A stretch of 64,000 bases of DNA, taken from assembly GCF_013377885.1 (NCBI RefSeq), contig NZ_JABKAU010000001.1:62001-126000 (forward strand). Reading direction: 5' to 3'. The notes beneath the pieces were generated by a model. That model ran no database searches. It worked only from the letters and a program-made list of their open reading frames with translations, and was not told the DNA's origin. Below, piece by piece: positions 1-64,000 of the stretch (the stretch's first letter is position 1; the number at the start of each line of letters is the position of its first letter). A program made the translations under genes and the position numbers. This stretch comes from Hymenobacter lapidiphilus (GTDB taxonomy: Bacteria; Bacteroidota; Bacteroidia; Cytophagales; Hymenobacteraceae).

Positions 1-492
1 TCGCGGGGCGACGGTACCTCGTTTGCCTGTCCGGTGCTGGCAGGTATGGCGGCCGGTTTCTGGCAGGCCAACCCCCGCCTCACGGCTCAGCAGGTTATCA
101 CGCTGCTGCAACGCTCCGGCTCGCAGGCCACGGCCCCCGATAACAACCTGGGCTACGGCATCCCCGACTTTGTACGGGCCTACAACCTGGCTAACCCCGG
201 CACGCCGCTATCCACTGCTGCGGCCCGCGGGTTGGCCGGCGGCATGTATGCGTATCCCAATCCGGTCGAGGCGGGCGAGCCGCTGTATCTGCAGCTACCC
301 GCCGGACTAGGCACGGGTGGCCTTGAAATCCGGATTTATGATGCCCGCGGGGCGCTGGTAGCCAGCCAGCAGGTGGCGCCGGCCGTTACCGGCGTGGTAC
401 GGCTCGAAACGGCGGCGTTGCGGTCGGGCGTCTTCACCTGCCTGATCGGGCAGGGGCTGCAGCAGCAGGCAGTACGCTTCGTGAAGCGGTAG
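1..492 (+). CDS. Subtilisin-like (S8) serine protease with T9SS sorting domain, 3' part only
   Basis: The reading frame is open from base 1, so the gene starts upstream of the window. Codons 5-15 read GTSFACPVLAG, the subtilase motif around the catalytic serine (codon 7); the Asp and His of the triad would lie upstream. The last ~80 residues start with YAYPNP and form a beta-rich domain ending in VRFVKR, as expected for a Por (type A) C-terminal sorting domain, so the enzyme is probably exported through the outer membrane by the type IX system and cleaved or anchored there. A strong terminator follows. Substrate unknown. Confidence 0.9.
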   Translation, partial: SRGDGTSFACPVLAGMAAGFWQANPRLTAQQVITLLQRSGSQATAPDNNLGYGIPDFVRAYNLANPGTPLSTAAARGLAGGMYAYPNPVEAGEPLYLQLPAGLGTGGLEIRIYDARGALVASQQVAPAVTGVVRLETAALRSGVFTCLIGQGLQQQAVRFVKR

Positions 493-530
493 CAGAGTAA
501 ACAGCCATCAATTGGATAGACACTAAAAAA

Positions 531-557
531 AGCAGGCCCGTTCGGGCCTGCTTTTTT
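531..557 (+). terminator. Intrinsic terminator of the subtilase gene
   Basis: A perfect 10-bp stem (531-540 with 543-552, AGCAGGCCCG) with a 2-nt loop is followed by six T. It is also preceded by an A-run, so it could act in both directions. Confidence 0.85.
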
Positions 558-590
558 GTTTTACAAGGAAGCTGTTTAGAAAGTCAAAAG

Positions 591-686
591 GACGTCATGC
601 TGAGCGAAGTCGAAGCATCTCTACCGCTTCGTTAAACGACTGCTACGAAGCGGTAGAGATGCTTCGACTTCGCTCAGCATGACGTC
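591..686. repeat. Family A palindrome, copy 1
   Basis: Perfect 42-bp inverted repeat (591-632 with 645-686) around a 12-nt loop. The arm contains GTCATGCTGAGCGAAGTCG and CATCTCTACCGCTTCG, shared with the other family A copies. It lies between the subtilase terminator and the 3' end of the PorP gene. Confidence 0.95.
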
Positions 687-733
687 CTAACTGATTCCTG
701 GCACTTCCTAAACAGCTTCAAAGTTAAAAGGCA

Positions 734-821
734 GTCATGCTGAGCTTGCCGAAGCATCTCTACCGCTTCGTTCAACGACTGCTACGAAGCGGTAGAGATG
801 CTTCGGCAAGCTCAGCATGAC
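734..821. repeat. Family A palindrome, copy 2 (variant arm)
   Basis: Perfect 38-bp arms (734-771 and 784-821). The inner arm reads GAGCTTGCCGAAGC where copy 1 reads GAGCGAAGTCGAAGC, and the opposite arm changes to match. With copy 1 and the terminator it fills the gene-free stretch 493-870. Confidence 0.95.
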
Positions 822-870
822 CGTTTCGGGACCATTGCCGGCTTTGCAAATAGCTTCACGGGTTGCGTGG

Positions 871-1851
871 CTACCAGAAACGGTTGGTGCAGACCACCTG
901 CGCCTTCTTCTTGAGCCGCAGGCCCAGTAGTATTTCGTGGGTGCCGTTGTGGTAGGGCGACAGCCGCGAATGGCCTATGTCGTAGGAGTAGCCCAGCGCA
1001 AACTGCTCGTAGTTAACGCCGGCCATTGCCACGGCCGCATCGGAAGTGCGCCACGATATGCCGGCCCACAGCAAATCCTGATACTTGAGTTTGGCATTGA
1101 CATCGACAGAAATTGGGGCCGGGCTAACGGCCTTGACCAGCACGGAGGGTACCAGAGACCAATCATCGGTCAGCGGCAGCATCACGCCACCCGTGAAAAA
1201 GTAGTGCCGCCGGAGTGAGTTGCCCGAGCCGGACGCCAATTGGTTGGGACCGTAGGAGAAATCGAGCTTATTGGCCAGCAGCTGGGTACTGGATACGCCC
1301 ACGAAAAAATTCGAGCTGTACACCCACAGGCCAACCGAGCCGTCGAGCACCCGCGAGGATTCGTTGGGGGCCAGTACCAGCGGGTCGGGGCCGGGGTCGA
1401 AGAACCGCAGTTTGCTGCCATCGACGGCGAACTGCTGCAGGCCCGCCGACATGCCCAGCGCAGCCCGCAGGTTGGGCCTGAGTACCACGTTATAGGCGTA
1501 CGAAACGTAGGCACTGGTGCGGCTGATGGGCCCCGTTGCGTCGCGGTATACCATGCCGCCGATAGCATGAAACGGCCGACGCAGGTCGCGGCGGGTGCGC
1601 TTATCAGTGGTAAGCCACTTGCCCAGCGACGAGTTGACGCTGGCGTAGTAGGTTCTCGGGCCGCCCTCCAGCCCCACCCATTGGGTCCGGTAGCTGAACT
1701 TCACATCGATATAGTCCTCTGCACCCGTTGCGCCGGGGTTGATGAGGTAGTTGTTGTTCATGTACTGGCTGTACTGGGCCTCCTGCTGGGCCAAGGCCGG
1801 CGCAGCAATTAGCAGCAATAGCAGCGACAGGAAGGGAAAAGATGTTTTCAT
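871..1851 (-). CDS. PorP/SprF family type IX secretion-associated outer membrane protein
   Basis: 326 residues from ATG 1851 (MKTSFPF). An upstream in-frame extension overlaps the neighbouring gene and lacks a signal peptide, so it was not used. A signal peptide ends at ALAQQ, followed by the family's opening QYSQYMNNNYLINPGATG. The rest alternates short beta strands and Gly/Asn turns, as in the PorP/SprF barrel. Members of this family partner with secreted proteins carrying the gliding-type C-terminal domain; the gene immediately upstream on the same strand encodes one, 80 bp away. Inferred role: cell-surface attachment or export of that adhesin. Confidence 0.9.
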   Translation of the reverse strand: MKTSFPFLSLLLLLIAAPALAQQEAQYSQYMNNNYLINPGATGAEDYIDVKFSYRTQWVGLEGGPRTYYASVNSSLGKWLTTDKRTRRDLRRPFHAIGGMVYRDATGPISRTSAYVSYAYNVVLRPNLRAALGMSAGLQQFAVDGSKLRFFDPGPDPLVLAPNESSRVLDGSVGLWVYSSNFFVGVSSTQLLANKLDFSYGPNQLASGSGNSLRRHYFFTGGVMLPLTDDWSLVPSVLVKAVSPAPISVDVNAKLKYQDLLWAGISWRTSDAAVAMAGVNYEQFALGYSYDIGHSRLSPYHNGTHEILLGLRLKKKAQVVCTNRFW

Positions 1852-1931
1852 AACAGCAGGAGTATTAATTATCAGGTGCCATCTGCCAGTGCGCGGCTGC
1901 CAGCTAGCAGCAGCCGCGCACTGCTGCCAAC

Positions 1932-4900
1932 TCAATAAAGTACCGTCAGCGACCCGCTGTAGGACTTGCCCAAGGGGCCTTTGATGACGACCACGTAGTA
2001 GTAGGTGCCGACCGGCGCGGGCTTGCCGTTGATGTCGCCGCGCCATTCGTTGGCCCGGCTATAGTTCTGGGCCGAGAAAACCTGGGCTCCCCATCGGTTG
2101 AACACGGTGACGGTGTTGTCGGGGAATTGCTCGATGAACTCAATCTGCCAGGTGTCGTTGCGGCCGTCGCCGTTGGGCGTGAAGGCGTTAGGAATCCGGA
2201 TGGCCTCGCGCACCGTTACCGTTACCTGGTCGGTGGCGGCGCAGCCACCGACTCCGGCCGAGAGCGTGTAGGTGGTGGTGGTAGTCGGGGAGGCCCGGGG
2301 GCGTAGTGGGTCGTTGCCCGAGAAATCGAGGCCTGCTGTTGGGGTCCACGTGACGGGGTAAGTGCCATCGGCGGTTCCTTCCAGCACCACCGAGTTGCCA
2401 AGGATAACCTCCTTATCGGGGCCGGCGCTTATTTTAACCGTCGGCTGCACGCGCACCACTACCGCATTGGAAGTAGCCGTTACCGGCCCGCAGCTGTTGG
2501 CCGTACTCAGGCGCAGCGTCACGGTTTGGCCGTCGCGCAGCGTGCTGCTGGTGAATACCGGGTTTGTGGCCCCGGGTACGTCGTTGCCATCTATCCGCCA
2601 TTGGTAAGCGGGGTTCGTGCCGCCGTCCGTTACGCTGGTGGCCCGGAAGGTCTGGGGCTCGCCCGCGCAGGCGGCCTGCCCAGCTTCTTGGGCAATAACC
2701 AGGGTAGGAGTGGGGGTAGGCGTGCGCGTAACGGTAACGGTGGCCGTAGCCGGCCCGGTGCTGCACAGGCCCGCACTGGCAGTTACTTCTACCCGCACCC
2801 GGTCGCCGGTAACCAGCGTGCTGCTGGTAAAGGTCGGCCCGCTGGCTACGGGAATGTCATTCACAAACCACTGGTAAGCCGGCGTGGCTCCCGCGTCGGT
2901 GGCCACGGCCGTGAAGGTGAGCGGCGTGCCGGGGCACGAAGCGGGCAGCGGGGCCACGGTGACGGTGGGCGTTATTGAGGGCAGCACCCGGATGGTTACC
3001 ACGTTGGAAACCTGGGTGGAGCAAGTGCCGGTGCCCGACGTAACGCGCCGGCGGAAGTACGTAGTGGCGCTTAGGGCTGCTGGCTGGTAAGTGGGGCCAG
3101 TGGCCCCGCCCACGGCCGTCCAGGTGCTGTTGTTCAGCGACGATTCCCACTGGTAGGCGAACGTGCCGGTTCCGCCGGTGGCCGGGCCGGCGCTGCTCAG
3201 CGGCGCGGGGGGCGTACCCGCGCAGATGTCCTGGTCGGCGGCAATGGTGCCGGCCAGCAGGTCGGGCAGCACCGTCAGCGTCACCACATTCGATAGCACC
3301 GGGGCGCAGGCCGCCGTCAGGGCCTGGCGGCGGAAGAAGGTGGTAACCGTAAGCGGGCCCGGCGTATAGTCGGCGCTGGTGGCCCCACTCACGGGCGTCC
3401 AGGTGGTGTTGTCAGTCGAAATCTCCCACTGGTAGGTCAAGGCACCCAGGCCGCCGGTAGCGTCGCCGGTGCTGGTCAGGCGGGCGGGCGTGGCGCCTCG
3501 GCACAGCGTCTGGTCGGCAGCAATGGTGCCGGCCACCACTGCCGGGGCCACCGTAATTGTCACCGCATTAGACACGGCCGGGGCGCAACCCGCACCCGAG
3601 CTGGCCCGGCGACGGAAGAAGGTAGTAACCGTGAGGGCAACCGGCTGGTACGTGGCGTTGGTAGCGCCGGTAATGGGCGTCCAGGTAGTGTTATCACCCG
3701 ACGACTCCCACTGGTAAGTGATAGGGCCGCTGCCGCCCGTGGCGACCGTCGGGCTGGTGAGCAGGGCCGGCACCGCCCCGGTGCAAACGGCCTGGCTGGC
3801 TGCAATGGTGCCAGCCGTCAGGGTCGGTGTAACCGTGATGGTGACGACGTTGGAGGCAATGCTGTCGCAGGGGCCGGAGCTAACCTGGCGGCGGAAGGAG
3901 GTCGTAACCGTGAGCGGGCCCGGCGCATACGTCTCGCCCGTGCCGTTTGCTACGGCCGTCCAGGTGGCGTTGTCGAGCGAAGACTCCCACTGAAAAGTGA
4001 ACGAGCCGGTACCCCCGCTAGGCGGCGTCGTGCTGGTAAGCGGGGCCGGCGCGGTACCCACGCATACGGTCTGGTTGGCGGCAATGGTGCCGGGCACTAC
4101 GGCCGGCGTCACAGTAATCTTAATGGAAGGTGTCGGCGTACGCGGCGCGCAGAAGCCCGAGGTAACCAGCCGCCGGTAGAAAACGTCGGCATTGGCGGCT
4201 ACTGGCTGATACGTTTCGCTGGTTGCGCCCGTAATGTCGGCCCAGGTGTTACCGTCGGCCGAACGCTGCCACTGGTAGTCAAACTGCCCGGTGCCTTCTG
4301 TTGCCGGGGTGGCGCTGGTGAGTAAAGCCGGGATGTCGCCGGCGCACACAGCCTGGTTGGCGGCAATGGTGCCCGGGGTAGGAGGGCCGAAAATCCGGAC
4401 CACGCTCTTACTCTCCCGGCAAAAGCACTCCGTTGTAATACGCAGCGTCACCTCGTAGTCGCCGGGGCGGGGGTAGGTGTGTGGGGGTGGGTTTTGCGCC
4501 GTTGAGGTGGTGCCGTCGCCAAAATCCCAGGCGTACTGGGGGGTGTCAAACTCAACCTGAGGAGCCTCGAAAGTATACTGGAGGCACCCCGTCGGTTCTC
4601 CGCTGAAGCCAAAGCGCAACAGGGAGCTTTGGTTGAAGTTGACCAGGCCCAGGCCGCTGAGGCGTCCGCCCAGCTGCAGGCTGTCGTCGGCGTAGGCAAT
4701 GGCGGCACCCAGCGAATCGGGGTAGGGAATGAAGCCCAGGGCCGGCTGGTTTTCGCGGGCCACGTAAATCTTTCCGTCGGGGGCCGTTTGCATCGAGCCC
4801 AGGTTTACCGGGGTAGTTTGCCCAAGCGGAATAACCTCGCGGCCTACCGGGCCATTCCCGGCGCCGGTGCCAATGGTGCTGATGTCGAATTGCAGCAACT

Positions 4901-6017
4901 GTGGCAGCCGGGGCGCCGCGCCCAGCACGGTGGCGTATAGCCGGCTGCGGCCCGGCGAAAACGCCACGCCATAGTAGCCACCCTGGTCGGCATCGATGAT
5001 CCGGGGGTTGCTGACCGCGCCCGTCCCGGTGTCGAAGCTGAACAGCTCCACGGTACTGCTGCTGTCGGTGGTTACGTCGCTGTAGCGGGCCAGGGCCAGC
5101 TGCTGGCCGTCGGGCGTCACCTTCATCTGCCCGCGGTAGCCCACCGGCGACACGCTCGGCGCATGCAACGCGCCCACGGCGGAAGGAATGGGTGCATCAA
5201 TGTTCACCGGACCCGTACCCAGGCCGCCGGTAGGAGGCTTCACGCGGTAGGCCAGAAAAGCGTCGCCGCGGTTGGCGGTGCCGGAAGTCGCGCTGCCCCA
5301 GCCGTGCACGATGAGCCAGATGTCGCAGCCGTTTTTATGGAATACGGCCGTCATTTTTTCGGCGGTACCCGTGGTAAGGAGTGTGTTTTTGGTGGCCGCT
5401 ACCACCGTGCCGGCTCCGCCGCCGGCCGGAATAACGATTTCGGAATAACGGAGGCCCTGGGCCCCGCCCGCCGCGTCCTGCGTGAAGAGCAGGTAGCGCG
5501 TTGCCACACCCATTGAACCCGGGGGCGGGCTGCCGGGCATCCGGATAGGCAGAGGGCCGTCGGTAACGAGCCGGCTGCCGGCCAGGCCGGTACCGTTGGT
5601 CATCACAGTGCCGTCGCCGTTCCAAACGGTTTCGCCGTTGCTGTAAAAGAGAATCTTGCCGCTACCGTCCGACATGACCCCGGCCCCGGCCGGCGCGTCC
5701 ATGGCGCCATTAGTAAGCACCGTGGGCTTGATGGAATCGGTGGCCATGTTGAAATCGAGCCCGGCCTTGAAGCCGAAATACCAGGTGTTGGCAAACTTCT
5801 CGTCCTCGCTGCATTTCGGCGGGCCCGTTGGGCCGGTTTGGGCGCTTGCGGTGGTAGCTGACAGCAACACCAGCAGTGGGAGCAGCCAGGCCGCTACTAC
5901 CTGTGGCCACCTGCTTAAATATCGGCGGAGCCGGCCCGCTGGCCGGCTAAAAGCAGACTCAGGCATAGCAGGTGTATAAAAGGTAGTTGGGGCAGAGCGT
6001 TGAGGATTTGCGGGCAT
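1932..6017 (-). CDS. Large repeat adhesin with PKD domain and gliding-type (CHU_C) C-terminal domain
   Basis: 1361 residues from ATG 6017; ATG 5966 is an alternative, and an upstream TTG looks unlikely. A long basic N-terminus leads to a signal peptide ending ATTASAQ. Residues ~30-470 include an N-terminal region typical of T9SS type B proteins (WYFGFKAGLDFN). A PKD-like domain (YAWDFGDGTTS) lies near residue 490. Five tandem ~93-residue Ig-like repeats beginning GTIAA follow (about 550-1020), then more Ig-like modules. The last ~85 residues (IPNAFTPNGDGRNDTW, VFNRWG) are the CHU_C/type B sorting domain. Probably a secreted or surface adhesin working with the downstream PorP/SprF protein. Confidence 0.92.
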   Translation of the reverse strand: MPANPQRSAPTTFYTPAMPESAFSRPAGRLRRYLSRWPQVVAAWLLPLLVLLSATTASAQTGPTGPPKCSEDEKFANTWYFGFKAGLDFNMATDSIKPTVLTNGAMDAPAGAGVMSDGSGKILFYSNGETVWNGDGTVMTNGTGLAGSRLVTDGPLPIRMPGSPPPGSMGVATRYLLFTQDAAGGAQGLRYSEIVIPAGGGAGTVVAATKNTLLTTGTAEKMTAVFHKNGCDIWLIVHGWGSATSGTANRGDAFLAYRVKPPTGGLGTGPVNIDAPIPSAVGALHAPSVSPVGYRGQMKVTPDGQQLALARYSDVTTDSSSTVELFSFDTGTGAVSNPRIIDADQGGYYGVAFSPGRSRLYATVLGAAPRLPQLLQFDISTIGTGAGNGPVGREVIPLGQTTPVNLGSMQTAPDGKIYVARENQPALGFIPYPDSLGAAIAYADDSLQLGGRLSGLGLVNFNQSSLLRFGFSGEPTGCLQYTFEAPQVEFDTPQYAWDFGDGTTSTAQNPPPHTYPRPGDYEVTLRITTECFCRESKSVVRIFGPPTPGTIAANQAVCAGDIPALLTSATPATEGTGQFDYQWQRSADGNTWADITGATSETYQPVAANADVFYRRLVTSGFCAPRTPTPSIKITVTPAVVPGTIAANQTVCVGTAPAPLTSTTPPSGGTGSFTFQWESSLDNATWTAVANGTGETYAPGPLTVTTSFRRQVSSGPCDSIASNVVTITVTPTLTAGTIAASQAVCTGAVPALLTSPTVATGGSGPITYQWESSGDNTTWTPITGATNATYQPVALTVTTFFRRRASSGAGCAPAVSNAVTITVAPAVVAGTIAADQTLCRGATPARLTSTGDATGGLGALTYQWEISTDNTTWTPVSGATSADYTPGPLTVTTFFRRQALTAACAPVLSNVVTLTVLPDLLAGTIAADQDICAGTPPAPLSSAGPATGGTGTFAYQWESSLNNSTWTAVGGATGPTYQPAALSATTYFRRRVTSGTGTCSTQVSNVVTIRVLPSITPTVTVAPLPASCPGTPLTFTAVATDAGATPAYQWFVNDIPVASGPTFTSSTLVTGDRVRVEVTASAGLCSTGPATATVTVTRTPTPTPTLVIAQEAGQAACAGEPQTFRATSVTDGGTNPAYQWRIDGNDVPGATNPVFTSSTLRDGQTVTLRLSTANSCGPVTATSNAVVVRVQPTVKISAGPDKEVILGNSVVLEGTADGTYPVTWTPTAGLDFSGNDPLRPRASPTTTTTYTLSAGVGGCAATDQVTVTVREAIRIPNAFTPNGDGRNDTWQIEFIEQFPDNTVTVFNRWGAQVFSAQNYSRANEWRGDINGKPAPVGTYYYVVVIKGPLGKSYSGSLTVLY
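3160..4380 (-). repeat. Tandem ~280-bp coding repeats in the adhesin gene
   Basis: The complement of the codons for GTIAA (GGCAATGGTGCC or GCAATGGTGCC) recurs near 3239, 3519, 3800, 4078 and 4357, a spacing of about 280 bp or 93 codons. Each unit encodes an Ig-like module with conserved YQWESS- and FRR-type segments. Such repeats can expand or contract by recombination. Confidence 0.85.
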
Positions 6018-6451
6018 AGTGGGGCAGGCAAGTAAGCAGGCACTCAAAAGCAGGCTGACGGCAATTCAAAACGGGCGCATTCTGCCATGTTGCTGGCAGA
6101 TACACTTGCTATATAATACACATATTCTGCATAAACTACCAATAGTACTTAGGAAAGCTATATCCTGCTGGCCAGACTCGCCGACCGTTGATACAAAATG
6201 AGGTAGAAAGCCTTGGAAGCGCAATTTCTGAGGCAATTGTAGCTATATCAATAGTTTACAAGAAACCAGATAAAGCTTTTTTGGTTGTCGGTACTGATGA
6301 TAAGTTTGCTAAATAAGTTGGCTTTTAAAATGCAAAAATTATTAGTAATTTGGCATTGTTTTCCAGTTGAAGTAGGTTGCCGGCGGCATCCCGGTTTTGG
6401 GGTAAGTCCTCGCGCCGCCGTTTACCAAGTCATCTTCTTTTCTCTTTCGTT
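6018..6451. other. Divergent intergenic region, AT-rich
   Basis: It must hold the promoters of the adhesin gene (minus) and the zinc-ribbon gene (plus). A short open frame 6188-6316 (TTG start, 42 codons, ending GTDDKFAK then TAA) has protein-like composition and may be a tiny gene or gene remnant. I recognise nothing in it and have no further evidence that it is expressed. Confidence 0.4.
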
Positions 6452-6772
6452 ATGCTGCAAATGATGGTTACCAGGCGCCTCGGCCGCCGCCAGTTTCACT
6501 TCACGGTCCAGGGGGCCAACTTCCACGAAACGGTGGCCGAGTACGACCGGCTTAGCTTCCCCGATGTGGCCAAGTGCGGCCTCTGCGGCTCCGACAACCT
6601 CGACCTGACGGCCCGTGAGGCGCAGGGTAAGTTCAAATACACCAGTCTCAAGTGCCTAGACTGCCGCGGCGACGTAACCTTCGGTAAGCGCCAGGACGAC
6701 GACCAGACCGTGTTCCTGCGCAAAACCGAAGACGGCAAGCTCGACTGGCGCGCCTTCGAAAAGCCGGCTTAG
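6452..6772 (+). CDS. Small zinc-ribbon protein of unknown function
   Basis: 106 residues from ATG 6452 (MLQMMVTRR). An earlier in-frame start adds 25 residues of atypical sequence and was not used. Two Cys pairs (KCGLCGS and KCLDCRG) about 30 residues apart form a likely zinc ribbon, flanked by short charged segments (FGKRQDDDQ, VFLRKTEDG). The N-terminus is strongly basic, compatible with nucleic acid binding, but no family name can be given with confidence. It stands alone between the adhesin promoter region and a family E palindrome. Confidence 0.7.
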   Translation: MLQMMVTRRLGRRQFHFTVQGANFHETVAEYDRLSFPDVAKCGLCGSDNLDLTAREAQGKFKYTSLKCLDCRGDVTFGKRQDDDQTVFLRKTEDGKLDWRAFEKPA

Positions 6773-6787
6773 GTAATTCAGGTTGCA

Positions 6788-6914
6788 CAGAACAGTGTAG
6801 GGGCGGGGATTGTCCCCGCCCGCCGTTAGCACGTGCTTTGCAGGGCTTGAGAATAGTCATTCAAAGCATCATTTGACGGCGGGCGAAGCCAAGCTCCGCC
6901 CCTACACTGTTCTG
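6788..6914. repeat. Family E palindromic repeat, copy 1
   Basis: Terminal 19-bp perfect inverted repeats (6788-6806 and 6896-6914, CAGAACAGTGTAGGGGCGG and its complement) enclose an imperfect GC-rich interior with GGCGGGCG-type arms. It shares the GTAGGGGCGGG start with the copy at 24284. Separates the zinc-ribbon gene from rpe. Confidence 0.85.
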
Positions 6915-6949
6915 CCCAACTTGAGTTGAGTAATGACTACTTTCGTGGC

Positions 6950-7648
6950 ATGAACCCGACTCGTCGCCAGGCCCCGCTGCTGGCCCCCTCGCTTCTTTCC
7001 GCCGACTTCGGCAACCTGCAGGCCGAAACCGAAATGCTGGCCGCCTCGGCCGCCGACTGGCTGCACTTCGATGTGATGGATGGCCGCTTTGTGCCTAATA
7101 TCTCGTTCGGCATTCCGGTGCTCGAAGCCGTGCATCGCTACGCCAAGCAACCCATCGATGTACACCTGATGATTGAAGAGCCCCAGCACTACCTGAGCGC
7201 CTTCCGCGACGCCGGGGCCGCGGTGATAACGGTGCATTACGAGGCCTGCACCCACCTGCACCGCGTGGTGCAGCAAATCAAGCAGCTGGGCTGCCGGGCC
7301 GGCGTAGCCCTCAATCCGCACTCGCCTGTGAGCTTGCTCGAAGACATTGCCGCCGACCTGGATGTGGTACTAATTATGTCAGTTAATCCCGGTTTCGGGG
7401 GGCAGGCCTTCATTCCGAACACGTTGCGCAAAGTGGCCCAGCTAAAAGAGTTGCTGGTGGACAGCGGCTCGTCGGCGCTGATTGAGGTGGACGGCGGCGT
7501 AACGCTCGATAACGCGCCCGCCCTGGTGGCGGCCGGCGCCGATGTGCTGGTGGCCGGCTCGTTTGTGTTCAAAGACGGCGACCCCGTGGGCACCCTGGCC
7601 CGGATGCGGGCCGAGCTGGCCCCTGAAGCCCTCGAAACCAACGACTAA
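6950..7648 (+). CDS. rpe: Ribulose-phosphate 3-epimerase
   Basis: 232 residues from ATG 6950; an upstream TTG at 6926 overlaps the preceding repeat's flank and is less likely. Interconverts ribulose 5-phosphate and xylulose 5-phosphate in the pentose phosphate pathway (cytosol). Family hallmarks are in order: LLAPSLLSADFGNL, LHFDVMDGRFVPNISFG (metal ligands His and Asp), VHLMI, MSVNPGFGGQ, IEVDGGV and the phosphate loop LVAGSFVF. Length is normal. The next gene begins 9 bp after the stop, so the two may be co-transcribed by chance of position only. Confidence 0.97.
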   Translation: MNPTRRQAPLLAPSLLSADFGNLQAETEMLAASAADWLHFDVMDGRFVPNISFGIPVLEAVHRYAKQPIDVHLMIEEPQHYLSAFRDAGAAVITVHYEACTHLHRVVQQIKQLGCRAGVALNPHSPVSLLEDIAADLDVVLIMSVNPGFGGQAFIPNTLRKVAQLKELLVDSGSSALIEVDGGVTLDNAPALVAAGADVLVAGSFVFKDGDPVGTLARMRAELAPEALETND

Positions 7649-7657
7649 GCCCTGCGG

Positions 7658-10231
7658 ATGCTGCCTGATTTCCGCGTTTTTTTCGGTGTTCCTACTCGGT
7701 TGTGGCTCCGGCTGCTGACGGCTCCCGCTGCCCGCCCGGGCACTGCGGCGGTGTTGCTACTGGCCGGCCTGGCCACGCCGGTGCTGGCCCAAACCAGCCG
7801 CGTAACGGTAACCGGCGTAGTGCGCGACGGCAGCGGCCGGCCCTTGGAGGACGTAACAGTAGGTGTGGAGGGCCAGACGGGCAGCACCAGTACCAACGAG
7901 CAGGGCCGCTTTTCGCTGAGCGTAGCGCGGCCGGTGGCCGGTGGTGCGGCCCCGGTGCTGGTACTGCGCCGCATTGGCTACCGTCTCGAACGCCTGAAAC
8001 TCGATCTGGCCCAGAACCCGGAGCTACGCCCGGTACTGGCCGATGATGGCCGGGCCCTCGACAACGTAACCGTGCGCGGCCGCCAGGACGGCACCGATAC
8101 CCGCGAGCAGGTGAGTATTATGCAGCTGGAGCCGCGCGCCGCCAAGGAAATTCCTTCGCCCTTCGGCGACTTTTCGGCCATCCTTAAAACGCTGCCCGGT
8201 GTAACCAGCACCAACGAGCTGACCAGCACGTATTCGGTGCGGGGCGGCAATTACGAGGAAAACCTGATTTACGTCAACGGCTTCGAGTTGTACCGGCCGT
8301 TTCTGGTGACGACGGCCCAGCAAGAGGGCCTGAGCTTCGTGAACCCCGATCTGGTAAATACGATTGAGTTTTCGAGCGGGGGCTGGCAGCCCAAATTCGG
8401 CGACAAGCTCTCGTCGGTGCTCAACATTGAGTACAAGCGGCCCCTCAAGTTCGGGGCCTCGGCTACGGGCAGCCTGGTGGGCGGCACGGCCCACGTAGAG
8501 GCCGCTTCGCCCAACCGCCGCGTCAGCTACCTGGCCGGGATACGTTACAAAAACGCCTCCTACGTCTTCAACTCGCTCCAGCAGCAGCAGGGCGGCTACA
8601 ACCCCACTTTCTACGACGGCCAAAGCCTGATTACGCTGGCCCTGGGACCTAAGGACAACCTCGACCGCACTACGATAAGCGTGCTGAACACGTTTGCCCA
8701 CAACGATTTTCGCTTCAACCCCGAAAGCGGCGAAAGCACGTTCAGCACCGGTGTCAACCAGTTTTCGCGCCTCATTATCGGTTACGAAGGGCGGGAGCGG
8801 ATGCAGTATGATACCTACCAGGGCGGGTTGAGCCTGAGTCATCAGCTGCGAAACAACCTGCGCCTGGAGCTGCTGGGTGGACTGCTGTACTCGCGCGAGT
8901 TCGAGTACCGCGACGTCGAAGCGGATTACAAAATTGCCGAAATCAACCGCGACCCAAACTCGCCCGATTTTGGCACAGACTTGAATCGGCGTGGGGTGGG
9001 CAAACTTTTCAAGAACTCGCGCAACTCCCTCGAAGCCCGTATAGCCTCGCTGGAAACCCGCGGCACCTGGACGCCAGGCCTACGCCACACCGTGCGCTGG
9101 GGCCTGAAAGCCGGCCGCGAGCAGATAAACGACGTGCTCAACGAGTACAGCTTCGTCGATTCGGCCGACTTTGTGCCCGACTTTCGTCGTACCCGCCTGC
9201 GCTCCGACCTTAGCCTGAACAGTACCCGCACCCAGGGATACGCCCAGCACACCATCCGCTTCGATTCGCTACGCACGCTCACCTACGGCGCCCGCCTCAA
9301 CTACTGGACTGTGAATGGGCAGACCACCCTCAGCCCGCGGGTGCAGTACGCTTTCCGGAGTACCCGCAACCCGCGGCTGGCCTGGAAAGCGGCGGCCGGC
9401 GTGTACGTGCAGCCGCCCTTCTACCGTGAGCTGCGCTTTCAGTCCGGCGCTCCGCAAAGCCAGGAGGGCGCCCTCAACCTCGATCTGCGGGCCCAACGCT
9501 CGCTCCATTTTATCGTGGGCAACGAGCTGCGCTTCCGGAGTTGGGGCCGGCCGTTTCGCTTCACCGGCGAGGCCTACTACAAGTACCTCACCGATGTGGT
9601 GCCCTACGACATCGACAACGTGCGCCTGCGCTACCAGGCCAACAACAACGCCAAGGCCTACGCCGCCGGTTTCGATGCGCGGGTGAGCGGAGAGTTCATT
9701 CCCGGCACCGAGTCGTGGTTCAGCCTGGGCGTGCTCACAACCCGCGAAAATCTGGTCGGCGACTCGCTCAACGTCTTCGATTCCAGAGGCCAGGTTATCG
9801 GCCGCCAGTCCAAGGGCTACATCCGCCGGCCGTCTGATCAGCGCCTGAACCTGGGTATTTTCCTGCAGGACAACCTGCCGAACGACCCCTCGGTGAAAGG
9901 CTACGTGAACTTCGTGTTTGGCACCGGCCTGCCCTTCAGCCCCCCCGACGCGCCCGATTTGCGCGGCACCAGCAAACTCACCCGCGCCTACCGGCGGGCC
10001 GATCTGGGCTTCACTAAAGTAGTGAGCCTGCGCAGTGCCGCCGAATTGGCTGCCAGTGGCCGCAGCGTACAGCTGCAAACCCTGTGGCTGAGCCTGGAAG
10101 TGCTCAACGTGCTCGGGGCCAGCAACCTGGCCGGCTATAACTACGTGCAGGACCTCAACGGCCTGACATACAGCGTACCCAACTTCCTTTCGCGCCGCCT
10201 GGTAAATCTGCGGGTAATTGCCCGTTTTTAG
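7658..10231 (+). CDS. TonB-dependent outer membrane receptor with N-terminal carboxypeptidase-like domain
   Basis: 857 residues. A signal peptide ends near residue 45 (LATPVLAQ). Residues ~48-130 form a carboxypeptidase-D regulatory-like beta-sandwich (VTGVVRDGSGRPLEDVTV, TNEQGRFSL), typical of Bacteroidota receptors. The plug domain (~155-270) contains PSPFGDFSAILKTLPGV, YSVRGGNYEENLIYVNGFEL and later NTIEFSSGGWQPKFGDKLSS. The rest is a beta-barrel ending in Phe (VIARF). No SusD-like partner is adjacent, so the substrate is open; a solo receptor could take up metal chelates or peptides. Confidence 0.93.
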   Translation: MLPDFRVFFGVPTRLWLRLLTAPAARPGTAAVLLLAGLATPVLAQTSRVTVTGVVRDGSGRPLEDVTVGVEGQTGSTSTNEQGRFSLSVARPVAGGAAPVLVLRRIGYRLERLKLDLAQNPELRPVLADDGRALDNVTVRGRQDGTDTREQVSIMQLEPRAAKEIPSPFGDFSAILKTLPGVTSTNELTSTYSVRGGNYEENLIYVNGFELYRPFLVTTAQQEGLSFVNPDLVNTIEFSSGGWQPKFGDKLSSVLNIEYKRPLKFGASATGSLVGGTAHVEAASPNRRVSYLAGIRYKNASYVFNSLQQQQGGYNPTFYDGQSLITLALGPKDNLDRTTISVLNTFAHNDFRFNPESGESTFSTGVNQFSRLIIGYEGRERMQYDTYQGGLSLSHQLRNNLRLELLGGLLYSREFEYRDVEADYKIAEINRDPNSPDFGTDLNRRGVGKLFKNSRNSLEARIASLETRGTWTPGLRHTVRWGLKAGREQINDVLNEYSFVDSADFVPDFRRTRLRSDLSLNSTRTQGYAQHTIRFDSLRTLTYGARLNYWTVNGQTTLSPRVQYAFRSTRNPRLAWKAAAGVYVQPPFYRELRFQSGAPQSQEGALNLDLRAQRSLHFIVGNELRFRSWGRPFRFTGEAYYKYLTDVVPYDIDNVRLRYQANNNAKAYAAGFDARVSGEFIPGTESWFSLGVLTTRENLVGDSLNVFDSRGQVIGRQSKGYIRRPSDQRLNLGIFLQDNLPNDPSVKGYVNFVFGTGLPFSPPDAPDLRGTSKLTRAYRRADLGFTKVVSLRSAAELAASGRSVQLQTLWLSLEVLNVLGASNLAGYNYVQDLNGLTYSVPNFLSRRLVNLRVIARF

Positions 10232-10252
10232 CGGTAGGTGCCAGTAGATAAA

Positions 10253-10355
10253 AGCACGTCATGCTGAGCGCAGTCGAAGCATCTCTACCGCTTCGTTGTG
10301 GTAGTAATCCAACGAAGTGGTAGAGATGCTTCGACTGCGCTCAGCATGACGTGCT
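10253..10355. repeat. Family A palindrome, copy 3
   Basis: 45-bp arms (10253-10297 and 10311-10355) with one mismatch and a 13-nt loop. The arm variant is GAGCGCAGTCGAAGC, matched on the other side. It lies between convergent genes and could also terminate transcripts. Confidence 0.93.
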
Positions 10356-10378
10356 ATCAAGCTCTTAAACACAACTCA

Positions 10379-11191
10379 CTATCTCACCTCCTCCGCATGT
10401 ACGTCTTTGAAGCGTAGCATATCGGTGAGGCGCTCTTCCATTTCGGGGTCGAAGCCGCAGGTGGCCTCGAAGGTGGCGGGGTTGCGGTAGGTGCCGAAGA
10501 GGTAGTCCCAGATAACCAGGTCGCCGTAGTTGTGGCTGTGCTGCTGGTACTGATGATGAACGCGGTGCATTTCGGGGCGCTGGAAAATGTAACCTACCCA
10601 GCGGGGCGTGCGCACATTAGTATGGTAGAAGAACTCGCCCAGCGCCGTGCAAAGCGTGTATATGGCCCCGGCCGCTGGGCTCAGCCCCAGCACGGTGAAC
10701 ACCAGCAGCCCGCCCAGCAGCGAATTGACGGTCATTTCGAGTGGGTGCTTGTAGAAGGACGTGATGACTTCGAGGCGGCGGGGGCTGTGATGAATCTGGT
10801 GGAAGTGCAGCCACAGAAAGTCCTGGGTGTGGCGCCAGCGGTGCCACCAGTAGAAAACGAACGTGGCCACCACGTAGGCCAGCAGCCCGCCCGCCACCGG
10901 CCCCAGGTAGCGCGAAACGTGCAGCAGCGAGTAGGCCGAAAACCATTTCTCCCAGGTGAGGCCCGCCACCACTACCACCAGCAGCTGAGCGCCGTTGATG
11001 ACCAGCACCCGGAAGGGCCAGGTAGCCACCCGCGGCAGCTTCCAGCCCGGCACCACGCGCTCCAGCACAAAGCAGAACGCGAAGGCCGCGAAAATAACAA
11101 CCAGCATGGGTGGGGCGCCCCATTCGAGCAGGTGGGTCAAGCTAATGACAAAGTCGCAGCTTAGCAGCAGCGTCCAAAACAACGGATTCAT
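10379..11191 (-). CDS. Sterol desaturase / fatty acid hydroxylase family membrane enzyme
   Basis: 270 residues from ATG 11191 (MNPLFW); ATG 11218 is possible. Several hydrophobic segments (about residues 5-110) precede the histidine boxes HRWRH, HFHQIHH and HRVHHQ, with additional His in HSHNYGD, which bind the di-iron centre in this superfamily. The family performs O2-dependent hydroxylation or desaturation of lipids in the membrane; the actual substrate is not visible here. A Crp-like regulator lies just upstream on the same strand, with a 16-bp inverted repeat between them. Confidence 0.9.
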   Translation of the reverse strand: MNPLFWTLLLSCDFVISLTHLLEWGAPPMLVVIFAAFAFCFVLERVVPGWKLPRVATWPFRVLVINGAQLLVVVVAGLTWEKWFSAYSLLHVSRYLGPVAGGLLAYVVATFVFYWWHRWRHTQDFLWLHFHQIHHSPRRLEVITSFYKHPLEMTVNSLLGGLLVFTVLGLSPAAGAIYTLCTALGEFFYHTNVRTPRWVGYIFQRPEMHRVHHQYQQHSHNYGDLVIWDYLFGTYRNPATFEATCGFDPEMEERLTDMLRFKDVHAEEVR

Positions 11192-11251
11192 CGGAGCAGG
11201 GTTAGGGGGTAAAACCATGCTCCAAAGGTGCGGGCCGCGCCGCCCGCAACC

Positions 11252-11267
11252 CTTGACATTTGTCAAG
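11252..11267. promoter_or_regulatory. Palindromic candidate operator
   Basis: CTTGACA-TT-TGTCAAG is a perfect inverted repeat with 7-bp arms and a 2-nt centre. It sits in the gap between the Crp-like regulator's stop (11275) and the desaturase start (11191). Twofold symmetry suits a Crp/Fnr dimer, so binding by the neighbouring regulator is plausible but untested. It could instead be a short terminator-like hairpin, although no T-run follows. Confidence 0.45.
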
Positions 11268-11274
11268 ATCGTAG

Positions 11275-11844
11275 CTAGCCGGCGCGGCGGGCGCGCAGGC
11301 GGCTCAGGGTTTCGGGGGTAATGCCCAGGTGCGAGGCCAGCATGTGCAGCGGCACTTGTTGGGCCAGGGCCGGAAAGTCGTGCAGCAGCCGGGTGTAGCG
11401 TTCGGCGGCGGGTAGCATGCGCAGGTCGAGGGCGCGCTGCTCGCTGAGCACGTAGTAGCGCTCGGTGAGCACCCGGCCGATGAAGTTGAACTCGGGAAAC
11501 TGCCGGTACAGCGCCTGCACCTGCTCGTGGGTGAGCGACCAAGCCCGGCACTCGGCCAGCGCCTGCAGGTACTCGTGGGAGGGCTGGCGCGAAAAGAAGC
11601 TCAGAATCGAAATCACGAAGTTGCCTGCTGGCATAAACCACGACGTAACCTCCTTGCCTTCCTTCAGATAAAAGCCCCGGACCAGGCCCGATTCCAGGAA
11701 ATACAGCCGCTGCGCCACAGTGCCGGGTTCGAGTAGCAGGGTGCGGGCCGGCACCGTCTCGGACCGCGCCAGCCGGTGCAATTCGGCCTCCAGGCTTGGG
11801 GAAAGCGGATGAATGGCGCGGCACACCGCAAGCAAAGCGTCCAT
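11275..11844 (-). CDS. Crp/Fnr family transcriptional regulator
   Basis: 189 residues from ATG 11844 (MDALLAVC). A farther start at 11901 would add 19 residues before the cyclic-nucleotide-binding fold. Residues ~20-120 form the double-stranded beta-helix sensor domain (LLLEPGTVAQRLYFLESGLVRG). No Fnr-type cysteine cluster is seen and the usual cAMP-binding signature is not obvious, so the effector is unknown. The C-terminal ~45 residues contain the helix-turn-helix MLASHLGITPETLSRLR. It lies directly upstream of the desaturase gene and probably controls it. Confidence 0.9.
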   Translation of the reverse strand: MDALLAVCRAIHPLSPSLEAELHRLARSETVPARTLLLEPGTVAQRLYFLESGLVRGFYLKEGKEVTSWFMPAGNFVISILSFFSRQPSHEYLQALAECRAWSLTHEQVQALYRQFPEFNFIGRVLTERYYVLSEQRALDLRMLPAAERYTRLLHDFPALAQQVPLHMLASHLGITPETLSRLRARRAG

Positions 11845-11923
11845 GCCGCGCAAGATAAACCACAAAAAATCGGCCGCTGCAACTAGCAGCGGCCGTTCCA
11901 TAATTCTATGGTTTCCCTAATAT

Positions 11924-12913
11924 CTAATACGCCCGGGCCTGCCACTCGGTGAGCGAAAGGCGCATGTTGGGCAGGCGCGATTTAAACGCCTCGTCGTCTT
12001 TGTCGCCCATTTTGATGGCCTTTCGGGCGTACACGATGGCCGTGCCGTAGTCCTGCTGCTGGGCCAGCAAGCGGGCCTTTATCCAGTTGTTGCTCACCTC
12101 GCTCTGCAGCCGGATCGACTCGTTGATCCAGGTTAGGGCCCGCTCGGGCTGCAGGTTGTTCTGCACGAGGTAGTCGGCGGCCTGGGCCAGCAGCTCCCAG
12201 TCGTTGGGCTGTTGCAGCAGCGCCCGCTCGACGCCCGCCAGCACCTGTTTGTGTACTTCTACCTCGAACAGCAGTACCACGGTACGCTTTTCCCAGGTCA
12301 GGTTGAGGTGGGCCCCGTTGGGCCGCACGTTGGAAAACCAATAAAGCAGGCTTTCCTGAAACTGGGCCTGCTCAGTCTGGGCCGGCACCCGGATAATGTC
12401 CTGCTGCGGGTCGTAGCCATCGGTGCCCCAGTGGGTAGTTACACGGTTGAGCGCCACTTCCCAGTCGCGGTCCTGGTGAGGGATGACGTAATAGGAGTAC
12501 TGGCCGGCGGGCACGCGCTGCCCATTCAGCAGCACCGGGGTCGAGAAGCGGATAAGCGTGTTTTCGTTGGCCCCGGCGCGCCACACCTGCTCGTAGGGCA
12601 CCAGCCCACCCCACACGGTACGGCCCCGCACCGAGGGCGAGTGGTACTCCACCGTCACGTCGGTAAGGCCCACGGTCTGGGCTACCAGGGCCCGGGGGCT
12701 GGCCTGGGGCAGCAGCAGCTCAATGCCAGTCGGCACGCCCGTACTGGGCGGCGGCAGCGCCGCCGGTGCCGGCTCGCCAGCCAGAGGAGACGGGGTAGCC
12801 GCCGATGCGGGCGCCGGCGCCGGGGTGGTCTGGGCGCGGGCCGCCAGCGAGCTACCGGTGCTTAGGGCAAGCAGAAGTCCGAAACGAAGAGCGAGAGAGC
12901 GGGCAATAGGCAT
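11924..12913 (-). CDS. DUF2911 domain secreted protein
   Basis: 329 residues. A signal peptide ends at SSLAARAQ and is followed by a Pro/Ala-rich linker (~30-60). Residues ~70-220 match DUF2911: PRALVAQTVGLTDVTVEYHSPS, GRTVWGGLVPYEQVWRAGAN, and the W-rich YSYYVIPHQDRDWEVALN stretch. The C-terminal ~100 residues look like TPR-type helices (ALTWINESIRLQ, GTAIVYARKAIKMG). Function unknown; probably periplasmic or outer-membrane associated. Expressed alone, divergent from the his leader region. Confidence 0.9.
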   Translation of the reverse strand: MPIARSLALRFGLLLALSTGSSLAARAQTTPAPAPASAATPSPLAGEPAPAALPPPSTGVPTGIELLLPQASPRALVAQTVGLTDVTVEYHSPSVRGRTVWGGLVPYEQVWRAGANENTLIRFSTPVLLNGQRVPAGQYSYYVIPHQDRDWEVALNRVTTHWGTDGYDPQQDIIRVPAQTEQAQFQESLLYWFSNVRPNGAHLNLTWEKRTVVLLFEVEVHKQVLAGVERALLQQPNDWELLAQAADYLVQNNLQPERALTWINESIRLQSEVSNNWIKARLLAQQQDYGTAIVYARKAIKMGDKDDEAFKSRLPNMRLSLTEWQARAY

Positions 12914-13065
12914 AAGTCAGCAAACAAAGCGGGGCGGGAAACTGTAACATAGCCGGCACGACAACCGCACCGCCGGTTATGCAGTAACAATGGTGCCAAA
13001 AGTAGGTTGACCTGTTACGGGAAACGTGAAGTTCTCGGTTTTTTGATAATTTTTTTAGAGAAAAG

Positions 13066-13096
13066 TTTTCATCCTGTTGGTCTGCTCGTACATTTG
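13066..13096 (+). promoter_or_regulatory. Probable his operon promoter (Bacteroidota sigma-70 type)
   Basis: TACATTTG at 13089-13096 matches the Bacteroidota -7 consensus TAnnTTTG. About 20 bp upstream, TTTTC at 13065-13069 is a weak -33 match (consensus TTTG). Transcription would start near 13100, about 15 nt before the leader-peptide ATG. Confidence 0.55.
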
Positions 13097-13114
13097 CCCC
13101 GCTACTTAGCCCTT

Positions 13115-13243
13115 ATGATTTTCTCCGCGCCTCGTTTTACTGCCCTGAGCCACCCGGCCGCCCCCGTAGCGGGCCGCCCGGCCGGGGCCGGCGCGTCTGA
13201 GTCTGCCACCTGGCATCATCACGGGCACCATTCCTCTTTCTAG
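13115..13243 (+). CDS. Histidine-rich leader peptide of the his operon (hisL-like)
   Basis: A 42-codon frame, ATG 13115 to TAG 13243, ends ATWHHHGHHSSF; five of six codons in one run are His. It starts just after a promoter-like element and stops 240 nt before hisG, the usual layout of a translation-coupled attenuator: ribosomes stalling on His codons when charged tRNA-His is scarce alter the downstream RNA fold. An 8-bp hairpin (13230-13249) overlaps the end of the peptide. The His run directly before hisG makes chance unlikely, but the start codon and full fold are inferred. hisL in enterobacteria is the functional analogue; no sequence homology is claimed. Confidence 0.75.
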   Translation: MIFSAPRFTALSHPAAPVAGRPAGAGASESATWHHHGHHSSF

Positions 13244-13345
13244 AGGAATGAACGCATCATATTGACCCGTTGGGCGAGTTGCATCAGGCTCCCCGGCCCC
13301 CGGAAAAACGGTGGCCCGGTCGGCCTCTGGCCTTACCAAACCGTT
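13230..13345 (+). promoter_or_regulatory. Candidate his attenuator RNA structures
   Basis: ATTCCTCT (13230-13237) pairs with AGAGGAAT (13242-13249) across TTCT at the leader stop codon. Downstream, AACGGT (13307-13312) can pair with ACCGTT (13340-13345), enclosing a GGCC-TCT-GGCC hairpin (13322-13332). A pyrimidine-rich tract (about 13351-13380) follows. I could not identify a classical stem with a T-run, so which structure terminates is unresolved. Confidence 0.4.
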
Positions 13346-13482
13346 GTGGGTCTCCCTTTCTGTTCTGCTTTTCCACTTTCCCGTCGCCGTTTCGGCCACC
13401 CGGGCCAGCTGTCAACTCTTCCCTAATCATCAATTGAGCCCAAACGGCCAATTTGTGATTCTTACTTCTTAATCAAAAAAGA

Positions 13483-14334
13483 ATGCTCCGTCTGGCTATC
13501 CAGAAATCCGGCCGCTTAAGCGAAGACTCCCTGAACCTGATTCGGGAGTGCGGTATCAGCTTCCTCGCGGCTTCCAACAAGCTCAAAACCGAAGCCACCA
13601 ACTTTCCGCTCGAAATCCTGTACCTGCGCGACGACGACATTCCTGGCTACGTGCAGGACGGCGTGGCCGACCTGGGCATTGTGGGCCAGAACGTGCTGGT
13701 GGAAGCCGGCTTTCCGGAGCTGGAAGTGGAAGGGCTGGGCTTCAGCAAGTGCCGCCTGAGCCTGGCCGTGCCCCGCGCCGCCGCCTACGACTCCATCCAG
13801 AGTCTGCAAGGCGTGAGCATTGCCACCTCGTACCCCAAAATCCTGGGCGATTACCTGGCCGGGCAGGGCGTGCAGGCCCACCTGCACACCATCAGCGGCT
13901 CGGTGGAAATTGCCCCCAGCATCGGGCTGGCCGAGGCCATCTGCGACATCGTGAGCAGTGGCTCGACGCTGCTTGGCAACGGTCTGCGCGAAGTGGAAAC
14001 CGTGTTCCGCTCCGAAGCCGTGCTCATTGCCAACCAAAACCTGAACGCCGAGAAGAAGGAGCTGCTCGAGCAACTGCTGTTCCGGATGCAGGCCGTGCGC
14101 CGAGCCCGCCGCAATAAGTATATCATTCTGAACGCGCCCGTTGCGGCCCTGGACGCAGTAAAGCAGCTGCTGCCCGGTATTAAGTCGCCCACTATTACCC
14201 CGCTGGCCGAAGAAGGCTGGGTGTCGGTGCAGTCGGTGGTGAACGAAGACGACTTCTGGCATATCACCAGCCAGCTCAAGGCCGTCGGCGCCGAAGGCAT
14301 CCTGGTGCTCCCGATTGAGAAAATGATCAGCTAA
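13483..14334 (+). CDS. hisG: ATP phosphoribosyltransferase, long form
   Basis: 283 residues; first enzyme of histidine synthesis, condensing ATP with PRPP. N-terminal two-domain catalytic part (MLRLAIQKSGRLSEDS, DGVADLGIVGQNVL, AEAICDIVSSGSTL including the PRPP loop region) followed by a ~75-residue ACT-like C-terminal regulatory domain (KYIILNAPVAAL, WVSVQSVVNEDDFW). This is the hexameric, histidine-feedback-inhibited long form, which needs no HisZ. The ATG follows an A-rich stretch (AATCAAAAAAGA), usual for this phylum. Confidence 0.97.
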   Translation: MLRLAIQKSGRLSEDSLNLIRECGISFLAASNKLKTEATNFPLEILYLRDDDIPGYVQDGVADLGIVGQNVLVEAGFPELEVEGLGFSKCRLSLAVPRAAAYDSIQSLQGVSIATSYPKILGDYLAGQGVQAHLHTISGSVEIAPSIGLAEAICDIVSSGSTLLGNGLREVETVFRSEAVLIANQNLNAEKKELLEQLLFRMQAVRRARRNKYIILNAPVAALDAVKQLLPGIKSPTITPLAEEGWVSVQSVVNEDDFWHITSQLKAVGAEGILVLPIEKMIS

Positions 14335-14426
14335 CTCAGCTGTTAGCTGTTAGCTATTGGCTGTTAGCTTCCGATAGGGAAGCCCGACCAGAAGACTATC
14401 AGCTAACGGCTATCAGCTAACAGCTT
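14335..14426. repeat. Family B repeat (TTAGCT-rich) between hisG and hisD
   Basis: CAGCTGTTAGCTGTTAGC at the left and the complementary CTATCAGCTAACAGCTT at the right form an imperfect palindrome filling the whole hisG-hisD gap. Related TTAGCT-rich copies occur at 36856 and 38213. Confidence 0.85.
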
Positions 14427-15734
14427 ATGAACGTAGTTCAATATCCTTTGCGGGCAGAGTGGGCCGCATTGCAGCAGCGGGCGGCCCAGCAGCAGGGTGC
14501 CGATGTGGCGCAACGCGTGCAGCAGATTTTTGAGGACGTGCGCCAGCGTGGCGACGCGGCCCTGCTCGATTACGCCCAACAGTTCGATGGGGCCGATTTG
14601 GCTGCTGCGGGCGGTCTGCGCGTCTCGGTTCAGGAGTTAGCCGCGGCCGAAGCCCAGGTTCCGGCCGCGCTCCAGGCGGCTATCCGGCAGGCTTACGCCA
14701 ATATTCTGCGCTTCCACGAAGCTCAGGTGCCAACCGAGGAGCGGGTAGAAACCATGCCGGGCGTACTCTGCTGGCGGCGGGCGGTGCCCGTGCAGCGGGT
14801 GGGCCTGTATATTCCGGGCGGCACGGCGCCGCTGTTTAGCACCTTGCTGATGCTGGGTGTGCCGGCCAAGCTGGCGGGCTGCCCGAACATCGTGCTCTGC
14901 ACGCCGCCCCAGAAGGATGGCGCGGTGAACCCAATCATCCTGTTCACGGCCCAGCTACTCGGGATTGATACGATAGTAAAAGCCGGCGGGGCCCAGGCCG
15001 TGGCTGCGCTCAGCGGCGGAACGGAGTCGGTGCCGGCCGTAGACAAGATTTTCGGTCCCGGCAACCGCTACGTGACGGCCGCCAAGCAGCTGGCCACCCG
15101 CTACGGCGTGGCCATCGATATGCCGGCCGGCCCCTCGGAAGTGCTGGTGATGGCCGACGCCACGGCCAACCCCGCCTTCGTGGCGGCCGACCTGCTCAGC
15201 CAGGCCGAGCACGGCCCCGACTCGCAGGTGATTCTGCTTTCCGACTCCTTATCTATACTAGAGCAGACCAAAGCCGAAGTGGAACGCCAGCTGCGCGAAC
15301 TGCCCCGGGCCGAAGTAGCGGCTCAGGCCCTGACTGAAAGCCGGGCCATTCTGCTGCGCGATGCCCAGGAAATGCTGGACTTCTCGAACGAGTACGCGCC
15401 CGAACACCTGATTCTGGCCGTGGAGAACCCCGAGCCGCTGGCCGCGGGCGTATCCAACGCGGGCTCGGTTTTTCTGGGTCACCTGACGCCCGAAGCTGTG
15501 GGCGACTACGCCTCGGGCACTAATCACACGCTGCCCACCAACGGCTACGCCCGCAACTACAGCGGCGTATCGCTCGACTCGTTCTTCAAGAAAATTACCT
15601 TCCAGCGCCTGACTCCCGAAGGCCTGCGCAACGTGGGCCCCGTGGTGGAAACGATGGCCGAAGCCGAAGGCCTCCGTGCCCACGCCCGCGCCGTCACATT
15701 GCGGCTGGAGGCGTTAGCCGGGAGTGAGGAGTAG
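14427..15734 (+). CDS. hisD: Histidinol dehydrogenase
   Basis: 435 residues; zinc- and NAD-dependent oxidation of histidinol to histidine in two steps. Family signatures: PVQRVGLYIPGGTAPLFST, GGAQAVAALS, KIFGPGNRYVTAAKQL, DMPAGPSEVLVMAD, LLSQAEHGPDSQ (metal and catalytic residues), EYAPEHLIL and GDYASGTNHTLPT. Length normal. Third position of the operon order G-D-C is conserved with other Bacteroidota. Confidence 0.98.
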   Translation: MNVVQYPLRAEWAALQQRAAQQQGADVAQRVQQIFEDVRQRGDAALLDYAQQFDGADLAAAGGLRVSVQELAAAEAQVPAALQAAIRQAYANILRFHEAQVPTEERVETMPGVLCWRRAVPVQRVGLYIPGGTAPLFSTLLMLGVPAKLAGCPNIVLCTPPQKDGAVNPIILFTAQLLGIDTIVKAGGAQAVAALSGGTESVPAVDKIFGPGNRYVTAAKQLATRYGVAIDMPAGPSEVLVMADATANPAFVAADLLSQAEHGPDSQVILLSDSLSILEQTKAEVERQLRELPRAEVAAQALTESRAILLRDAQEMLDFSNEYAPEHLILAVENPEPLAAGVSNAGSVFLGHLTPEAVGDYASGTNHTLPTNGYARNYSGVSLDSFFKKITFQRLTPEGLRNVGPVVETMAEAEGLRAHARAVTLRLEALAGSEE

Positions 15735-15746
15735 GAATGAATATAC

Positions 15747-15847
15747 ACCGTCATGGTGAGCGAAGTCGAAGCATCTCCACCGCAGTAGTAATTGATGCCA
15801 TTGCAGCGAAGCGGTAGAGATGCTTCGACTACGCTCAGCATGACGGT
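15747..15847. repeat. Family A palindrome, copy 4, between hisD and hisC
   Basis: Outer arms ACCGTCATG(G/C)TGAGCG pair across 15747-15847. This copy is less perfect than others: the left arm has CATCTCCACCGCAG and lacks the full CTTCG end, and the loop is longer. Confidence 0.88.
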
Positions 15848-15901
15848 TAACCTAAAATGAATCAGCGCAATCAGCTGATAAATCCGCAAAATCTCTGATT
15901 T

Positions 15902-16954
15902 ATGTTCAACCTTGATAGCCTCGTGCGGCCCAACCTGCGGGACATGAAACCTTACTCCTCGGCCCGCGACGAATTTCAGGGCGAGGCCCAGGTGATGCTC
16001 GACGCCAACGAGAACAGCCTCGGCAGCGCCGGCCCCGAGCGGTTCAACCGCTACCCCGACCCGCAGCAGCGGGCCGTGAAAGCCGAGCTGGCGAAGCTAA
16101 AAGGCATGAGCCCAGCACAGATTTTCCTCGGTAACGGTTCCGATGAGGCCATCGACCTGCTGGTGCGCCTCACCTGCGTGCCCGGCCAGGACAGCCTGCT
16201 CATTCTGCCGCCCACCTACGGTATGTACGAGGTGGCCGCCAACCTTAATGATGTGGCCGTGGAGCGCCTGCAACTCACGCCCGATTTCCAGCTCTCGCCC
16301 GAAATTGTGGCCGGAGTGCTGGCTTCGAAGTCGAAACTCGTGTGGGTGTGTTCGCCCAATAACCCCAGCGGCAACCTGCTGCACACCGAGTACATCGAGC
16401 AGATTCTGCGCGGTTTCGGTGGGCTGGTGGTGGTGGATGAGGCTTATGCCGATTTCGCGCCGGCCGTCAGCTGGATCAACTGCCTCGCCGAGTTTCCGAA
16501 TCTGGTGGTGCTGCAAACCTTCTCCAAGGCCTGGGGCCTGGCCGGGCTGCGCCTGGGTATGGCCTTCGCCTCGCCGGCCGTCATCGGCTACCTCAATAAA
16601 ATCAAGCCGCCCTACAATATCTCCGAAGCCACTCAGCAGCACGCGCTGGCCGCCCTGCACGACGCGCCCCGCGCCGAACAGTTGCGCCAGCAGCTGTTGG
16701 TGGGTCGCGACTGGCTGGCCGAGCGCCTGCCCGCGCTACCCATCGTGGAGCAGGTGTTTCCGTCGGATGCCAACTTCCTGCTGGTTCGTTTCAAGCCCGA
16801 CGCCACGGCCCTCTACAATTTCCTGGTAGCCCGGGGCATTATTGTGCGTAACCGCACCACCCAGCCCGGCTGTGCCGGCACGCTCCGCCTCACCGTGGGC
16901 ACGCCCGCCGAGAACGAGCAGTTGCTGCGGGCGCTGGGGGAGTTTGCGGAGTAA
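15902..16954 (+). CDS. hisC: Histidinol-phosphate aminotransferase
   Basis: 350 residues; PLP-dependent transamination of imidazole acetol phosphate with glutamate. Fold-type I signatures: LDANENSLGS, FLGNGSDEAIDLLVR, CSPNNPSGN (substrate Asn), VVVDEAYADF (PLP Asp and Tyr) and SKAWGLAGLRLG with the Schiff-base lysine at residue 209. The C-terminus retains the Arg motif region (LRLTVGTPAENEQLL). The stop lies 4 bp before the next gene. Confidence 0.97.
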   Translation: MFNLDSLVRPNLRDMKPYSSARDEFQGEAQVMLDANENSLGSAGPERFNRYPDPQQRAVKAELAKLKGMSPAQIFLGNGSDEAIDLLVRLTCVPGQDSLLILPPTYGMYEVAANLNDVAVERLQLTPDFQLSPEIVAGVLASKSKLVWVCSPNNPSGNLLHTEYIEQILRGFGGLVVVDEAYADFAPAVSWINCLAEFPNLVVLQTFSKAWGLAGLRLGMAFASPAVIGYLNKIKPPYNISEATQQHALAALHDAPRAEQLRQQLLVGRDWLAERLPALPIVEQVFPSDANFLLVRFKPDATALYNFLVARGIIVRNRTTQPGCAGTLRLTVGTPAENEQLLRALGEFAE

Positions 16955-16958
16955 CGTT

Positions 16959-17387
16959 ATGATCGAAAACCCGGTGATTCATCGAATAGCCAATTCGGAG
17001 GTGGTCATTCAGCATTTCGGGTATTGGCCAGGTTTTCACGATGCAGAAATCAGAAAAGTAACGTTTGAAGCCAATCCAGGCTATTATCCGGCGGTTGTTT
17101 TTCTAATTGAAGCTTTCGAGACAACGCGCGACACGGATGAGCGCGGTTATTATCGACTAGCAAAGCAATGCGAAATCGAACTTCGGTTTACGGGCATCAA
17201 GGAAATCGACTTTGATGGATTTGGTCATCAAAATGTCATCTTGAAAATGGAATTTGACGAACAGGACGGTGACCTCACCTGCACGATTGATTCGTCGGTG
17301 GGCCTAGATGCATTTATTGTTACTCAAGCCGTCGAGGTCGTGAGTTTGATGTTAACGACAACTACAACCCTTACAGCGCCTGAGTGA
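16959..17387 (+). CDS. Imm50-like immunity protein embedded in the his operon
   Basis: 142 residues from ATG 16959. The segment [18 protein letters not shown] resembles the start of the Imm50 immunity-protein family (from memory, not searched). The rest is alternating strands with acidic patches ([12 protein letters not shown]). It starts 4 bp after hisC and ends 19 bp before hisB, so it should be co-transcribed, yet it has no role in histidine synthesis and its base composition is clearly lower in GC than the flanking his genes. No toxin is adjacent. Likely a transferred orphan immunity gene; function unproven. Confidence 0.6.
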
Positions 17388-17406
17388 CCAACACTTTTAC
17401 TTACTC

Positions 17407-18525
17407 ATGAAAAAAGTACTCTTCATTGACCGCGACGGTACAATACTCGTCGAGCCGCCGACGGATTTTCAGGTAGACGCGCTGACGCGGGAGAAATTCC
17501 AGTTTGTACCCGGCGCTATTACCGGTCTGGCGCGCATTGCCCGCGAGCTGGACTACGAGCTGGTGCTGGTGAGCAACCAGGATGGCTTGGGCACCGCCAG
17601 CTACCCCGAGGACACCTTCTGGCCGGCCCATACGATGATGCTCGACGTGCTGCGCTCGGAAGGCGTGGAGTTCGTGCGCGAACATATTGACCGGAGCTTC
17701 CCCCACGAGGACCAGCCCACCCGTAAGCCGGGTACCGGCATGCTGCAGCAGTACTTGGGCGAAGCCAGTGGTTACGACCTGCCGGGCTCCTTCGTCATCG
17801 GCGACCGGCTGACCGACGTGGAGCTGGCCCATAACCTGGGCTGCCAGTCTATCCTGCTGCAGCCAGAGGAAGGGGAGGGGGCTGATGAGCGCGCCGCCCT
17901 CACGACGATGAGCTGGGAGAAAATATACCAGTTCCTGCGCCTGCCCGCCCGTACCGCCGTGGTGCAGCGCGACACGAACGAAACCAAAATCCGTATCGAG
18001 CTCAACCTCGACGGTCAGGGCCGCCCGCAGATGCATACCGGTCTGGGCTTCTTCGACCACATGCTCGACCAACTCAGTAAGCACTCGGGCGTGGATATGA
18101 AGATTGAGGTGCAGGGCGACCTGCATATCGACGAGCACCACACCATCGAGGACGCGGCCATTGCCTTGGGCGAAGCCTTCAGCCAGGCGCTGGGCGACAA
18201 GCGCGGACTGGCCCGCTATGGCTTCCTGCTACCTATGGACGATGTGTTGGCCCAGGCGGCCATTGACTTTTCGGGCCGGCCCTGGCTGGTGTGGGATGCC
18301 GAGTTCAAGCGCGAGAAAATAGGAGACATGCCCTGCGAAATGTTCTACCATTTCTTTAAGAGCTTCGCCGATGCTGCTCGTTGCAACCTCAACATTAAGG
18401 CCGAAGGGCAGAACGAGCATCATAAGATTGAAGCTATTTTTAAGGCCGTAGCCAAGGCCATCAAAATGGCGCTGGTGCGTGATGCGGGCCGCATGGAAAT
18501 TCCAAGCACTAAAGGTATTTTGTAG
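17407..18525 (+). CDS. hisB: Bifunctional histidinol-phosphatase / imidazoleglycerol-phosphate dehydratase
   Basis: 372 residues. Residues ~1-165 are a HAD-type phosphatase ([14 protein letters not shown] with the nucleophile Asp; [16 protein letters not shown]). Residues ~180-372 are the manganese-dependent dehydratase ([72 protein letters not shown]). The fusion supplies both the dehydration and the dephosphorylation steps, as in E. coli, so no separate hisN is needed. Confidence 0.97.
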
Positions 18526-18526
18526 G

Positions 18527-18554
18527 TTATTCATTTGTATAAACAAATGAATAA
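18527..18554. repeat. 12-bp perfect hairpin after hisB
   Basis: TTATTCATTTGT (18527-18538), loop ATAA, then the exact complement (18543-18554). No T-run follows, so it is more likely an RNA-stability or pausing structure than a terminator. A related sequence (ATTCAAATGTTAAAACAAGT) occurs near 18714. Confidence 0.6.
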
Positions 18555-18611
18555 ACAGGTGGATGGTATTTGTTGTGCCCTGAAGGAGAGTAGCTGATGT
18601 GACGACCTCCC

Positions 18612-18645
18612 GTTATAGCCATCATCTTGTTATAGCCATCATCTT
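18612..18645. repeat. 17-bp tandem duplication between hisB and hisH
   Basis: GTTATAGCCATCATCTT occurs twice in direct, abutting copies (18612-18628 and 18629-18645). It is in the 240-bp hisB-hisH gap, the widest internal gap of the operon, which otherwise holds no recognisable gene. Confidence 0.85.
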
Positions 18646-18765
18646 GCTGGCTCTGCAAACCAACGCGTGTGTGGCTTACTTAAAACAAGAATCTGAGGCG
18701 TTATACTGATGTATTCAAATGTTAAAACAAGTGAATAAACCCCTTTCTGAATCGAAGACATTCAA

Positions 18766-19359
18766 ATGGAAATAGCCATAGTTGACTACAAGGGCGGTAA
18801 CGTGCAGTCGGTGCTGTTTGCCCTGGAGCGCCTGGGCGTGCAGGCCACCCTCACGGCCGACCACGACGTGCTGCGCCGGGCCGACAAGGTGCTGTTCCCC
18901 GGTGAAGGCGAAGCGGCCTCAGCCATGCGGGAGCTGCGGGCCCAGGGCCTGCACGAGCTGCTGCCGACACTCACGCAACCCTTCCTCGGTATCTGCCTGG
19001 GCATGCAGTTGCTGGGCCGGCATACCGAAGAAGGAGGAGGCACCGACATGTTGGGAATCCTGCCCTTCGATGTGGTGCGCTTTACGGCGGCCGCGCCGGA
19101 GCATAAAATTCCGCATATGGGTTGGAACAACCTGCAGCAGCTGCGCAGCCCGTTGTTTGAGGGCCTGCAGGCCGACGACTTCGTGTACTTCGTGCACAGC
19201 TACTACGCGCCGGTGGGCAACTATACTATTGCCGAGGCTGAGTATCCCGCACCCTTCAGCGCCGCGGTGCAGCATGAGAACTTCTACGCCGTACAGTTCC
19301 ACACCGAAAAGAGTGGCCCGGTAGGTACCCGTATCCTGGAAAACTTCCTCAAGCTGTAA
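18766..19359 (+). CDS. hisH: Imidazole glycerol phosphate synthase, glutamine amidotransferase subunit
   Basis: 197 residues; class I glutamine amidotransferase that delivers ammonia to HisF. Nucleophile Cys77 in GICLGMQLLG; oxyanion region KGGNVQSV; His/Glu of the triad near the C-terminus (YAVQFHTEKSG). IPHMGWNNL is also typical. The stop codon is part of the left arm of the following family A palindrome. Confidence 0.97.
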   Translation: MEIAIVDYKGGNVQSVLFALERLGVQATLTADHDVLRRADKVLFPGEGEAASAMRELRAQGLHELLPTLTQPFLGICLGMQLLGRHTEEGGGTDMLGILPFDVVRFTAAAPEHKIPHMGWNNLQQLRSPLFEGLQADDFVYFVHSYYAPVGNYTIAEAEYPAPFSAAVQHENFYAVQFHTEKSGPVGTRILENFLKL

Positions 19360-19465
19360 GAGCGTCATGCTGAGCGCAGCCGAAGCATCTCTACCGCTTC
19401 GTTGCATTTAGCAGGATTAGCATTGCAGTAAAGATGCTTCGGCTGCGCTCAGCATGACGCTCTTA
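19357..19465. repeat. Family A palindrome, copy 5, between hisH and hisA
   Basis: 34-bp perfect outer arms starting TAAGAGCGTCATGCTGAGCG (beginning with the hisH TAA) with an imperfect centre. The variant GCGCAGCCGAAGC is matched by GCTTCGGCTGCGC in the other arm. Confidence 0.93.
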
Positions 19466-19497
19466 ATAATAGACAACCAGTACCTGATAACCAACCA

Positions 19498-20214
19498 ATG
19501 GAAATCATTCCCGCCATCGACCTTATTAACGGACAGTGCGTGCGCCTGACGGAGGGCGACTTTACCCAGCAGACCACCTACGACTCCGACCCGCTGGCCG
19601 TGGCCCAGCGCTTCGAAGCCGCCGGCGTCAAGCGCCTGCACCTCGTCGACCTGGATGGGGCCCGCGCCCGGCAGCCGGTGAACCTGCCGGTGCTCGAACG
19701 CATCGCCCGCCACACCAGCCTGCACATCGACTTCGGGGGCGGCCTGCAGAGCGAGGAGGCCGTGCGCCAGGCCTTCGACGCCGGGGCCCGGCAGATTACG
19801 GCCGGCAGCATTGCCGTGCGCGAACCTGAAACGGTGAGCGGCTGGCTGACCACATTCGGGGCCGGCCGCATCATCATCGGGGCCGATTACCGCGACAACT
19901 ACATTTCTATCAATGCCTGGGCCGAGCAAAGCGAGCGGACCCTGCGTGAGTTCGTGGAGAACTACCTGGCCGCCGGGGCCACCACCTTCATTTGCACCGA
20001 TGTGAGTAAGGATGGCAAGCTTCAGGGGCCTTCGCTGGACACGTACACCGAGTTGCGCCAGCAGCTGCCCGCCGCCGAGCTCATTGCCAGCGGCGGCGTT
20101 ACGACCATTGCTGACGTGGAGGCGCTGGCTGCCGTAGGCATGCATGGCGCCATAATCGGCAAGGCTATCTACGAAGGTACTATCACGCTGGAGCAGCTGC
20201 GGCCCTGGCTGTAA
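19498..20214 (+). CDS. hisA: Phosphoribosylformimino-AICAR ribotide isomerase
   Basis: 238 residues; TIM barrel performing the Amadori rearrangement of ProFAR. The N-terminal catalytic Asp is in IIPAIDLINGQCVRL, the second in FICTDVSKDGKLQGP; phosphate loops are IDFGGGLQSEEA and ASGGVTTIADVEAL. Normal length, start after an A/C-rich leader. Confidence 0.97.
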   Translation: MEIIPAIDLINGQCVRLTEGDFTQQTTYDSDPLAVAQRFEAAGVKRLHLVDLDGARARQPVNLPVLERIARHTSLHIDFGGGLQSEEAVRQAFDAGARQITAGSIAVREPETVSGWLTTFGAGRIIIGADYRDNYISINAWAEQSERTLREFVENYLAAGATTFICTDVSKDGKLQGPSLDTYTELRQQLPAAELIASGGVTTIADVEALAAVGMHGAIIGKAIYEGTITLEQLRPWL

Positions 20215-20237
20215 GTTTACCGAACGGTTCTTCTGTC

Positions 20238-20366
20238 CATCCTGCGCATGTTGCGCTTGGAGCAAGGACGAAGGACCTGGTAACATCTAAAGGAAATGGA
20301 TCAATGGCATTGTGCTGCCGGGACAAGGCCCTTTGTCCTTGCTCCAAGCGCAACATGCGCAGGATG
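20238..20366. repeat. Family C palindrome between hisA and hisF
   Basis: Perfect 32-bp arms (20238-20269 and 20335-20366) containing CATCCTGCGCATGTTGCGC and TTGGAGCAAGGAC, with a 65-nt centre. Different in sequence from families A, B, D and E. A short relative (GTCATCCTGCG) is at 40592. Confidence 0.93.
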
Positions 20367-20387
20367 ACAGTTTAACTCAATTCGTAA

Positions 20388-21146
20388 ATGCTGACCAAAC
20401 GAATCATTCCCTGCCTCGATATTAAGGATGGCCGCACCGTGAAGGGCGTGCAGTTCGAGGGGCTGCGCGACGCCGGCGACCCGGTGGCGCTGGCCGCCCG
20501 CTACGCCCGCGAAGGCGCCGATGAGTTAGTGTTTCTCGACATCACGGCCACCAACCAGAAGAGGGCCACGCTCATTGCCCTGGTACGTGAGGTGGCCCGC
20601 GAGTTGGATATCCCGTTCACGGTGGGCGGCGGCATTGGCTCGGTGGCCGATGTGGAGGCGCTGCTGCTAAATGGCGCCGACAAGGTGAGTATCAACTCGG
20701 CCGCCCTGGCCCGCCCCGAGCTCATCAACGAGCTGGCCGCCCGCTTCGGGAGCCAGTGCATTGTGGTGGCCGCCGATACCCGCTACAACGATGCCGATGG
20801 CTGGCAGGTGTACACCCGCGCCGGCACCAACAACACCGGCCGCAACGCCGTGGACTGGTGCCGCGAGGCCGCCGACCGGGGCGCGGGCGAAATCCTGCTG
20901 ACTTCGATGAGCAACGATGGCACCAAGGACGGCTTCGCCCTCGATATCACCGGGGCCGTGAGCCGGGCCGTGCCCATCCCGGTTATCGCCTCGGGCGGCG
21001 CCGGCTCAAAGCAGGATTTCACCAACGTGTTCCAGCTAGCCAGCGCCGACGCCGGTTTGGCCGCCAGCATCTTTCACTTCGGCGAAATCGGCATCCGTGA
21101 GTTGAAAGAACACCTGCGCCAGGACGGCATTCCGGTTCGGCTGTAA
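20388..21146 (+). CDS. hisF: Imidazole glycerol phosphate synthase, cyclase subunit
   Basis: 252 residues; TIM barrel closing the imidazole ring with ammonia from HisH. Catalytic Asp11 in [16 protein letters not shown] and the second Asp in [15 protein letters not shown]. Other signatures: [39 protein letters not shown]. Normal length. Confidence 0.98.
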
Positions 21147-21150
21147 AGGC

Positions 21151-21232
21151 GTTGTCAGTTGGCAGTTGTTCGTTGTCAGGATTGATAAGCGAAAACACCA
21201 CCACTGACAACGAACAACTATCAACTGACAAC
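21151..21232. repeat. Family D palindrome between hisF and hisIE
   Basis: 28-bp arms (21151-21178 and 21205-21232) made of GTTGTCAGTTGGCAGTTG and CGTTGTCA-type words, two mismatches. A half-copy-like sequence (TGACAACTGACAACTACTCA) lies just before the gene at 63687. Confidence 0.9.
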
Positions 21233-21238
21233 TACCAA

Positions 21239-21877
21239 ATGGACTTTGCTAAAATGCCCGATGGGCTGATTCCCGTAATTGTGCAGGATGCTGCCACGGG
21301 CCAGGTGCTGATGCTGGGCTACCAGAACGAGGAGGCGCAGCGCGTAACCCGCGAAACGGGCCGCGTCACGTTCTTCTCGCGCTCCAAGCAGCGCCTCTGG
21401 ACCAAGGGCGAAACCTCCGGCAACTACCTCACCGTAGTGAGCGAGCACGAAGACTGCGACCAGGACGCGCTGCTCATCCGGGCCATTCCGGACGGCCCCA
21501 CCTGCCACCGCGGCACCACCAGCTGCTTCGAGCAGCCCGACCAGACGGCCTACCCGGCCCCGGCCGTGGGTTTCATTGCCGAGCTGGAGCGGTTGGTACA
21601 GCGCCGCCATCAGTTTCCCGATGAGGACCCCAACTCGTACACCGCCTCGCTCTTCCGCAAGGGCATGCCCAAAATCGCCCAGAAAGTAGGGGAGGAGGCT
21701 GTGGAAACTGTTATCGACGCCGTGGGTGGCAACGTGGCGGGCCTCAAAGGCGAGGCCGCTGACCTGTTATACCATTTGGTGGTACTACTGACAGCTTCGG
21801 GCCTGTCGCTGGAAGACGTGGTAGCCGTTTTGCGTGAGCGGCACAGCACTATTTCGGGGGGCGTGCGCCGGGAGTAA
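21239..21877 (+). CDS. hisI: Bifunctional phosphoribosyl-AMP cyclohydrolase / phosphoribosyl-ATP pyrophosphatase
   Basis: 212 residues from ATG 21239 (MDFAKMPDG); a farther in-frame start lies inside the preceding palindrome. Residues ~1-105 are the cyclohydrolase (TGQVLMLGYQNEEAQ, TFFSRSKQRLWTKGETSGN, Zn ligands in HEDCDQDALLI and CHRG, SCF). Residues ~115-212 are the MazG-like pyrophosphohydrolase (SLFRKGMPKIAQKVGEEAVE, LKGEAADLLYHL). The fusion (HisIE) carries steps 2 and 3 and closes the operon. Confidence 0.97.
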   Translation: MDFAKMPDGLIPVIVQDAATGQVLMLGYQNEEAQRVTRETGRVTFFSRSKQRLWTKGETSGNYLTVVSEHEDCDQDALLIRAIPDGPTCHRGTTSCFEQPDQTAYPAPAVGFIAELERLVQRRHQFPDEDPNSYTASLFRKGMPKIAQKVGEEAVETVIDAVGGNVAGLKGEAADLLYHLVVLLTASGLSLEDVVAVLRERHSTISGGVRRE

Positions 21878-21901
21878 GCAGTGGCAGTAGCAGGATCAAA
21901 A

Positions 21902-21933
21902 CACTGGGGCGGCCTTTTACGGCCGCCCCAGTG
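21902..21933 (-). terminator. Terminator hairpin between convergent hisIE and barrel-protein genes
   Basis: 13-bp perfect stem CACTGGGGCGGCC (21902-21914 with 21921-21933). Read on the minus strand it is followed by TTTT, so it terminates the barrel-protein gene ending 5 bp before. On the plus strand no T-run follows, but the stem may still help end the his transcript. Confidence 0.75.
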
Positions 21934-21937
21934 CTGG

Positions 21938-22564
21938 TTAAAAAGCGTAGCCGACCTGTAAATCCGCGCCTGTGGTAACGTGCACATCCATGCCGCCCTT
22001 GCGCGGGCGGCCGGGCACTACATACGACTCGCGGCGGGCTGTGAAGTCGTAACCGGAACTGCCGCTCAGCAGCCAGCGGCCTTTGCGCAGCTGGTAGCCC
22101 ACACGGGCCGTAACCGGAGCGTGCACCTGAATGTCGCTCACGTAGCCGCCGGGGCTGTTGCTGTCCTGTTGAAATTCCTCGGCTACCACCTGCAGACCGC
22201 CGCCCACGAACAGGCCCGCGGCGGCTTTGCGCTGGGGCCAGAGAAAATACCGCAGCTGGGTGCTTACCAGAGCGCTGTTGAAGAGGCCTCGGCTGAGCCT
22301 GACCCGTTCGTATTCCCCGGTAAACGAGTTCAGTAGTACGGTGTACGTGCTGGCATCTCGATGCACGCCGCCAATTCCCACACGCATTGCCCACCGGTCG
22401 GTCAGCAGCCACTCGTAGCTGAGGCTGGGATAGTGCGTGGCTCCGCCGTATTCTGCGCGGTGCACGCCCAGGTACAGGGCGCGGCGCGCGGTGGGCGGAG
22501 TGAGGGCAGTCGAGTCGGCCGGTGCCGGTAGCAGCAGGCTGATAATACTGGTTAACAGTAACAT
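21938..22564 (-). CDS. Predicted outer membrane beta-barrel protein
   Basis: 208 residues with a short signal peptide (MLLLTSIISLLLPAPADS). The body alternates amphipathic strands with polar turns (YLGVHRAEYGGATHYPSLSYEW, WAMRVGIGGVHR, LRYFLWPQRKAAAGLFVGGGLQ) and ends in an aromatic residue (LQVGYAF), as expected for an 8- to 10-strand porin-like barrel inserted by BamA. No family name or ligand can be given. Confidence 0.7.
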   Translation of the reverse strand: MLLLTSIISLLLPAPADSTALTPPTARRALYLGVHRAEYGGATHYPSLSYEWLLTDRWAMRVGIGGVHRDASTYTVLLNSFTGEYERVRLSRGLFNSALVSTQLRYFLWPQRKAAAGLFVGGGLQVVAEEFQQDSNSPGGYVSDIQVHAPVTARVGYQLRKGRWLLSGSSGYDFTARRESYVVPGRPRKGGMDVHVTTGADLQVGYAF

Positions 22565-22766
22565 TGGATAAAGACAAAAGTGGGGAAAGATGCGGTGGTA
22601 ACGGTAGAAAACGCTGGAAATTATATGCTCCGCTGAGGGAAATCCGGCTCATATAATACAGTTGTTGGATAGCTGGGGTAAGATACTCCCGATAGCATGA
22701 CGGTTGCATGGATGCCCCTTCTACATTCCTTCCGTACCTTGCCGCCCCTCTTCTCAGCCGCTCTAT

Positions 22767-23558
22767 ATGTCCGCTTCCAACCCTTCCTATCTGTCCGAGC
22801 AAAGCCTAACGGTGCTTGTACCCGTTTATAATGAGGAGGAGAGCCTGGGGCAGTTTGTGGTGGAGATGGACAAGTTTCTGGCCCTCACGCCGGTGCCCAC
22901 CACGGTGCTGTTCGTGAACGATGGCTCGACGGACGGCTCGCTGGCGCTGCTGCGGGAGGTGTGCGGCAGTAAGTCGGGCTATGAGTTTATCAGCCTGAGC
23001 CAGAATCGGGGCCTGAGCACGGCCATTAAGGCGGGTATCGACCACGTCCGCACCACGCTTATCGGCTATATCGACTCTGACATTCAAACCACACCGCTTG
23101 ATTTTTTGGGCTTCTTCGAGTTCTTTCCCGAGTTCGATATGGTGAACGGTATTCGGGCCAAGCGGCAGGATACGTTGGTGAAAAAGCTTTCCTCGAAAAT
23201 AGCTAACGGGGTGCGCCGCACGCTCATCAACGACGGCATTCAGGACACGGGCTGCCCGCTGAAAATTATCAAGGCCGACTATGCCCGCCGGCTGCCGCTG
23301 TTCCATGGCATGCACCGCTTTCTGGGGGCGTTGGTGCAGTTGCAGGGCGGCCGCGTGAAGCAGCTGCCGGTGCGCCACTTCCCGCGGTTTGCGGGCACGG
23401 CCAAGTACAACCTCTGGAACCGGGCCTGGAAACCACTGGTCGACACGTTCGGCTTTCGCTGGATTCGTTCGCGCTGGAAGAACTATGAAATAGGGGAGCA
23501 GCACGTCGGCGCTCCGGCGGCCCCTGCCTTGGTGGGGCAGTCAGGTAATACCTACTAA
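22767..23558 (+). CDS. Family 2 glycosyltransferase (polyprenyl-phosphate sugar transferase type)
   Basis: 263 residues from ATG 22767 (MSASNPSY); an upstream frame extension overlaps promoter-like sequence. GT-A fold signatures: LTVLVPVYNEEESL, VLFVNDGSTDGSL, ISLSQNRGLSTAIKAGIDHV and the metal site YIDSDIQTTPLDF, as in dolichol-phosphate mannose synthase-like enzymes. There are no C-terminal membrane helices, so the catalytic domain acts at the inner face of the membrane, possibly making a lipid-linked sugar donor used by the ArnT-like transferase downstream (inference). Confidence 0.9.
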   Translation: MSASNPSYLSEQSLTVLVPVYNEEESLGQFVVEMDKFLALTPVPTTVLFVNDGSTDGSLALLREVCGSKSGYEFISLSQNRGLSTAIKAGIDHVRTTLIGYIDSDIQTTPLDFLGFFEFFPEFDMVNGIRAKRQDTLVKKLSSKIANGVRRTLINDGIQDTGCPLKIIKADYARRLPLFHGMHRFLGALVQLQGGRVKQLPVRHFPRFAGTAKYNLWNRAWKPLVDTFGFRWIRSRWKNYEIGEQHVGAPAAPALVGQSGNTY

Positions 23559-23575
23559 GCCGGTCGGAGGTGGGG

Positions 23576-24268
23576 ATGCTGAAGATCCAAACGCTGCTGA
23601 CGACGGCCAACGTGGCGCTGGTTATTGGGCTGGTGTCGCAGCTGTTGTTTTCAAGCCGCATCGTGCTGCAATGGATTCAGAGCGAGCGGGCCCGGCGGGT
23701 GCTGGTGCCCACGCTGTTCTGGCAAATCAGCCTGGTTTCGTCGTTTCTGATGCTGGTATACGGCCTGCTGCGCCACGACCCGGTGATTTTGGGCGCCCAG
23801 CTCATCAGCTACGCCATTTATGTGCGCAATCTGCAGCTGCTGGGTGAGTGGGGCAAACTGCCGGCCTGGTTCCGGGCCGCGGCCTACGGGCTGCCGGTGG
23901 CGTTGCTGAGCTGGTTTGTGGCCGGCAACCGCCATTTCAGCCTGCGGGCCATGTTGGGCACCGAAATACCCGGTGGCCTGCTGGTATTGGGCACCGTGGG
24001 CCAGGCTATTTTCCTGCTGCGCTTCGTGTATCAGTGGATTTATTCCGAGCGCCGGGGCGAGTCGAGCCTGCCGCTGAGCTTCTGGGTTATCAGCCTGGTT
24101 GGTTCACTGCTGATTCTGGCCTATGCCATTATGCGCCGCGACCTGGTGCTGTTTATTGGCAATATCTTCGGCACGGTGGTGTATGCCCGCAATATTGTGC
24201 TGCTGCGCCGGCAGCTCCAGCAGGAACCGGTCCCCCTCAGCTCCGAAACCCCGCCGCTGGGCCGCTAG
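23576..24268 (+). CDS. LAB_N (lipid-A-disaccharide synthase N-terminal domain) membrane protein
   Basis: 230 residues from ATG 23576; GTG 23570 is possible. Two copies of the small membrane domain known as LAB_N: residues ~12-85 (VSQLLFSSRIVLQWIQSER, LFWQISLVSSFLMLVYGLLR) and ~135-215 (QAIFLLRFVYQWIYSERRGES, SFWVISLVGSLLILAYAIMRRD, YARNIVLL). About six to eight helices in total. It follows the GT2 gene by 17 bp. Such proteins accompany glycosyltransferases for lipid A or polyprenyl sugars and may translocate the donor; that role is inferred. Confidence 0.85.
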   Translation: MLKIQTLLTTANVALVIGLVSQLLFSSRIVLQWIQSERARRVLVPTLFWQISLVSSFLMLVYGLLRHDPVILGAQLISYAIYVRNLQLLGEWGKLPAWFRAAAYGLPVALLSWFVAGNRHFSLRAMLGTEIPGGLLVLGTVGQAIFLLRFVYQWIYSERRGESSLPLSFWVISLVGSLLILAYAIMRRDLVLFIGNIFGTVVYARNIVLLRRQLQQEPVPLSSETPPLGR

Positions 24269-24283
24269 GTTTACGGCGAACAA

Positions 24284-24422
24284 CGTAGGGGCGGGACTTC
24301 GCTTCGCGGTCCTGCGGCTGCCCCCGCCCGCCATTGAACGGGACCACCGGAACGGCCGGGCTTGCGTACCGTTGTGCCGGCGGGGGCAACCGCAGGACTG
24401 CGAAGCGAAGTCCCGCCCCACG
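24284..24422. repeat. Family E palindromic repeat, copy 2
   Basis: Arms CGT(A/G)GGGCGGGACTTCGCTTCG and complement, extended by CCTGCGG and GCCCCCGCC segments, span 24284-24422. The GTAGGGGCGGG end is shared with the copy at 6788. It lies between convergent genes. Confidence 0.88.
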
Positions 24423-24430
24423 TCGTGCTG

Positions 24431-25408
24431 TTAAAGGTCTATCGGCTGTTCTGCCAGCCAGTCAACGAAAGCCCGGAGGCCCTCGTTTAGGTTGGTTTGG
24501 GGAGCATAGCCCAATAGCTGCCGGGCTTTACTGATGTCAGCGTAAGTTATGTCCACGTCGCCGGGCTGCATGGGCCGGAACTCCAGGCGCGGCTCTATGC
24601 CTACGGCCCGGCCCACGGCGGCAATGAGGTCGAGCAGGGGCACGGGCTGGTGGTTGCCCAGGTTCAAGGTTTCGTACACGCCGTGGTGCGCCAGCAGATA
24701 CTCCACGCCCCGGGCAATGCCGTCCACTGTATCAAGTACAAAGGTGTAGTCGCGGGCTGTGCTGCCGTCGCCGAATACCGGAATGGCTTCCCCGGCCTGT
24801 AGCAGCCGCACGAACTTGTGGATGGCCAGATCGGGCCGCTGCCGGGGGCCATACACGGTGAAGAAGCGGGCATTGAGGATATCGAACCTGTGGAGGTGAT
24901 GGTAGGTGGCCGTAAGCTGCTCGCCGCTGAGCTTGGAGGCCGCATAGGGCGAGATGCAGCTGGCCAGCAGGTTCATGTCCTCGCGGAAGGGCTGCTCGGG
25001 GGCGTTGCCGTACACTGAGGAGGAAGAGGCGAAAAACAGTTTCGTAATGTCGCACTGGCGCATCCACTCCAGCAGGTGCGCCGTGCCGAGCACATTATTA
25101 TCGAGGTAGGCAACGGGTTCCCGCACCGAGGGGCCCACGCCGGCCTTGGCGGCCAGGTGCACCACAACGTCTACCGGGTCGGCTGGCAGTGCGTCTACCA
25201 AGGCGTCGGTGCCGCGGCGCAGGTCGGTTTCGTGGAAGCTGAAGCGTGGGTGAGCCCGGCAGACCACTAGGTTACGCTCTTTCAAGGTACGGTTGTAGAA
25301 AGGGTCGAAGTTATCGAGGCCGATAACGCGGTGACCGTCGTGGAGCAGGCGCTCGGCCAGGTGCGAGCCGATAAAGCCCGCGCAGCCCGTAATCAGAATA
25401 GAAGCCAT
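24431..25408 (-). CDS. NAD-dependent nucleotide-sugar epimerase (SDR family)
   Basis: 325 residues from ATG 25408 (MASILITG). Rossmann motif TGCAGFIGSHLAE at 7-19, LDNFDPFYN, HLAAKAGVG, the catalytic Ser region FFASSSSVYGN and the YxxxK motif SPYAASK. FTVYGPRQRPDLAI and FGDGSTARDYTFVLD match UDP-glucuronate or UDP-galactose 4-epimerases. Converts a UDP-sugar in the cytosol; the exact sugar cannot be read from the sequence. Convergent with the GT2/LAB_N pair, consistent with a surface-polysaccharide or lipid-modification locus. Confidence 0.92.
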   Translation of the reverse strand: MASILITGCAGFIGSHLAERLLHDGHRVIGLDNFDPFYNRTLKERNLVVCRAHPRFSFHETDLRRGTDALVDALPADPVDVVVHLAAKAGVGPSVREPVAYLDNNVLGTAHLLEWMRQCDITKLFFASSSSVYGNAPEQPFREDMNLLASCISPYAASKLSGEQLTATYHHLHRFDILNARFFTVYGPRQRPDLAIHKFVRLLQAGEAIPVFGDGSTARDYTFVLDTVDGIARGVEYLLAHHGVYETLNLGNHQPVPLLDLIAAVGRAVGIEPRLEFRPMQPGDVDITYADISKARQLLGYAPQTNLNEGLRAFVDWLAEQPIDL

Positions 25409-25668
25409 GAAAAGAGGCAGAGCAAAGGTCAATCGGAGCCCGTAGGGGCAGCTGAGCAAATGTAGCTCGATTTCGGCGTCCGTCGGTTGGTAGTTGTTTG
25501 CCGTCGGTACTGCCAACTGCGCTGTAAGTAGTAAGCGGCGTAATACCTGTAGCTTTCAGCAGTACTGTAATCAACCCTGAAATTGTGCCGGTTGCTGCCC
25601 GTATTGCAGTACCCGTGTTCCAGCAGCTACCAGTAGTTTGTTTGTGCCACCGCCGTATTTACTACGCT

Positions 25669-26646
25669 ATGTTCCTGAGTTTGCATAAGCGGCCGTTATC
25701 GGTCAGTTCCGGCTTACGGCGGCGCCTGTATAGGGCCACATGGTCTGCAGTGCTACTCCTGCTGCTGAGCAACTGCCCAGCCCTGAGTCAAGTTCCGACC
25801 AGCAGACAGGTGCCCGTATCGGTGGCTTCGGGTGAGGGGCCGTTGGCTATTGGGCATGCAGGGTCGGGCTTCCTGACGCTGTTTCGACCTTTCAACCCGT
25901 TGCCACCCAGCAGCAGGCAGAGTATTTGGCAGGCCCTGGCTCGTGGGGCCGATGGGGTAGAGGTGGACGTGCGCCTGAGCCAGGATAGCGTGGCCATCCT
26001 TTACCACGATTCTCAGCTCCAATCGATGACGACCGGCACGGGCTGCGTAAGTCAGACCCCCGCCCGCGTCCTTACCCAACTGCACTATCGGGTCCGCTGG
26101 CCTTATCGGTGGTTCCAGCCGCACGAGCAGGTCGGCCGACTCGACAGCCTGCTGGCCTACCTAGGGGAACGGCCCACGTTTCCTTACCTGCACCTCGACC
26201 TGCACGAAGACGACCCCTGCGCAACTGACAACCCGGCCCGCGACGCGGCCCTGGCCCGGCAGTTACACCAACTGGTGCAGCGCTACCGGGTACCGCCCGC
26301 CCGGGTTACCATTATCAGCCGTAGTCCGGCCATGCTCCGGCAACTGGCCCGGCTGCTACCAACTGTGGGTCTGGGCCTGGAAGTTGGAGAGGCCGCTTAT
26401 CCGGCTGCTATTGCCGGGCTCGATGGCCTGCCTGGAGTGGGGGCCGTAGTGTTGCATAAAAATTCTTTTACTCCCGAGCGGCTTGCCCAACTGCATGCGC
26501 TGGGGCGCCAGGTGGTGGTGTTTGGGGGGCGCTCGGCCCGGGCAGTGGGCCGGGTGGTAGCCATCGGCCCCGATGCCTATGAAGTTGACAACCTGCGGCA
26601 GCTGCAACGCACATTACGCCGTCTGTACCCAGCAAAGCGCAGGTAG
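25669..26646 (+). CDS. Secreted glycerophosphodiester phosphodiesterase
   Basis: 325 residues from ATG 25669. A basic N-terminus and hydrophobic segment (SAVLLLLLSNCPALSQ) form a signal peptide; the Cys before PALSQ could be a lipobox-like site. GDPD motifs: LAIGHAGSG (catalytic His), GADGVEVDVRLSQDSVAILYHD (Glu and Asp metal ligands and second His) and LHLDLHEDD. Usual GDPDs split glycerophosphodiesters to glycerol 3-phosphate; the HAG in place of the more common HRG suggests altered specificity. Acts in the periplasm. Confidence 0.85.
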   Translation: MFLSLHKRPLSVSSGLRRRLYRATWSAVLLLLLSNCPALSQVPTSRQVPVSVASGEGPLAIGHAGSGFLTLFRPFNPLPPSSRQSIWQALARGADGVEVDVRLSQDSVAILYHDSQLQSMTTGTGCVSQTPARVLTQLHYRVRWPYRWFQPHEQVGRLDSLLAYLGERPTFPYLHLDLHEDDPCATDNPARDAALARQLHQLVQRYRVPPARVTIISRSPAMLRQLARLLPTVGLGLEVGEAAYPAAIAGLDGLPGVGAVVLHKNSFTPERLAQLHALGRQVVVFGGRSARAVGRVVAIGPDAYEVDNLRQLQRTLRRLYPAKRR

Positions 26647-26722
26647 CCGTCCCGCTACCTGGTATGCGTCAGTTAAGCGCTGCTATAACCTTACTTTTCC
26701 TGTTTCCCTCGCCACATTCTAC

Positions 26723-28468
26723 ATGTCGGATCAAGCCGCACGCCCTCAGCCCCACGCCTCTTTCATTACCCGTTTGCTGGCCTCCCAATGGGGACGGGCG
26801 CTTTTGCTGGGGTTGGTGTGCGGAGTGAGTTTTTTCCTGCACAGCGGCGCATCGGCCGTCAGCCTGATGGATAGCCGCAACTTTGTGGCCGCCCGCGAGA
26901 TGGTCGCCGGGGGCTCATGGCTGATTCCGACGATGAACCAGGAACTGCGGCTGGCCAAGCCTCCACTGCCTACCTGGGCCGTGGCAGGCCTGCAGCAACT
27001 AACCGGGCCTACCGACAACCTGGCGCTACTGCGAATACCTGCGGGACTGGCCGCCACGCTGCTTGTATTCTTTTTCTGGGGTTTATGTTGTGAGCTGACC
27101 CGCCGCCAGCCCTTCGAGAATACTGCCCCGGGCCGTACTGCCTGGCTCGCGGCGCTGGTGCTGGCCACCAGCCTGCTCGTTATTACTACAGGGCGCGAAG
27201 GGCAGTGGGATATATTCGCCAGCAGTCTGGCAATGGGGGGGGCTATGTATGGCTGCTGGTTGGCGGCTGGCAGCGGCCGGTGCGGCAAGCGTATCTGTGG
27301 CTGGCAGGGGCAGGGTTTCTGCTGGGGTTGGCCGTGCTAAGCAAAGGTCCGGTGCCTCTCTATGCGCTGGTTCTTCTTTTTGTGCTCGCTTATTTAGTTG
27401 GTCAGCCCAACCATCGGCGGGCGGTACGGAGCCTTACTGGTGCCACGTTATTGGGGGGCGTGCTGGCCGTTATAATCGGGGGTAGTTGGCCGCTCTACGT
27501 CTGGTTGAAAGTGGCCCCGGCTGCACGTGCCGTGGCCCGGATCGAAATAGCATCGTGGGCAGATCGGCATGTGCAGCCTTTCTGGTATTACTGGCCTTTT
27601 TTCGCTTTCACCGGCTTGTGGGCGCTGGTGGCGCTGGCCGCCCTGGCGTGGCCCTATGTCCGCCCGAGGCTGCGGGGCTTTATCCCGTAGCCCGTATGCC
27701 GTAGTCTTGGGTTGGGGGCTCATTGGTCTGCTGCTGCTGAGCATCGTGCCCGAAAAGAAGGAACGCTACATGTTGCCGCTCATGTCCCCATTGGCCTTGC
27801 TGGTGGCCGGCCTGCTACGCTACTGGCAATCCGCAGACCCAGCCCGTCCCGCTAGTGTCCTCGACGCCTTCCTTCCCCGGATTTGGGCCACTCTGCTACT
27901 AGTGCTACTTTTGGCGCTGCCCGTCGCCATGGCGGTCGTCGGGTTTCCCGGTTTCGGGGTTGGTTCGCTCCGGTTTGGGCTGATGGTGGCGTTGTCCGCA
28001 GTATTGGGCTTAGGGCTGATCAGGGAAGGGGTTTTGCGGGGCCGGGTGAGTTTCCTTATCAGTAGCACGTTGGCTATGGTGTTGAGTATTATCGGGCTGG
28101 CAATGCCGGCTTTTCCGCGTTGGGAAGCCCGTCGTGATGTAGCCGGTCGGCAGCATATGCGGGAGGTAAAGCATTTGCCGGGGTTTCGAGGGGTGGGGGA
28201 GTGGTATAGCCTCGATACACTACACGTTAAGCAGGTTTGGGCCGCCGGTCAGACGGTACCCATCTGGCATCCTACTATTATCCAACTGTCCGTCTTGACT
28301 CATCCGATAGTTGCCGTATCGGGACAGCCAGCGGAGGAAAGGCTACCGGCAGGCTGGGCTGGGTTTATCCGCATTTCCCGGCAGGATTCGTTTTATCTGG
28401 ATAGGAGCCGGAATTCGGGCGTATGGTTTTTTTCTAAGTTAGAGCCTATTGATAGAACTTCTCGGTGA
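26723..28468 (+). pseudogene. ArnT/GT39-like glycosyltransferase, disrupted by two frameshifts
   Basis: Reading starts at ATG 26723 (MSDQAARP) in frame 2. The GT39 motif region is intact (MDSRNFVAAREMVAGG, RLAKPPLPTWAV). The frame shifts at a run of eight G (27235-27242): nine G would give MGGGYVWLLVGGW and continue in frame 1 through VLSKGPVPLYAL. That frame stops at 27690. Removing one base near 27685-27688 restores frame 2, which continues PYAVVLGWGLIGLLLLS to the stop at 28468. About 580 residues with many membrane helices once repaired. The compensating +1/-1 pattern fits sequencing errors or a decayed or phase-variable gene. Confidence 0.8.
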
Positions 28469-28656
28469 ATCTCAATAGGCTGATGACAAGATAGTTGGGC
28501 TATAAATTACTTAACATAATTATTAACTAAGATAGAATGTCTGCTCTAGATGGTAGGAGTAGAGCGTCTTTATTGATTGCAGTCTTCAGAATTTACTGCA
28601 TCTTGTAGTACTCCCCAAAGTTTGGACAGTTTGTGGTGGCTATCTTAGTCAACGCC

Positions 28657-28944
28657 ATGAACCCAAAACGTACCCGTCGCCGCTTCACTGCCGAGTTCAA
28701 AGCAGAAGTGGCCTTAGCCGCGCTGACAGAGCGGCAGCCGCTGGCCGAACTGGCTGCCCGCTATCAGCTGTCGGTGCCCCAGATTAGTCGCTGGAAGCTG
28801 CACTTGCGCCAGCAGGCGGCGCAGGTGTTCACCGACGCCGGGGCTAGCCCCGCGGCCCCGCCCGACGTCGAGCCCTTGTATGCCGCCATCGGACGGCTGG
28901 AAATGGAAAACCAGCTGCTAAAAAAAACGCTGCCCACCTGGTAG
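28657..28944 (+). CDS. IS3-family transposase OrfA (helix-turn-helix subunit)
   Basis: 95 residues from ATG 28657 (MNPKRTRRRFTAEFKAEVAL); an upstream start at 28633 adds 8 residues. Contains the HTH_Tnp_1 domain (LAELAARYQLSVPQISRWK) and a C-terminal leucine-zipper-like segment (RLEMENQLLKKTLPTW) that includes an A7 run (28920-28926), the usual site of programmed -1 frameshifting into OrfB. OrfB begins at the stop of OrfA. Confidence 0.85.
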   Translation: MNPKRTRRRFTAEFKAEVALAALTERQPLAELAARYQLSVPQISRWKLHLRQQAAQVFTDAGASPAAPPDVEPLYAAIGRLEMENQLLKKTLPTW

Positions 28945-29357
28945 TGGCCCAACAACGCGCCCTGGTGCAGGCCAGTGAGGCGGGCTCGGTGCAGGCCCGC
29001 TGTCAGGCCCTGGGCCTGGCGCGCAGCAGCTACTATTACCAGCCCCGGGGCGAAACGGATCTGAACCTGACGCTCATGCGCCTGCTCGATGAGGAGTTCA
29101 CGCGCCACAATTTCAAGGGCGTACTCGGCCTACGCGACCATCTCCGCCTACTGGGCCACCAGGTCAATGAAAAGCGGGTGCGCCGGCTCGTGCGGCTTAT
29201 GGGCCAGGAGCCGGTCTACCCCAAACCGCGCCTGAGTGTGCCGGGGCAAGGCGTGACGCGCTATCCGTATCTGTTGCGCGAACGGGTGCTGAGTGCTCCC
29301 AATGAGGTGTGGAGTTCGCTCAAAATCCTACCTTCAGCCCCCAACCCATTTGCTTAA
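28944..29357 (+). pseudogene. IS3-family transposase OrfB, truncated before the DDE core
   Basis: 137 residues: the N-terminal HTH_21-type region (ARSSYYYQPRG, HNFKGVLGLRDHLRLLGHQV, NEKRVRRLVRLMG) is present, but after APNEVWS the sequence switches to SLKILPSAPNPFA and stops. In complete copies this is where the first catalytic Asp (W-x-D-I/T-Y) begins. The whole DDE catalytic domain is thus deleted, leaving the right inverted repeat close behind. Confidence 0.82.
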
Positions 29358-29488
29358 CAAACGCCTCCTAAACTGTCCAGTTTTTGGGGAGTAGTACAGA
29401 TGGGAATAGAGCGTAACAGCAGTTCGGGCTTACACTATCCACAAATTACGTGTGATAGTGTAAGCCCGAACTGCTTGTTATTACCCGA

Positions 29489-30508
29489 CTATTCGCTTAG
29501 CTGACGCTTGATCTTGTTCAATAGGGCCTGCACTAGTTCCAGGTCATCAACGTGCTCAATAGTCAGTTGTGTGTTTAGCCCAGGGCCGTGCAGATGGATA
29601 GCAAACGTATTTATAGGTACAGCAAGCTCCTGTGTTACTGTTGCTGCTTCAGTAGTACCCATAGCGGCCACGGTTGGGCTAGCAGTAGCCCTCAGCGTCT
29701 CTATAGGTTCTGGTTGGTCTTGAGGTCCGGCCGGTACAAAGCCCGAAGATTGCAGAATGCCTGACGTATCAATGGTCCCAGCAGAAACGGTGGTTTTAGG
29801 CTGATCATCTATATCATCCGTGTCGAGCCCAAACAGGCTGGATACAGCATCCGAGAGGCGTTGTACGGGGGGGGGCTGAGGTACAAATGCTGGTTTCGCA
29901 GACATACCGGATACTGTGGGTGTGGTATGTTCATTATGAGCATTATTGTCAGGGCCACCCACCACCGATTTAAACCGGCTGAGTGGTAGTTCTGTACTGG
30001 CCAGTTCCCGGCGTGGCTGTTGCTGGGCAGTCAGCTGGTCGATATCGGCAATGACGTTCTGCTCATCAAGCACACCAACCATACGTGCACCATCGATAAA
30101 TGCTTTGGTAACGGCCTGAGCATTGATTTCCTCCACGCCAAACTCACGCACCAGCATTACGTCGAACATATGCACAGGTAGCTCGCGGTTCCTGAACTTA
30201 CGGCAGATCTGCGTGAACAGGGGCGGGTGCAGGAAAGCCTCGCGCTCATAGATTCGTTCTTCCTGCTTATCGTAGGCGTTCTTAATACGACGAAACAGGT
30301 TCGTAGTAGTCAGCAACTCCCGCTTGCTAGTCAAGAGACCAAATTTAACGGCTGAGCCTATGATGGCCTTGAAAGAGCCACTTACCTTGCGGTTAAGCTT
30401 ACGGGCAGCTGTTTCGATAGCACACTTGCCACCCGTGTCATCAACAACTTCAGCAACTTCCCAAGCACTCTGATATGATGTGCGGGGATAATCTATTGTC
30501 TTTGGCAT
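29489..30508 (-). CDS. Unknown two-domain protein with winged-helix-like N-terminus
   Basis: 339 residues from ATG 30508 (MPKTIDYPRTSY). Residues ~10-70 look like a winged helix (VAEVVDDTGGKCAIETAARKL, IIGSAVKFGLLTSKRELLTTT), followed by a helical part (EREAFLHPPLFTQICRKFRN, AVTKAFIDGARMVGVLDEQN). Residues ~165-290 are a polar, low-complexity linker. The last ~40 residues are a small alpha/beta unit (NTFAIHLHGPGLNTQLTIEHVDDLELVQALL). No family recognised with certainty. GC is lower than in most neighbours, and it lies between an IS remnant and a long AT-rich gap, suggesting acquisition. Confidence 0.75.
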   Translation of the reverse strand: MPKTIDYPRTSYQSAWEVAEVVDDTGGKCAIETAARKLNRKVSGSFKAIIGSAVKFGLLTSKRELLTTTNLFRRIKNAYDKQEERIYEREAFLHPPLFTQICRKFRNRELPVHMFDVMLVREFGVEEINAQAVTKAFIDGARMVGVLDEQNVIADIDQLTAQQQPRRELASTELPLSRFKSVVGGPDNNAHNEHTTPTVSGMSAKPAFVPQPPPVQRLSDAVSSLFGLDTDDIDDQPKTTVSAGTIDTSGILQSSGFVPAGPQDQPEPIETLRATASPTVAAMGTTEAATVTQELAVPINTFAIHLHGPGLNTQLTIEHVDDLELVQALLNKIKRQLSE

Positions 30509-31711
30509 AAGAAGAGATAATGAGTGGTACTACAACTACCCAGAAACAATAATAGTCAAAAATAGAGTAAATAGTAATAATAAGTAGTATATAGTACATA
30601 AAAGTAATACTTTATTATACTTTTTATACTTTTTTTTACTATTATAGAAGTCTATCCCCATAACTATATAAACTATATAAATACCTTCTTATGTATGGGC
30701 GAGCGGAGCAGGAGCACGGGTTAATTCACTGCTACAAAGCTTGCTTTATACATCACAGCCGCTCCACAGCAATAGTTGCCAAGTCAACATCATCGAAAGC
30801 CAGCTATCAGTAGAAGCCTACCAGAAGCGCTGAAACTGATGCCTTATCAGATGCTGATGAAATTTCACACCTTAAATAGGAGTGAGGAACAATTTTCTTC
30901 AGGAAGATTTGCGATATAGTGTGCATCCAACTGTCCGCTAAGGCCCAAGCCACCTGAAAAAGCCGATCCGCGAAGACGGTCGATAATAGCGCATTCAAAT
31001 TCTCTATACAAAGGCGTTAGAGTATCATGTACGATTTTGCAAGCTATTTAACCAGCCGCGTCACGTATGGAAAAACGCATAGCTCATAACGAGAACTATA
31101 GCGGTTTCGTGAACCGTAGACACAGGCTGTAGACACAGGCTGTAGACACAGGCTGTAGACACAGGCTGTAGACACAGGCTGTAGACACAGGCTGAGAGAA
31201 GCATCTTTGCGTCTTATCGTCCGCACCGTTAAACGGGCCGTTTATTGTGTCCGTTTTTAACGGTGCGGACGATAAGACGCAAAGATGCTTCTCCACATCG
31301 AGCTGGATGCACCGTTCGCGAAACCGCTATATACACAACTCATAAGCAGCTCACACACCTTCAGCCACATTAGATTCTATCCGTTTCTATTCTGCCTCAT
31401 GACCCAACTAGAAATGCACCAAGCATATCCATCTAGTTCAGAAAAGCTCGGGTGGCGTATCGGTAGCGGCTGTTACTCATCAATATTAGCAAACGCTAAA
31501 AGGAGCCATTTCAGAAATAGCTGGGGTGGCACTCTGAAGCACCGGATTAGCCTGTGCGATATAGTAGTTACAAAACTATGTCTGACTCTTATTATAAGAA
31601 GGCACACTACAAACAAGACTTAGCAAGAGTGTCCGGACATAACTTTCGTAGTGCGTAAACCTATATTATCTTTTGTCTTATAATTTATATTATGTTAAGT
31701 AATGTATAGAT
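30509..31711. other. AT-rich gene-free stretch
   Basis: About 1.2 kb with no convincing gene on either strand. The first 150 bases are very AT-rich with repeated TAGTA/ATACTTT words and probably contain the promoter of the gene ending at 29489. From 31097 to 31331 there is a nested repeat structure (separate entry). Short open frames here either derive from the 13-bp tandem repeat or have no protein-like features. Confidence 0.6.
31097..31331. repeat. Nested repeat element: outer inverted repeat, 6 x 13-bp tandem array, 38-bp hairpin
   Basis: Outer 18-bp inverted repeats TATAGCGGTTTCGTGAAC (31097-31114) and its complement (31314-31331, one mismatch). Inside, GTAGACACAGGCT is repeated six times exactly (31116-31193), followed at once by perfect 38-bp arms (31196-31233 and 31256-31293, beginning GAGAAGCATCTTTGCGTC). 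The 38-bp arm contains GAAGCATCT, also a core word of family A, so this may be a related but expanded element. Confidence 0.92.
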
Positions 31712-31743
31712 AAATACGGCCGACTACATAGCCGGCCGTATTT
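31712..31743 (-). terminator. Intrinsic terminator of the TPR gene
   Basis: 11-bp perfect stem AAATACGGCCG (31712-31722 with 31733-31743) and a 10-nt loop, 50 bp beyond the TPR stop. On the minus strand the stem ends in TTTATCTAT; on the plus strand TTTT follows, so it may be bidirectional. Confidence 0.75.
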
Positions 31744-31793
31744 TGGAGCTCCCCTACGCTCACTAATTGAGCTGGAGAAAAATGCAGAGAATC

Positions 31794-32933
31794 TTACTTA
31801 GCTGCATCCAGTTTATCCATCATGCGCTGCGAATCTGCTTTACGGTCCAAGCGCAGATACACTTTCTGGAGCGCGCTCATTGTGCCACGGTCATTAGGCT
31901 GCACTTCAAGAGCCTTCTCGAAATACGGCAGCGAATCCTGGAAGTATTTTCTGCCTTCTGAATCCAATTTCTTTCCTGATTTCTGGTATTCCGCCAGACT
32001 CATCTTGCTAGCCCGGGTATAGAAATCAGCGGCCTTATTATAGTTGTAAATGCCAATATTGAAGTTGGCATCAAAATTATTCGGGTCTATTTCCACAGCT
32101 TTCCGGTAAGCGGTCAGTGCTTCAACCGGCTTCTTATCGGTATCCAGCAACGAACCCTTCACAGCATACAGATTCGAATTGGTTGGGTCGGCAGCAATAG
32201 CACGGTCAATCTTAGCCAGCGCCTCCTTGCCGCGGCCGGCGCTCAGGTCCATGTTCAGGTCTTCGAGCATGAAGCCTTTATTGTTCGGATATGCCTTCAG
32301 CGCATCCTGCACCACTTTCATTGCGGCAGCATCATCTTTCTGCTGACGAGCAATCTGCAGCATCCGGCCGTACATCTGGGTCGACTGATAGCCGATGCCC
32401 TGTAGCTTGCCATACATTTCCTTGGCACCAGCGAAATTCTCATTCGCTTCGGCAGCATAAGCAGCGTACAGATACGCTGTCGTGTCCTGGGGCTTGATCT
32501 GCTGGGCCATCCGATAGGCGTCCATAGCCTTTGCGAAGTCTTTGCTATTATAGCTTTCGACGCCGGCGTTCAGGGCCATACCGTACAGTCCGTCGAGCTT
32601 GGCCTCGGCCTGCTTGCCATACTCACCGTCCTTACCGTCCAGGCTCAAGGCCTTGGTGTAAGATTCGAAGGCAATTTTGGCTCCGTCTTCGGTACCGAGG
32701 CTTTTCTTATAGATAGGGCTATTTACCATGTCCCCGTAGATTTCGCCCCGGGTAAACCAGGTTTTAGCCTTACCCGACGTTTTTTCGTTGGTAACTGCCT
32801 TATCGATTTCTGTCTTGGCCTTGTCCAGGGTACCCTGGCGCTGGTAAAGAATGGCGTTGGTAACAGCCGAGTTCTGGGCCGAAGCCGTGTGTAGGGCGGC
32901 AGCGGCCACAAGCGTTAAAAGAACTTTCTTCAT
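31794..32933 (-). CDS. Periplasmic tetratricopeptide repeat protein
   Basis: 379 residues from ATG 32933 (MKKVLLTLVAAAALHTASA), with a signal peptide. TPR-like helices run through the whole protein: NAILYQRQGTLDKAKTEIDKAV, AFESYTKALSLDGKDG, AMDAYRMAQQIKPQDTTAYLY, KEALAKIDRAIAADPTNSNLYA, ALTAYRKAVEIDPNNFDANFN, LPYFEKALEVQPNDRGTMSAL. Probably a periplasmic scaffold or assembly protein; partner unknown. It lies 97 bp downstream of gyrA on the same strand, with no sign of a terminator between them. Confidence 0.9.
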   Translation of the reverse strand: MKKVLLTLVAAAALHTASAQNSAVTNAILYQRQGTLDKAKTEIDKAVTNEKTSGKAKTWFTRGEIYGDMVNSPIYKKSLGTEDGAKIAFESYTKALSLDGKDGEYGKQAEAKLDGLYGMALNAGVESYNSKDFAKAMDAYRMAQQIKPQDTTAYLYAAYAAEANENFAGAKEMYGKLQGIGYQSTQMYGRMLQIARQQKDDAAAMKVVQDALKAYPNNKGFMLEDLNMDLSAGRGKEALAKIDRAIAADPTNSNLYAVKGSLLDTDKKPVEALTAYRKAVEIDPNNFDANFNIGIYNYNKAADFYTRASKMSLAEYQKSGKKLDSEGRKYFQDSLPYFEKALEVQPNDRGTMSALQKVYLRLDRKADSQRMMDKLDAAK

Positions 32934-33029
32934 GGGAGTTGAGTGAAGAATCTGCAGGTTAGTGGAAGGAATTATAGCGCAAACGGCAGAACTTCCGGGG
33001 AAGTTCTGCCGTCGCAAGTTAACAACTGC

Positions 33030-35627
33030 TTAGTTAGCGCTAAGCGTGTCCGGGTCGGTCAGCTCCGTCAGGTCGTCGTCCGGGGCAGCGGCGGCCGGCA
33101 ATTCGGCCGGTGCGCTACCGTTGGGCTCCGCTCCTTCCACCAGCGTTACATCTGCCTCAAGCTCCTCGATTTTCTCTTCGGCTGCCACTTTGGCCACCGA
33201 CGAAATTTCGTCGCCGTTGCTGATTTTCAGCAGCCGCACGCCCTGGGTGGCACGACCGATGCTGCGTAGCTCGCTCATCCGCAGGCGAATGGTGATGCCC
33301 GACTTGTTGATAATCATCAGGTCGTCGGTGTCATCCACGGCCTTGATGGACACGAGCTGACCGGTTTTATCGGTCAGCTTCATGGCCCGCACGCCTTTGC
33401 CGCCGCGGTTGGTGATGCGGTATTCGTCGAGCGGGCTGCGCTTACCGTAGCCGTTTTCCGATACCACCAGCAGCTCCTGCTCGCTCTCGTTGTTGAGGCA
33501 GACCATGCCCACTACCCGGTCGCCGCCGGCCAGCGTTTCATCCAGCGTGATACCGCGCACGCCGGCGGCGGTGCGGCCCATCGAACGGACTTTGTGCTCG
33601 GGGAAACGAACGGCCCGACCGGAGCGCAACGCCAGCACTACTTCATCATTGCCATTGAGCAGCTGCACGTCGAGCAGCCGGTCGCCCTCGTTGATGCTGA
33701 TGGCATTGATGCCGGCCGTACGGGGACGCGAGTAGGCTTCGAGCGGGGTTTTCTTTACCGTACCCTGCTCGGTGCAGAACATCAGGAACGTGTTGTCGAG
33801 GTAGTCGGGGTCGCGCAGGCCGCGCACGTTGAGCACCGAGCGGATGTTATCCTCGCGCGGAATCTCAATCAGGTTCTGAATCGGACGACCCTTGGTATTC
33901 TTGCCACCTTCGGGTACTTCGTACACTTTCAGCCAGAACACCCGGCCGGCTTCGGTAAAGAAGAGCAGGTACTCGTGGGTAGTGGCCACAAACAGGTGCT
34001 CCGTAAAGTCGTCCTGCTTGGAAGCGGCCCCGCGGGCTCCTACCCCACCGCGGCCCTGGCTGCGGTATTCATCGAGGGCGGTGCGCTTGATATAGCCTTC
34101 GCGCGAAATGGTGATAACCATGGCCTCGTCGGCAATCATGTCCTCCATCGAGAAGTCGCCGCCGGCGTACTCAATCATGGTGCGACGGGCGTCGCCGTAG
34201 CGCTCCTTTATTTCGGCCAGCTCGGTGCGGATGATATCGCGCTGCATATCCTCGGAGGCCAGCACGGCCTTGAGGTGGTCTACCAGCGCCATCAACTCGT
34301 TGTACTCGGCCACAATCTTGTCGCGCTCCAGACCGGTAAGGCGCTGCAGACGCAGATCGAGAATAGCGCGGGCCTGCACTTCGCTCAGCGAGAAACGCTC
34401 GATGAGCTGCCCACGGGCTACTTCGCCGTCGCGCGAGCTGCGGATGAGGGCAATGACTTCGTCCAGATGGTCAAGCGCAATCAGCAGACCTTCCAGAATG
34501 TGGGCACGCTTCTGGGCTTCGGCCAGCTCGTAGCGGGTGCGGCGCACCACCACGTCGGCGCGATGCTCCACGAAGTAATGAATCAGCTCCTTGAGGTTGA
34601 GCGTCATCGGGCGGCCCTTCACCAGGCACACGTTGTTGACGCCGAACGAGCTTTGCAGCTGGGTGTACTTGTACAGGTTGTTGAGCACCACGGTAGGCAT
34701 GGCGTCGCGCTTGAGGTCGTACACGATGCGCATACCGTCGCGGTCCGACTCATCGCGCAGGTCGGATATGCCCTCAATCTTTTTGTCGTTGATGAGCGCG
34801 GCCGTTTTCTCGATCATCGAGGCCTTGTTCACCATGTAGGGAATCTCGGTGATGACAACCTGCTCCTTACCAGTGCTGGTAGTTTCGAAGTGGGCCTTGG
34901 CCCGCATCACCACCCGGCCGCGGCCGGTTTCGAAGGCCTGCTTTACTCCCTCGTAGCCGTAGATGGTACCGCCGGTCGGGAAGTCGGGGGCCGTCACGTG
35001 CTCCATGAGCTCGGCAATCGTGATATCGGGGTTGGCCAGGTAGGCCACGATGCCGTCAATCACTTCGGTCAGGTTGTGGGGGGCCATGTTGGTAGCCATG
35101 CCCACAGCAATACCGGTAGTGCCGTTGACGAGCAGGTTGGGGAACTTAGCCGGCAGCACCGACGGCTCCTCCAGGGAGTCATCGAAGTTGGGCTGGAAGT
35201 CCACCGTATCCTTGTCGAGGTCACCGAGCAGCTCATCGGCGAGGCGCTTGAGGCGGGCCTCGGTGTAACGCATAGCGGCCGGCGAGTCGCCGTCGATGGA
35301 ACCGAAGTTACCTTGGCCATCGACGAGCGGGTAGCGCAGGCTCCACTCCTGGGCCATGCGCACCATGGTGTCGTACACCGAGGAGTCGCCGTGCGGGTGG
35401 TACTTACCCAGTACTTCGCCCACAATACGGGCACTTTTCTTGTGTGCTTTATTGTACGAAACGCCCAGATCGGACATGCCGTAGAGCACGCGGCGGTGCA
35501 CGGGCTTGAGGCCGTCGCGCACATCGGGCAGCGCCCGGGAGATGATAACCGACATCGAGTAATCGATGTAGGCTCCGCGCATCTCATCTTCGATATTAAT
35601 CGGAATGATTTTTTCGCCTTCCGCCAT
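33030..35627 (-). CDS. gyrA: DNA gyrase subunit A
   Basis: 865 residues; with GyrB introduces negative supercoils using ATP. The N-terminus holds the breakage-reunion domain with catalytic Tyr121 ([11 protein letters not shown]). The quinolone-resistance region [12 protein letters not shown] has Ser82 and Asp86 at the positions equivalent to E. coli Ser83 and Asp87, i.e. the sensitive residues. The C-terminal domain (~500-820) is the six-bladed beta-pinwheel ([29 protein letters not shown] as GyrA-box, [14 protein letters not shown]) and an acidic tail ([12 protein letters not shown]). Length usual for Bacteroidota. Confidence 0.98.
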
Positions 35628-35842
35628 AGGGAGCTTATAGTCGGCCGGTAAATCTCCAGGGTACTAGAGGAGCTTACAGGCCCGTGAAAATGAACTTCGT
35701 TGAAGCCTGCAAGATACGCAAAAAAGCCCGTTTTATCTAGCCAGAACGACTATTACAACCACCACCGGGAGCCCCCTTACCGACCCGGCCGCAATGCCTG
35801 GCGCGGCCGGGTTCGGGGCGCTGTGCGCATCCGCCAATGTGC

Positions 35843-36094
35843 TTAGTCGTTGATGGTCCGGCTCCGGTCGTTTTTGCGTTTCACCGCATCGGGCTTATAC
35901 ACCTTGATTTTCTCGCCGATGGCCGGATTCTGCTTTTTCCAGAGCGGCTGTCCACGGAACTTGGTACCGTTGTGCATATGCGCCTTACGGGTGTGACAGG
36001 ATTCCATGGGGCAGGTGCGGCACGACGAAACGGCCAAAAGGCAACCCACAGCCAGCAGGCCCAGACGGGAGGAAAACGAACGGGGAGTATTCAT
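35843..36094 (-). CDS. Small putative lipoprotein with conserved CPMxxCH motif
   Basis: 83 residues. Signal peptide with lipobox (LLAVSSC, Cys25), followed by RTCPMESCHTRKAHMHNG and PLWKKQNPAIGEKIKVYKP. The Cys/His/Met-rich segment after the lipobox could bind a metal or haem; function unknown. I recall similar short proteins in related Cytophagales, but this was not checked. Standing alone between gyrA and a HAD gene. Confidence 0.72.
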   Translation of the reverse strand: MNTPRSFSSRLGLLAVGCLLAVSSCRTCPMESCHTRKAHMHNGTKFRGQPLWKKQNPAIGEKIKVYKPDAVKRKNDRSRTIND

Positions 36095-36144
36095 TGGCGT
36101 AAAGGTACCAAATATGACGAAGCGAAGAAGACGCCCGGTTGCTC

Positions 36145-36852
36145 TTAGCAGGGGGCGGCTGTTGTCAGCAACGCGTAGACTAGCTCCAACGGCTCCAGAC
36201 TACTCAGCTCGGCCACTGCCGGCGTCGGCGCCACGCTCCCCCCACGGTTGAGCCACACCGGCCGGATACCCACGGCTTGTGCCCCCACCACGTCGGCAAT
36301 CCAGTTGTCGCCCACCATCACGGTTTCGGCCGGCCGGGCCCGCAGGCGCTGCAAGGCCACGTGGTAAATGGCGGGGTCGGGTTTGAGCACGCCCACGGCC
36401 TCCGACGTAATCAGCGCATCCACCAACCCGCTCATACCCAGAAAATCGAGCTTCTCTTCCTGCTCGCTCGTGCGGTTGTTGGTGACTACGCCTATCCGAA
36501 AATCGGGCTTGAGCCGCTGCAGCAGTGCCAGCGCGCCGGCCACCGGCTGCCGGAACTGCCGGTAATGGCCGTAGTGCTCCTCGGCCAACTGCGCCAAGCT
36601 ACCGGCCGTCGGGGCCGACTCGTAGGGTGCCAGCAACTGCCGGAACCGCAGCTCCCGCGCCGTCAGGTAGTCCAGTTCGCCGCGCATCACTCGCGGGTGC
36701 ATCTCCTCCAACAGGTCGCTATAGCGCTGGTACAGCACATCGGCCGGCACCCCGCGCAGACTGGCCCACCCGGCCGCCGTGGCCGCCAGCGCCGTCCGGG
36801 CCGTAGCGGTGTGGTCGTAGAGCGTATCGTCGAGGTCGAAGAGGACGGTCAT
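36145..36852 (-). CDS. HAD-superfamily hydrolase, YjjG-like nucleotidase
   Basis: 235 residues. HAD motif I FDLDDTLYDHTATA, cap domain of helices (~15-95, LEEMHPRVMRGELDYLTAREL), motif II VVTNNRTSEQ, motif III lysine (GVLKPDPAIYHVAL) and motif IV MVGDNWIADVVGAQAVG. The pattern and length match YjjG/YfnB pyrimidine 5'-nucleotidases, which dephosphorylate non-canonical pyrimidine nucleotides; the substrate remains a family inference. A family B repeat precedes it. Confidence 0.88.
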   Translation of the reverse strand: MTVLFDLDDTLYDHTATARTALAATAAGWASLRGVPADVLYQRYSDLLEEMHPRVMRGELDYLTARELRFRQLLAPYESAPTAGSLAQLAEEHYGHYRQFRQPVAGALALLQRLKPDFRIGVVTNNRTSEQEEKLDFLGMSGLVDALITSEAVGVLKPDPAIYHVALQRLRARPAETVMVGDNWIADVVGAQAVGIRPVWLNRGGSVAPTPAVAELSSLEPLELVYALLTTAAPC

Positions 36853-36855
36853 GAT

Positions 36856-36941
36856 TTTTAGCTGAGAGCTGTAAGCTTTTAGCTTTTAGCTTTTTCGTTT
36901 AACGGCAGCCAATAGCTCACAGCTAATAGCTAATAGCTTTT
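36856..36941. repeat. Family B repeat, copy 2
   Basis: TTTTAGCTGAGAGCTGTAAG and the opposing CAGCCAATAGCTCACAGCTA segments form an imperfect palindrome rich in TAGCT/AGCTA words. It fills the gap between the HAD and HD genes, both on the minus strand. Confidence 0.8.
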
Positions 36942-37619
36942 TTAAACGTCCTCCCCTTCCCACTCGCGCAGAAACTGCCCCAGAAACTGCTCCATATACG
37001 CGTGGCGCTCCTCGGCTACCCGGCGGGCGGCAGGCGTGTTCATCCGCTCCCGCAGGTGCAGCAGCTTTTCATAGAAGTGGTTGACGGTGGGTGCCGTGTT
37101 CTGCTTGTAGCTCTCGAACGTGTCGTGGCTGACGGGCGGCACGGCGGGGTCGTGCAACTGGCGGTTTTTGTGGCCCCCATAGGCAAAGGCCCGGGCCACC
37201 CCGATGGCCCCGATGGCGTCGAGCCGGTCGGCATCCTGCACCAGCGCGCCTTCTACCGAACTCATGGGCGTGGGTACGCCGAGGCCCTTAAAGCTGATTT
37301 CGCGGATGATGGCCTCCACCCTATCCATTACGGCCGGATCGGCGTGCTGGCTGGTCAGCCAGGCGCGGGCGGCGCGGGGGCCGGCCTCTTCGTCGCCGTC
37401 GTGAAATTTCCAGTCGGCCACATCGTGCAGCAGCGCGCCCAGCTCGGTTACCAGCATGTTGGCTTCGGGAGTTTGGGCGGCCAGGCGGCGGGCTACCTGC
37501 CACACCCGGCGGATGTGCTCCCAGTCGTGGCCCGAGCCCTCGTGCAGGAATTTTTCACGGATGAAGTCGGCCGTACGACTGATAAGGAGCAGATCGGGGG
37601 AAGCAGAGGAAAGGGACAT
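36942..37619 (-). CDS. HD-domain phosphohydrolase
   Basis: 225 residues from ATG 37619 (MSLSSASPD); a farther start at 37649 is possible. Metal-binding HD motif: HEGSGHDWEHIRRV (first His), LGALLHDVADWKFHD (HD), then LVQDADRLDAIGAIGVARAF (distal Asp). Matches the family of soluble HD hydrolases like YedJ. Substrate unknown. On the same strand upstream of the HAD nucleotidase, separated by a repeat, so co-transcription is possible and both might act on nucleotides (inference). Confidence 0.92.
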   Translation of the reverse strand: MSLSSASPDLLLISRTADFIREKFLHEGSGHDWEHIRRVWQVARRLAAQTPEANMLVTELGALLHDVADWKFHDGDEEAGPRAARAWLTSQHADPAVMDRVEAIIREISFKGLGVPTPMSSVEGALVQDADRLDAIGAIGVARAFAYGGHKNRQLHDPAVPPVSHDTFESYKQNTAPTVNHFYEKLLHLRERMNTPAARRVAEERHAYMEQFLGQFLREWEGEDV

Positions 37620-37756
37620 AGTAGAGGCGATAAAGCGGATTGCCGACAAAAGTAGGCCGAACCAGCGGGCCCGGCCACAAGGGTTACCGGGAATTATTAG
37701 TCAGCTCCCGGAGTTTCTCGTATATTGCCTTCAGATGACGCTTAAAAATTCCGCAA

Positions 37757-38209
37757 ATGACAATGGCTCGTAGTACTTCCGTGGCCGACATGGTAGCCCT
37801 GATGGGTGGCCCGGCCGTAATTCCGCAGCTCGTACGCAACGAGATGGATCTGCTGGGCGTGGCCATCAAGGGCCTGTCGGTGCAGGCCGTGCGGGCGTTG
37901 CAGCGCCATCTGGGCTTTTCCAACAAGGAAATGAGCGCCGTGCTGGGCGTGTCGGAAAGCACCCTGACGCGGCGCGAGCAGAACCAGAAACCCCTCACGC
38001 TCGACGAAAGCGAGAAGGCCATTCAGCTCTCGGCCGTACTGGCCAAAGGCATGGAGGTATTCGAGGAGGAAGCCGACCTGCATTTCTGGCTCAACTCCCC
38101 TATCCCTGCCCTGGGTGGTCAGAAACCCAAAGACCTGCTCTACTCCGTTATAGGCCGCGGCCAGGTACACGACATCCTGGGCCGCATCGAGCACGGACAT
38201 TTTTCTTAG
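37757..38209 (+). CDS. Xre/MbcA/ParS-type antitoxin
   Basis: 150 residues. Central helix-turn-helix (LQRHLGFSNKEMSAVLGVSESTLTRREQNQ) and a C-terminal toxin-binding domain (EEEADLHFWLNSPIPALGGQKPKDLL) ending in a His/Ser tail, as in antitoxins of RES toxins. It should bind the RES toxin and repress its own promoter, which is expected in 37650-37756. ATG 37757 or 37763. The toxin gene lies 124 bp downstream, unusually far because a repeat sits between. Confidence 0.92.
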   Translation: MTMARSTSVADMVALMGGPAVIPQLVRNEMDLLGVAIKGLSVQAVRALQRHLGFSNKEMSAVLGVSESTLTRREQNQKPLTLDESEKAIQLSAVLAKGMEVFEEEADLHFWLNSPIPALGGQKPKDLLYSVIGRGQVHDILGRIEHGHFS

Positions 38210-38212
38210 ACG

Positions 38213-38331
38213 CTAGAAGTTAGGAGCCAGGAGCTAGAATCAGGAAGCTTAGCAGACAGACTTGCTCCTAACAGCCAGCCACTTCTGACTTCCAGCTTCT
38301 AGCTTCTGACTCCTAGCTCCTAGCTCCTCGA
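38213..38331. repeat. Family B repeat, copy 3, between antitoxin and toxin
   Basis: AGAAGTTAGGAGCCAGGAGC on the left and GCTCCTAGCTCCT / CTTCTGACTTCCAG on the right form an imperfect palindrome of about 120 bp, filling the gap between the Xre and RES genes. Its words (TTAGGAGC, TAGCTCCT) differ from copies 1 and 2 but share the TAGCT theme. Confidence 0.75.
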
Positions 38332-38333
38332 AA

Positions 38334-38786
38334 ATGAAGCTTTACCGTTTGGGGAAGGCCCCTTATATATCGGATACCTCGGGCAAGGGCGGGCTATACT
38401 ATGGGGGGCGCTGGCATCCGGTGGGCCGGCAGATTCTGTACACGGCGGAGCATTTGTCGCTGGCGAAGCTGGAAGTACTGGCCAACTCGCCGGTACTGCC
38501 GCGCCGCTACTTCGCCCTCACGCTGGAAATACCCGACGATATGCCCTTCCTGGAGTACGCCCCGGCCGATTTGCCTGTCAACTGGCAGCAGGTGCCCTAC
38601 CCGGCCGAGCTAACCGAACTGGGCCGGGCCTGGCTGGATGCTGGTACGCACTGGGTGTTGCGCGTGCCCTCGGCCCACGCCCCGGCCGAGTGGAACTACC
38701 TGCTCAACCCGCTGCACCCCGACCACGGCCGACACCTGCGCGTACTGAGCATGGAGCCACACCCGTTTGACGAGCGGCTGAAGTAA
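38334..38786 (+). CDS. RES-domain toxin
   Basis: 150 residues. RES toxins degrade or ADP-ribosylate with NAD+, poisoning the cell. Conserved residues expected for the active site are present: Arg26 (GGRWHPVG), Tyr36 (ILYTAEHL) and Glu47 (LAKLEVLA). The Asn-rich end (WNYLLNPLHPDHGR) is also typical. ATG 38334 follows the repeat by two bases. No defect seen, so the toxin is probably functional and neutralised by the upstream antitoxin. Confidence 0.92.
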   Translation: MKLYRLGKAPYISDTSGKGGLYYGGRWHPVGRQILYTAEHLSLAKLEVLANSPVLPRRYFALTLEIPDDMPFLEYAPADLPVNWQQVPYPAELTELGRAWLDAGTHWVLRVPSAHAPAEWNYLLNPLHPDHGRHLRVLSMEPHPFDERLK

Positions 38787-39175
38787 GCTCAGCGTTATGC
38801 TACCAGCGCGGCGGCCCACACGTCAACTAAGCGTCTGCTTCACGTAAGCTATTCCAACGCTGCCCCGACTTTATTAAACTGTACGTTTCGTTGTCCCGTG
38901 GGTCGCGTTACAGGCCTGTAGCGTCCTATAAAACGGGCGCTATTTTTCTTTTCTTTACTTCAGACTATACATTTTTTATAACCATCCAACTAACTTTCTC
39001 CAGCCTTATCAATTATTGTTATTCGCGTTAAGTCAAGTACATATACTCCTTTGTAAACCAGCTATAGATTGTCTTATATATTATTTTTGATTGCGGTAAA
39101 TCCAGAGTGCAGCAAAGGGGCGTAAGTGGGGTCAGATTGTTTCAATCGTCTCTTCTACACTTCCTTTTATTTCCG
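38787..39175. other. Intergenic region, AT-rich in its second half
   Basis: No gene seen. It contains a likely promoter for the fasciclin gene: TATTTTTG at 39082-39089 fits the -7 consensus TAnnTTTG, but no -33 element with correct spacing was found. A purine-poor pyrimidine tract (TTTCTTTTCTTTACTTC) lies near 38945. Confidence 0.4.
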
Positions 39176-39748
39176 ATGAAAAAGCAACTTCTTTCCCTCG
39201 CTTTCGTGGCCCTGCTGGGCGGCGCTTCCGCTACCACCGCTTCGGCCCAGGCCAAGATGACGCCCAACACCGTAATGGTGGGTGGCATGGCGATGTACCC
39301 TAACAAGAACATCGTTGAAAACGCGGTAAACTCCAAAGACCACACTACCCTGGTAGCCGCTGTAAAGGCCGCCGGCTTAGTAGAAACCCTGCAGGGCAAA
39401 GGTCCCTTCACGGTTTTCGCCCCCACCAATGCCGCTTTCAACGCCCTGCCCGCCGGTACCGTTGAAACCCTGGTAAAGCCGGAGAACAAGGCTACGCTCA
39501 CCAAAATCCTGACCTACCACGTGGTAGCCGGCAACATGACGACCGAAAAAATCATGGCCGCCATCAAGGCCGGCAAGGGTACGGCCACCATCAAAACCGT
39601 AAGCGGCGGCACGCTTAAAGCCATGATGAATGGCCCCAAGAACGTAGTACTGCAGGATGAGAAAGGCAACGTGTCCAGCATCTCTACTTACGACGTGATG
39701 CAGAGCAACGGCGTAATTCACGTAATCGACAAAGTACTGATGCCCTAA
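39176..39748 (+). CDS. Fasciclin (FAS1) domain secreted protein
   Basis: 190 residues from ATG 39176 (MKKQLLSLAFVALLGGASAT), signal peptide ending TASAQ. One FAS1 domain: NIVENAVNSKDHTTLVAAVK, GPFTVFAPTNAAFNALPAGT, LTKILTYHVVAGNMT, SNGVIHVIDKVLMP. FAS1 domains mediate cell-surface or matrix adhesion. A strong terminator follows, and the gene is probably monocistronic. Confidence 0.95.
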   Translation: MKKQLLSLAFVALLGGASATTASAQAKMTPNTVMVGGMAMYPNKNIVENAVNSKDHTTLVAAVKAAGLVETLQGKGPFTVFAPTNAAFNALPAGTVETLVKPENKATLTKILTYHVVAGNMTTEKIMAAIKAGKGTATIKTVSGGTLKAMMNGPKNVVLQDEKGNVSSISTYDVMQSNGVIHVIDKVLMP

Positions 39749-39762
39749 CCGGCACAAGAGTC

Positions 39763-39817
39763 AAAATAAATAAGCCCGCCCCGATATAATTTATATCGGG
39801 GCGGGCTTATTTATTTT
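39763..39817 (+). terminator. Terminator after the fasciclin gene
   Basis: A 24-bp or longer perfect palindrome (AATAAGCCCGCCCCGATATA and complement) with a 3-5 nt loop, closed by A- and T-runs on both sides, so it can act on either strand. Confidence 0.88.
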
Positions 39818-39936
39818 GATTAAAATTGGCTTGAAAATCAGCTAATTTATTACAGAAGGCCCAGCTGGCAACCTATGCTGCCGGTGACTTTTAGGGGCCG
39901 TTGTGGTTACCCTCACTCCTACCATCTCCCCGCCGC

Positions 39937-40581
39937 ATGCGCCACTTTACCGCCGCCGACCTCGGCCAGCTCGAAAAGGTTTACCGCCTCAACCTCATCA
40001 ACGCCATCACGGGCTTCAAGCCGGCCAACCTGCTGGGAACGGCCGATGCCAACGGGCGCACCAACCTGGCCATCATCAGCTCGGTAGTACACCTGGGTTC
40101 CAACCCGGCCCTGCTGGGGCTCATCATGCGCCCGCCCTCCGTCGAGCGTCACTCCTACGACAACATTCGGGCAACGGGCTGCTACACGCTCAACCATGTG
40201 CACGAGGGCATCATCAAGGCCGCTCACTACACCTCGGCCAACTTCCCACGGGAGGTTTCGGAGTTTGATACCTGCGGCCTCACGCCCGCGTACCACGACG
40301 ATTTTTCGGCGCCCTACGTGCAGGAAAGCCGACTGCAAATCGGTCTGGAACTGCTCCAGGAATTACCCATCGAGGCCAACGGCACCATTATGCTGATAGG
40401 CCGGGTGCAGCACCTGTACCTACCCGACACGCCCGGCGTACTCCGCCCCGATGGCTCGCTCGACCTGGCCGCCGCCGGCACCGTGGCCCTCAGCGGCCTC
40501 GACACCTATTACACAGCCCAACCCGTGGCCCGCTACGGGTATGCCCGGCCCAACCAGAATCTGGAAGAGCTGGATATGTAG
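39937..40581 (+). CDS. Flavin reductase-like FMN-binding split-barrel protein
   Basis: 214 residues from ATG 39937 (MRHFTAAD). Features of the flavin reductase-like family: NLLGTADANGRTNLAIISS, LIMRPPSVERHSYDNIRATG (FMN-phosphate loop region), CYTLNHVHEGIIKAAHYTSA and TIMLIGRVQHLYLPD. It probably binds FMN and reduces it or an acceptor with NAD(P)H; exact partner unknown. Convergent with maf, with a small palindrome between. Confidence 0.85.
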   Translation: MRHFTAADLGQLEKVYRLNLINAITGFKPANLLGTADANGRTNLAIISSVVHLGSNPALLGLIMRPPSVERHSYDNIRATGCYTLNHVHEGIIKAAHYTSANFPREVSEFDTCGLTPAYHDDFSAPYVQESRLQIGLELLQELPIEANGTIMLIGRVQHLYLPDTPGVLRPDGSLDLAAAGTVALSGLDTYYTAQPVARYGYARPNQNLEELDM

Positions 40582-40591
40582 CGCAGGGCAA

Positions 40592-40633
40592 ACCCGGTTG
40601 TCATCCTGCGCACGCGCAGGATGACAACCGGGT
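40592..40633. repeat. Small palindrome related to family C
   Basis: Perfect 19-bp arms (ACCCGGTTGTCATCCTGCG at 40592-40610 and complement 40615-40633) with a 4-nt loop. Shares CATCCTGCG with family C. Lies between convergent genes and could terminate both. Confidence 0.85.
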
Positions 40634-40648
40634 GCACCGTAGCCCGCA

Positions 40649-41245
40649 TTAAATCAGTCCGAAGTCCGCTAACGCCTCCCAGACGCGGTGCACCGGCAGG
40701 CCCATTACGTTGAAGTAGGATCCTTCGAGGCGGGTGATGGCCACCATACCAATCCAGTCCTGAGCCCCGTAGGAGCCGGCCTTATCGAAGGGCTGGTAAT
40801 GACGGACGTAGTGCTCGATTTCGGCGATGGAAAGCGCGCGGAAATGCACCCGGGTTTCGTCGGCGAAAACCACCTGGCGGCCGTCGGCGGCCAGCAGGCA
40901 GACGCCGGTGTACACCTCGTGGGCGCGGCCCTGCAGGCGCTGCAGCATAGCTACGGCCTCGGCTTCGTCGGCGGGTTTATTGAGCACGTCGTCGTCGAGG
41001 CAGACGATGGTATCGGCCGTGAGTACGATTTCACCGGCGGCCAGATCGGGGGCATAGGCGGCGGCTTTGTGAGCGGCCAGGTACTCGGCAATTTCGGCCC
41101 GGCGCAGATGCGCGGGGAAGCTTTCATCCACTTCCCGCAGGCGGATTTCGTAGTCCAGACCCAGATCGGAGAGCAGCTGGCGGCGGCGCGGCGAACCAGA
41201 AGCCAGCACCAGCCGTGGCCGGGCAATCGAAGCAGTATTCAGCAC
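40649..41245 (-). CDS. maf: Maf-like nucleoside triphosphate pyrophosphatase
   Basis: 198 residues from GTG 41245, chosen because it lies 5 bp after the stop of the upstream gene and gives the usual length; longer in-frame extensions overlap that gene. Motifs: LVLASGSPRRRQLLSDLG, EIVLTADTIVCLDD (catalytic Asp), GRAHEVYTGVCL and YGAQDWIGM...EGSYFNVMGLPV. Hydrolyses dTTP, UTP and modified nucleotides, preventing their incorporation (YhdE subgroup by the motif pattern). Confidence 0.9.
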   Translation of the reverse strand: MLNTASIARPRLVLASGSPRRRQLLSDLGLDYEIRLREVDESFPAHLRRAEIAEYLAAHKAAAYAPDLAAGEIVLTADTIVCLDDDVLNKPADEAEAVAMLQRLQGRAHEVYTGVCLLAADGRQVVFADETRVHFRALSIAEIEHYVRHYQPFDKAGSYGAQDWIGMVAITRLEGSYFNVMGLPVHRVWEALADFGLI

Positions 41246-41249
41246 AGAA

Positions 41250-42572
41250 TCAGACACGGAAAACGTCGGTAAACGGAGCGGTAGTTTCCGCCTCGGCAAT
41301 GCTGCTGAACAGGAAGCCGCCGATGGTTTTGGGGAAGAAGAACGTGGATTTGGCCGGCATAACGGCCCCCGAGTGGCATACGCGTTCCACTTCGGCCATG
41401 CTCACCTCGTTGGTGATGAAGGCGGCCCGGGCCTCGCCCTTGTTTACGCGGGTGAGGCACTCGGGGAAATTGCGCACGTAGGCCACGCTGGGCCACTGCC
41501 GCTGCGCCTCCGAGCCCGCAATACCCAGCACTTTTTCAAGTACGAAGTAGTGTAGTACCGTCAGGTCGAGGTTTTTGATTTCCGTGGTCGTGGGCCAGTC
41601 GAGCTGGGCATGAACTTCGGGGCGCAGGCGGATTTTGTACACCTCACCTTCGCCCAGATACAGCCCAAACGCCCACTGCTTGCCGGCAATTCGCTCGGGC
41701 AGGTCGTAGGGGTCGTCGAGGGTGAGGACGGTGAAGTAGGGCTCCAAGCGGGCCAGCAGGTCGGCCACGCCGGCAATGCCGGGCAGGTCCAGCAGCAGCC
41801 GGTGCGTGGGCAGAATCCGCAGGTCGTCGGCCGCCGCGTTGGTGAGGTACATGAGGTGGAAATTCCAGGCCTCATGGCCCGTGTAAGCGTCGCCGGCCGC
41901 CGCCCGACGCGCCTGGCGGTAAGCCAGCGAGCCTTCGTAGCGGTGGTGCCCGTCGGCCAGAATTACCTCGCGCGCTGCCAGCACGCGCTGGAAATGGCGG
42001 ATTACGTCGGCATCCTGAATAACGGCCAGCACGTCGCGGGCGCCCTGGTAGTCCTCCTCGGTTTCGTAGAGCGGGCTGCGCATGGCCTCGTCCAGGTAGG
42101 GTTCCAGGTCGAAGTCCTCGTCGCGGTACAGGCCGTGGGTGGCGCTGGACTGAAACTCGGTGCGGGCCAGCAGCTCGGCCCGGTCGTTCACGGCGGCGGG
42201 CAGGGTGCTTTCGTGGCGCAACACCACGTTCTCGGCCCAATCGGTGGCCCTAATGTGGCACATGAAGCCCTTGCGGCAATACTCGCGGGGGCTGCCCGGC
42301 AGCCGGAAGTACTGGTAGTACACGTAGATGCCCGGCAGCTCATCCTGCTGCAGCACCCCGGCATGCTCCCATTCGCGCAGCCGCGCCAGGGCCTGCCCGG
42401 CGGGGTCGTCGCCGCGGGGCACCGAGAGGTGAATACTGTTGAGCGGGTTCTGATAGAGCGCCTCGCGCTGCCGGGGCGACACCACATCAAAAAGCGGCGA
42501 CACGAGCCGGTCAATCTGAGAACGTAGTCCGGGCCCGTAGCGCCAGCCCCGGATAGGTTGAATTTCAGCCAA
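41250..42572 (-). CDS. DUF1015 family protein
   Basis: 440 residues from TTG 42572, giving the typical opening LAEIQPIRGWRYGP; no ATG is available there, and longer in-frame starts run into the family A repeat. Conserved features: FDVVSPRQREALYQ, NPLNSIHLSVPRGDD, the catalytic-like block ILADGHHRYEGSLAYR and MYLTNAAADDLRILPTHRLL, then MPAKSTFFFPKTIGGFLF near the end. Related proteins have been linked to hydroxylation or phosphorylation of amino acids (serine kinase), but function here is unassigned. maf starts 5 bp after. Confidence 0.88.
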   Translation of the reverse strand: MAEIQPIRGWRYGPGLRSQIDRLVSPLFDVVSPRQREALYQNPLNSIHLSVPRGDDPAGQALARLREWEHAGVLQQDELPGIYVYYQYFRLPGSPREYCRKGFMCHIRATDWAENVVLRHESTLPAAVNDRAELLARTEFQSSATHGLYRDEDFDLEPYLDEAMRSPLYETEEDYQGARDVLAVIQDADVIRHFQRVLAAREVILADGHHRYEGSLAYRQARRAAAGDAYTGHEAWNFHLMYLTNAAADDLRILPTHRLLLDLPGIAGVADLLARLEPYFTVLTLDDPYDLPERIAGKQWAFGLYLGEGEVYKIRLRPEVHAQLDWPTTTEIKNLDLTVLHYFVLEKVLGIAGSEAQRQWPSVAYVRNFPECLTRVNKGEARAAFITNEVSMAEVERVCHSGAVMPAKSTFFFPKTIGGFLFSSIAEAETTAPFTDVFRV

Positions 42573-42609
42573 ACCTGTTGGGTAATGAGGTACTAAAAAG
42601 ATAAGGTAA

Positions 42610-42727
42610 AACACTGTCATGCTGAGCGCAGCGCAGTCGAGTCGGAGCATCTCTACTGCAATGCTAACTCCTGCTAACTGCAACGAAGCGGTAGACATAC
42701 TTCAACTGCGCTCAGCATGACAGTGTT
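42610..42727. repeat. Family A palindrome, copy 6
   Basis: Outer arms AACACTGTCATGCTGAGCGC (from 42610) and complement (to 42727). The interior is degenerate: GCAGTCGAGTCGGAGCATC on the left, GACATACTTCAACTGCGC on the right. Between pdxH and the DUF1015 gene on the minus strand. Confidence 0.88.
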
Positions 42728-42738
42728 ACTTTTCCTAC

Positions 42739-43392
42739 TCAGGGAGCCAGGCGATTCAGGTGCCACTGGCCGGCGGCCGTGCGCTCGTACACGATGCGGT
42801 CGTGCAGACGCGAGGGGCGGCCCTGCCAGAACTCGACGCGGTGGGGCCGCAGCAGGTAACCGCCCCAGTGCGCGGGACGCGGCAGCGGCTCCTGGCCGGC
42901 AAACCGGGCTTCCACGTCGTGCTCGCGCTGTTCCAGGGCTTCGCGGCTGGCAATGGGCTGGCTCTGGGGCGAGGCCCAGGCCCCGATCTGACTGCTACGC
43001 GGGCGGCTTTGGAAGTACTCAGTCGAGTCGGCGTCGGAGGCCTTTTCCACCCGGCCTTCGATGCGGACCTGCCGCTCCAAGCCCGGCCAGAAAAAGGTGA
43101 GGGCCGCCAACGGGCTCCCGGCCAGCTCCCGACCCTTGCGCGAGTCGTAGTTGGTGAAAAAGAGAAAGCCTTCGTCGGCGGGCAGGCCCTTGAGCAGCAC
43201 GATGCGGGCGGCGGGCTGGCCGGCGGCATCCACGGTGGCCAGGTTCATAGCCGTGGGCTCGTCGAGGCGGGCGGCCAGGGCCTCATCGAGCCAGGCCCGG
43301 AACTGGGCCACCGGCTCGGGCAATACGTCGGCCTCGGTGAGGGTACGCTGGGAATAGGTCTGGCGCAAATCGGCCAGTTGCGGATCAGTCAT
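42739..43392 (-). CDS. pdxH: Pyridoxamine 5'-phosphate oxidase
   Basis: 217 residues; FMN-dependent oxidation of PNP/PMP to PLP, the last step of vitamin B6 synthesis or salvage. Signatures: [73 protein letters not shown], and the C-terminal [17 protein letters not shown](I)YER signature of the family. PLP is the cofactor of HisC, but the genes are unlinked. Confidence 0.97.
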
Positions 43393-43564
43393 TTATGTTG
43401 AGCTGTTAGCGTAAAGCTAGAGAGGAACAAAGGTACTACAATGGGCCGGGGCCGGAACCCTGCGCCCCCCGCCGGCCGTAAGAACAATTCCAGCCGCCAC
43501 TGTTCCCGGTATCTTTCCCAAAAAAAGCTGACAGCTATCTGCTAGAGGCTAACAGCTTATCACA

Positions 43565-44131
43565 ATGGCCCGACTTCGCCCTGGCAACCTGCTTATTTCC
43601 CAGCCCTTTCTGGGCGACCCCAACTTCGAGCGCAGCGTAGTGCTGCTCTGCGCGCACTCCGAAACCGAAGGCTCGTTCGGGCTCGTGCTCAACCGCCCAG
43701 CCAACCTGCAGCTCTCCGACGTGCTGACGCTACCCGGCGGGGAGGCGCTGCCCGCTGCGGCTACGCCCTTGGGTGTGGGCGGCCCCGTCGAGCCCGACAC
43801 GTTGCATTTTGTACACCAGCGGCCCGACCTGCCCGATGCCGTTGCGCTGGGCGGGGGCGTGTACTGGGGCGGCGACTTTGCCCGGCTGCTGAAACTGCTT
43901 ATCAATGGCGAACTGACACCCGCCGAAGTGCGCCTGTTTGTAGGCTATTCGGGCTGGACCAACGGGCAGCTAGCCGACGAGGTGCGCGAGAAAGTATGGA
44001 TTGTGGAGCCTGATGCTGCCGCGAAAGTGTTTACTTTGACTAACGATGCCTTTTGGCAGGCCATTTTACGCGAAAAAGGCGGCCACTACCGGATGCTGTC
44101 CAACTACCCCACCGACCCGCGCTTAAATTGA
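43565..44131 (+). CDS. UPF0301 / YqgE (AlgH) family protein
   Basis: 188 residues. Family signatures in order: LRPGNLLISQPFLGDPNFERS, VVLLCAHSETEGSFGLVLNRP, GGPVEPDTLHFVHQRPD, GVYWGGDFARLLKLL and FVGYSGWTNGQLADEV. Widespread conserved protein, named AlgH in Pseudomonas; biochemical function still unclear. Starts 2 bp after a TAGCT-rich stretch like family B (43529-43560). Confidence 0.92.
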   Translation: MARLRPGNLLISQPFLGDPNFERSVVLLCAHSETEGSFGLVLNRPANLQLSDVLTLPGGEALPAAATPLGVGGPVEPDTLHFVHQRPDLPDAVALGGGVYWGGDFARLLKLLINGELTPAEVRLFVGYSGWTNGQLADEVREKVWIVEPDAAAKVFTLTNDAFWQAILREKGGHYRMLSNYPTDPRLN

Positions 44132-44312
44132 GCTGGTAGCGGCAAGCCGTTAACTTTTTGTTCAATGACCAATGATAAGCGCCCGTTAAAGCCCATATTT
44201 CTGTAAATCCAGCCATAGAGCGCCAACCAGAGCTAACGGCTGTCAGTTAATGGCTAACAGCTAAATCCACCCACTGTGCCCCGCCCGCTGCGGGGAGTTT
44301 TCGCCGACCCTT

Positions 44313-46637
44313 ATGCATCCCGACCAACCGACCCCCAACAGCGCTTCCGGCGCTGACGCCAACTCCGAATCGCCCCAGCAGATTCTGGACCGCCGCCTGG
44401 CTGAACTCGCCGCTGACAAGCCCGCAGTGACTGGCACGGCCCCAGAAGACATTACCGAGCAGCCCGCTCAGGGAACTACGCCTCTGCCCGCCAACCAGCC
44501 CGCCGGTGCCGGCACGGCCGAGCCCTCGGCCGCCGCCACCGAAACGGCGGAAGCCACGCACGCCGCCGCCGACCAGCCTAACACGCCCCCGGCCACCGAC
44601 ACCCCGCAGCCAACCAGCGTGCCGGCGCCCCCCGCTCCTACTGCCACCGAGCCCCCGGCCGAAATGCCCGAGACAGGCAACGCGCCAGACCAGGCGGCAG
44701 GACCCACTAGTACTGAAGCGCCGCACGTTACCCCCGTAGTAGACGTACCGACCGGCGAAACCATAGCCGAAGCCCTGGAAGCCACGCCCGGCGTTGGCTC
44801 GCTGCCCACTTCTTCTGACTCCCCGGCCAGCCCCGGCACTACCACTACGGCCCACCAGCCCGCCGCTCCGGCCCTGCCCGACCCGGCCGCTTCTGCAGCC
44901 GACGCGAAGGCCCAGCCAGAAACTCCCGCCGTCGATTTCGATAGCCTCGACCTGGCCGCCCAGGCCGCCCACCTGCGCGGGCTGCTGGGCCAGTCCAACG
45001 CCGGCAAGAAGCGCCAGAGCATTACCGACCTCTACCGCCGCTACGAAACCGGCCTGAAAGCCGACCGCGCCGAGCAACGCCGGCAGTTTGTGGAAGCTGG
45101 TGGCACGGCCGAGGATTTCGCCTCGAACGACCCTGCGGGCCATCAGGAGCTGCAGCAGTCCTATCAGGAGTTTCGCGCCAGCAAGGTGCGCGACGCCAAA
45201 GCCGAGGACGAGCAGCGTGGCAAGAACCTGGCCCACAAGCAGGAGCTGCTCACGCAACTGCGCCAGCTGGTGGAGTCGGCCGAAACGGAAGACAGCTCGG
45301 CCCGCATCAAAAGCCTGCAAAGTGACTGGAAGAACACTGGGCCGGTACCCCAGACCGACTCGCAGGAGCTCTGGAGCAGTTATCACGCGCTGCTCGACAT
45401 CTACTACAACAACCGGGGCCTGTTCTTCGAGATGAAGGAGCTGGACCGCCGCCGCAACCAGGAAGCCAAGGAGGCCCTGATTGTGCGGGCCGAGGCCCTG
45501 GCCGATCAGTCCAACATCAACAAGGCCACGCAGGAGCTACGCCAGCTGCACGAAGAGTGGAAGCACATCGGGCCGGTGCCCAACGAGCAGCGCGAGCCGC
45601 TGTGGCAGCGCTTCCTGCAGGCGTCGGAGTTGGTACACGGCCGTCGGCAGGAGGCTTCAACTGCCCGCAACGCTGAAGAAACCGCCAACCTGGAGCGCAA
45701 AACGGCTCTGCTGGAGCAGCTTATGCCCTTCGGCGAGTTCGAAACGGAGCGCGTAAACGAGTGGCGCAGCAAAACCGATGAGCTGCAGCAGCTGAAGCAG
45801 GATTGGGATGCTGCCGGCCTGGTGCCACGCAAGCAGGCCGAACAGGTTAACAAGCAATTCTGGAGCGCCTACAAGGGTTTCTTCCAGAAGAAGAATCAGT
45901 TCTTTAAGGCCCTCGACGAGGAGAAGAGCACCAACCTGAAGCGCAAGCTCGAAATGTGTGAGCAGGCCGAGGCTGCCCTGCAAAGCCCCGACTGGGAAGC
46001 CAGCCGCCAGACCGTTATTCAGCTGCAAAAGGAGTGGAAGCTGGTAGGCCGGGTACCCGAGAAGCAGTCGGACAAGGTGTGGAAGCGTTTCCGCACTGCC
46101 TGCGACGCCTTCTTCGACCGCAAGAAAGAGGAAGGCCGCCAGCGCGAGCAGCAGGTGCAGCAGCTCAGTGAAGACCAGACCAACCACTTGGCCGCCGTGG
46201 CCGAAGCCGTTGCCGGCCTCTCGGCCGAGCAGCCCGGCTCGCTCGAAGGCTTCCGCGAGCAGATAGCCGGCTGGCGCGCCTTCGACGGGGCCACCCGGCC
46301 CCAGGCCGAGGAGCGGTTCCAGAAACTGATGGCCCAGTACCTCACCCAAGTACCCGAGCTGGCTTACCAGGACCGCACCGACCTGCTCTTCAGCCTGCAG
46401 GTAGAGCGCCTCAAGGCCTCGCCTGATTCCCAGCAGCTGCTCTACAAGAAAGAGCAGGCCCTGCGTCGGGAAATCAGCGAGCTGGAAAACGACATCTCGA
46501 CCCTACAAACCAACCTGGAGTTCTTCGCCCGCTCGAAAAACGCCGCCCAGCTCCGCCAGGAGTACCAGGGCCGCGTAGATGAAGCACAGACCCGCATCGA
46601 GAACCTAAAGCGCCAACTCAAGGCTGTACGTAGCTAA
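44313..46637 (+). CDS. DUF349 repeat protein
   Basis: 774 residues. Residues 1-~205 are Pro/Ala/Thr-rich and probably disordered. From ~210 on, several ~75-residue DUF349 helical repeats follow, each with a WKxxGPVPxxxxxxLWxxFxxA-type core: SDWKNTGPVPQTDSQELW, EEWKHIGPVPNEQREPLW, QDWDAAGLVPRKQAEQV and KEWKLVGRVPEKQSDKVW. The end is a coiled coil (ELENDISTLQTNLEFFARS). The function is not established; a coiled-coil scaffold is plausible. Monocistronic, with terminator. Confidence 0.92.
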   Translation: MHPDQPTPNSASGADANSESPQQILDRRLAELAADKPAVTGTAPEDITEQPAQGTTPLPANQPAGAGTAEPSAAATETAEATHAAADQPNTPPATDTPQPTSVPAPPAPTATEPPAEMPETGNAPDQAAGPTSTEAPHVTPVVDVPTGETIAEALEATPGVGSLPTSSDSPASPGTTTTAHQPAAPALPDPAASAADAKAQPETPAVDFDSLDLAAQAAHLRGLLGQSNAGKKRQSITDLYRRYETGLKADRAEQRRQFVEAGGTAEDFASNDPAGHQELQQSYQEFRASKVRDAKAEDEQRGKNLAHKQELLTQLRQLVESAETEDSSARIKSLQSDWKNTGPVPQTDSQELWSSYHALLDIYYNNRGLFFEMKELDRRRNQEAKEALIVRAEALADQSNINKATQELRQLHEEWKHIGPVPNEQREPLWQRFLQASELVHGRRQEASTARNAEETANLERKTALLEQLMPFGEFETERVNEWRSKTDELQQLKQDWDAAGLVPRKQAEQVNKQFWSAYKGFFQKKNQFFKALDEEKSTNLKRKLEMCEQAEAALQSPDWEASRQTVIQLQKEWKLVGRVPEKQSDKVWKRFRTACDAFFDRKKEEGRQREQQVQQLSEDQTNHLAAVAEAVAGLSAEQPGSLEGFREQIAGWRAFDGATRPQAEERFQKLMAQYLTQVPELAYQDRTDLLFSLQVERLKASPDSQQLLYKKEQALRREISELENDISTLQTNLEFFARSKNAAQLRQEYQGRVDEAQTRIENLKRQLKAVRS

Positions 46638-46664
46638 CCCATAGCGCCACTGAATTCAGTTGAA

Positions 46665-46696
46665 ACACCCCGCAGCCCAGGCCGCGGGGTGTTTTT
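46665..46696 (+). terminator. Terminator of the DUF349 gene
   Basis: 9-bp stem ACACCCCGC (46665-46673) with GCGGGGTGT (46684-46692), followed by TTTTT. Confidence 0.85.
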
Positions 46697-46795
46697 ATTT
46701 TTCGGGCAGTTAGATAGTTAGTGCGACAGAGGAGGAAATTTTAACTGATTACTTGGCAGGTTCACGTCCAAAGCCTACTTTTGTGCCACTTCCCT

Positions 46796-46868
<73 letters not shown>

Positions 46869-46889
46869 CATTTTAGCACACCCGGAACG

Positions 46890-46937
46890 CCCGGAAACTT
46901 GCTTCTCGCACCGCGAAGGCACGTTTCCGGGTTTTTT
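46890..46937 (+). terminator. tRNA-Thr terminator
   Basis: CCCGGAAAC (46890-46898) pairs with GTTTCCGGG (46923-46931), followed by six T. Confidence 0.8.
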
Positions 46938-47018
46938 GCGTTCGGGGGAAATGGCACTCCTGGGCGCGAAACTTTCACTTAACGGCGGAAGCGACGCTAC
47001 CCTACACGCTACCCTCTT

Positions 47019-48332
47019 ATGGTAACCCAATTCACGCTGCGCAGGCAGAAGCAAAACAAGGCGGGAGAATGTCCCGTGTACCTGATGGTGTACTTCGACG
47101 GGGCCCGGCTGGCCTGCTCGACGGGTGAGAAGTGCCGGCCGGCCGACTGGAACGAGGACCGTCAGCAGTTCCGCCGCTCCTATCCTCTCTTTGAGGACGC
47201 CAACGCCCTGCTGGCGCGCATGGCTACCGACGTGCTTACCTGGTGGCGGGCGGTGCGGGCTGCGGGCGACGTGCCCACGGTGGCCGGGCTAAAAGCCGCG
47301 CTGCGCCCGGCGGAAGCCGCTCCGGCCCCGGCCGAGCTGCTGGTGGTCGAGGAAATCATGAAGTTTCGGGAGCTAATGCGCGGGCGCGGGCTGATGTGGA
47401 ACACGCTGCGCCACTACCTGGTGGTGGGTAACTGGCTGCGCGACTACCAGACCCTGCTGGGCCGGCCTCTGACAGTGGCGGGTTATGACCTGGCGACGCA
47501 TGATTCGTTTCTGGCCTACCTGCGGACGGTGCGCGGGCTGGCGCCGAACTCGCTCTACACGGTGGGGAAGGATTTGCGCCGGCTGTTCGGCTACCTGCGG
47601 GAAGAACGGGGCTGCACGCTGGCCGTGGAGCCGCACAAGCTGCGGATTTCGAGTGAAGAAACTGACAAGGTGTACCTGACGGCCGGCGAGCTGGAGCAGC
47701 TGCGGGTGGCCGTGCTGCCCTCGACGCTGGTACCGGTGCGGGACGTGTTCCTGTTCTGCTGCTATACCGGGCTGCGCTACTCCGACGTGCTGCAGCTGCA
47801 CGGCGGCAACGTGGAGGCGCTGCCCGATGGCACCGGGCAGGTGCTGCGGCTGATTCAGACCAAGACCCGCACCAGGGTGAGCGTGTACCTGACGCGGGTG
47901 GCCGGGGCGCTGCTGGCCAAGTATGCCGGGGCAGAACGCTCGGGCAAGGGGGCGCGGCTGCTGCCGGTGTATCAGAACCAGGTGATGAACCGCTATTTAA
48001 AGCGGATTTGCCGGCTGGCCGGCCTGGAGCGGGAGGTGGAACAGTCGGCGGTGGTGAGCGGGCTGGTGTGCAAGCGGCCGGTAAGCCTGCACGAGCTGGT
48101 GACCATGCACACGGCCCGGCACACCTTCGCTACGCAGAGCCTGCTGAGGGGCATGCCGGTGGAGGTGCTGCAGAAAGTGATGGGCCATGCCAACATCAAG
48201 ACGACGCTGGTCTACGCGAAGGTGGTGGAAGACTTCCAGCACCAGACCATGCGGCGCATCTGGGATGGCGCAGAATATGATAATGGACCGCAAACAATCG
48301 GCAGCGTCTGCGCGGTGGAACCTGCGGCCTGA
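47019..48332 (+). CDS. Tyrosine recombinase / integrase of the adjoining element
   Basis: 437 residues from ATG 47019. N-terminal arm-binding domain (TLRRQKQNKAGECPVYLMVY, STGEKCRPADWNED), SAM-like core-binding domain (~105-215, MKFRELMRGRGLMWNTLRHY) and C-terminal catalytic domain. Active-site residues: Arg in YTGLRYSDVL, HxxR in HTARHTFAT, His in MGHANIKTT and nucleophile Tyr in LVYAKV. Architecture is that of Bacteroidota phage/ICE integrases. Position 150 bp after tRNA-Thr implies integration into the tRNA gene, with this gene at the left end. Confidence 0.95.
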   Translation: MVTQFTLRRQKQNKAGECPVYLMVYFDGARLACSTGEKCRPADWNEDRQQFRRSYPLFEDANALLARMATDVLTWWRAVRAAGDVPTVAGLKAALRPAEAAPAPAELLVVEEIMKFRELMRGRGLMWNTLRHYLVVGNWLRDYQTLLGRPLTVAGYDLATHDSFLAYLRTVRGLAPNSLYTVGKDLRRLFGYLREERGCTLAVEPHKLRISSEETDKVYLTAGELEQLRVAVLPSTLVPVRDVFLFCCYTGLRYSDVLQLHGGNVEALPDGTGQVLRLIQTKTRTRVSVYLTRVAGALLAKYAGAERSGKGARLLPVYQNQVMNRYLKRICRLAGLEREVEQSAVVSGLVCKRPVSLHELVTMHTARHTFATQSLLRGMPVEVLQKVMGHANIKTTLVYAKVVEDFQHQTMRRIWDGAEYDNGPQTIGSVCAVEPAA

Positions 48333-48360
48333 TACACTTCTTACCTGATGGATGAATGCC

Positions 48361-48397
48361 AATAGCCCGTTCTACTTAGTAGGACGGGCTATTTTTT
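48361..48397 (+). terminator. Terminator after the integrase gene
   Basis: 15-bp stem (AATAGCCCGTTCTAC with GTAGGACGGGCTATT, one G-T pair), loop TTA, then a run of six T. Confidence 0.88.
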
Positions 48398-48492
48398 AGG
48401 GCCTGATGATACAGCAAGTCGCCAAAAGCCTACATCCTTACGCATTACACTATTATTGATAAATGATATAAAACTTTACTATGTTTGTTTCT

Positions 48493-49101
48493 ATGAAATA
48501 CACATCTCTCCTACTAGTGCTCTCCTGCTCAACGCTCACCCGGGTGGAGGGGCAGACGGTGCGGGCCTCTCGGGCTGTGCGACCAAGCGTGGTTGCGCCG
48601 GTGGTTTTGGGCCCGACTGGTTGCTGGCAGCTGATGCGGGTGCGGCGGGTGGTGGACGCCGATACATATGAGGTGGATTCGCCAACGGGGGCCGTGGCCC
48701 GCGTGCGGCTGCTGGGGGTAGATGCTCCGGAAAGCAGCCAGCCGTACGGCCGGCAGGCGACGCAGCAATTGGCGGCCCTGGTGCAGGGCCGGGTGGTGTG
48801 GGTGCGGGTATTGGGCGGAGATGCTTACGGGCGCAACCTGGTGGCCGTGAAGCTGCGACCGGCGGCGTTCGATACACGGCCGGCCGTGGCGCTGGATAGC
48901 CTACTGGTAGTGCGGGGCTGGGCCTGGGCCTACGACCCCGGCCATGTGGTGGCCGGCCGGGCTGCCGAGCAGCAGCAGGCCCAAGCGGCCCGGCGCGGGC
49001 TCTGGAAGTGCGGCCTGACGGCCCCGGTTCGGCCGGGGGTGTGGCGGGCCTTCAACAAGCAGGAAAAAGCGCGGGCCTGGGTTGGCTGCCCTGGGTTTTA
49101 G
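48493..49101 (+). CDS. Secreted thermonuclease (SNase-like) protein
   Basis: 202 residues from ATG 48493 (MKYTSLLLVLSCSTLTRVEG); ATG 48481 adds four residues. Signal peptide followed by the SNase OB fold: RVRRVVDADTYEVDS, VRLLGVDAPESSQPYG, GDAYGRNLVAVKL and AARRGLWKC. All three catalytic residues (Arg in VRLLG, Glu in APES, Arg in YGRN) are kept, so a Ca2+-dependent nuclease is expected in the periplasm or outside. Preceded by low-GC sequence, the gene itself is high GC. Confidence 0.9.
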   Translation: MKYTSLLLVLSCSTLTRVEGQTVRASRAVRPSVVAPVVLGPTGCWQLMRVRRVVDADTYEVDSPTGAVARVRLLGVDAPESSQPYGRQATQQLAALVQGRVVWVRVLGGDAYGRNLVAVKLRPAAFDTRPAVALDSLLVVRGWAWAYDPGHVVAGRAAEQQQAQAARRGLWKCGLTAPVRPGVWRAFNKQEKARAWVGCPGF

Positions 49102-49151
49102 CGCGATTAGTCAGCCATTTCTTTTCTCTCACTCTTTTTCTCTTTTCACTT

Positions 49152-49787
49152 ATGGCACGAATTCGTAGTCTGCTCGGCGACATTGAAGGGTCGGCAGGGC
49201 AAATCACGTTCACCAAACAAAACGGGGTGAACGTGCTCAAGCAGAAAGTGGGCCCCAACAGCAGCAACACGACGGCCCAGCAGAACACGCGCAGCCGCTT
49301 CAAGCGGCTGGCCGAACTGTTCCGGGCGCTGAGCATTCCGGTGCGACAGGGCCTCAAGCCCCAGGGCGGGGTATCGGCCTACAACCGCTTCGTACAGCAG
49401 AACTTCGCCAACACCCAGGCCGACGCGCTGGGCGTGGCCTCGGTGGACTACTCGAAGCTGGTGCTCTCGGGCGGGGGCGTGGAGCCGCTGGCCCGCGTAA
49501 CGGCCGTGCTGGACGCGGGGGCCGGCAAGGTGACGGTGAGCTTCTTCGACAACAGCAACGGCAACGTAGCCCTGGACACCGACGGGGTGAAGGCTCTGGT
49601 GGTCAACAAGGCTACCGGCCGGGTGGTATCGGCCGCCGACGAGGACGCAACCCGCGGGGACGGCAGCCTCGACATCGAGGATGATGCGCTGCTGGGCGCC
49701 TCGGCCGCCGATTTGATGGTGCTGGCTTTCGCCTACCGGGCGGACGGCACGGACGCCTCGTCTACGACGCAGGCGCAGGTGGCTTAG
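49152..49787 (+). CDS. DUF6266-like protein
   Basis: 211 residues from ATG 49152 (MARIRSLLGD). The opening (GSAGQITFTKQNGVNVLKQK, then QQNTRSRFKRLAELFRAL and GGVSAYNRFVQQNF) resembles the DUF6266 family as I remember it, followed by an Ig-like beta part (ARVTAVLDAGAGKVTVSFFD). Family function unknown; members often occur in Bacteroidota phage-like or variable regions. The N-terminus has no signal peptide. A terminator follows. Confidence 0.6.
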   Translation: MARIRSLLGDIEGSAGQITFTKQNGVNVLKQKVGPNSSNTTAQQNTRSRFKRLAELFRALSIPVRQGLKPQGGVSAYNRFVQQNFANTQADALGVASVDYSKLVLSGGGVEPLARVTAVLDAGAGKVTVSFFDNSNGNVALDTDGVKALVVNKATGRVVSAADEDATRGDGSLDIEDDALLGASAADLMVLAFAYRADGTDASSTTQAQVA

Positions 49788-49803
49788 CGGCCGCCATGCA
49801 GTG

Positions 49804-49840
49804 CCGCCCCGGTCCGCGTCTGTCTGGCCGGGGCGGTTTT
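49804..49840 (+). terminator. Terminator of the DUF6266-like gene
   Basis: CCGCCCCGG (49804-49812) pairs with CCGGGGCGG (49828-49836), followed by TTTT. Confidence 0.82.
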
Positions 49841-49962
49841 GCACTCAGGCCAGTCAGGGATGACGGGAGCTGGCTAGGAGCTTCTCAGGAGTCACCTACC
49901 AGAAGCCCCGGCCGTCTGGCACTGGCAGTTTATTGTATTTTTCCACGTCAACTTTTACGCTC

Positions 49963-50634
49963 ATGCCTGCAAAAACTGCTTACCAAAAACAAGCCGACAA
50001 GCGCACCAAAGACGCTATCCGGCTCCGGGCCCGCTTTGATGCCCGCGCCCGCAAGGCGGCCACCCAGCTCACGGTCGCCCTGGCCGGTGCCCTCGATGCT
50101 CGTGAACGGACCAACCGCATTAACCTGCTTTACGGGGTCGATATTTCCACCGAAACGCTGCTGGTTCACTCGCTCCGCGTGGCCGGGCTGGGCCAGCAAC
50201 TGAATGCGTTCCTGGGCGAGAGTACGCCGGGCGAGGAACTGCAGCTCTTCAACCCCACGCCCGACGGCAACGGCGGGGCGGTGCTGCCGCTGGAAGAACT
50301 GTTCGGCGAAACGGTGACCGGGCCGCCAGTGGTCTTTCAGCCTCTTCCCCCGGCGGCCGCGCAACCGGCCGAAACCGGGTCGGGCATTGCCATCAATCAG
50401 CTGCGGGCCCAGGACGTGGGCGGCGGCAACTGGAACATTACGGTGCAGGCCAGTGCCCCGTCGGGCGGCTACCACCTGGTCAACGACTTCGCGCCCTACC
50501 CCTACGACTTCCGCAACGGGGATGAGATGTCGTTCACGTTCAACAACGCTTCGGCCGGGCAGCGGGTGCAATTTGTCTTTACTGACTCGGCCAACGAGCA
50601 GGTCCGGGTGGAACGCACGCTGGTGTTGGGGTAA
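49963..50634 (+). CDS. Unknown protein following the DUF6266-like gene
   Basis: 223 residues from ATG 49963 (MPAKTAYQKQADKRTKDA). The first ~110 residues are charged helices (LRARFDARARKAATQLTVAL, LDARERTNRINLLYGVDIST); then a Pro-rich linker (VVFQPLPPAAAQPAET) and a C-terminal beta-sandwich-like part (NWNITVQASAPSGGYHLVND, VQFVFTDSANEQVRVERTL). No family recognised. Its place after the DUF6266-like gene suggests a shared function, possibly structural. Confidence 0.7.
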   Translation: MPAKTAYQKQADKRTKDAIRLRARFDARARKAATQLTVALAGALDARERTNRINLLYGVDISTETLLVHSLRVAGLGQQLNAFLGESTPGEELQLFNPTPDGNGGAVLPLEELFGETVTGPPVVFQPLPPAAAQPAETGSGIAINQLRAQDVGGGNWNITVQASAPSGGYHLVNDFAPYPYDFRNGDEMSFTFNNASAGQRVQFVFTDSANEQVRVERTLVLG

Positions 50635-50657
50635 GAGCACTGGGTTTACCACTTGGC

Positions 50658-50693
50658 AAAAGGCCGGCTCCGGAAACGGGGCCGGCCTTTTTT
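50658..50693 (+). terminator. Terminator after the unknown gene at 49963
   Basis: 11-bp stem AAAAGGCCGGC (50658-50668) with GCCGGCCTTTT (50681-50691), loop of 12 nt, T-run at 50688-50693. Confidence 0.85.
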
Positions 50694-50872
50694 GGCACTG
50701 TGAAATGCACAAATGCAAACTACCGGATTGCTGCAATAGCAATTATATAAATTATAACTATTTCATATTCAACAGCATCACGCCTTTTATAAAAAGGCTT
50801 CAAACGAGTTGTATAAGCCATATCAATTGTACTCCTTGCCCTCCCAAAATTGACCTTAACGCCCCATTCCCT

Positions 50873-51895
50873 ATGACTGATTTAGAACGCTATCGTACCA
50901 CACTGGAGACGAGCAAAGCGCTTGGTTTATCCGGGCAAGAGGCGATGTCGGCACTACCCTATATCGTTCCGCGGTACCTGCATTACTACTGGGATACCCA
51001 TTGGATGAACAGTTCGCAAAGCTGGGCGGCCCATCGGTTGGACAGCTTGCAAAGCTGGAATGAATTTGCAGTGGTCTGGGAGGCGGCCAGAATCCAGGGG
51101 GATGAGTTGCAAAAGCTGCACAAGCGCTCGGTTGTTGAAACCGTGGCTATTGCTGACCGACTCGTTGCCGCCGGCCTTCCGCACGTGTACGATTATGTGA
51201 TGTTTGTACTAAACCAGAAGCTGCGCCAGGAAAACCCCTTGCCATTGTTGGTAAGCCTGATCGGGCAGTTGCATATGGCAGAGGGGCGAGCCTTCGGCAT
51301 GCTGGTGGATGCTATTGCGTACCTGCTGCTGAACCGGCTGGTGCTGCATGCCGGAAACCAACAGTATCGGCTGACGGATATTGAGCTCTATTATCGGCGG
51401 GCGCCCTACCACGATGACCCCTACGTGCATGGGGGGCCGGAGCAGGAGGAAACCGGTTCCTGGTTCTATAACCTGGCCGGGGGGCTTGATTTCACGTGCG
51501 GCGACCGGAAAAGCGGCGCGGTGGGCGGAATTCTGCTGCGCGGCCTGCGTCGGTTAGACCGGGAAGGCTATGTATCGGGGGTACAGTTGGTGCTGCGCGA
51601 GTTGGTATCGGCGTTGCGGGGGCCACTGCTTGATGGCCCCGGCTGGTCGCTGCGGGCCGCTGAGCGGGAAGTGGATGTGCCGGTCTGGCACACCACGCGG
51701 CAAGGATTGGTGGAAAAGCAGGAGCCTCTGGCCATGGACTTTCACCAGCGTCGTTACCGCTTCCTGGCGGATAGCGATTATGTGCGCACCCTGGGGGGTA
51801 AGGAAAAGCTTGTCTGGGAGTTGTTGGAAACCAACCAGGTTGGCGGAGACGAAGTAGTCGGCCTGTTGGGCTATAAGCCGAAATGGCTGGCATAA
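50873..51895 (+). CDS. Unknown protein overlapping the agmatine-deiminase-like gene
   Basis: 340 residues from ATG 50873 (MTDLERYRTTLETSKAL). No signal peptide or membrane segment. Residues ~1-160 are helical (SWAAHRLDSLQSWNEFAVVW, PLLVSLIGQLHMAEGRAFGM). The second half has the motifs DDPYVHGGPEQEETGSW, CGDRKSGAVGGILLRGL and GPLLDGPGW, reminding me of uncharacterised proteins sometimes annotated as DNA-3-methyladenine-glycosylase-like, but this is memory only. The end (YVRTLGGKEKLVWELLETNQ, GLLGYKPKWLA) overlaps the next gene by 13 bp, implying coupled translation. Base composition is lower in GC than the flanking high-GC genes. Confidence 0.75.
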   Translation: MTDLERYRTTLETSKALGLSGQEAMSALPYIVPRYLHYYWDTHWMNSSQSWAAHRLDSLQSWNEFAVVWEAARIQGDELQKLHKRSVVETVAIADRLVAAGLPHVYDYVMFVLNQKLRQENPLPLLVSLIGQLHMAEGRAFGMLVDAIAYLLLNRLVLHAGNQQYRLTDIELYYRRAPYHDDPYVHGGPEQEETGSWFYNLAGGLDFTCGDRKSGAVGGILLRGLRRLDREGYVSGVQLVLRELVSALRGPLLDGPGWSLRAAEREVDVPVWHTTRQGLVEKQEPLAMDFHQRRYRFLADSDYVRTLGGKEKLVWELLETNQVGGDEVVGLLGYKPKWLA

Positions 51896-52707
51896 GGCCG
51901 GTTTACGTGGCCGACGCACTGCCGGGGGCCTATCGGCCAACGCACGATGCGCTGGCAAGGGCACTGCGAACCAGTGGCTATTCGCTGCATATGTTACCGG
52001 GTACGCGGGATATCTGGGTACGGGACTTTATGCCTGTGGTGCGGCCTGGGGGCAGCCACGTGCTGTTCCGGTACGCTCCCTCCTACCTGCGAACCCGCCG
52101 GGAGCGGCGCACCATCACCGACGCCGCTCCTATCTGCGCCGAACTGGGCATTGCAGCCTACCAGTCGGAGTTAGTGGTGGACGGCGGCAATGTGGTGTTC
52201 GTGGGCAAAACGGCCGTGGTGACAGACCGGGTATACCGGGATAACCCAACCGTTGAGGCAGCTAACTTGCGCCGGCGGCTAACCGAGGAGCTGCAGGCGG
52301 AAAAACTGGTGGTGGTACCGGCCCACCCGGATGATTTTACCGGGCATGCGGACGGAATGCTGCTGCCAGCGGATGAGCGGACGGTTTTGGTGAGTGCCTA
52401 CCGCAAAGAGAAAACGGAGTTTATTGCGCTATTCCGAACGACGCTGGTAAAAGCGGGCCTGAGCCTTATTGAACTTCCTTACAATCCCTATGGCAACCGG
52501 ACGTATACCGATGCTGCAGGAGACTATGTAAACGCGCTGCGATTACCGGGGCTGGTGCTGGTTCCCACCTTTGGCATGCGCGAAGACTGCATGGCCCTGC
52601 GGGCGTATGAGGGCGCTTTTGCTACGGAGCGGGTGGTTGGTGTCAGGGCCGTGGATGTGGCGCGTCAGGGGGGCGCGTTGCACTGCATCAGCTGGACTAG
52701 CTATTGA
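51883..52707 (+). CDS. Agmatine deiminase / peptidylarginine deiminase-like protein, short form
   Basis: 274 residues. PAD_porph signatures: TRDIWVRDFMPVVRPGG, LVVDGGNVVFVGKTAVVTD, AHPDDFTGHADGMLL, PYNPYGN and the catalytic Cys in GGALHCISW. It is shorter than typical agmatine deiminases (~340-370) because the N-terminal ~70 residues are missing. Guanidino-group hydrolysis (agmatine, arginine or arginine side chains) is the family reaction; substrate unknown. It overlaps the upstream unknown gene, so the two products likely act together. Such an enzyme is unexpected in a mobile element. Confidence 0.85.
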   Translation: MAGIRPVYVADALPGAYRPTHDALARALRTSGYSLHMLPGTRDIWVRDFMPVVRPGGSHVLFRYAPSYLRTRRERRTITDAAPICAELGIAAYQSELVVDGGNVVFVGKTAVVTDRVYRDNPTVEAANLRRRLTEELQAEKLVVVPAHPDDFTGHADGMLLPADERTVLVSAYRKEKTEFIALFRTTLVKAGLSLIELPYNPYGNRTYTDAAGDYVNALRLPGLVLVPTFGMREDCMALRAYEGAFATERVVGVRAVDVARQGGALHCISWTSY

Positions 52708-52822
52708 TGCCAGGGTTGGGAAGGCAATGTGCTCAGTACTTTCAGTATCATTGAGGTAGCTTGCTGAACTGGTTATATTACCTTACAAGGCCGGCGGAAG
52801 GCATTATCCCGTTCAGTCGCAC

Positions 52823-53797
52823 ATGAGTTTGACCATTATTGATTCGCTGGGATTTAAGGCGAGAGCCGGGTACGATGTGACAGGCCGGGTTTCCATTGCC
52901 GACCGGTTCCCGGCCTCGAAGAACCGCTGCGGAATTTATCTGCTGAAGTTCAGCGACAACACGTTTTACATTGGCCAGGCGGTGGATGCCGTCCGGCGGT
53001 TTGCCCAACACCGGAAGAACTACGATACCATTGTTCGCTACTGGTTCCAACCCATTACCAAGGGGCAACTAGACCAAGTGGAGCAGCGGCTGATTCAGCA
53101 GGCGGAGGCAACGGGCTTGCTGCTGACCAACAAGACCTTCGTGACAAACGTGGTGGGCGATACTGACCTGGATTTGCTCGTGTCGCCGGTTGAGCAGGCG
53201 ACCTGGGTGGCGGACGGGCACCCGCTGGATAACGAGGGAGTAGATTTAAGCCAGTCAGTTGAGGAGCGGTTCAAGGTGAAGTACCGGCAGAATTTCCTGC
53301 AGCTGCAGCGGCTGCCGGCCTACGCCCGCGTGCAGGCTTTGCTGCGCGCTTACATCACGCTGGGCATCCCGGCTTACAGGAAAACCGAGCAATCCTTCTG
53401 GGCGCTGAGCTGCCTACCTTCCACCAGTGGGGGCAGCCGCTACTTTACGTTGAACCTGAATGGCATGGAAGTGCTGGTGGCGGGCCGCGAAAAGGCCACC
53501 AACCAGAGCTTTGTTTTTGCCATCGTCACGGGCAGCTTCTACTCAACTCCGGCAGAGAAGGCCCGCTTTCTGCGCGCTTACGCCTATGCTATCGAGCCCT
53601 CCACTTATCAGGCCGCCGGAACAGACCAATATCGAATTGGTTTCAAGGGGCTGAGCTTTCTGCTGACGGCACTGCAACAGGAACCAGCTTTTCGGCAGAG
53701 TGTGCGGGAAATGAGCCTGCGGCTGATGCGCAGAGGCGGGACTATCTACTCGCCTTATCACTGCTTTGATTTAGCAGAAGATGTACTACGTGGCTAA
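52823..53797 (+). CDS. GIY-YIG nuclease domain protein
   Basis: 324 residues from ATG 52823. GIY-YIG core at ~35-90: NRCGIYLLKFSDNTFYIGQA, VDAVRRFAQHRKNYD and a later Glu (VEQRLIQQAE), matching the GIY, YIG, Arg and Glu positions of the fold. The C-terminal ~150 residues (FTLNLNGMEVLVAGREK, FVFAIVTGSFYSTPAEKARF) are unknown. Could be a homing or defence endonuclease or act in element mobility. Same strand as the previous pair, 115 bp downstream. Confidence 0.85.
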   Translation: MSLTIIDSLGFKARAGYDVTGRVSIADRFPASKNRCGIYLLKFSDNTFYIGQAVDAVRRFAQHRKNYDTIVRYWFQPITKGQLDQVEQRLIQQAEATGLLLTNKTFVTNVVGDTDLDLLVSPVEQATWVADGHPLDNEGVDLSQSVEERFKVKYRQNFLQLQRLPAYARVQALLRAYITLGIPAYRKTEQSFWALSCLPSTSGGSRYFTLNLNGMEVLVAGREKATNQSFVFAIVTGSFYSTPAEKARFLRAYAYAIEPSTYQAAGTDQYRIGFKGLSFLLTALQQEPAFRQSVREMSLRLMRRGGTIYSPYHCFDLAEDVLRG

Positions 53798-53863
53798 TCG
53801 AAAATCGGGGCGGGTTCCGGCAGAGCTGCCCTCCCCACTGCAGGCAGGTCTGTGAGAGCCTGT

Positions 53864-54499
53864 CTAGCGGCTGGCGATTTGCTGCCAATTGTTGAAAAAA
53901 GGCGTCATGTTCAGTTCCGCATATTCCTGGGTATTCAATGAGGATGGGTCTTTAAGCAGGGCCAGTCGATTGGCAGTTGACAGAGGTTGAGCCGCAAAGC
54001 AGAAGCCGGCTTTAGCTATAAAGAGGCTGAATTTTTCGGGATTGGGAGCCTGATTCAATAGCTGCTTCAATTTCGGGGTCGGCAGAACGAGGTACTGCGG
54101 AGTAGCGGTACCAGAGCGCAACATCAGAACCCAGAGGTCCTCGGTTTCTGAGTCGACGTGCTCTTCTATGCGCCAGTAGCCATAATGGGCCAGGTACTCG
54201 CGGATTTCGCTGTCCGGCCGGGTAAACTTGTCAATGGAGTCGTCACCCGCGGCAATTCGGATGCGCAGCGGCTGGTGCCCGGGCTGAACGAGCAGCAGCG
54301 GATAATAGAACGGGTATCCGCCGGGGTAAGCCAGCGAAATACTATTGTAGTCAACGCCTTCCTCCTTCCGTTCACTGTAGTAGGTGCGCGCCACAAAATC
54401 AGGTCGGTGCCCCACGGCTATCTCGCAATCAGGTTCGACGCTGGCGCCTGGAAAGTGGGTAAGCAGCTGGTTTGCAACGAACTCGTAGGGAGTGGCCAT
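53864..54499 (-). CDS. Unknown protein, convergent to the GIY-YIG gene
   Basis: 211 residues from ATG 54499 (MATPYEFVANQLLTHFP). The beginning (SVEPDCEIAVGHRPDFVART) has an HRPDF motif that could belong to a restriction-endonuclease-like fold, but the E-x-K half is not obvious. The rest (YPFYYPLLLVQPG, EDLWVLMLRSGTATPQYLVL, NPEKFSLFIAKAGFCFAAQP) has no recognised domain. Last gene of a minus-strand run. Confidence 0.65.
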   Translation of the reverse strand: MATPYEFVANQLLTHFPGASVEPDCEIAVGHRPDFVARTYYSERKEEGVDYNSISLAYPGGYPFYYPLLLVQPGHQPLRIRIAAGDDSIDKFTRPDSEIREYLAHYGYWRIEEHVDSETEDLWVLMLRSGTATPQYLVLPTPKLKQLLNQAPNPEKFSLFIAKAGFCFAAQPLSTANRLALLKDPSSLNTQEYAELNMTPFFNNWQQIASR

Positions 54500-54613
54500 T
54501 TTTGAAACGTAAGGATGAAGTATGCAATGATTGCTGGATGAGCGGGGCTGTTTGCCTGCTCCGGCATTGGCTCACTGCCTGCCTTATCCCAGCAAAGGGA
54601 ACCGGCTTCCATA

Positions 54614-55438
54614 TCACTGCCAGGGCAGTGGTATGGGGGCGGGCAGGCCCAGCGCCTGGCGTAGTTGCCAAGCCAGGCGACCCAGCGAGCCGGCATCAAG
54701 CGAGTGCGCATTTCCGCTGAAATCATCGGCGAAAAAGAACGGGGTGCCAGCCGCCTGGTCGCGGTAGGTGCCCAGGGCCTCATCCCAGGACAGGGGCCAA
54801 TGGAGCCAGCAATAGCTCCTGATAAGGATGCTGGCCAGCCGACTGCAGACGACCACCGCGGATGGTTCGAGCGCGCGCACTGTCGATTGGAACAGGGTTA
54901 GCTGGCTCCGGAGAAAATGTCGCCCGGCCTCGGTGCTTACCACTATCGGGAAGTAGCCGTCGGGGCTTTCCCGGTGAAAGAGGACTGGCAGATAGGTAGC
55001 CCTCACGCCCAGTTGCAGGGTGAGGCGGTGCATGGAGTAGGTGGCAGACACCTGCCGGCCGCTCAGCACATCGTAGTGCCGCTGCTGGTGGGGCTGTCCG
55101 GCAAAAGGCGACTGCAGCCCCACGAAAAGCAGCGCGCCGGAGTTGCCGGAAGCGGGCAGCGTGAAATCCTGGCCGCAGTAGGCCGCAAAGGCGGGCGTCT
55201 GCCAGATGGCCGCCAGGGGCTCGTCGAGCAGCGGCGGCAGGGCCAGCGCCCTATTGCTGTCGGCCTGGTCTGAGCTGTCGTCGCTGAACAAATCGTCCTG
55301 CTCCAGTTGCGCGCTCATGCGGGCAACGAGATTAGCGGCGGGATAGTCCTGGCACATGGGGCAAAAGTCTATCATCGTCAGTCCGGACAGGTCGGTGAAG
55401 CAACGGCCGCATTCGGAAGTGGGCGCCGGCAACGTCAT
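54614..55438 (-). CDS. Zinc-ribbon protein of unknown function
   Basis: 274 residues from ATG 55438. N-terminal zinc ribbon with Cys pairs CGRC and CPMC (residues 10-30), then an acidic segment (LEQDDLFSDDSSDQAD). The main domain (ALLFVGLQSPFAGQPHQQRH, LQLGVRATYLPVLFHRESPD, LEPSAVVVCSRLASILIRSY) resembles a Rossmann-like or uracil-DNA-glycosylase-like fold only superficially; no catalytic motif identified. The start codon overlaps the stop of the preceding small gene (ATGA-type), so they are translationally coupled. Confidence 0.7.
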   Translation of the reverse strand: MTLPAPTSECGRCFTDLSGLTMIDFCPMCQDYPAANLVARMSAQLEQDDLFSDDSSDQADSNRALALPPLLDEPLAAIWQTPAFAAYCGQDFTLPASGNSGALLFVGLQSPFAGQPHQQRHYDVLSGRQVSATYSMHRLTLQLGVRATYLPVLFHRESPDGYFPIVVSTEAGRHFLRSQLTLFQSTVRALEPSAVVVCSRLASILIRSYCWLHWPLSWDEALGTYRDQAAGTPFFFADDFSGNAHSLDAGSLGRLAWQLRQALGLPAPIPLPWQ

Positions 55439-55665
55439 GGCTGCGGCGTTGGGGTGTCGCGAGTGCCCACCGCGTGGCGCGGTTGTTTGCTTGACAGGCT
55501 GAATAGGCAGTTCATCTGGTCGTTTTGGGCTCGGAAGGCCTGATAGCGGTCCACATCGAGGCGTGGGCGCTTGTGGGCCGGGATGGAATAAAGCTTCAGT
55601 CGTCCGATGATATCATGGGTTTCGCCGGCAGGGAGGGTGATACCATTGGGTCGGTGGGTGAGCAT
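55435..55665 (-). CDS. Small protein coupled to the zinc-ribbon gene
   Basis: 76 residues (MLTHRPNGITLPAGETHDII ... TPTPQP), ending with a 4-bp overlap with the next start. No domain recognised; basic and Pro-rich. Accepted mainly because of the coupling and position. Confidence 0.5.
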   Translation of the reverse strand: MLTHRPNGITLPAGETHDIIGRLKLYSIPAHKRPRLDVDRYQAFRAQNDQMNCLFSLSSKQPRHAVGTRDTPTPQP

Positions 55666-55687
55666 AACAGACGAAAGAAGGCAGAAA

Positions 55688-55780
55688 TTAATAGTGGACG
55701 TCGATGTAGGCCAGGGCTATGGCGGCGGCGAAAGCCAGCACCAACAGCGAGAAGACCAGTTTTACCAGTAGCCGGAACAT
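55688..55780 (-). CDS. 30-residue single-pass membrane peptide
   Basis: ATG 55780 to TAA 55688: MFRLLVKLVFSLLVLAFAAA followed by IALAYIDVHY. One hydrophobic helix with a basic N-terminus. It starts 7 bp after the stop of the 52-residue membrane protein and ends 23 bp before the 76-residue gene, on the same strand. It could be a toxin-like or accessory membrane peptide. Too short to be certain. Confidence 0.5.
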   Translation of the reverse strand: MFRLLVKLVFSLLVLAFAAAIALAYIDVHY

Positions 55781-55786
55781 AAATCT

Positions 55787-55945
55787 TTACTTTGAGCGGC
55801 TGAAGATGGCGCGCAGCACATCGATTATGAGCGCGAAGAAGAGCAGGCTACCCAATAGCAGCAGATAGGAAAGTGGCTTATCGTGCCGGAAAGCGTCGCG
55901 GAAAAGCGCGAAGGTGATAATGAGGCTGCCAATGATGCGGGACAT
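55787..55945 (-). CDS. 52-residue membrane protein with two helices
   Basis: From ATG 55945: MSRIIGSLIITFALFRDAF, then RHDKPLSYLLLLGSLLFFAL and IIDVLRAIFSRSK. Two predicted membrane segments with a short loop and a basic tail. First of the tightly spaced small genes read toward the zinc-ribbon gene. No family recognised; effector-like or holin-like roles are both possible. Confidence 0.6.
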   Translation of the reverse strand: MSRIIGSLIITFALFRDAFRHDKPLSYLLLLGSLLFFALIIDVLRAIFSRSK

Positions 55946-56117
55946 GGACCACGGAATAAAGGGAAACGGAGGTATGGTGGAGCAAGAGCCCGTGGTGTAA
56001 AGCCCCTGCTTCGGTGGGGTTGTCGCTATTCGGTTATTGGCCGGTAAATGAACAAGACATGGCCAGGCCACTTGATGCAGCACTAAAAAACACATTGGCC
56101 AGACTGCTTTCTGAGGT

Positions 56118-56603
56118 TTAGAGCGTATTGCTCAACGTTTCCGATGCTAACTCAATGCCGGCCGCTTGCAGTCGACAGCCACCATCGGCCGGCAAGGACG
56201 ATTTAAGCCCCATTCCTCCTTTCGCACAGGAGCGGTCGATATACCCAGCCTCTTCTTTGGTGAGTAGCACCACTTCATTTTCCCGCAACAGACGTAATAC
56301 AGTGGCTTCGCTACGGTCTGAAGCTAGTATCTTTTTAATCGAGCAGGAAATAGGCACGAGGTGTTCACCGTAGAGCTCTTTGGCCGGCAAACCGCTCGTA
56401 TAAGCCGCAACAGAAGCACGGTAGTGACGCTTAGCAGCTTCGCGGCGGTAGAGAGGCACCCCCTCAGCCGAAAATTCTGTAAATGAGCGAATTAACTTAT
56501 CTGCTGGATTGCCCTTGCAGAATGCCTGTACTGTTTCTTCATCGAGGGCCAAAATTGCTGCCAGGCAACGGGCTATTTTCTCTTGATGGCTTTGCTTTGT
56601 CAT
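56118..56603 (-). CDS. Unknown protein
   Basis: 161 residues from ATG 56603 (MTKQSHQEK); a farther start at 56642 is possible. Mostly helical (IARCLAAILALDEETVQAF, YRREAAKRHYRASVAAYTSG), then YGEHLVPISCSIKKIL, RENEVVLLTKEEAGYIDRSC and GLKSSLPADGGCRLQAAGIEL. The order GEHLVP...VVLLTKEEA...GLKSSLP...RLQAAGI seems like a conserved pattern, but I cannot name the family. AT-richer than chromosome. Confidence 0.7.
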   Translation of the reverse strand: MTKQSHQEKIARCLAAILALDEETVQAFCKGNPADKLIRSFTEFSAEGVPLYRREAAKRHYRASVAAYTSGLPAKELYGEHLVPISCSIKKILASDRSEATVLRLLRENEVVLLTKEEAGYIDRSCAKGGMGLKSSLPADGGCRLQAAGIELASETLSNTL

Positions 56604-56681
56604 TTGGCCTGAGGTATAGTGTCTACTTATATCCTTAATCAAAAGATAACGAAAAATAGTTCCATCTTATTTTAAGATAAT

Positions 56682-57245
56682 CTATTCCTCTAGCAGCTCC
56701 TTCCACCTATCGGAGTAGGGGTTTTCACCCTTCATTTTTAATGGAATGCCGAGGTGACGGGATAGATAACGTAGAAGAGCGGGGAAGTTCTTTATGCCAA
56801 ACTGATTGGACACCACCAGCACTTTGCCGTCTCTGGTGATGATTTCCTCATCCTTATGAAAGCGCGTTTCGTCTTTCACCTCGTGGGCCAGCTGGTACAG
56901 GGTCCGGTTACCTACAACAGCTTGGCCGGCGAATACCTTGTCAGCGTCAAAAAAGCTCTCAACTTCTTTCATATCCATTTTTCCGGCCACTCGACTTTTG
57001 AATACTGCCAATAAGAACCTGCCTTTGGGATAGTCCTCACCATCCAGTTCCCAGCGGCTGGTATCACGAGTTGTTTTCTGCTCAGGCGAATCAGCAGCAA
57101 CTATCTTAGAAGGTGCTACAGACAGTGAATCAACTACGGCGTTAGCACTCTCAAGCTGCTTTTGCAACAGCTCTAGAGTGGCAGTTGCGGAAGCCAGCAT
57201 TAGTTTCAATTGCTCTACAGTAGCGGTGGCATGTTGTGTCTTCAT
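56682..57245 (-). CDS. Unknown protein with N-terminal coiled coil
   Basis: 187 residues from ATG 57245 (MKTQHATATVEQLK). Residues ~8-40 form a coiled coil (LMLASATATLELLQKQLESA); a linker follows. Residues ~65-187 are a globular part (WELDGEDYPKGRFLLAVFKS, VESFFDADKVFAGQAVVGNR, IITRDGKVLVVSNQFGIKNF, ALLRYLSRHLGIPLKMKG). No family recognised. Low GC compared with core genes. Confidence 0.7.
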   Translation of the reverse strand: MKTQHATATVEQLKLMLASATATLELLQKQLESANAVVDSLSVAPSKIVAADSPEQKTTRDTSRWELDGEDYPKGRFLLAVFKSRVAGKMDMKEVESFFDADKVFAGQAVVGNRTLYQLAHEVKDETRFHKDEEIITRDGKVLVVSNQFGIKNFPALLRYLSRHLGIPLKMKGENPYSDRWKELLEE

Positions 57246-57558
57246 AGCAAATATCTTTTTTACTAAGATATGAAAGAAGTTGATGATATTTGTAACACAA
57301 GTCATCCACAACTCATTATAGACCGTGGCAGGTGTACCTACGGCTGCCGAGATGAACTGGCCATGAAGCACATCAGGAGCTGAATAGACGCCATTAGCTC
57401 CTTAGACCGTTTTTGGTACATCAGTGTGTTTTCCGATAATGCACATACCGATTCGGAACGCCGCAAGACGCCTTTTTTTCGAGAGTACGTCTAGAAGCAC
57501 TCCACTTTAGCTTGATTCTGACTTTCCAGCACTTTCACCTACATCACTTTGATTCTTT
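57246..57558. other. Divergent intergenic region
   Basis: 313 bp between divergent genes, low GC near both ends. It must contain promoters for both, but no clear TAnnTTTG element was seen. GCCTTTTTTTCGAG (57470-57483) contains a T7 run without an obvious stem. Confidence 0.4.
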
Positions 57559-57990
57559 ATGACACCGACTTACCAGATTCCCGGATTTCCACTCACATTC
57601 AAACGGGTGCTTCGCTTAACACATGTAGATGGTGTTTTTGATGGCCAACCGATTGTCTGGTACGCAGATTACGACGAGGATTTAGGCCGAGAGCGTGGTA
57701 TTGCCATTGTCGTACAGGGCGGCAAAAAAGTGCTGTACTGTGACGCCTTTAATAATAAGGCGTTTGCACAGATCTGGTTGTATGCAAGCAAGGGATACTT
57801 ATACAAACAGCGTAAAAAAGCGGCTGAAGCGTTGAAAAATGATGCCCCGCTCGAAATCTATATGGCGAGCTTCACTGATCCGGGAAGTGCAAAAAGCATA
57901 GCAGCGGATATCATTAACACTTTAGGGCCCAAGCTTTCTTGGAACAGTTTATATAAACAAAAGCAATTACTCAGCATAGGCACGCAATAG
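57559..57990 (+). CDS. Unknown protein
   Basis: 143 residues from ATG 57559 (MTPTYQIPGFPLTFKRVL). Beta-rich start (DGQPIVWYADYDEDLGRERG, IAIVVQGGKKVLYCDAFNN), a helix-rich end (KQRKKAAEALKNDAPLEIYM). No family recognised. Low GC, isolated between the divergent promoter region and the convergent phage-type block. Confidence 0.65.
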   Translation: MTPTYQIPGFPLTFKRVLRLTHVDGVFDGQPIVWYADYDEDLGRERGIAIVVQGGKKVLYCDAFNNKAFAQIWLYASKGYLYKQRKKAAEALKNDAPLEIYMASFTDPGSAKSIAADIINTLGPKLSWNSLYKQKQLLSIGTQ

Positions 57991-58201
57991 GCGCTGGCGC
58001 TTCTAGCGGCCCTGAGCCATGGTATCGGCGTCGGGCGGCAGTACCAGTACCGCCGTCCGGACTTACGAGTTGCTGGACGCGCAGCCGCTACGGGCCCTGA
58101 CCTATTACCGGCTCCGGCAGACATACCGGAATAGCCTGAACGGCCTGCTTCATACACATGAGGCAGGTCGTTGGGCTTATAGACTATGGTTGATGAGCCG
58201 T

Positions 58202-58888
58202 CTACGCCGCCAGCGCAGGGGATTGCTCGGCGGCGCACCGGAGCAGCTTGCCGTACTTCTTTCGGCCCTGCTGCAACTGTTCGGCGGTCAGCTCGTGGAC
58301 CCATACGGCGGGCTCCTGGCCTTTCGGGGCCCGCTTCTGCACGGCAATCAGGACGACGCGCTGGGCGCCGAGCACGTCGGCGTAAAATGCGCCCTGGCGG
58401 TCGTAGCCGTACTTCTCGACCGTCTGCAGGAACTGGCCCAGGTCTTTGCAGCTGGTGGTTTTGAAGTCTACCACTGTTCGCCGGAGCCGCTTGGGGCTGT
58501 CGATGAGCAAATCGGGACGGACTTTGACGAGCAGGCCGGTGGGCTCGTGGGTGGCGGTGTACGTCTGCTCGGCCTGGCCGCGGCTGGAGTAGATGACGTG
58601 GCGGGGGTAGCGGCGTCGGCGGATAGCGGTGGCCAGCTGGGCGGCCTGCTGGCGCTGCTGCTCGTCGCGGGCGTCATCGGGGTTGATGGGGCTGAAGGTG
58701 TCGGGCTCCAGCGTGGCGCTGTGGAAGTAGGCGCCGAAGTTGAGGGCGGCGCTGCGGTACTGATTGACTACTCGCGGGCAGCCCAGCAGCTCGTCGGCCA
58801 AGTTGCTCAGGTCGGTATTACTGACGGCGGCCAGGGCGCGGTGGCCGGCCTGGGTGGTCCCTGGGTGGTGTTGCAGGTTCTGGAACAT
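58202..58888 (-). CDS. PD-(D/E)XK exonuclease, RecE/DUF3799-like
   Basis: 228 residues. Likely phage-type 5'-3' exonuclease: catalytic Asp in LLVKVRPDLLIDS, D-x-K in TVVDFKTTSCKDLG, and the Gln/Tyr motif KYGYDRQGAFYADVLGAQ, a combination found in RecE-like (exodeoxyribonuclease VIII) nucleases. The helical N-terminus (ADELLGCPRVVNQYRSAALN) would bind DNA. Such nucleases work with a single-strand annealing protein; the upstream gene is a candidate by position. Same minus-strand block as DUF3846-like and SymE-like genes. Confidence 0.85.
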   Translation of the reverse strand: MFQNLQHHPGTTQAGHRALAAVSNTDLSNLADELLGCPRVVNQYRSAALNFGAYFHSATLEPDTFSPINPDDARDEQQRQQAAQLATAIRRRRYPRHVIYSSRGQAEQTYTATHEPTGLLVKVRPDLLIDSPKRLRRTVVDFKTTSCKDLGQFLQTVEKYGYDRQGAFYADVLGAQRVVLIAVQKRAPKGQEPAVWVHELTAEQLQQGRKKYGKLLRCAAEQSPALAA

Positions 58889-58942
58889 GGGGAAATAGAA
58901 AAGTGGCCCCCTCCCCTGCTAGTGGGTCGGGGGCCGGGTGAA

Positions 58943-59659
58943 TTATTGAGTATCGGTAGCTTCTTGGGTGGCGGGTGCGGCGGCCAGTTGCGCCTGGAGC
59001 TGCTCGGGCTGGTAGCGGGCCGGGAGGCGGTAACCCTGCACGATGCGCGTTTCGGCGGTGCCGGTCAGGGTTTCCTCGCGGTACAAATCAAAGTCCTCGG
59101 CGAACTCGCGACGGGCCTGCACCTCGGCGGGCTCGGCGGGTACGTAGCTGAACTCAGCGATGTAGTAGGTGGCGGGCTTGCCGTCCTTCTCCGTCTGCTT
59201 CTTGGCGGGCGTAATGGTCAGCAGCACCTCGCTCAGGGCCAAATCATCATAGAACAGCTCGGCATTGAGCTTCTGCAGGTTCTCGACGCTGTAGCCGTGG
59301 AAGAGCACGGCGCAGACGTGGCCGGCGGGGTCGGTGAAATAGATTTCGGCCCACGTCTTGCGGCCCATGTTGAGAATGTTGTCGGTGAAAATGCGCAGCG
59401 CCATCGGGATAAAGCTGATGGTTTTGCCGAGCACCGTCTGGCCGTTGACGTTGAACACGCCGGCTTTGAGGTCGGCCCGGATTTGCTTGGGGTGGCCGGG
59501 CAGGTAGCGGAAGCGGGGCGTCTCGGTGAGGTCGCCGGTTTCCTCGTCTACCGACTGCACCATATAGGCGCGGCTGGGCTGGTGGGGGTTGGCCGTTTCC
59601 GTGGTTGGGGTAGCGGCGGGTGCGGCCTTCACGGCGGCGGTTTTGGTGGCAGTGGCCAT
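58943..59659 (-). CDS. Unknown phage-type protein beside the RecE-like nuclease
   Basis: 238 residues from ATG 59659 (MATATKTAAVKAAPAATP); ATG 59737 would overlap the upstream gene. After a Pro/Ala/Thr-rich ~50-residue lead come FRYLPGHPKQIRADLKAGVF, NVNGQTVLGKTISFIPMALR, WAEIYFTDPAGHVCAVLFHG and LSEVLLTITPAKKQ. No annealing-protein motif recognised, but the gene position 54 bp before the nuclease suggests a DNA-binding partner in recombination. Ends Gln/Ala-rich. Confidence 0.7.
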   Translation of the reverse strand: MATATKTAAVKAAPAATPTTETANPHQPSRAYMVQSVDEETGDLTETPRFRYLPGHPKQIRADLKAGVFNVNGQTVLGKTISFIPMALRIFTDNILNMGRKTWAEIYFTDPAGHVCAVLFHGYSVENLQKLNAELFYDDLALSEVLLTITPAKKQTEKDGKPATYYIAEFSYVPAEPAEVQARREFAEDFDLYREETLTGTAETRIVQGYRLPARYQPEQLQAQLAAAPATQEATDTQ

Positions 59660-59717
59660 AGCGGTGGGGGTTGGGGTTGGTGGTGGGGCCCCTTGTCGGC
59701 GGGGTCCCTGAGCCGTT

Positions 59718-59924
59718 TTAGTGGGCGTCTTCGGCATTGCGGAACATCAGCTCCCAGCCGGCGGCGCGCAGCTCGTGCAGCACTTCGACGGCGAAGAAGC
59801 GGGGGCCGCGGTCGTTGAACCCTCTATCCTGGAGGTACTCGGCCGCCGTGGCGAACCCGGCAAACCCGGCCGCGTTGCCGATGGCCGTTTCCAGGGCTTC
59901 GGCGTGTTCTTTCACGTTTGACAT
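59718..59924 (-). CDS. Small unknown protein
   Basis: 68 residues (MSNVKEHAEALETAIGNAAG, then FATAAEYLQDRGFNDRGPRF and FAVEVLHELRAAGWELMFRN). Helical, acidic. No family recognised; accepted for its composition and place in a compact block. Confidence 0.55.
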   Translation of the reverse strand: MSNVKEHAEALETAIGNAAGFAGFATAAEYLQDRGFNDRGPRFFAVEVLHELRAAGWELMFRNAEDAH

Positions 59925-59972
59925 GGTGGTGGGAAATGCGGGGCCGGCGTGGTGGGGCCGGCCCCTGGTGGA

Positions 59973-60281
59973 TTACTTGAATTGCTTGTCGTGGCAGAGC
60001 AGAGCACGGCCGACGATGGAATCCTGGCCGCGGGCGGCGGGCTGGTGCTGGTACCAGAGGTAGGTGGCCAGTAGGTTGAGGTAGGCCGGGTTGCGGAACT
60101 TGCCCTCCTCGTCGATGATGAGGATGAGTTCCGCCGAGAGGCGCACGACCTCGACGGTCTGGCAGTCGAGCAGCTGGTAGAGTTCAGCCAGCCGGAAGTT
60201 GCGGCCGTTGGCGGGGCAGACGGGTTGCGGGTCGGCGCTGTGCGGGTCGAGCAGCTGGGGCTGGTAGGCGGTGGCGGGCAT
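59973..60281 (-). CDS. DUF3846-like small protein
   Basis: 102 residues from ATG 60281 (MPATAYQPQLLDPH); the open frame continues upstream but that part is Pro/Ser/Ala junk opposite other genes. The motif run LAELYQLLDCQTVEVVRLSA, LILIIDEEGKFRNPAYLNLL, ATYL and DSIVGRALLC matches the DUF3846 pattern as I know it, common in phages and plasmids. Function unknown. Confidence 0.65.
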   Translation of the reverse strand: MPATAYQPQLLDPHSADPQPVCPANGRNFRLAELYQLLDCQTVEVVRLSAELILIIDEEGKFRNPAYLNLLATYLWYQHQPAARGQDSIVGRALLCHDKQFK

Positions 60282-60330
60282 GATGCGGGGCGTTATGGCC
60301 CGCGCCGCCGTGGAGGGCGCGGGCCGGTGG

Positions 60331-60510
60331 TTACTGGACTGCTGCGGGGGTGATGATGAGCCGGCCGGCCTGCACCTCGACCTGGGCGACGGTACCGGGC
60401 TGGAAGCCGGCGGCCTGGAGCCAATGGCCGGAAAGCAGGAGTTTGGCGGTGGCCACAAAGCCCCAGCGACGGGCCCGGTTGCGGTACTCGATTTTGATGT
60501 GGCGTTGCAT
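60331..60510 (-). CDS. SymE-like small protein
   Basis: 59 residues, ATG 60510 to TAA 60331. After a basic start (MQRHIKIEYRNRARRWG) comes LLLSGHWLQAAGFQPGTVAQ and VEVQAGRLIITP, the typical SymE/AbrB-like core (L-x-G-x-WL-x-x-AGF-x-x-G). E. coli SymE is an SOS-induced RNA-cleaving toxin; many phage-type relatives have no known activity. Here, within a block of phage-type small genes, 49 bp before the DUF3846-like gene. A possible antisense regulator was not identified. Confidence 0.75.
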   Translation of the reverse strand: MQRHIKIEYRNRARRWGFVATAKLLLSGHWLQAAGFQPGTVAQVEVQAGRLIITPAAVQ

Positions 60511-60519
60511 GGCGGGGCG

Positions 60520-60783
60520 CTAACGGGCGGAGGATGCGGCGGCCCGGTCGAGGGCGGCGCGGGGGCTGGCGTGGTACACGCGGGCAGCGGTGGTGAGCAG
60601 GGCGCGGGCGGCCTGCCGCAGCAGCTTGGCGCAGTGCTTATGGCCGGTGCATTGCTGGCGGTGGTGCAGGTGCCGGTCGCGGGCATCGGCGTGGGCGGCC
60701 TGGGCGCGGGCCAGCAACCAAAGGGCCGGCAGCGCAGCCGCCCAGCTGGGGGCGGCTGCTACTGGGGTGGGCTGGCTACACAT
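60520..60783 (-). CDS. Small Ala/His-rich protein, unknown
   Basis: 87 residues (MCSQPTPVAAAPSWAAALPA ...). The His/Cys cluster RHLHHRQQCTGHKHCAKLL suggests metal binding. Overlaps the upstream gene by 8 bp and precedes the SymE-like gene by 9 bp. No family recognised; moderate support from spacing only. Confidence 0.5.
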   Translation of the reverse strand: MCSQPTPVAAAPSWAAALPALWLLARAQAAHADARDRHLHHRQQCTGHKHCAKLLRQAARALLTTAARVYHASPRAALDRAAASSAR

Positions 60784-61129
60784 AGAAGCGGCGGGCTACA
60801 CAGCGGCGGCGGGCGCGGCTGGCGAAGGTGGGCCGGATGGAAGGCAGCCCACAAAGGGCGGCAGCCGTGCGGGCAATGGCCCGGTGGGCCTTGTGGCGCG
60901 AAACCGGAATGCCGGCGGCGGCCGCGGCGGCCACGGCGGTAGCCACGGCCTCGAAAGGGCACTGGGCGTTACCGTAATACATGGCCCCGCCGAGGTGGTA
61001 GCTGATGCTGAAACCGTGCGCCGAGTTGCCGCAAGTGGCGACGTAGTGGGTGGCGCTGACGCTGATGTTGGCGGCGGGCCCGGACCAGGCGGCGGCGGCA
61101 AGCTGCGAGAATTGTAAGGCAGTGAACAT
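60776..61129 (-). CDS. Unknown protein at the head of the minus-strand phage-type block
   Basis: 117 residues from ATG 61129 (MFTALQFSQLAAAAWSGPAA). Contains THYVATCGNSAHGFSISYHL, GNAQCPFEAVATAVAAAAAA, IPVSRHKAHRAIARTAAALC and a basic tail ASRARRRCVARRFYV. No family. Starts just after a strongly AT-rich divergent promoter region, so it is probably the first gene of the minus-strand operon. Confidence 0.6.
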   Translation of the reverse strand: MFTALQFSQLAAAAWSGPAANISVSATHYVATCGNSAHGFSISYHLGGAMYYGNAQCPFEAVATAVAAAAAAGIPVSRHKAHRAIARTAAALCGLPSIRPTFASRARRRCVARRFYV

Positions 61130-61266
61130 GGCTGTAAGTGTTAGCCGTGGGGTGCGCTACCGGGGGCCCGCCGGGGTGCGCGTGGCGTCCGGGCCTCTCC
61201 CGAACTACTACCTAAATATACGCTATTTATTTGAATATAATACACTAATAGGTAACAATATTTACC

Positions 61267-61298
61267 TTGTTTTTACATTTAAATACGCTAATAATTTG
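61267..61298 (+). promoter_or_regulatory. Candidate promoter of the SLOG gene
   Basis: TAATTTG (61292-61298) approximates the -7 element and CTTG (61266-61269) could be the -33 region, 22 bp apart. ATG follows 12 nt after the -7 element. The surrounding ~110 bp are very AT-rich, fitting divergent promoters. Confidence 0.35.
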
Positions 61299-61309
61299 TA
61301 TATTGTGAT

Positions 61310-61714
61310 ATGAGTAGGATGCAAAAAATGATAGCCGTGGTAGGCAGCCGCGACCTGGCGCACTGCCCGGCGCTACTGGCCCGCCTGGATGCGCTACACG
61401 GAGCCGACGAGGTGGCGGCAGTGGTGAGCGGTGGGGCGCGGGGCGTGGATGAGCTGGCCGCTGGCTGGGCCAGACGCAACCGGGTGCCAATGACCGAGTA
61501 CCGGCCCGACTACCGCGCCCACGGGCCCGCCGCGCCGCTGGTGCGCAACGGGCAGCTGGTAGCGGCGGCTGACCTGGTGCTGGTGTGCTGGGACGGCGTG
61601 AGCCGGGGCACGCTGGACGCGGCCCGCCGGGCGGCCCGCCTGGGCAAGCCGATGGAGTGGCTGGCCGCACCCGCGCCCGGTGCGGGGCCGGTAGCCGGCG
61701 GGCTGGGGCTGTGA
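61310..61714 (+). CDS. SLOG-family protein (YspA/DUF2493-like)
   Basis: 134 residues from ATG 61310. Rossmann-like SLOG domain: MIAVVGSRDLAHCPALLARL, AAVVSGGARGVDELAAGWAR (nucleotide-binding GG-x-x-G-V-D), TEYRPDYRAHGPAAPLVRNG, DLVLVCWDGVSRGTLDAAR. Related to the DprA/LOG superfamily; such proteins bind nucleotides and may sense signals in defence or phage contexts. No effector domain is fused. C-terminus is Gly/Pro-rich and probably disordered. Confidence 0.85.
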   Translation: MSRMQKMIAVVGSRDLAHCPALLARLDALHGADEVAAVVSGGARGVDELAAGWARRNRVPMTEYRPDYRAHGPAAPLVRNGQLVAAADLVLVCWDGVSRGTLDAARRAARLGKPMEWLAAPAPGAGPVAGGLGL

Positions 61715-62664
61715 GGCTGGCTGCCGGAGCCGCTACAAGCCCGGCACTGTGCCCCTAACCGGCGGCACCGCCCCGCGCGCCACCCCCTGCCAGTAGCCTG
61801 ACGCGGCCCCGCTGATGTTGTGGCGGGCTGCCGACCGGGCGGCCGACCACCCAACCCTTAAATGATTGGGGGTCTGGGGGGCCGCCCCCGGAAAAACTAC
61901 GCGCGAAGCGCACCTTGAACCTAGATGCTGGGCGAAGCCTGAGCATGAAAGCGCCGCCAGGAATCGGCAAGTGGCTGTGGGGGCTTTGGGGTCGGTAGCT
62001 GCGGGCGGTGTGGAGCTGGCAGCGGCAAACACCTGAGTCGCCCCTGTTGCCGGGCTACTGGGTGCGCCGCTGTTGCCGCTTCTGAGCCGCTTCAAGCTGC
62101 AATCTTATGTGACTGTTATGTGATTTTGCCCCTGTATTTCTGCCTGCGTTGGCTGGAATCGGGGGTTTCTTGTGTGACTGGAATCCGGCTGGTGAGGGGC
62201 GGGAGCCGGCTGACCAGCGGGAGGCGGGCGGTGGGGATGTATCGGGGGGCTGGTGGCTGAGCGAAGGGAAGCGGCCGGCACCTGGAGCTGGAAAGACTGA
62301 GGCAGGTGCGTTGGGGAGAGGGCGGCCGAGTGGAGCGACGCAGGAGCGCAAGGAGGCGGGCCGGGGCGGTGGGTTTCGGTAGCGGAGGTTGGGGGCCTTT
62401 TTTTGGGCCCCGGACCGGAGCGTGGAACGGCACCGGAGCGGCCGAATCGACGGGAACCGGGAGGATGTGCTAGGGATGGGAAGGGAGCGACCAACGGGAG
62501 CTGTGCTCAGCACCGCAGCGCAGCGAAGCCCTGGACAGCCCGGGCCGAAGGCAGCGCCCACATAAGAATAAGTCAATAGTATACATTTCGCTTTAGCCAT
62601 TCATTATTACATAGTAGTATAAATTATGCATCTTTACTTTACCTATTATACTAATAAACAACTC
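61715..62664. other. Gene-free G-rich block, candidate structured RNA
   Basis: About 950 bp with no convincing protein. The part 62150-62560 is strongly G-rich on the plus strand with hairpin-forming words (GGGGCC-T7-G-GGCCCC at 62391-62411, GTGC-TCA-GCAC at 62503-62513). It ends in a sharp change to AT-rich sequence (62562-62664), which must contain the promoter of the lysis-like genes. No known RNA family identified. Confidence 0.35.
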
Positions 62665-63159
62665 ATGCGCATGGCAGCCTCCTCCCGCCCCGCTCAACCG
62701 CCGCTGCTATCGGGGAAGCAGACGACTCTTCAGGCCCAGCGACTGGGCGAGGCATTGCCCTGTTTGCGGGCGGCTTATGAGCAGGCTTTGGGGCGGTGGC
62801 TGGGCGACCCGGTGCTGCGGCTGGTGGGGGTGCCGTTTATAACGGAGTGCTACCGGAGTGCGGAGCGGCAGAATGAGCTGTACGCGCAGGGGCGCACCAA
62901 GCCAGGGCTGGTGGTGACCTATAAGCGCGGGGGGCAGTCGAAGCACAACCTGGGGCCTCCTACCCCGGCGCTGGACGTGGCGTTTCGGCTGGCCGATGGG
63001 TCGGTGTCGTGGTCGGGGCTGCTGCTGAGCAAGTTTGCCCGGCTGATGAAGTACGCCGATGCCCGGGTGGTGTGGGGCGGCGACTGGCCTTCATTCAAAG
63101 ACCGGCCGCACTTTGAGGTATTGGGCTACGAGGCGAAAGGAGGTGATGAGCGTGGATAG
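62665..63159 (+). CDS. M15 family peptidase, likely endolysin
   Basis: 164 residues from ATG 62665; ATG 62626 would add AT-rich codons unlike the rest. Features of the L-alanyl-D-glutamate/VanY-type peptidases: ECYRSAERQNELYAQGRTKP, the zinc motif SKHNLGPPTPALDVAF (His and Asp) and RPHFEVL (second His). WGGDWPSFKDRPHFE is the usual end. Cleaves peptidoglycan cross-bridges. Overlaps the next gene by 14 bp; with the following membrane proteins it forms a lysis-like module. Confidence 0.9.
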   Translation: MRMAASSRPAQPPLLSGKQTTLQAQRLGEALPCLRAAYEQALGRWLGDPVLRLVGVPFITECYRSAERQNELYAQGRTKPGLVVTYKRGGQSKHNLGPPTPALDVAFRLADGSVSWSGLLLSKFARLMKYADARVVWGGDWPSFKDRPHFEVLGYEAKGGDERG

Positions 63160-63604
63160 TCTGGTGGACAACTGGGGCGTGGTGACGTCGGTGGTGGCCG
63201 GGGCGGTGGCCGTGCTGCTGTACTTCGTGAAGAACTGGCGGGCGGTGGAGGAGCTCAAGGTGGCCTGCCAGAAGCAGGAGCAGCAGGCGGCCGCGCTGGC
63301 CGTGAAGGTGGACGACTACCACATATCGGCCGTGGCGCGGGAGGGCAAGCTGCGCGAGGAAATGAAGCTGCATTCCGAACAGGTACGCATTGAGGCGTTG
63401 CAGCAGCGGGCCGAGCTGCGCAAGGAGATGACCGACCTGGTGCTCAAGCTGACCGAGCGGCTGGCGCATATCGACAAGACCATGGCTTTGGTGGAGGAGC
63501 GCACCAAGGTGCTGACCGAGGCCAGCAAGGAGCAGGATTCGCGCAACAAGTGGGCCGACCGGATTCTGGCTCGGCTGGACGGGGGGGACGGGGGAACGAG
63601 GTAA
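63146..63604 (+). CDS. Membrane-anchored coiled-coil protein, possible holin/spanin-like
   Basis: 152 residues from ATG 63146, which is preceded by AAAGGAGGTG, a rare good Shine-Dalgarno for this phylum and one that decides the start. One N-terminal membrane helix (VVTSVVAGAVAVLLYFVKNW), then a long coiled coil (~35-130: VEELKVACQKQEQQAAALAV, KLREEMKLHSEQVRIEALQQ, LTERLAHIDKTMALVEERTK). The topology suits a phage accessory lysis protein; no family named. Confidence 0.75.
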   Translation: MSVDSLVDNWGVVTSVVAGAVAVLLYFVKNWRAVEELKVACQKQEQQAAALAVKVDDYHISAVAREGKLREEMKLHSEQVRIEALQQRAELRKEMTDLVLKLTERLAHIDKTMALVEERTKVLTEASKEQDSRNKWADRILARLDGGDGGTR

Positions 63605-63686
63605 ACGAGAATCGGGGGACAGGTTGGTCTTTGGGGCCGCCTCTCCCCTGCTGACAACTGACAACTACTCACTAACAACTACTACC

Positions 63687-63989
63687 ATGAATCAGAAACT
63701 GACAGTGCTTGACCGGGTGACGCTGCCCACGCCCCGGTTTTTTCGGAAGGTGCGCACGATTGGGGCCGCGCTGGCGGCGGTGGGCGGCATCATTGCCACG
63801 GCGCCGGTGGCCTTGCCGGCGGCGCTGGTGACGCTGGGCAGCTACCTGGTGCTGGCGGGCAGCGTGGCGGTGGCGGTGGCGTCGGCGGCGGTAGACCCGA
63901 ACGGGGCCCTGCAGCCGGGGGCGGATGAGCCGGGTCTGGTAACTGACCGGCAGCCGGTGGTGGGGCGCGGGGACGCGGCTTCGCTTTAA
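63687..63989 (+). CDS. Small membrane protein, holin-like
   Basis: 100 residues from ATG 63687 (MNQKLTVLDRVTLPTPRFF). One or two hydrophobic segments (TIGAALAAVGGIIATAPVAL, PAALVTLGSYLVLAGSVAVA) follow a basic start; the tail is polar. Position after the endolysin and coiled-coil gene fits a holin; not proven. Family D-like words lie just upstream. Confidence 0.6.
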   Translation: MNQKLTVLDRVTLPTPRFFRKVRTIGAALAAVGGIIATAPVALPAALVTLGSYLVLAGSVAVAVASAAVDPNGALQPGADEPGLVTDRQPVVGRGDAASL

Positions 63990-64000
63990 TGTTTCATTCT

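What the first reader, a model, noticed from the sequence alone, without database searches (positions are those of the whole stretch)
13066..13482. Histidine-operon leader peptide with HHHGHH: translation-coupled attenuation in a Cytophagales
A 42-codon frame directly after a TAnnTTTG-type promoter ends in WHHHGHHSSF and stops 240 nt before hisG. A run of five His codons in six positions right before the his operon is what an attenuator needs. An 8-bp hairpin overlaps its stop and complementary segments lie downstream. I did not find a standard T-run terminator, so the antitermination logic may differ from the enterobacterial model.
Basis: partly seen in the sequence, partly recalled or inferred. 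Interest (0 to 1): 0.72.

Follow-up and report, generated by a model that had tools for sequence, protein, structure and literature searches.

The report
Histidine leader switch lacking usual terminator
A short reading frame rich in histidine codons sits before the histidine-making genes of Hymenobacter and its relatives and very probably lets the cell sense its histidine supply, but it lacks the standard transcription stop signal that such switches usually carry, so how it switches is open.

Summary
A 42-codon ORF (13115-13243...WHHHGHHSSF*) follows a TAnnTTTG promoter and precedes a full hisGDCBHAF-hisIE operon. Its His run is the only such six-codon window in six frames of 64 kb; 151 of 153 distinct family loci upstream of hisG have >=4 His in 7 codons, shuffles 2 of 1530.

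In a class-wide Bacteroidia sample the leader usually looks like a textbook attenuator: 30 of 36 have a T-run intrinsic terminator, and in 19 of these 30 a stretch after the His codons complements the terminator's 5' arm. In the family only 9 of 153 have such a terminator, and the window's leader has none. Yet the same genome has T-run attenuators at trpE and pheA, so the loss concerns his. In its place the window's group keeps a hairpin across the leader's stop codon, 8 nt, CATATNG, then two GC-rich hairpins.

Best reading: ribosome-mediated attenuation of his by His-tRNA supply, with a weak or factor-assisted termination step. The sensor is well supported; the output is inferred. New variant of a known kind: leader-peptide attenuation was already reported in outline for Flavobacterium.

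The parts
13060..13070 (+). GAAAAGTTTTC palindrome in the -33 region of the leader promoter; role unknown
   Evidence: AAAAnTTTTCAT is in all 11 group A rows printed
13089..13096 (+). TACATTTG, Bacteroidota-type -7 box of the leader promoter
   Evidence: TAnnTTTG 0-45 nt before an in-frame ATG in 140 of 153 family loci; shuffles 52 of 3060
13115..13243 (+). leader peptide ORF, 42 codons, ending WHHHGHHSSF*
   Evidence: conserved
13214..13231 (+). His run HHHGHH (regulatory codons)
   Evidence: only window of six codons with >=5 His in six frames of 64 kb; >=4 His in 7 codons in 151 of 153 family loci
13230..13249 (+). h1, 8-bp hairpin across the leader's stop codon
   Evidence: a perfect stem there beats shuffles in 58 of 61 group A and 26 of 29 group G loci, 3 of 36 class loci, 0 of 25 group C, 0 of 8 group B, 2 of 26 D, 2 of 4 F
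13258..13264 (+). CATATTG, conserved unpaired motif 8 nt after h1; possible pause site
   Evidence: CATATNG in 85 of 99 h1-type leaders, shuffles 36 of 4950, class loci 1 of 36
13272..13294 (+). h2, GC-rich hairpin with covariation
   Evidence: 39 of the 44 both-side changes lie here
13295..13316 (+). h3, GC-rich hairpin
   Evidence: 98-99% of cells paired; 4 of the 44 both-side changes
13322..13332 (+). h4, small GGCC/GGCC hairpin read by eye; followed by a short T tract in some relatives but TTACC here
   Evidence: by eye; T run of >=4 at stop+75..+110 in 22 of 61 group A loci, 9% in shuffles
13483..14334 (+). hisG, first gene of the his operon, which runs to hisIE (ends 21877)
   Evidence: TIGR00070, then hisD, hisC, hisB, hisH, hisA, hisF, hisIE, each over its curated cut-off

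Best explanation
A ribosome-mediated attenuator of the his operon. Transcription starts a little before 13115 and a ribosome loads on the 42-codon leader. With ample His-tRNA it passes the His run and leaves at the stop; h1 forms across the stop codon, RNA polymerase pauses near CATATNG, and the GC-rich hairpins downstream lead to termination before hisG. With scarce His-tRNA the ribosome stalls on the His codons and covers the 5' arm of h1, which begins inside the last His codon; the RNA folds otherwise and transcription runs into hisG. In most of this family the termination step is not a standard T-run intrinsic terminator; most likely it is a weak terminator with a short or missing U tract, helped by a pause and/or by NusA, NusG or Rho. 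Shown: ORF, promoter box, conserved His run, h2 covariation, conserved h1 and CATATNG, absence of a T-run terminator. Inferred: translation, stalling, pausing, refolding and the way of termination.
For: His run: 151 of 153 family loci with >=4 His in 7 codons, shuffles 2 of 1530; class sample 27 of 39 at >=4 and 36 of 39 at >=3 (shuffles 1 and 22 of 390). Promoter box before the ORF: 140 of 153, shuffles 52 of 3060. Full his operon downstream. Class relatives show the textbook form: terminator in 30 of 36, antiterminator-like complement in 19 of those 30. Structure in group A: 44 cells changed on both sides against a shuffled mean of 10.2, 0 of 500. CATATNG in 85 of 99 h1-type leaders, shuffles 36 of 4950. 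The h1+CATATNG model hits just before hisG in 15 of 16 relatives with a hit (the 16th, G196, could not be placed) and in all 12 order genomes with a hit (places from 9 and 18). hisG's start is not masked by the leader, so a transcriptional output is favoured; short T tracts after h4 are enriched in group A (22 of 61 against 9%).
Against: No RNA or physiological data. No antiterminator is supported in group A: ACGGG:CCCGT is pairable (93%) but its changes are not compensated. In group C the 1:2 helix shows no covariation above shuffles; in group G RNAalifold predicts h1 alone. The pause consensus G-10 Y-1 G+1 fits 40 of 61 group A but 3 of 29 group G (the G at +1 was required by the search). 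Base composition gives no consistent sign of a Rho loading site across groups. 30 of 40 sampled genomes of the same order outside the family lack even 3 His in 7 codons.
Confidence: 0.6

Rival explanations
1. Plain intrinsic attenuator with a degenerate terminator: h3/h4 and a short U tract are enough for the Bacteroidota RNA polymerase, and scores trained on E. coli miss it. No factor is needed.
For: T run of >=4 after h4 in 22 of 61 group A loci, 9% in shuffles (the range was chosen after seeing the alignment); group C has D>0 in 7 of 25 and T runs of >=6 at +45..+75 in 6 of 25 against 4%.
Against: The same genome uses strong T-run terminators at trpE (D 36) and pheA (D 55) leaders, and 18 with D>0 lie in this window. 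The window's own h4 is followed by TTACC. Group A D>0 in 1 of 61, group G 0 of 29.
Confidence: 0.2
2. Post-transcriptional control: the stalled ribosome changes translation of hisG or stability of its mRNA, with no premature termination.
For: Explains the missing terminator; attenuators that mask a ribosome-binding site are known (PMC9413887, passages).
Against: hisG -15..+10 is not more paired than with shuffled leaders: more paired in 21 of 61 group A, 8 of 29 G, 11 of 25 C. Conservation falls after about 13317, long before hisG. mRNA stability was not tested.
Confidence: 0.12
3. The ORF makes a small His-rich protein with a function of its own, for example metal binding, and is not a sensor.
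For: The peptide's middle part is similar among close relatives.
Against: It sits upstream of hisG in 152 of 153 family loci at >=3 His in 7 codons, its N-terminal part and its end differ widely among groups while the His run stays, and in the class sample the same place carries terminators.
Confidence: 0.03
4. Chance ORF or spurious reading.
For: None found.
Confidence: 0.01

Closest known systems
Enterobacterial his operon attenuator (hisL; Rfam RF00514 His leader)
   Same: Leader ORF with a His run just before hisG, hairpin near the leader's end, presumed response to His-tRNA; a hairpin-stabilised pause is known there (PMC9291695, passages)
   Different: No match to Rfam at gathering score; no T-run terminator; Bacteroidota promoter; conserved CATATNG
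His leader attenuators of other Bacteroidia (class sample here; hisG 5' element of Flavobacteriaceae, PMC9723704, passages)
   Same: His-rich ORF upstream of hisG
   Different: 30 of 36 class loci have a T-run terminator; stop-codon hairpin in 3 of 36 and CATATNG in 1 of 36
trpE and pheA leader attenuators of the same genome
   Same: Cognate-codon leader peptides in front of amino-acid genes
   Different: Strong GC hairpin plus T run, D 36 and 55
tna operon leader of E. coli (Rho-dependent; recalled)
   Same: Leader ORF with a ribosome-controlled, non-intrinsic termination would be the same idea
   Different: There the ribosome stalls on ample tryptophan at the stop codon; a Rho role here is untested

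Membership tests
Ribosome-mediated amino-acid attenuator (general kind) | Short leader ORF with a run of cognate codons directly upstream of the operon | tested here: met
Ribosome-mediated amino-acid attenuator (general kind) | Promoter upstream of the leader ORF, so that leader and operon share a transcript | tested here: inconclusive
   TAnnTTTG in 140 of 153; no mapped transcription start
Ribosome-mediated amino-acid attenuator (general kind) | Intrinsic terminator between leader and first gene | tested here: not met
   window's locus not among D>0 rows; family 9 of 153
Ribosome-mediated amino-acid attenuator (general kind) | Competing antiterminator helix | tested here: inconclusive
   group A: no competing helix with compensated changes; class relatives 19 of 30
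Ribosome-mediated amino-acid attenuator (general kind) | Expression responds to supply of the amino acid or its charged tRNA | not testable with these tools
   needs an experiment
Rfam RF00514 (His leader) | Score at or above the family's gathering threshold | tested here: not met
   only a tRNA in the window
Rho-dependent leader (tna type) | Rho needed for termination in the leader | not testable with these tools
   only base composition seen, not consistent across groups
Translational attenuator (masking of the first gene's start) | Leader pairs with and hides the hisG start | tested here: not met
   hisG -15..+10 more paired than shuffled controls in 21 of 61 group A loci
Hairpin-stabilised pause (hisL type) | Hairpin at fixed distance plus G-10 Y-1 G+1 | tested here: inconclusive
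   8-nt spacing to CATATNG in 78 of 97; full consensus 40 of 61 group A, 3 of 29 group G

The most novel reading that the evidence does not exclude
A his-specific attenuator class without a T run: a hairpin formed over the leader's stop codon and CATATNG 8 nt further make a hairpin-stabilised RNA polymerase pause, and termination under histidine excess depends on a factor instead of an intrinsic terminator. It replaced an ancestral T-run terminator, while the trp and phe leaders of the same cells kept theirs.
Probability: 0.25. Interest if true: 0.72.

Novelty: new variant of a known kind. Interest (0 to 1): 0.5.

Why it matters
Amino-acid attenuation has been worked out mainly in Proteobacteria. 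Here one genome holds three leader switches side by side, two with textbook terminators (trpE, pheA) and one without (his). That makes the question of what can stand in for the terminator in a leader-peptide switch directly testable, and it offers a conserved hairpin-plus-motif module for studying pausing and termination in Bacteroidota.

Tried and rejected
Helix ACGGG (His-Gly codons) with CCCGT: 93% pairable, but codon changes there are not compensated (alignment, by eye); not claimed. Long-range GACCCCGTTGGG with CCAACGnnnGGGTC: seen by eye in part of group A only; not claimed. Mutually exclusive short hairpins GCCC/GGGY/RCCC in Pontibacter: seen by eye, with one suggestive triple change (L105), but RNAalifold predicts h1 alone. 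Group C helix of 22 pairs: 98.4% paired, covariation equal to shuffles. CATAT pairing with the hisG start: the base before ATG is not constant in group A (by eye); dropped. A second promoter next to hisG: TAnnTTTG between leader stop and hisG in 1 of 61 A, 0 of 8 B, 0 of 25 C, 1 of 26 D, 3 of 4 F, 5 of 29 G, 1 of 36 class; not general. A Rho site by base composition: no consistent picture. ilvD: one weak candidate leader among 8 loci; left.

Limits and dropped rows: 17 duplicate upstream regions and one unplaced locus (L188) were dropped. One search listed only part of its 197 matching genomes' places; the 60 extra family loci were chosen by me from those listed. The 40 order loci and 40 class loci were also my picks, of 123 and 64 genomes with a hisG match. 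The class sample of 39 includes two loci (L166, L170) of the window's own order; without them terminators are 28 of 34. The first terminator scan stopped 140 nt after the leader's stop; one search covers the whole leader. Groups A-G were set by the leader's last residues. The 99 h1-type loci are groups A and G plus nine picked by eye. In one search, 12 of 97 spacings (0 or 1 nt) come from looser, earlier matches. The structure counted was derived from the same alignment, which favours its percentage of paired cells. The HisIE start used (21230) was my choice inside a longer listed ORF.

Full report
WHAT IS THERE. The window lies in a Hymenobacter genome (G000 contig 1; nearest named HisG 99% identical, H. 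terrestris). At 13115-13243 an ORF of 42 codons ends ...SATWHHHGHHSSF. TACATTTG stands at 13089-13096. hisG starts at 13483 and heads hisG-hisD-hisC-hisB-hisH-hisA-hisF-hisIE; each of the eight proteins passes the curated cut-off of its NCBIfam model. In six frames of 64 kb only this place has five His in six codons, and 1 of 5000 shuffles of 13066-13482 makes one. Rfam lists nothing here at gathering score.

CONSERVATION. I gathered 250 hisG loci (30, 140); one could not be placed and 17 upstream regions were duplicates, leaving 232: 153 of the family (Hymenobacteraceae by record names), 40 of the order outside it, 39 of the class sample (two of the 39 belong to the window's order). ORFs with >=3, >=4 and >=5 His in 7 codons: family 152, 151 and 125 of 153 (shuffles 117, 2 and 0 of 1530); order 10, 7 and 4 of 40 (20, 0 and 0 of 400); class 36, 27 and 17 of 39 (22, 1 and 0 of 390). 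So the leader is near universal in the family, common in the class sample and missing from most of the order sample. TAnnTTTG lies 0-45 nt before an in-frame ATG in 140 of 153 family loci (shuffles 52 of 3060) and in 28 of 46 others with >=3 His (21 of 920). In group A, the window's type (61 loci, 46 distinct leader ends), entropy is highest at third codon positions (0.66, 0.74, 1.05), His positions varying between CAT and CAC.

TERMINATORS. I scored hairpin-plus-T-run terminators (D) from the leader stop to hisG. Class sample with leader: D>0 in 30 of 36, above 20 in 26. Family: 9 of 153 (A 1 of 61, B 0 of 8, C 7 of 25, D 1 of 26, F 0 of 4, G 0 of 29). Order outside the family: 1 of 10. Dinucleotide shuffles over a shorter range gave D>0 in 0-4%. 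The stretch after the His codons complements the terminator's 5' arm better than shuffles at p<=0.05 in 19 of 30 class loci, as the textbook antiterminator would. Strong terminators are normal in this organism: 18 sites with D>0 in the window, nine of them within 150 nt after a gene end on the same strand. The same genome carries T-run attenuators at trpE (leader ending AWWWPYGISGRDNLCVR, D 36, L260) and pheA (Phe/Tyr-rich leader read by eye, D 55, L271). Among relatives a Trp leader was found at 11 of 13 trpE loci and all 11 have D>0; 9 of 11 pheA loci were scored and all 9 have D>0, while the Phe-run criterion itself was met at 6 of 11. The T run is therefore missing at his, not in the lineage.

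WHAT STANDS IN ITS PLACE. The alignment of 61 group A leaders folds into h1 over the stop codon, h2 and h3. Of the pair cells 97.2% pair; 44 cells changed on both sides against a shuffled mean of 10.2, and four of five measures exceed all 500 shuffles (the fifth: 6 of 500); slid versions pair 43-61%. Of the 44, 39 lie in h2, 4 in h3 and 1 in h1, so h1 is nearly invariant here. Hairpins of other sequence at the same place in group C, L122 and L128 (by eye) suggest that h1 is kept as a structure. A perfect stem over the stop beats shuffles in 58 of 61 A, 26 of 29 G, 4 of 5 other Cytophagales, 2 of 4 F, 2 of 26 D, 0 of 25 C, 0 of 8 B and 3 of 36 class loci. CATATNG follows in 85 of 99 h1-type leaders (shuffles 36 of 4950; class 1 of 36; group C 0 of 25; group D 2 of 26), 8 nt after h1 in 78 of 97 located. 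A covariance model of h1 and the motif, built from 46 sequences, hits once in each of 16 of 39 relatives and in 12 of 141 order genomes (G282 has a second, partial hit on the other strand). Where I hold the hisG place, 15 of 16 and 12 of 12, the hit lies just before hisG; many of these genomes supplied the model (with 9, 18). Conservation falls after about 13317.

HOW IT MOST LIKELY WORKS. The sensing half is that of any amino-acid attenuator: scarce His-tRNA stalls the ribosome on the His run, where it covers the 5' arm of h1. The output half is unsettled. hisG's start is not hidden by the leader: -15..+10 is more paired than with shuffled leaders in 21 of 61 A, 8 of 29 G, 11 of 25 C and 10 of 36 class loci, so I favour a transcriptional output. 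T runs of >=4 at stop+75..+110 are enriched in group A (22 of 61 against 9%) and of >=6 at +45..+75 in group C (6 of 25 against 4%) (ranges chosen after seeing the alignments), which fits weak or decayed terminators. h1 with CATATNG at a fixed distance recalls the hairpin-stabilised hisL pause with G-10 Y-1 G+1 (PMC9291695, passages). Group A has Y at -1 in 61 of 61 and G at -10 as well in 40; group G fits fully in 3 of 29; the G at +1 was part of the search pattern. The base of h1 lies 14 nt from the putative 3' end, farther than I recall for hisL. A weak terminator helped by a pause or a factor is my best guess, not a result.

AGAINST MY READING. No competing antiterminator is supported in group A; the group C helix has no covariation above shuffles; in group G the consensus fold gives h1 alone; composition does not point to Rho consistently; D is trained on E. 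coli. In one family of the same order both forms occur: T-run (L166, L170) and h1-type (L116, L125, L128, L129), so the change happened more than once or in both directions.

WHAT IS KNOWN. Work on F. psychrophilum reports clues for leader-peptide attenuation at amino-acid operons and a structured element before hisG conserved in Flavobacteriaceae, without Rfam match (PMC9723704, passages). [quoted passage not shown] Small ORFs in long 5' UTRs of B. thetaiotaomicron are mentioned as leader-like (PMC7366714, passages). The Bacteroidota his-gene survey has no hit for 'leader' (PMC8305728). Attenuators that mask a ribosome-binding site are known (PMC9413887, passages). My searches listed nothing that I recognised as this variant; I read no paper in full, and the library lacks most subscription papers.

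VERDICT. Observation confirmed; interpretation supported for the sensor, open for the output. A new variant of a known kind, notable because the terminator is lost at his alone while sister leaders in the same genome keep theirs.

Noticed in passing
L260 (own genome) and L251-L263: trpE has a Trp leader (AWWW...) followed by a strong T-run terminator: Trp leader at 11 of 13 loci, terminator at all 11.
   Followed up: yes
L271 (own genome); L268, L269, L270, L272: pheA has a Phe/Tyr-rich leader with T-run terminator; four relatives seem to have two such leader-terminator units in tandem (read by eye).
   Followed up: partly
13060-13070: GAAAAGTTTTC palindrome just upstream of the leader promoter's -7 box, present as AAAAnTTTTCAT in all 11 group A rows printed; could be a -33 element or an operator.
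   Followed up: no
L166, L170 against L116, L125, L128, L129: One family of the same order holds both forms of His leader, with and without T-run terminator.
   Followed up: no
L155: A class-level locus outside the order with leader ending HHSS, a TCCTCC/GGAGGA stop hairpin and CATAT, and no T-run terminator.
   Followed up: no
L081, L100, L250: In Adhaeribacter-type loci the 3' arm of h1 can pair with a segment directly followed by a T run, which would give an unusual switching order (D still below 0).
   Followed up: no
L081, L095, L100, L078-L080, L250: TATCTTTG stands 16-38 nt before the hisG ATG, a possible second promoter downstream of the leader.
   Followed up: partly
L005, L009, L012 upstream of hisG: AATTCTTAATT-like short repeats just before the hisG start in close relatives.
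   Followed up: no
46796-46931: tRNA gene followed 22 nt later by a strong T-run terminator.
   Followed up: no
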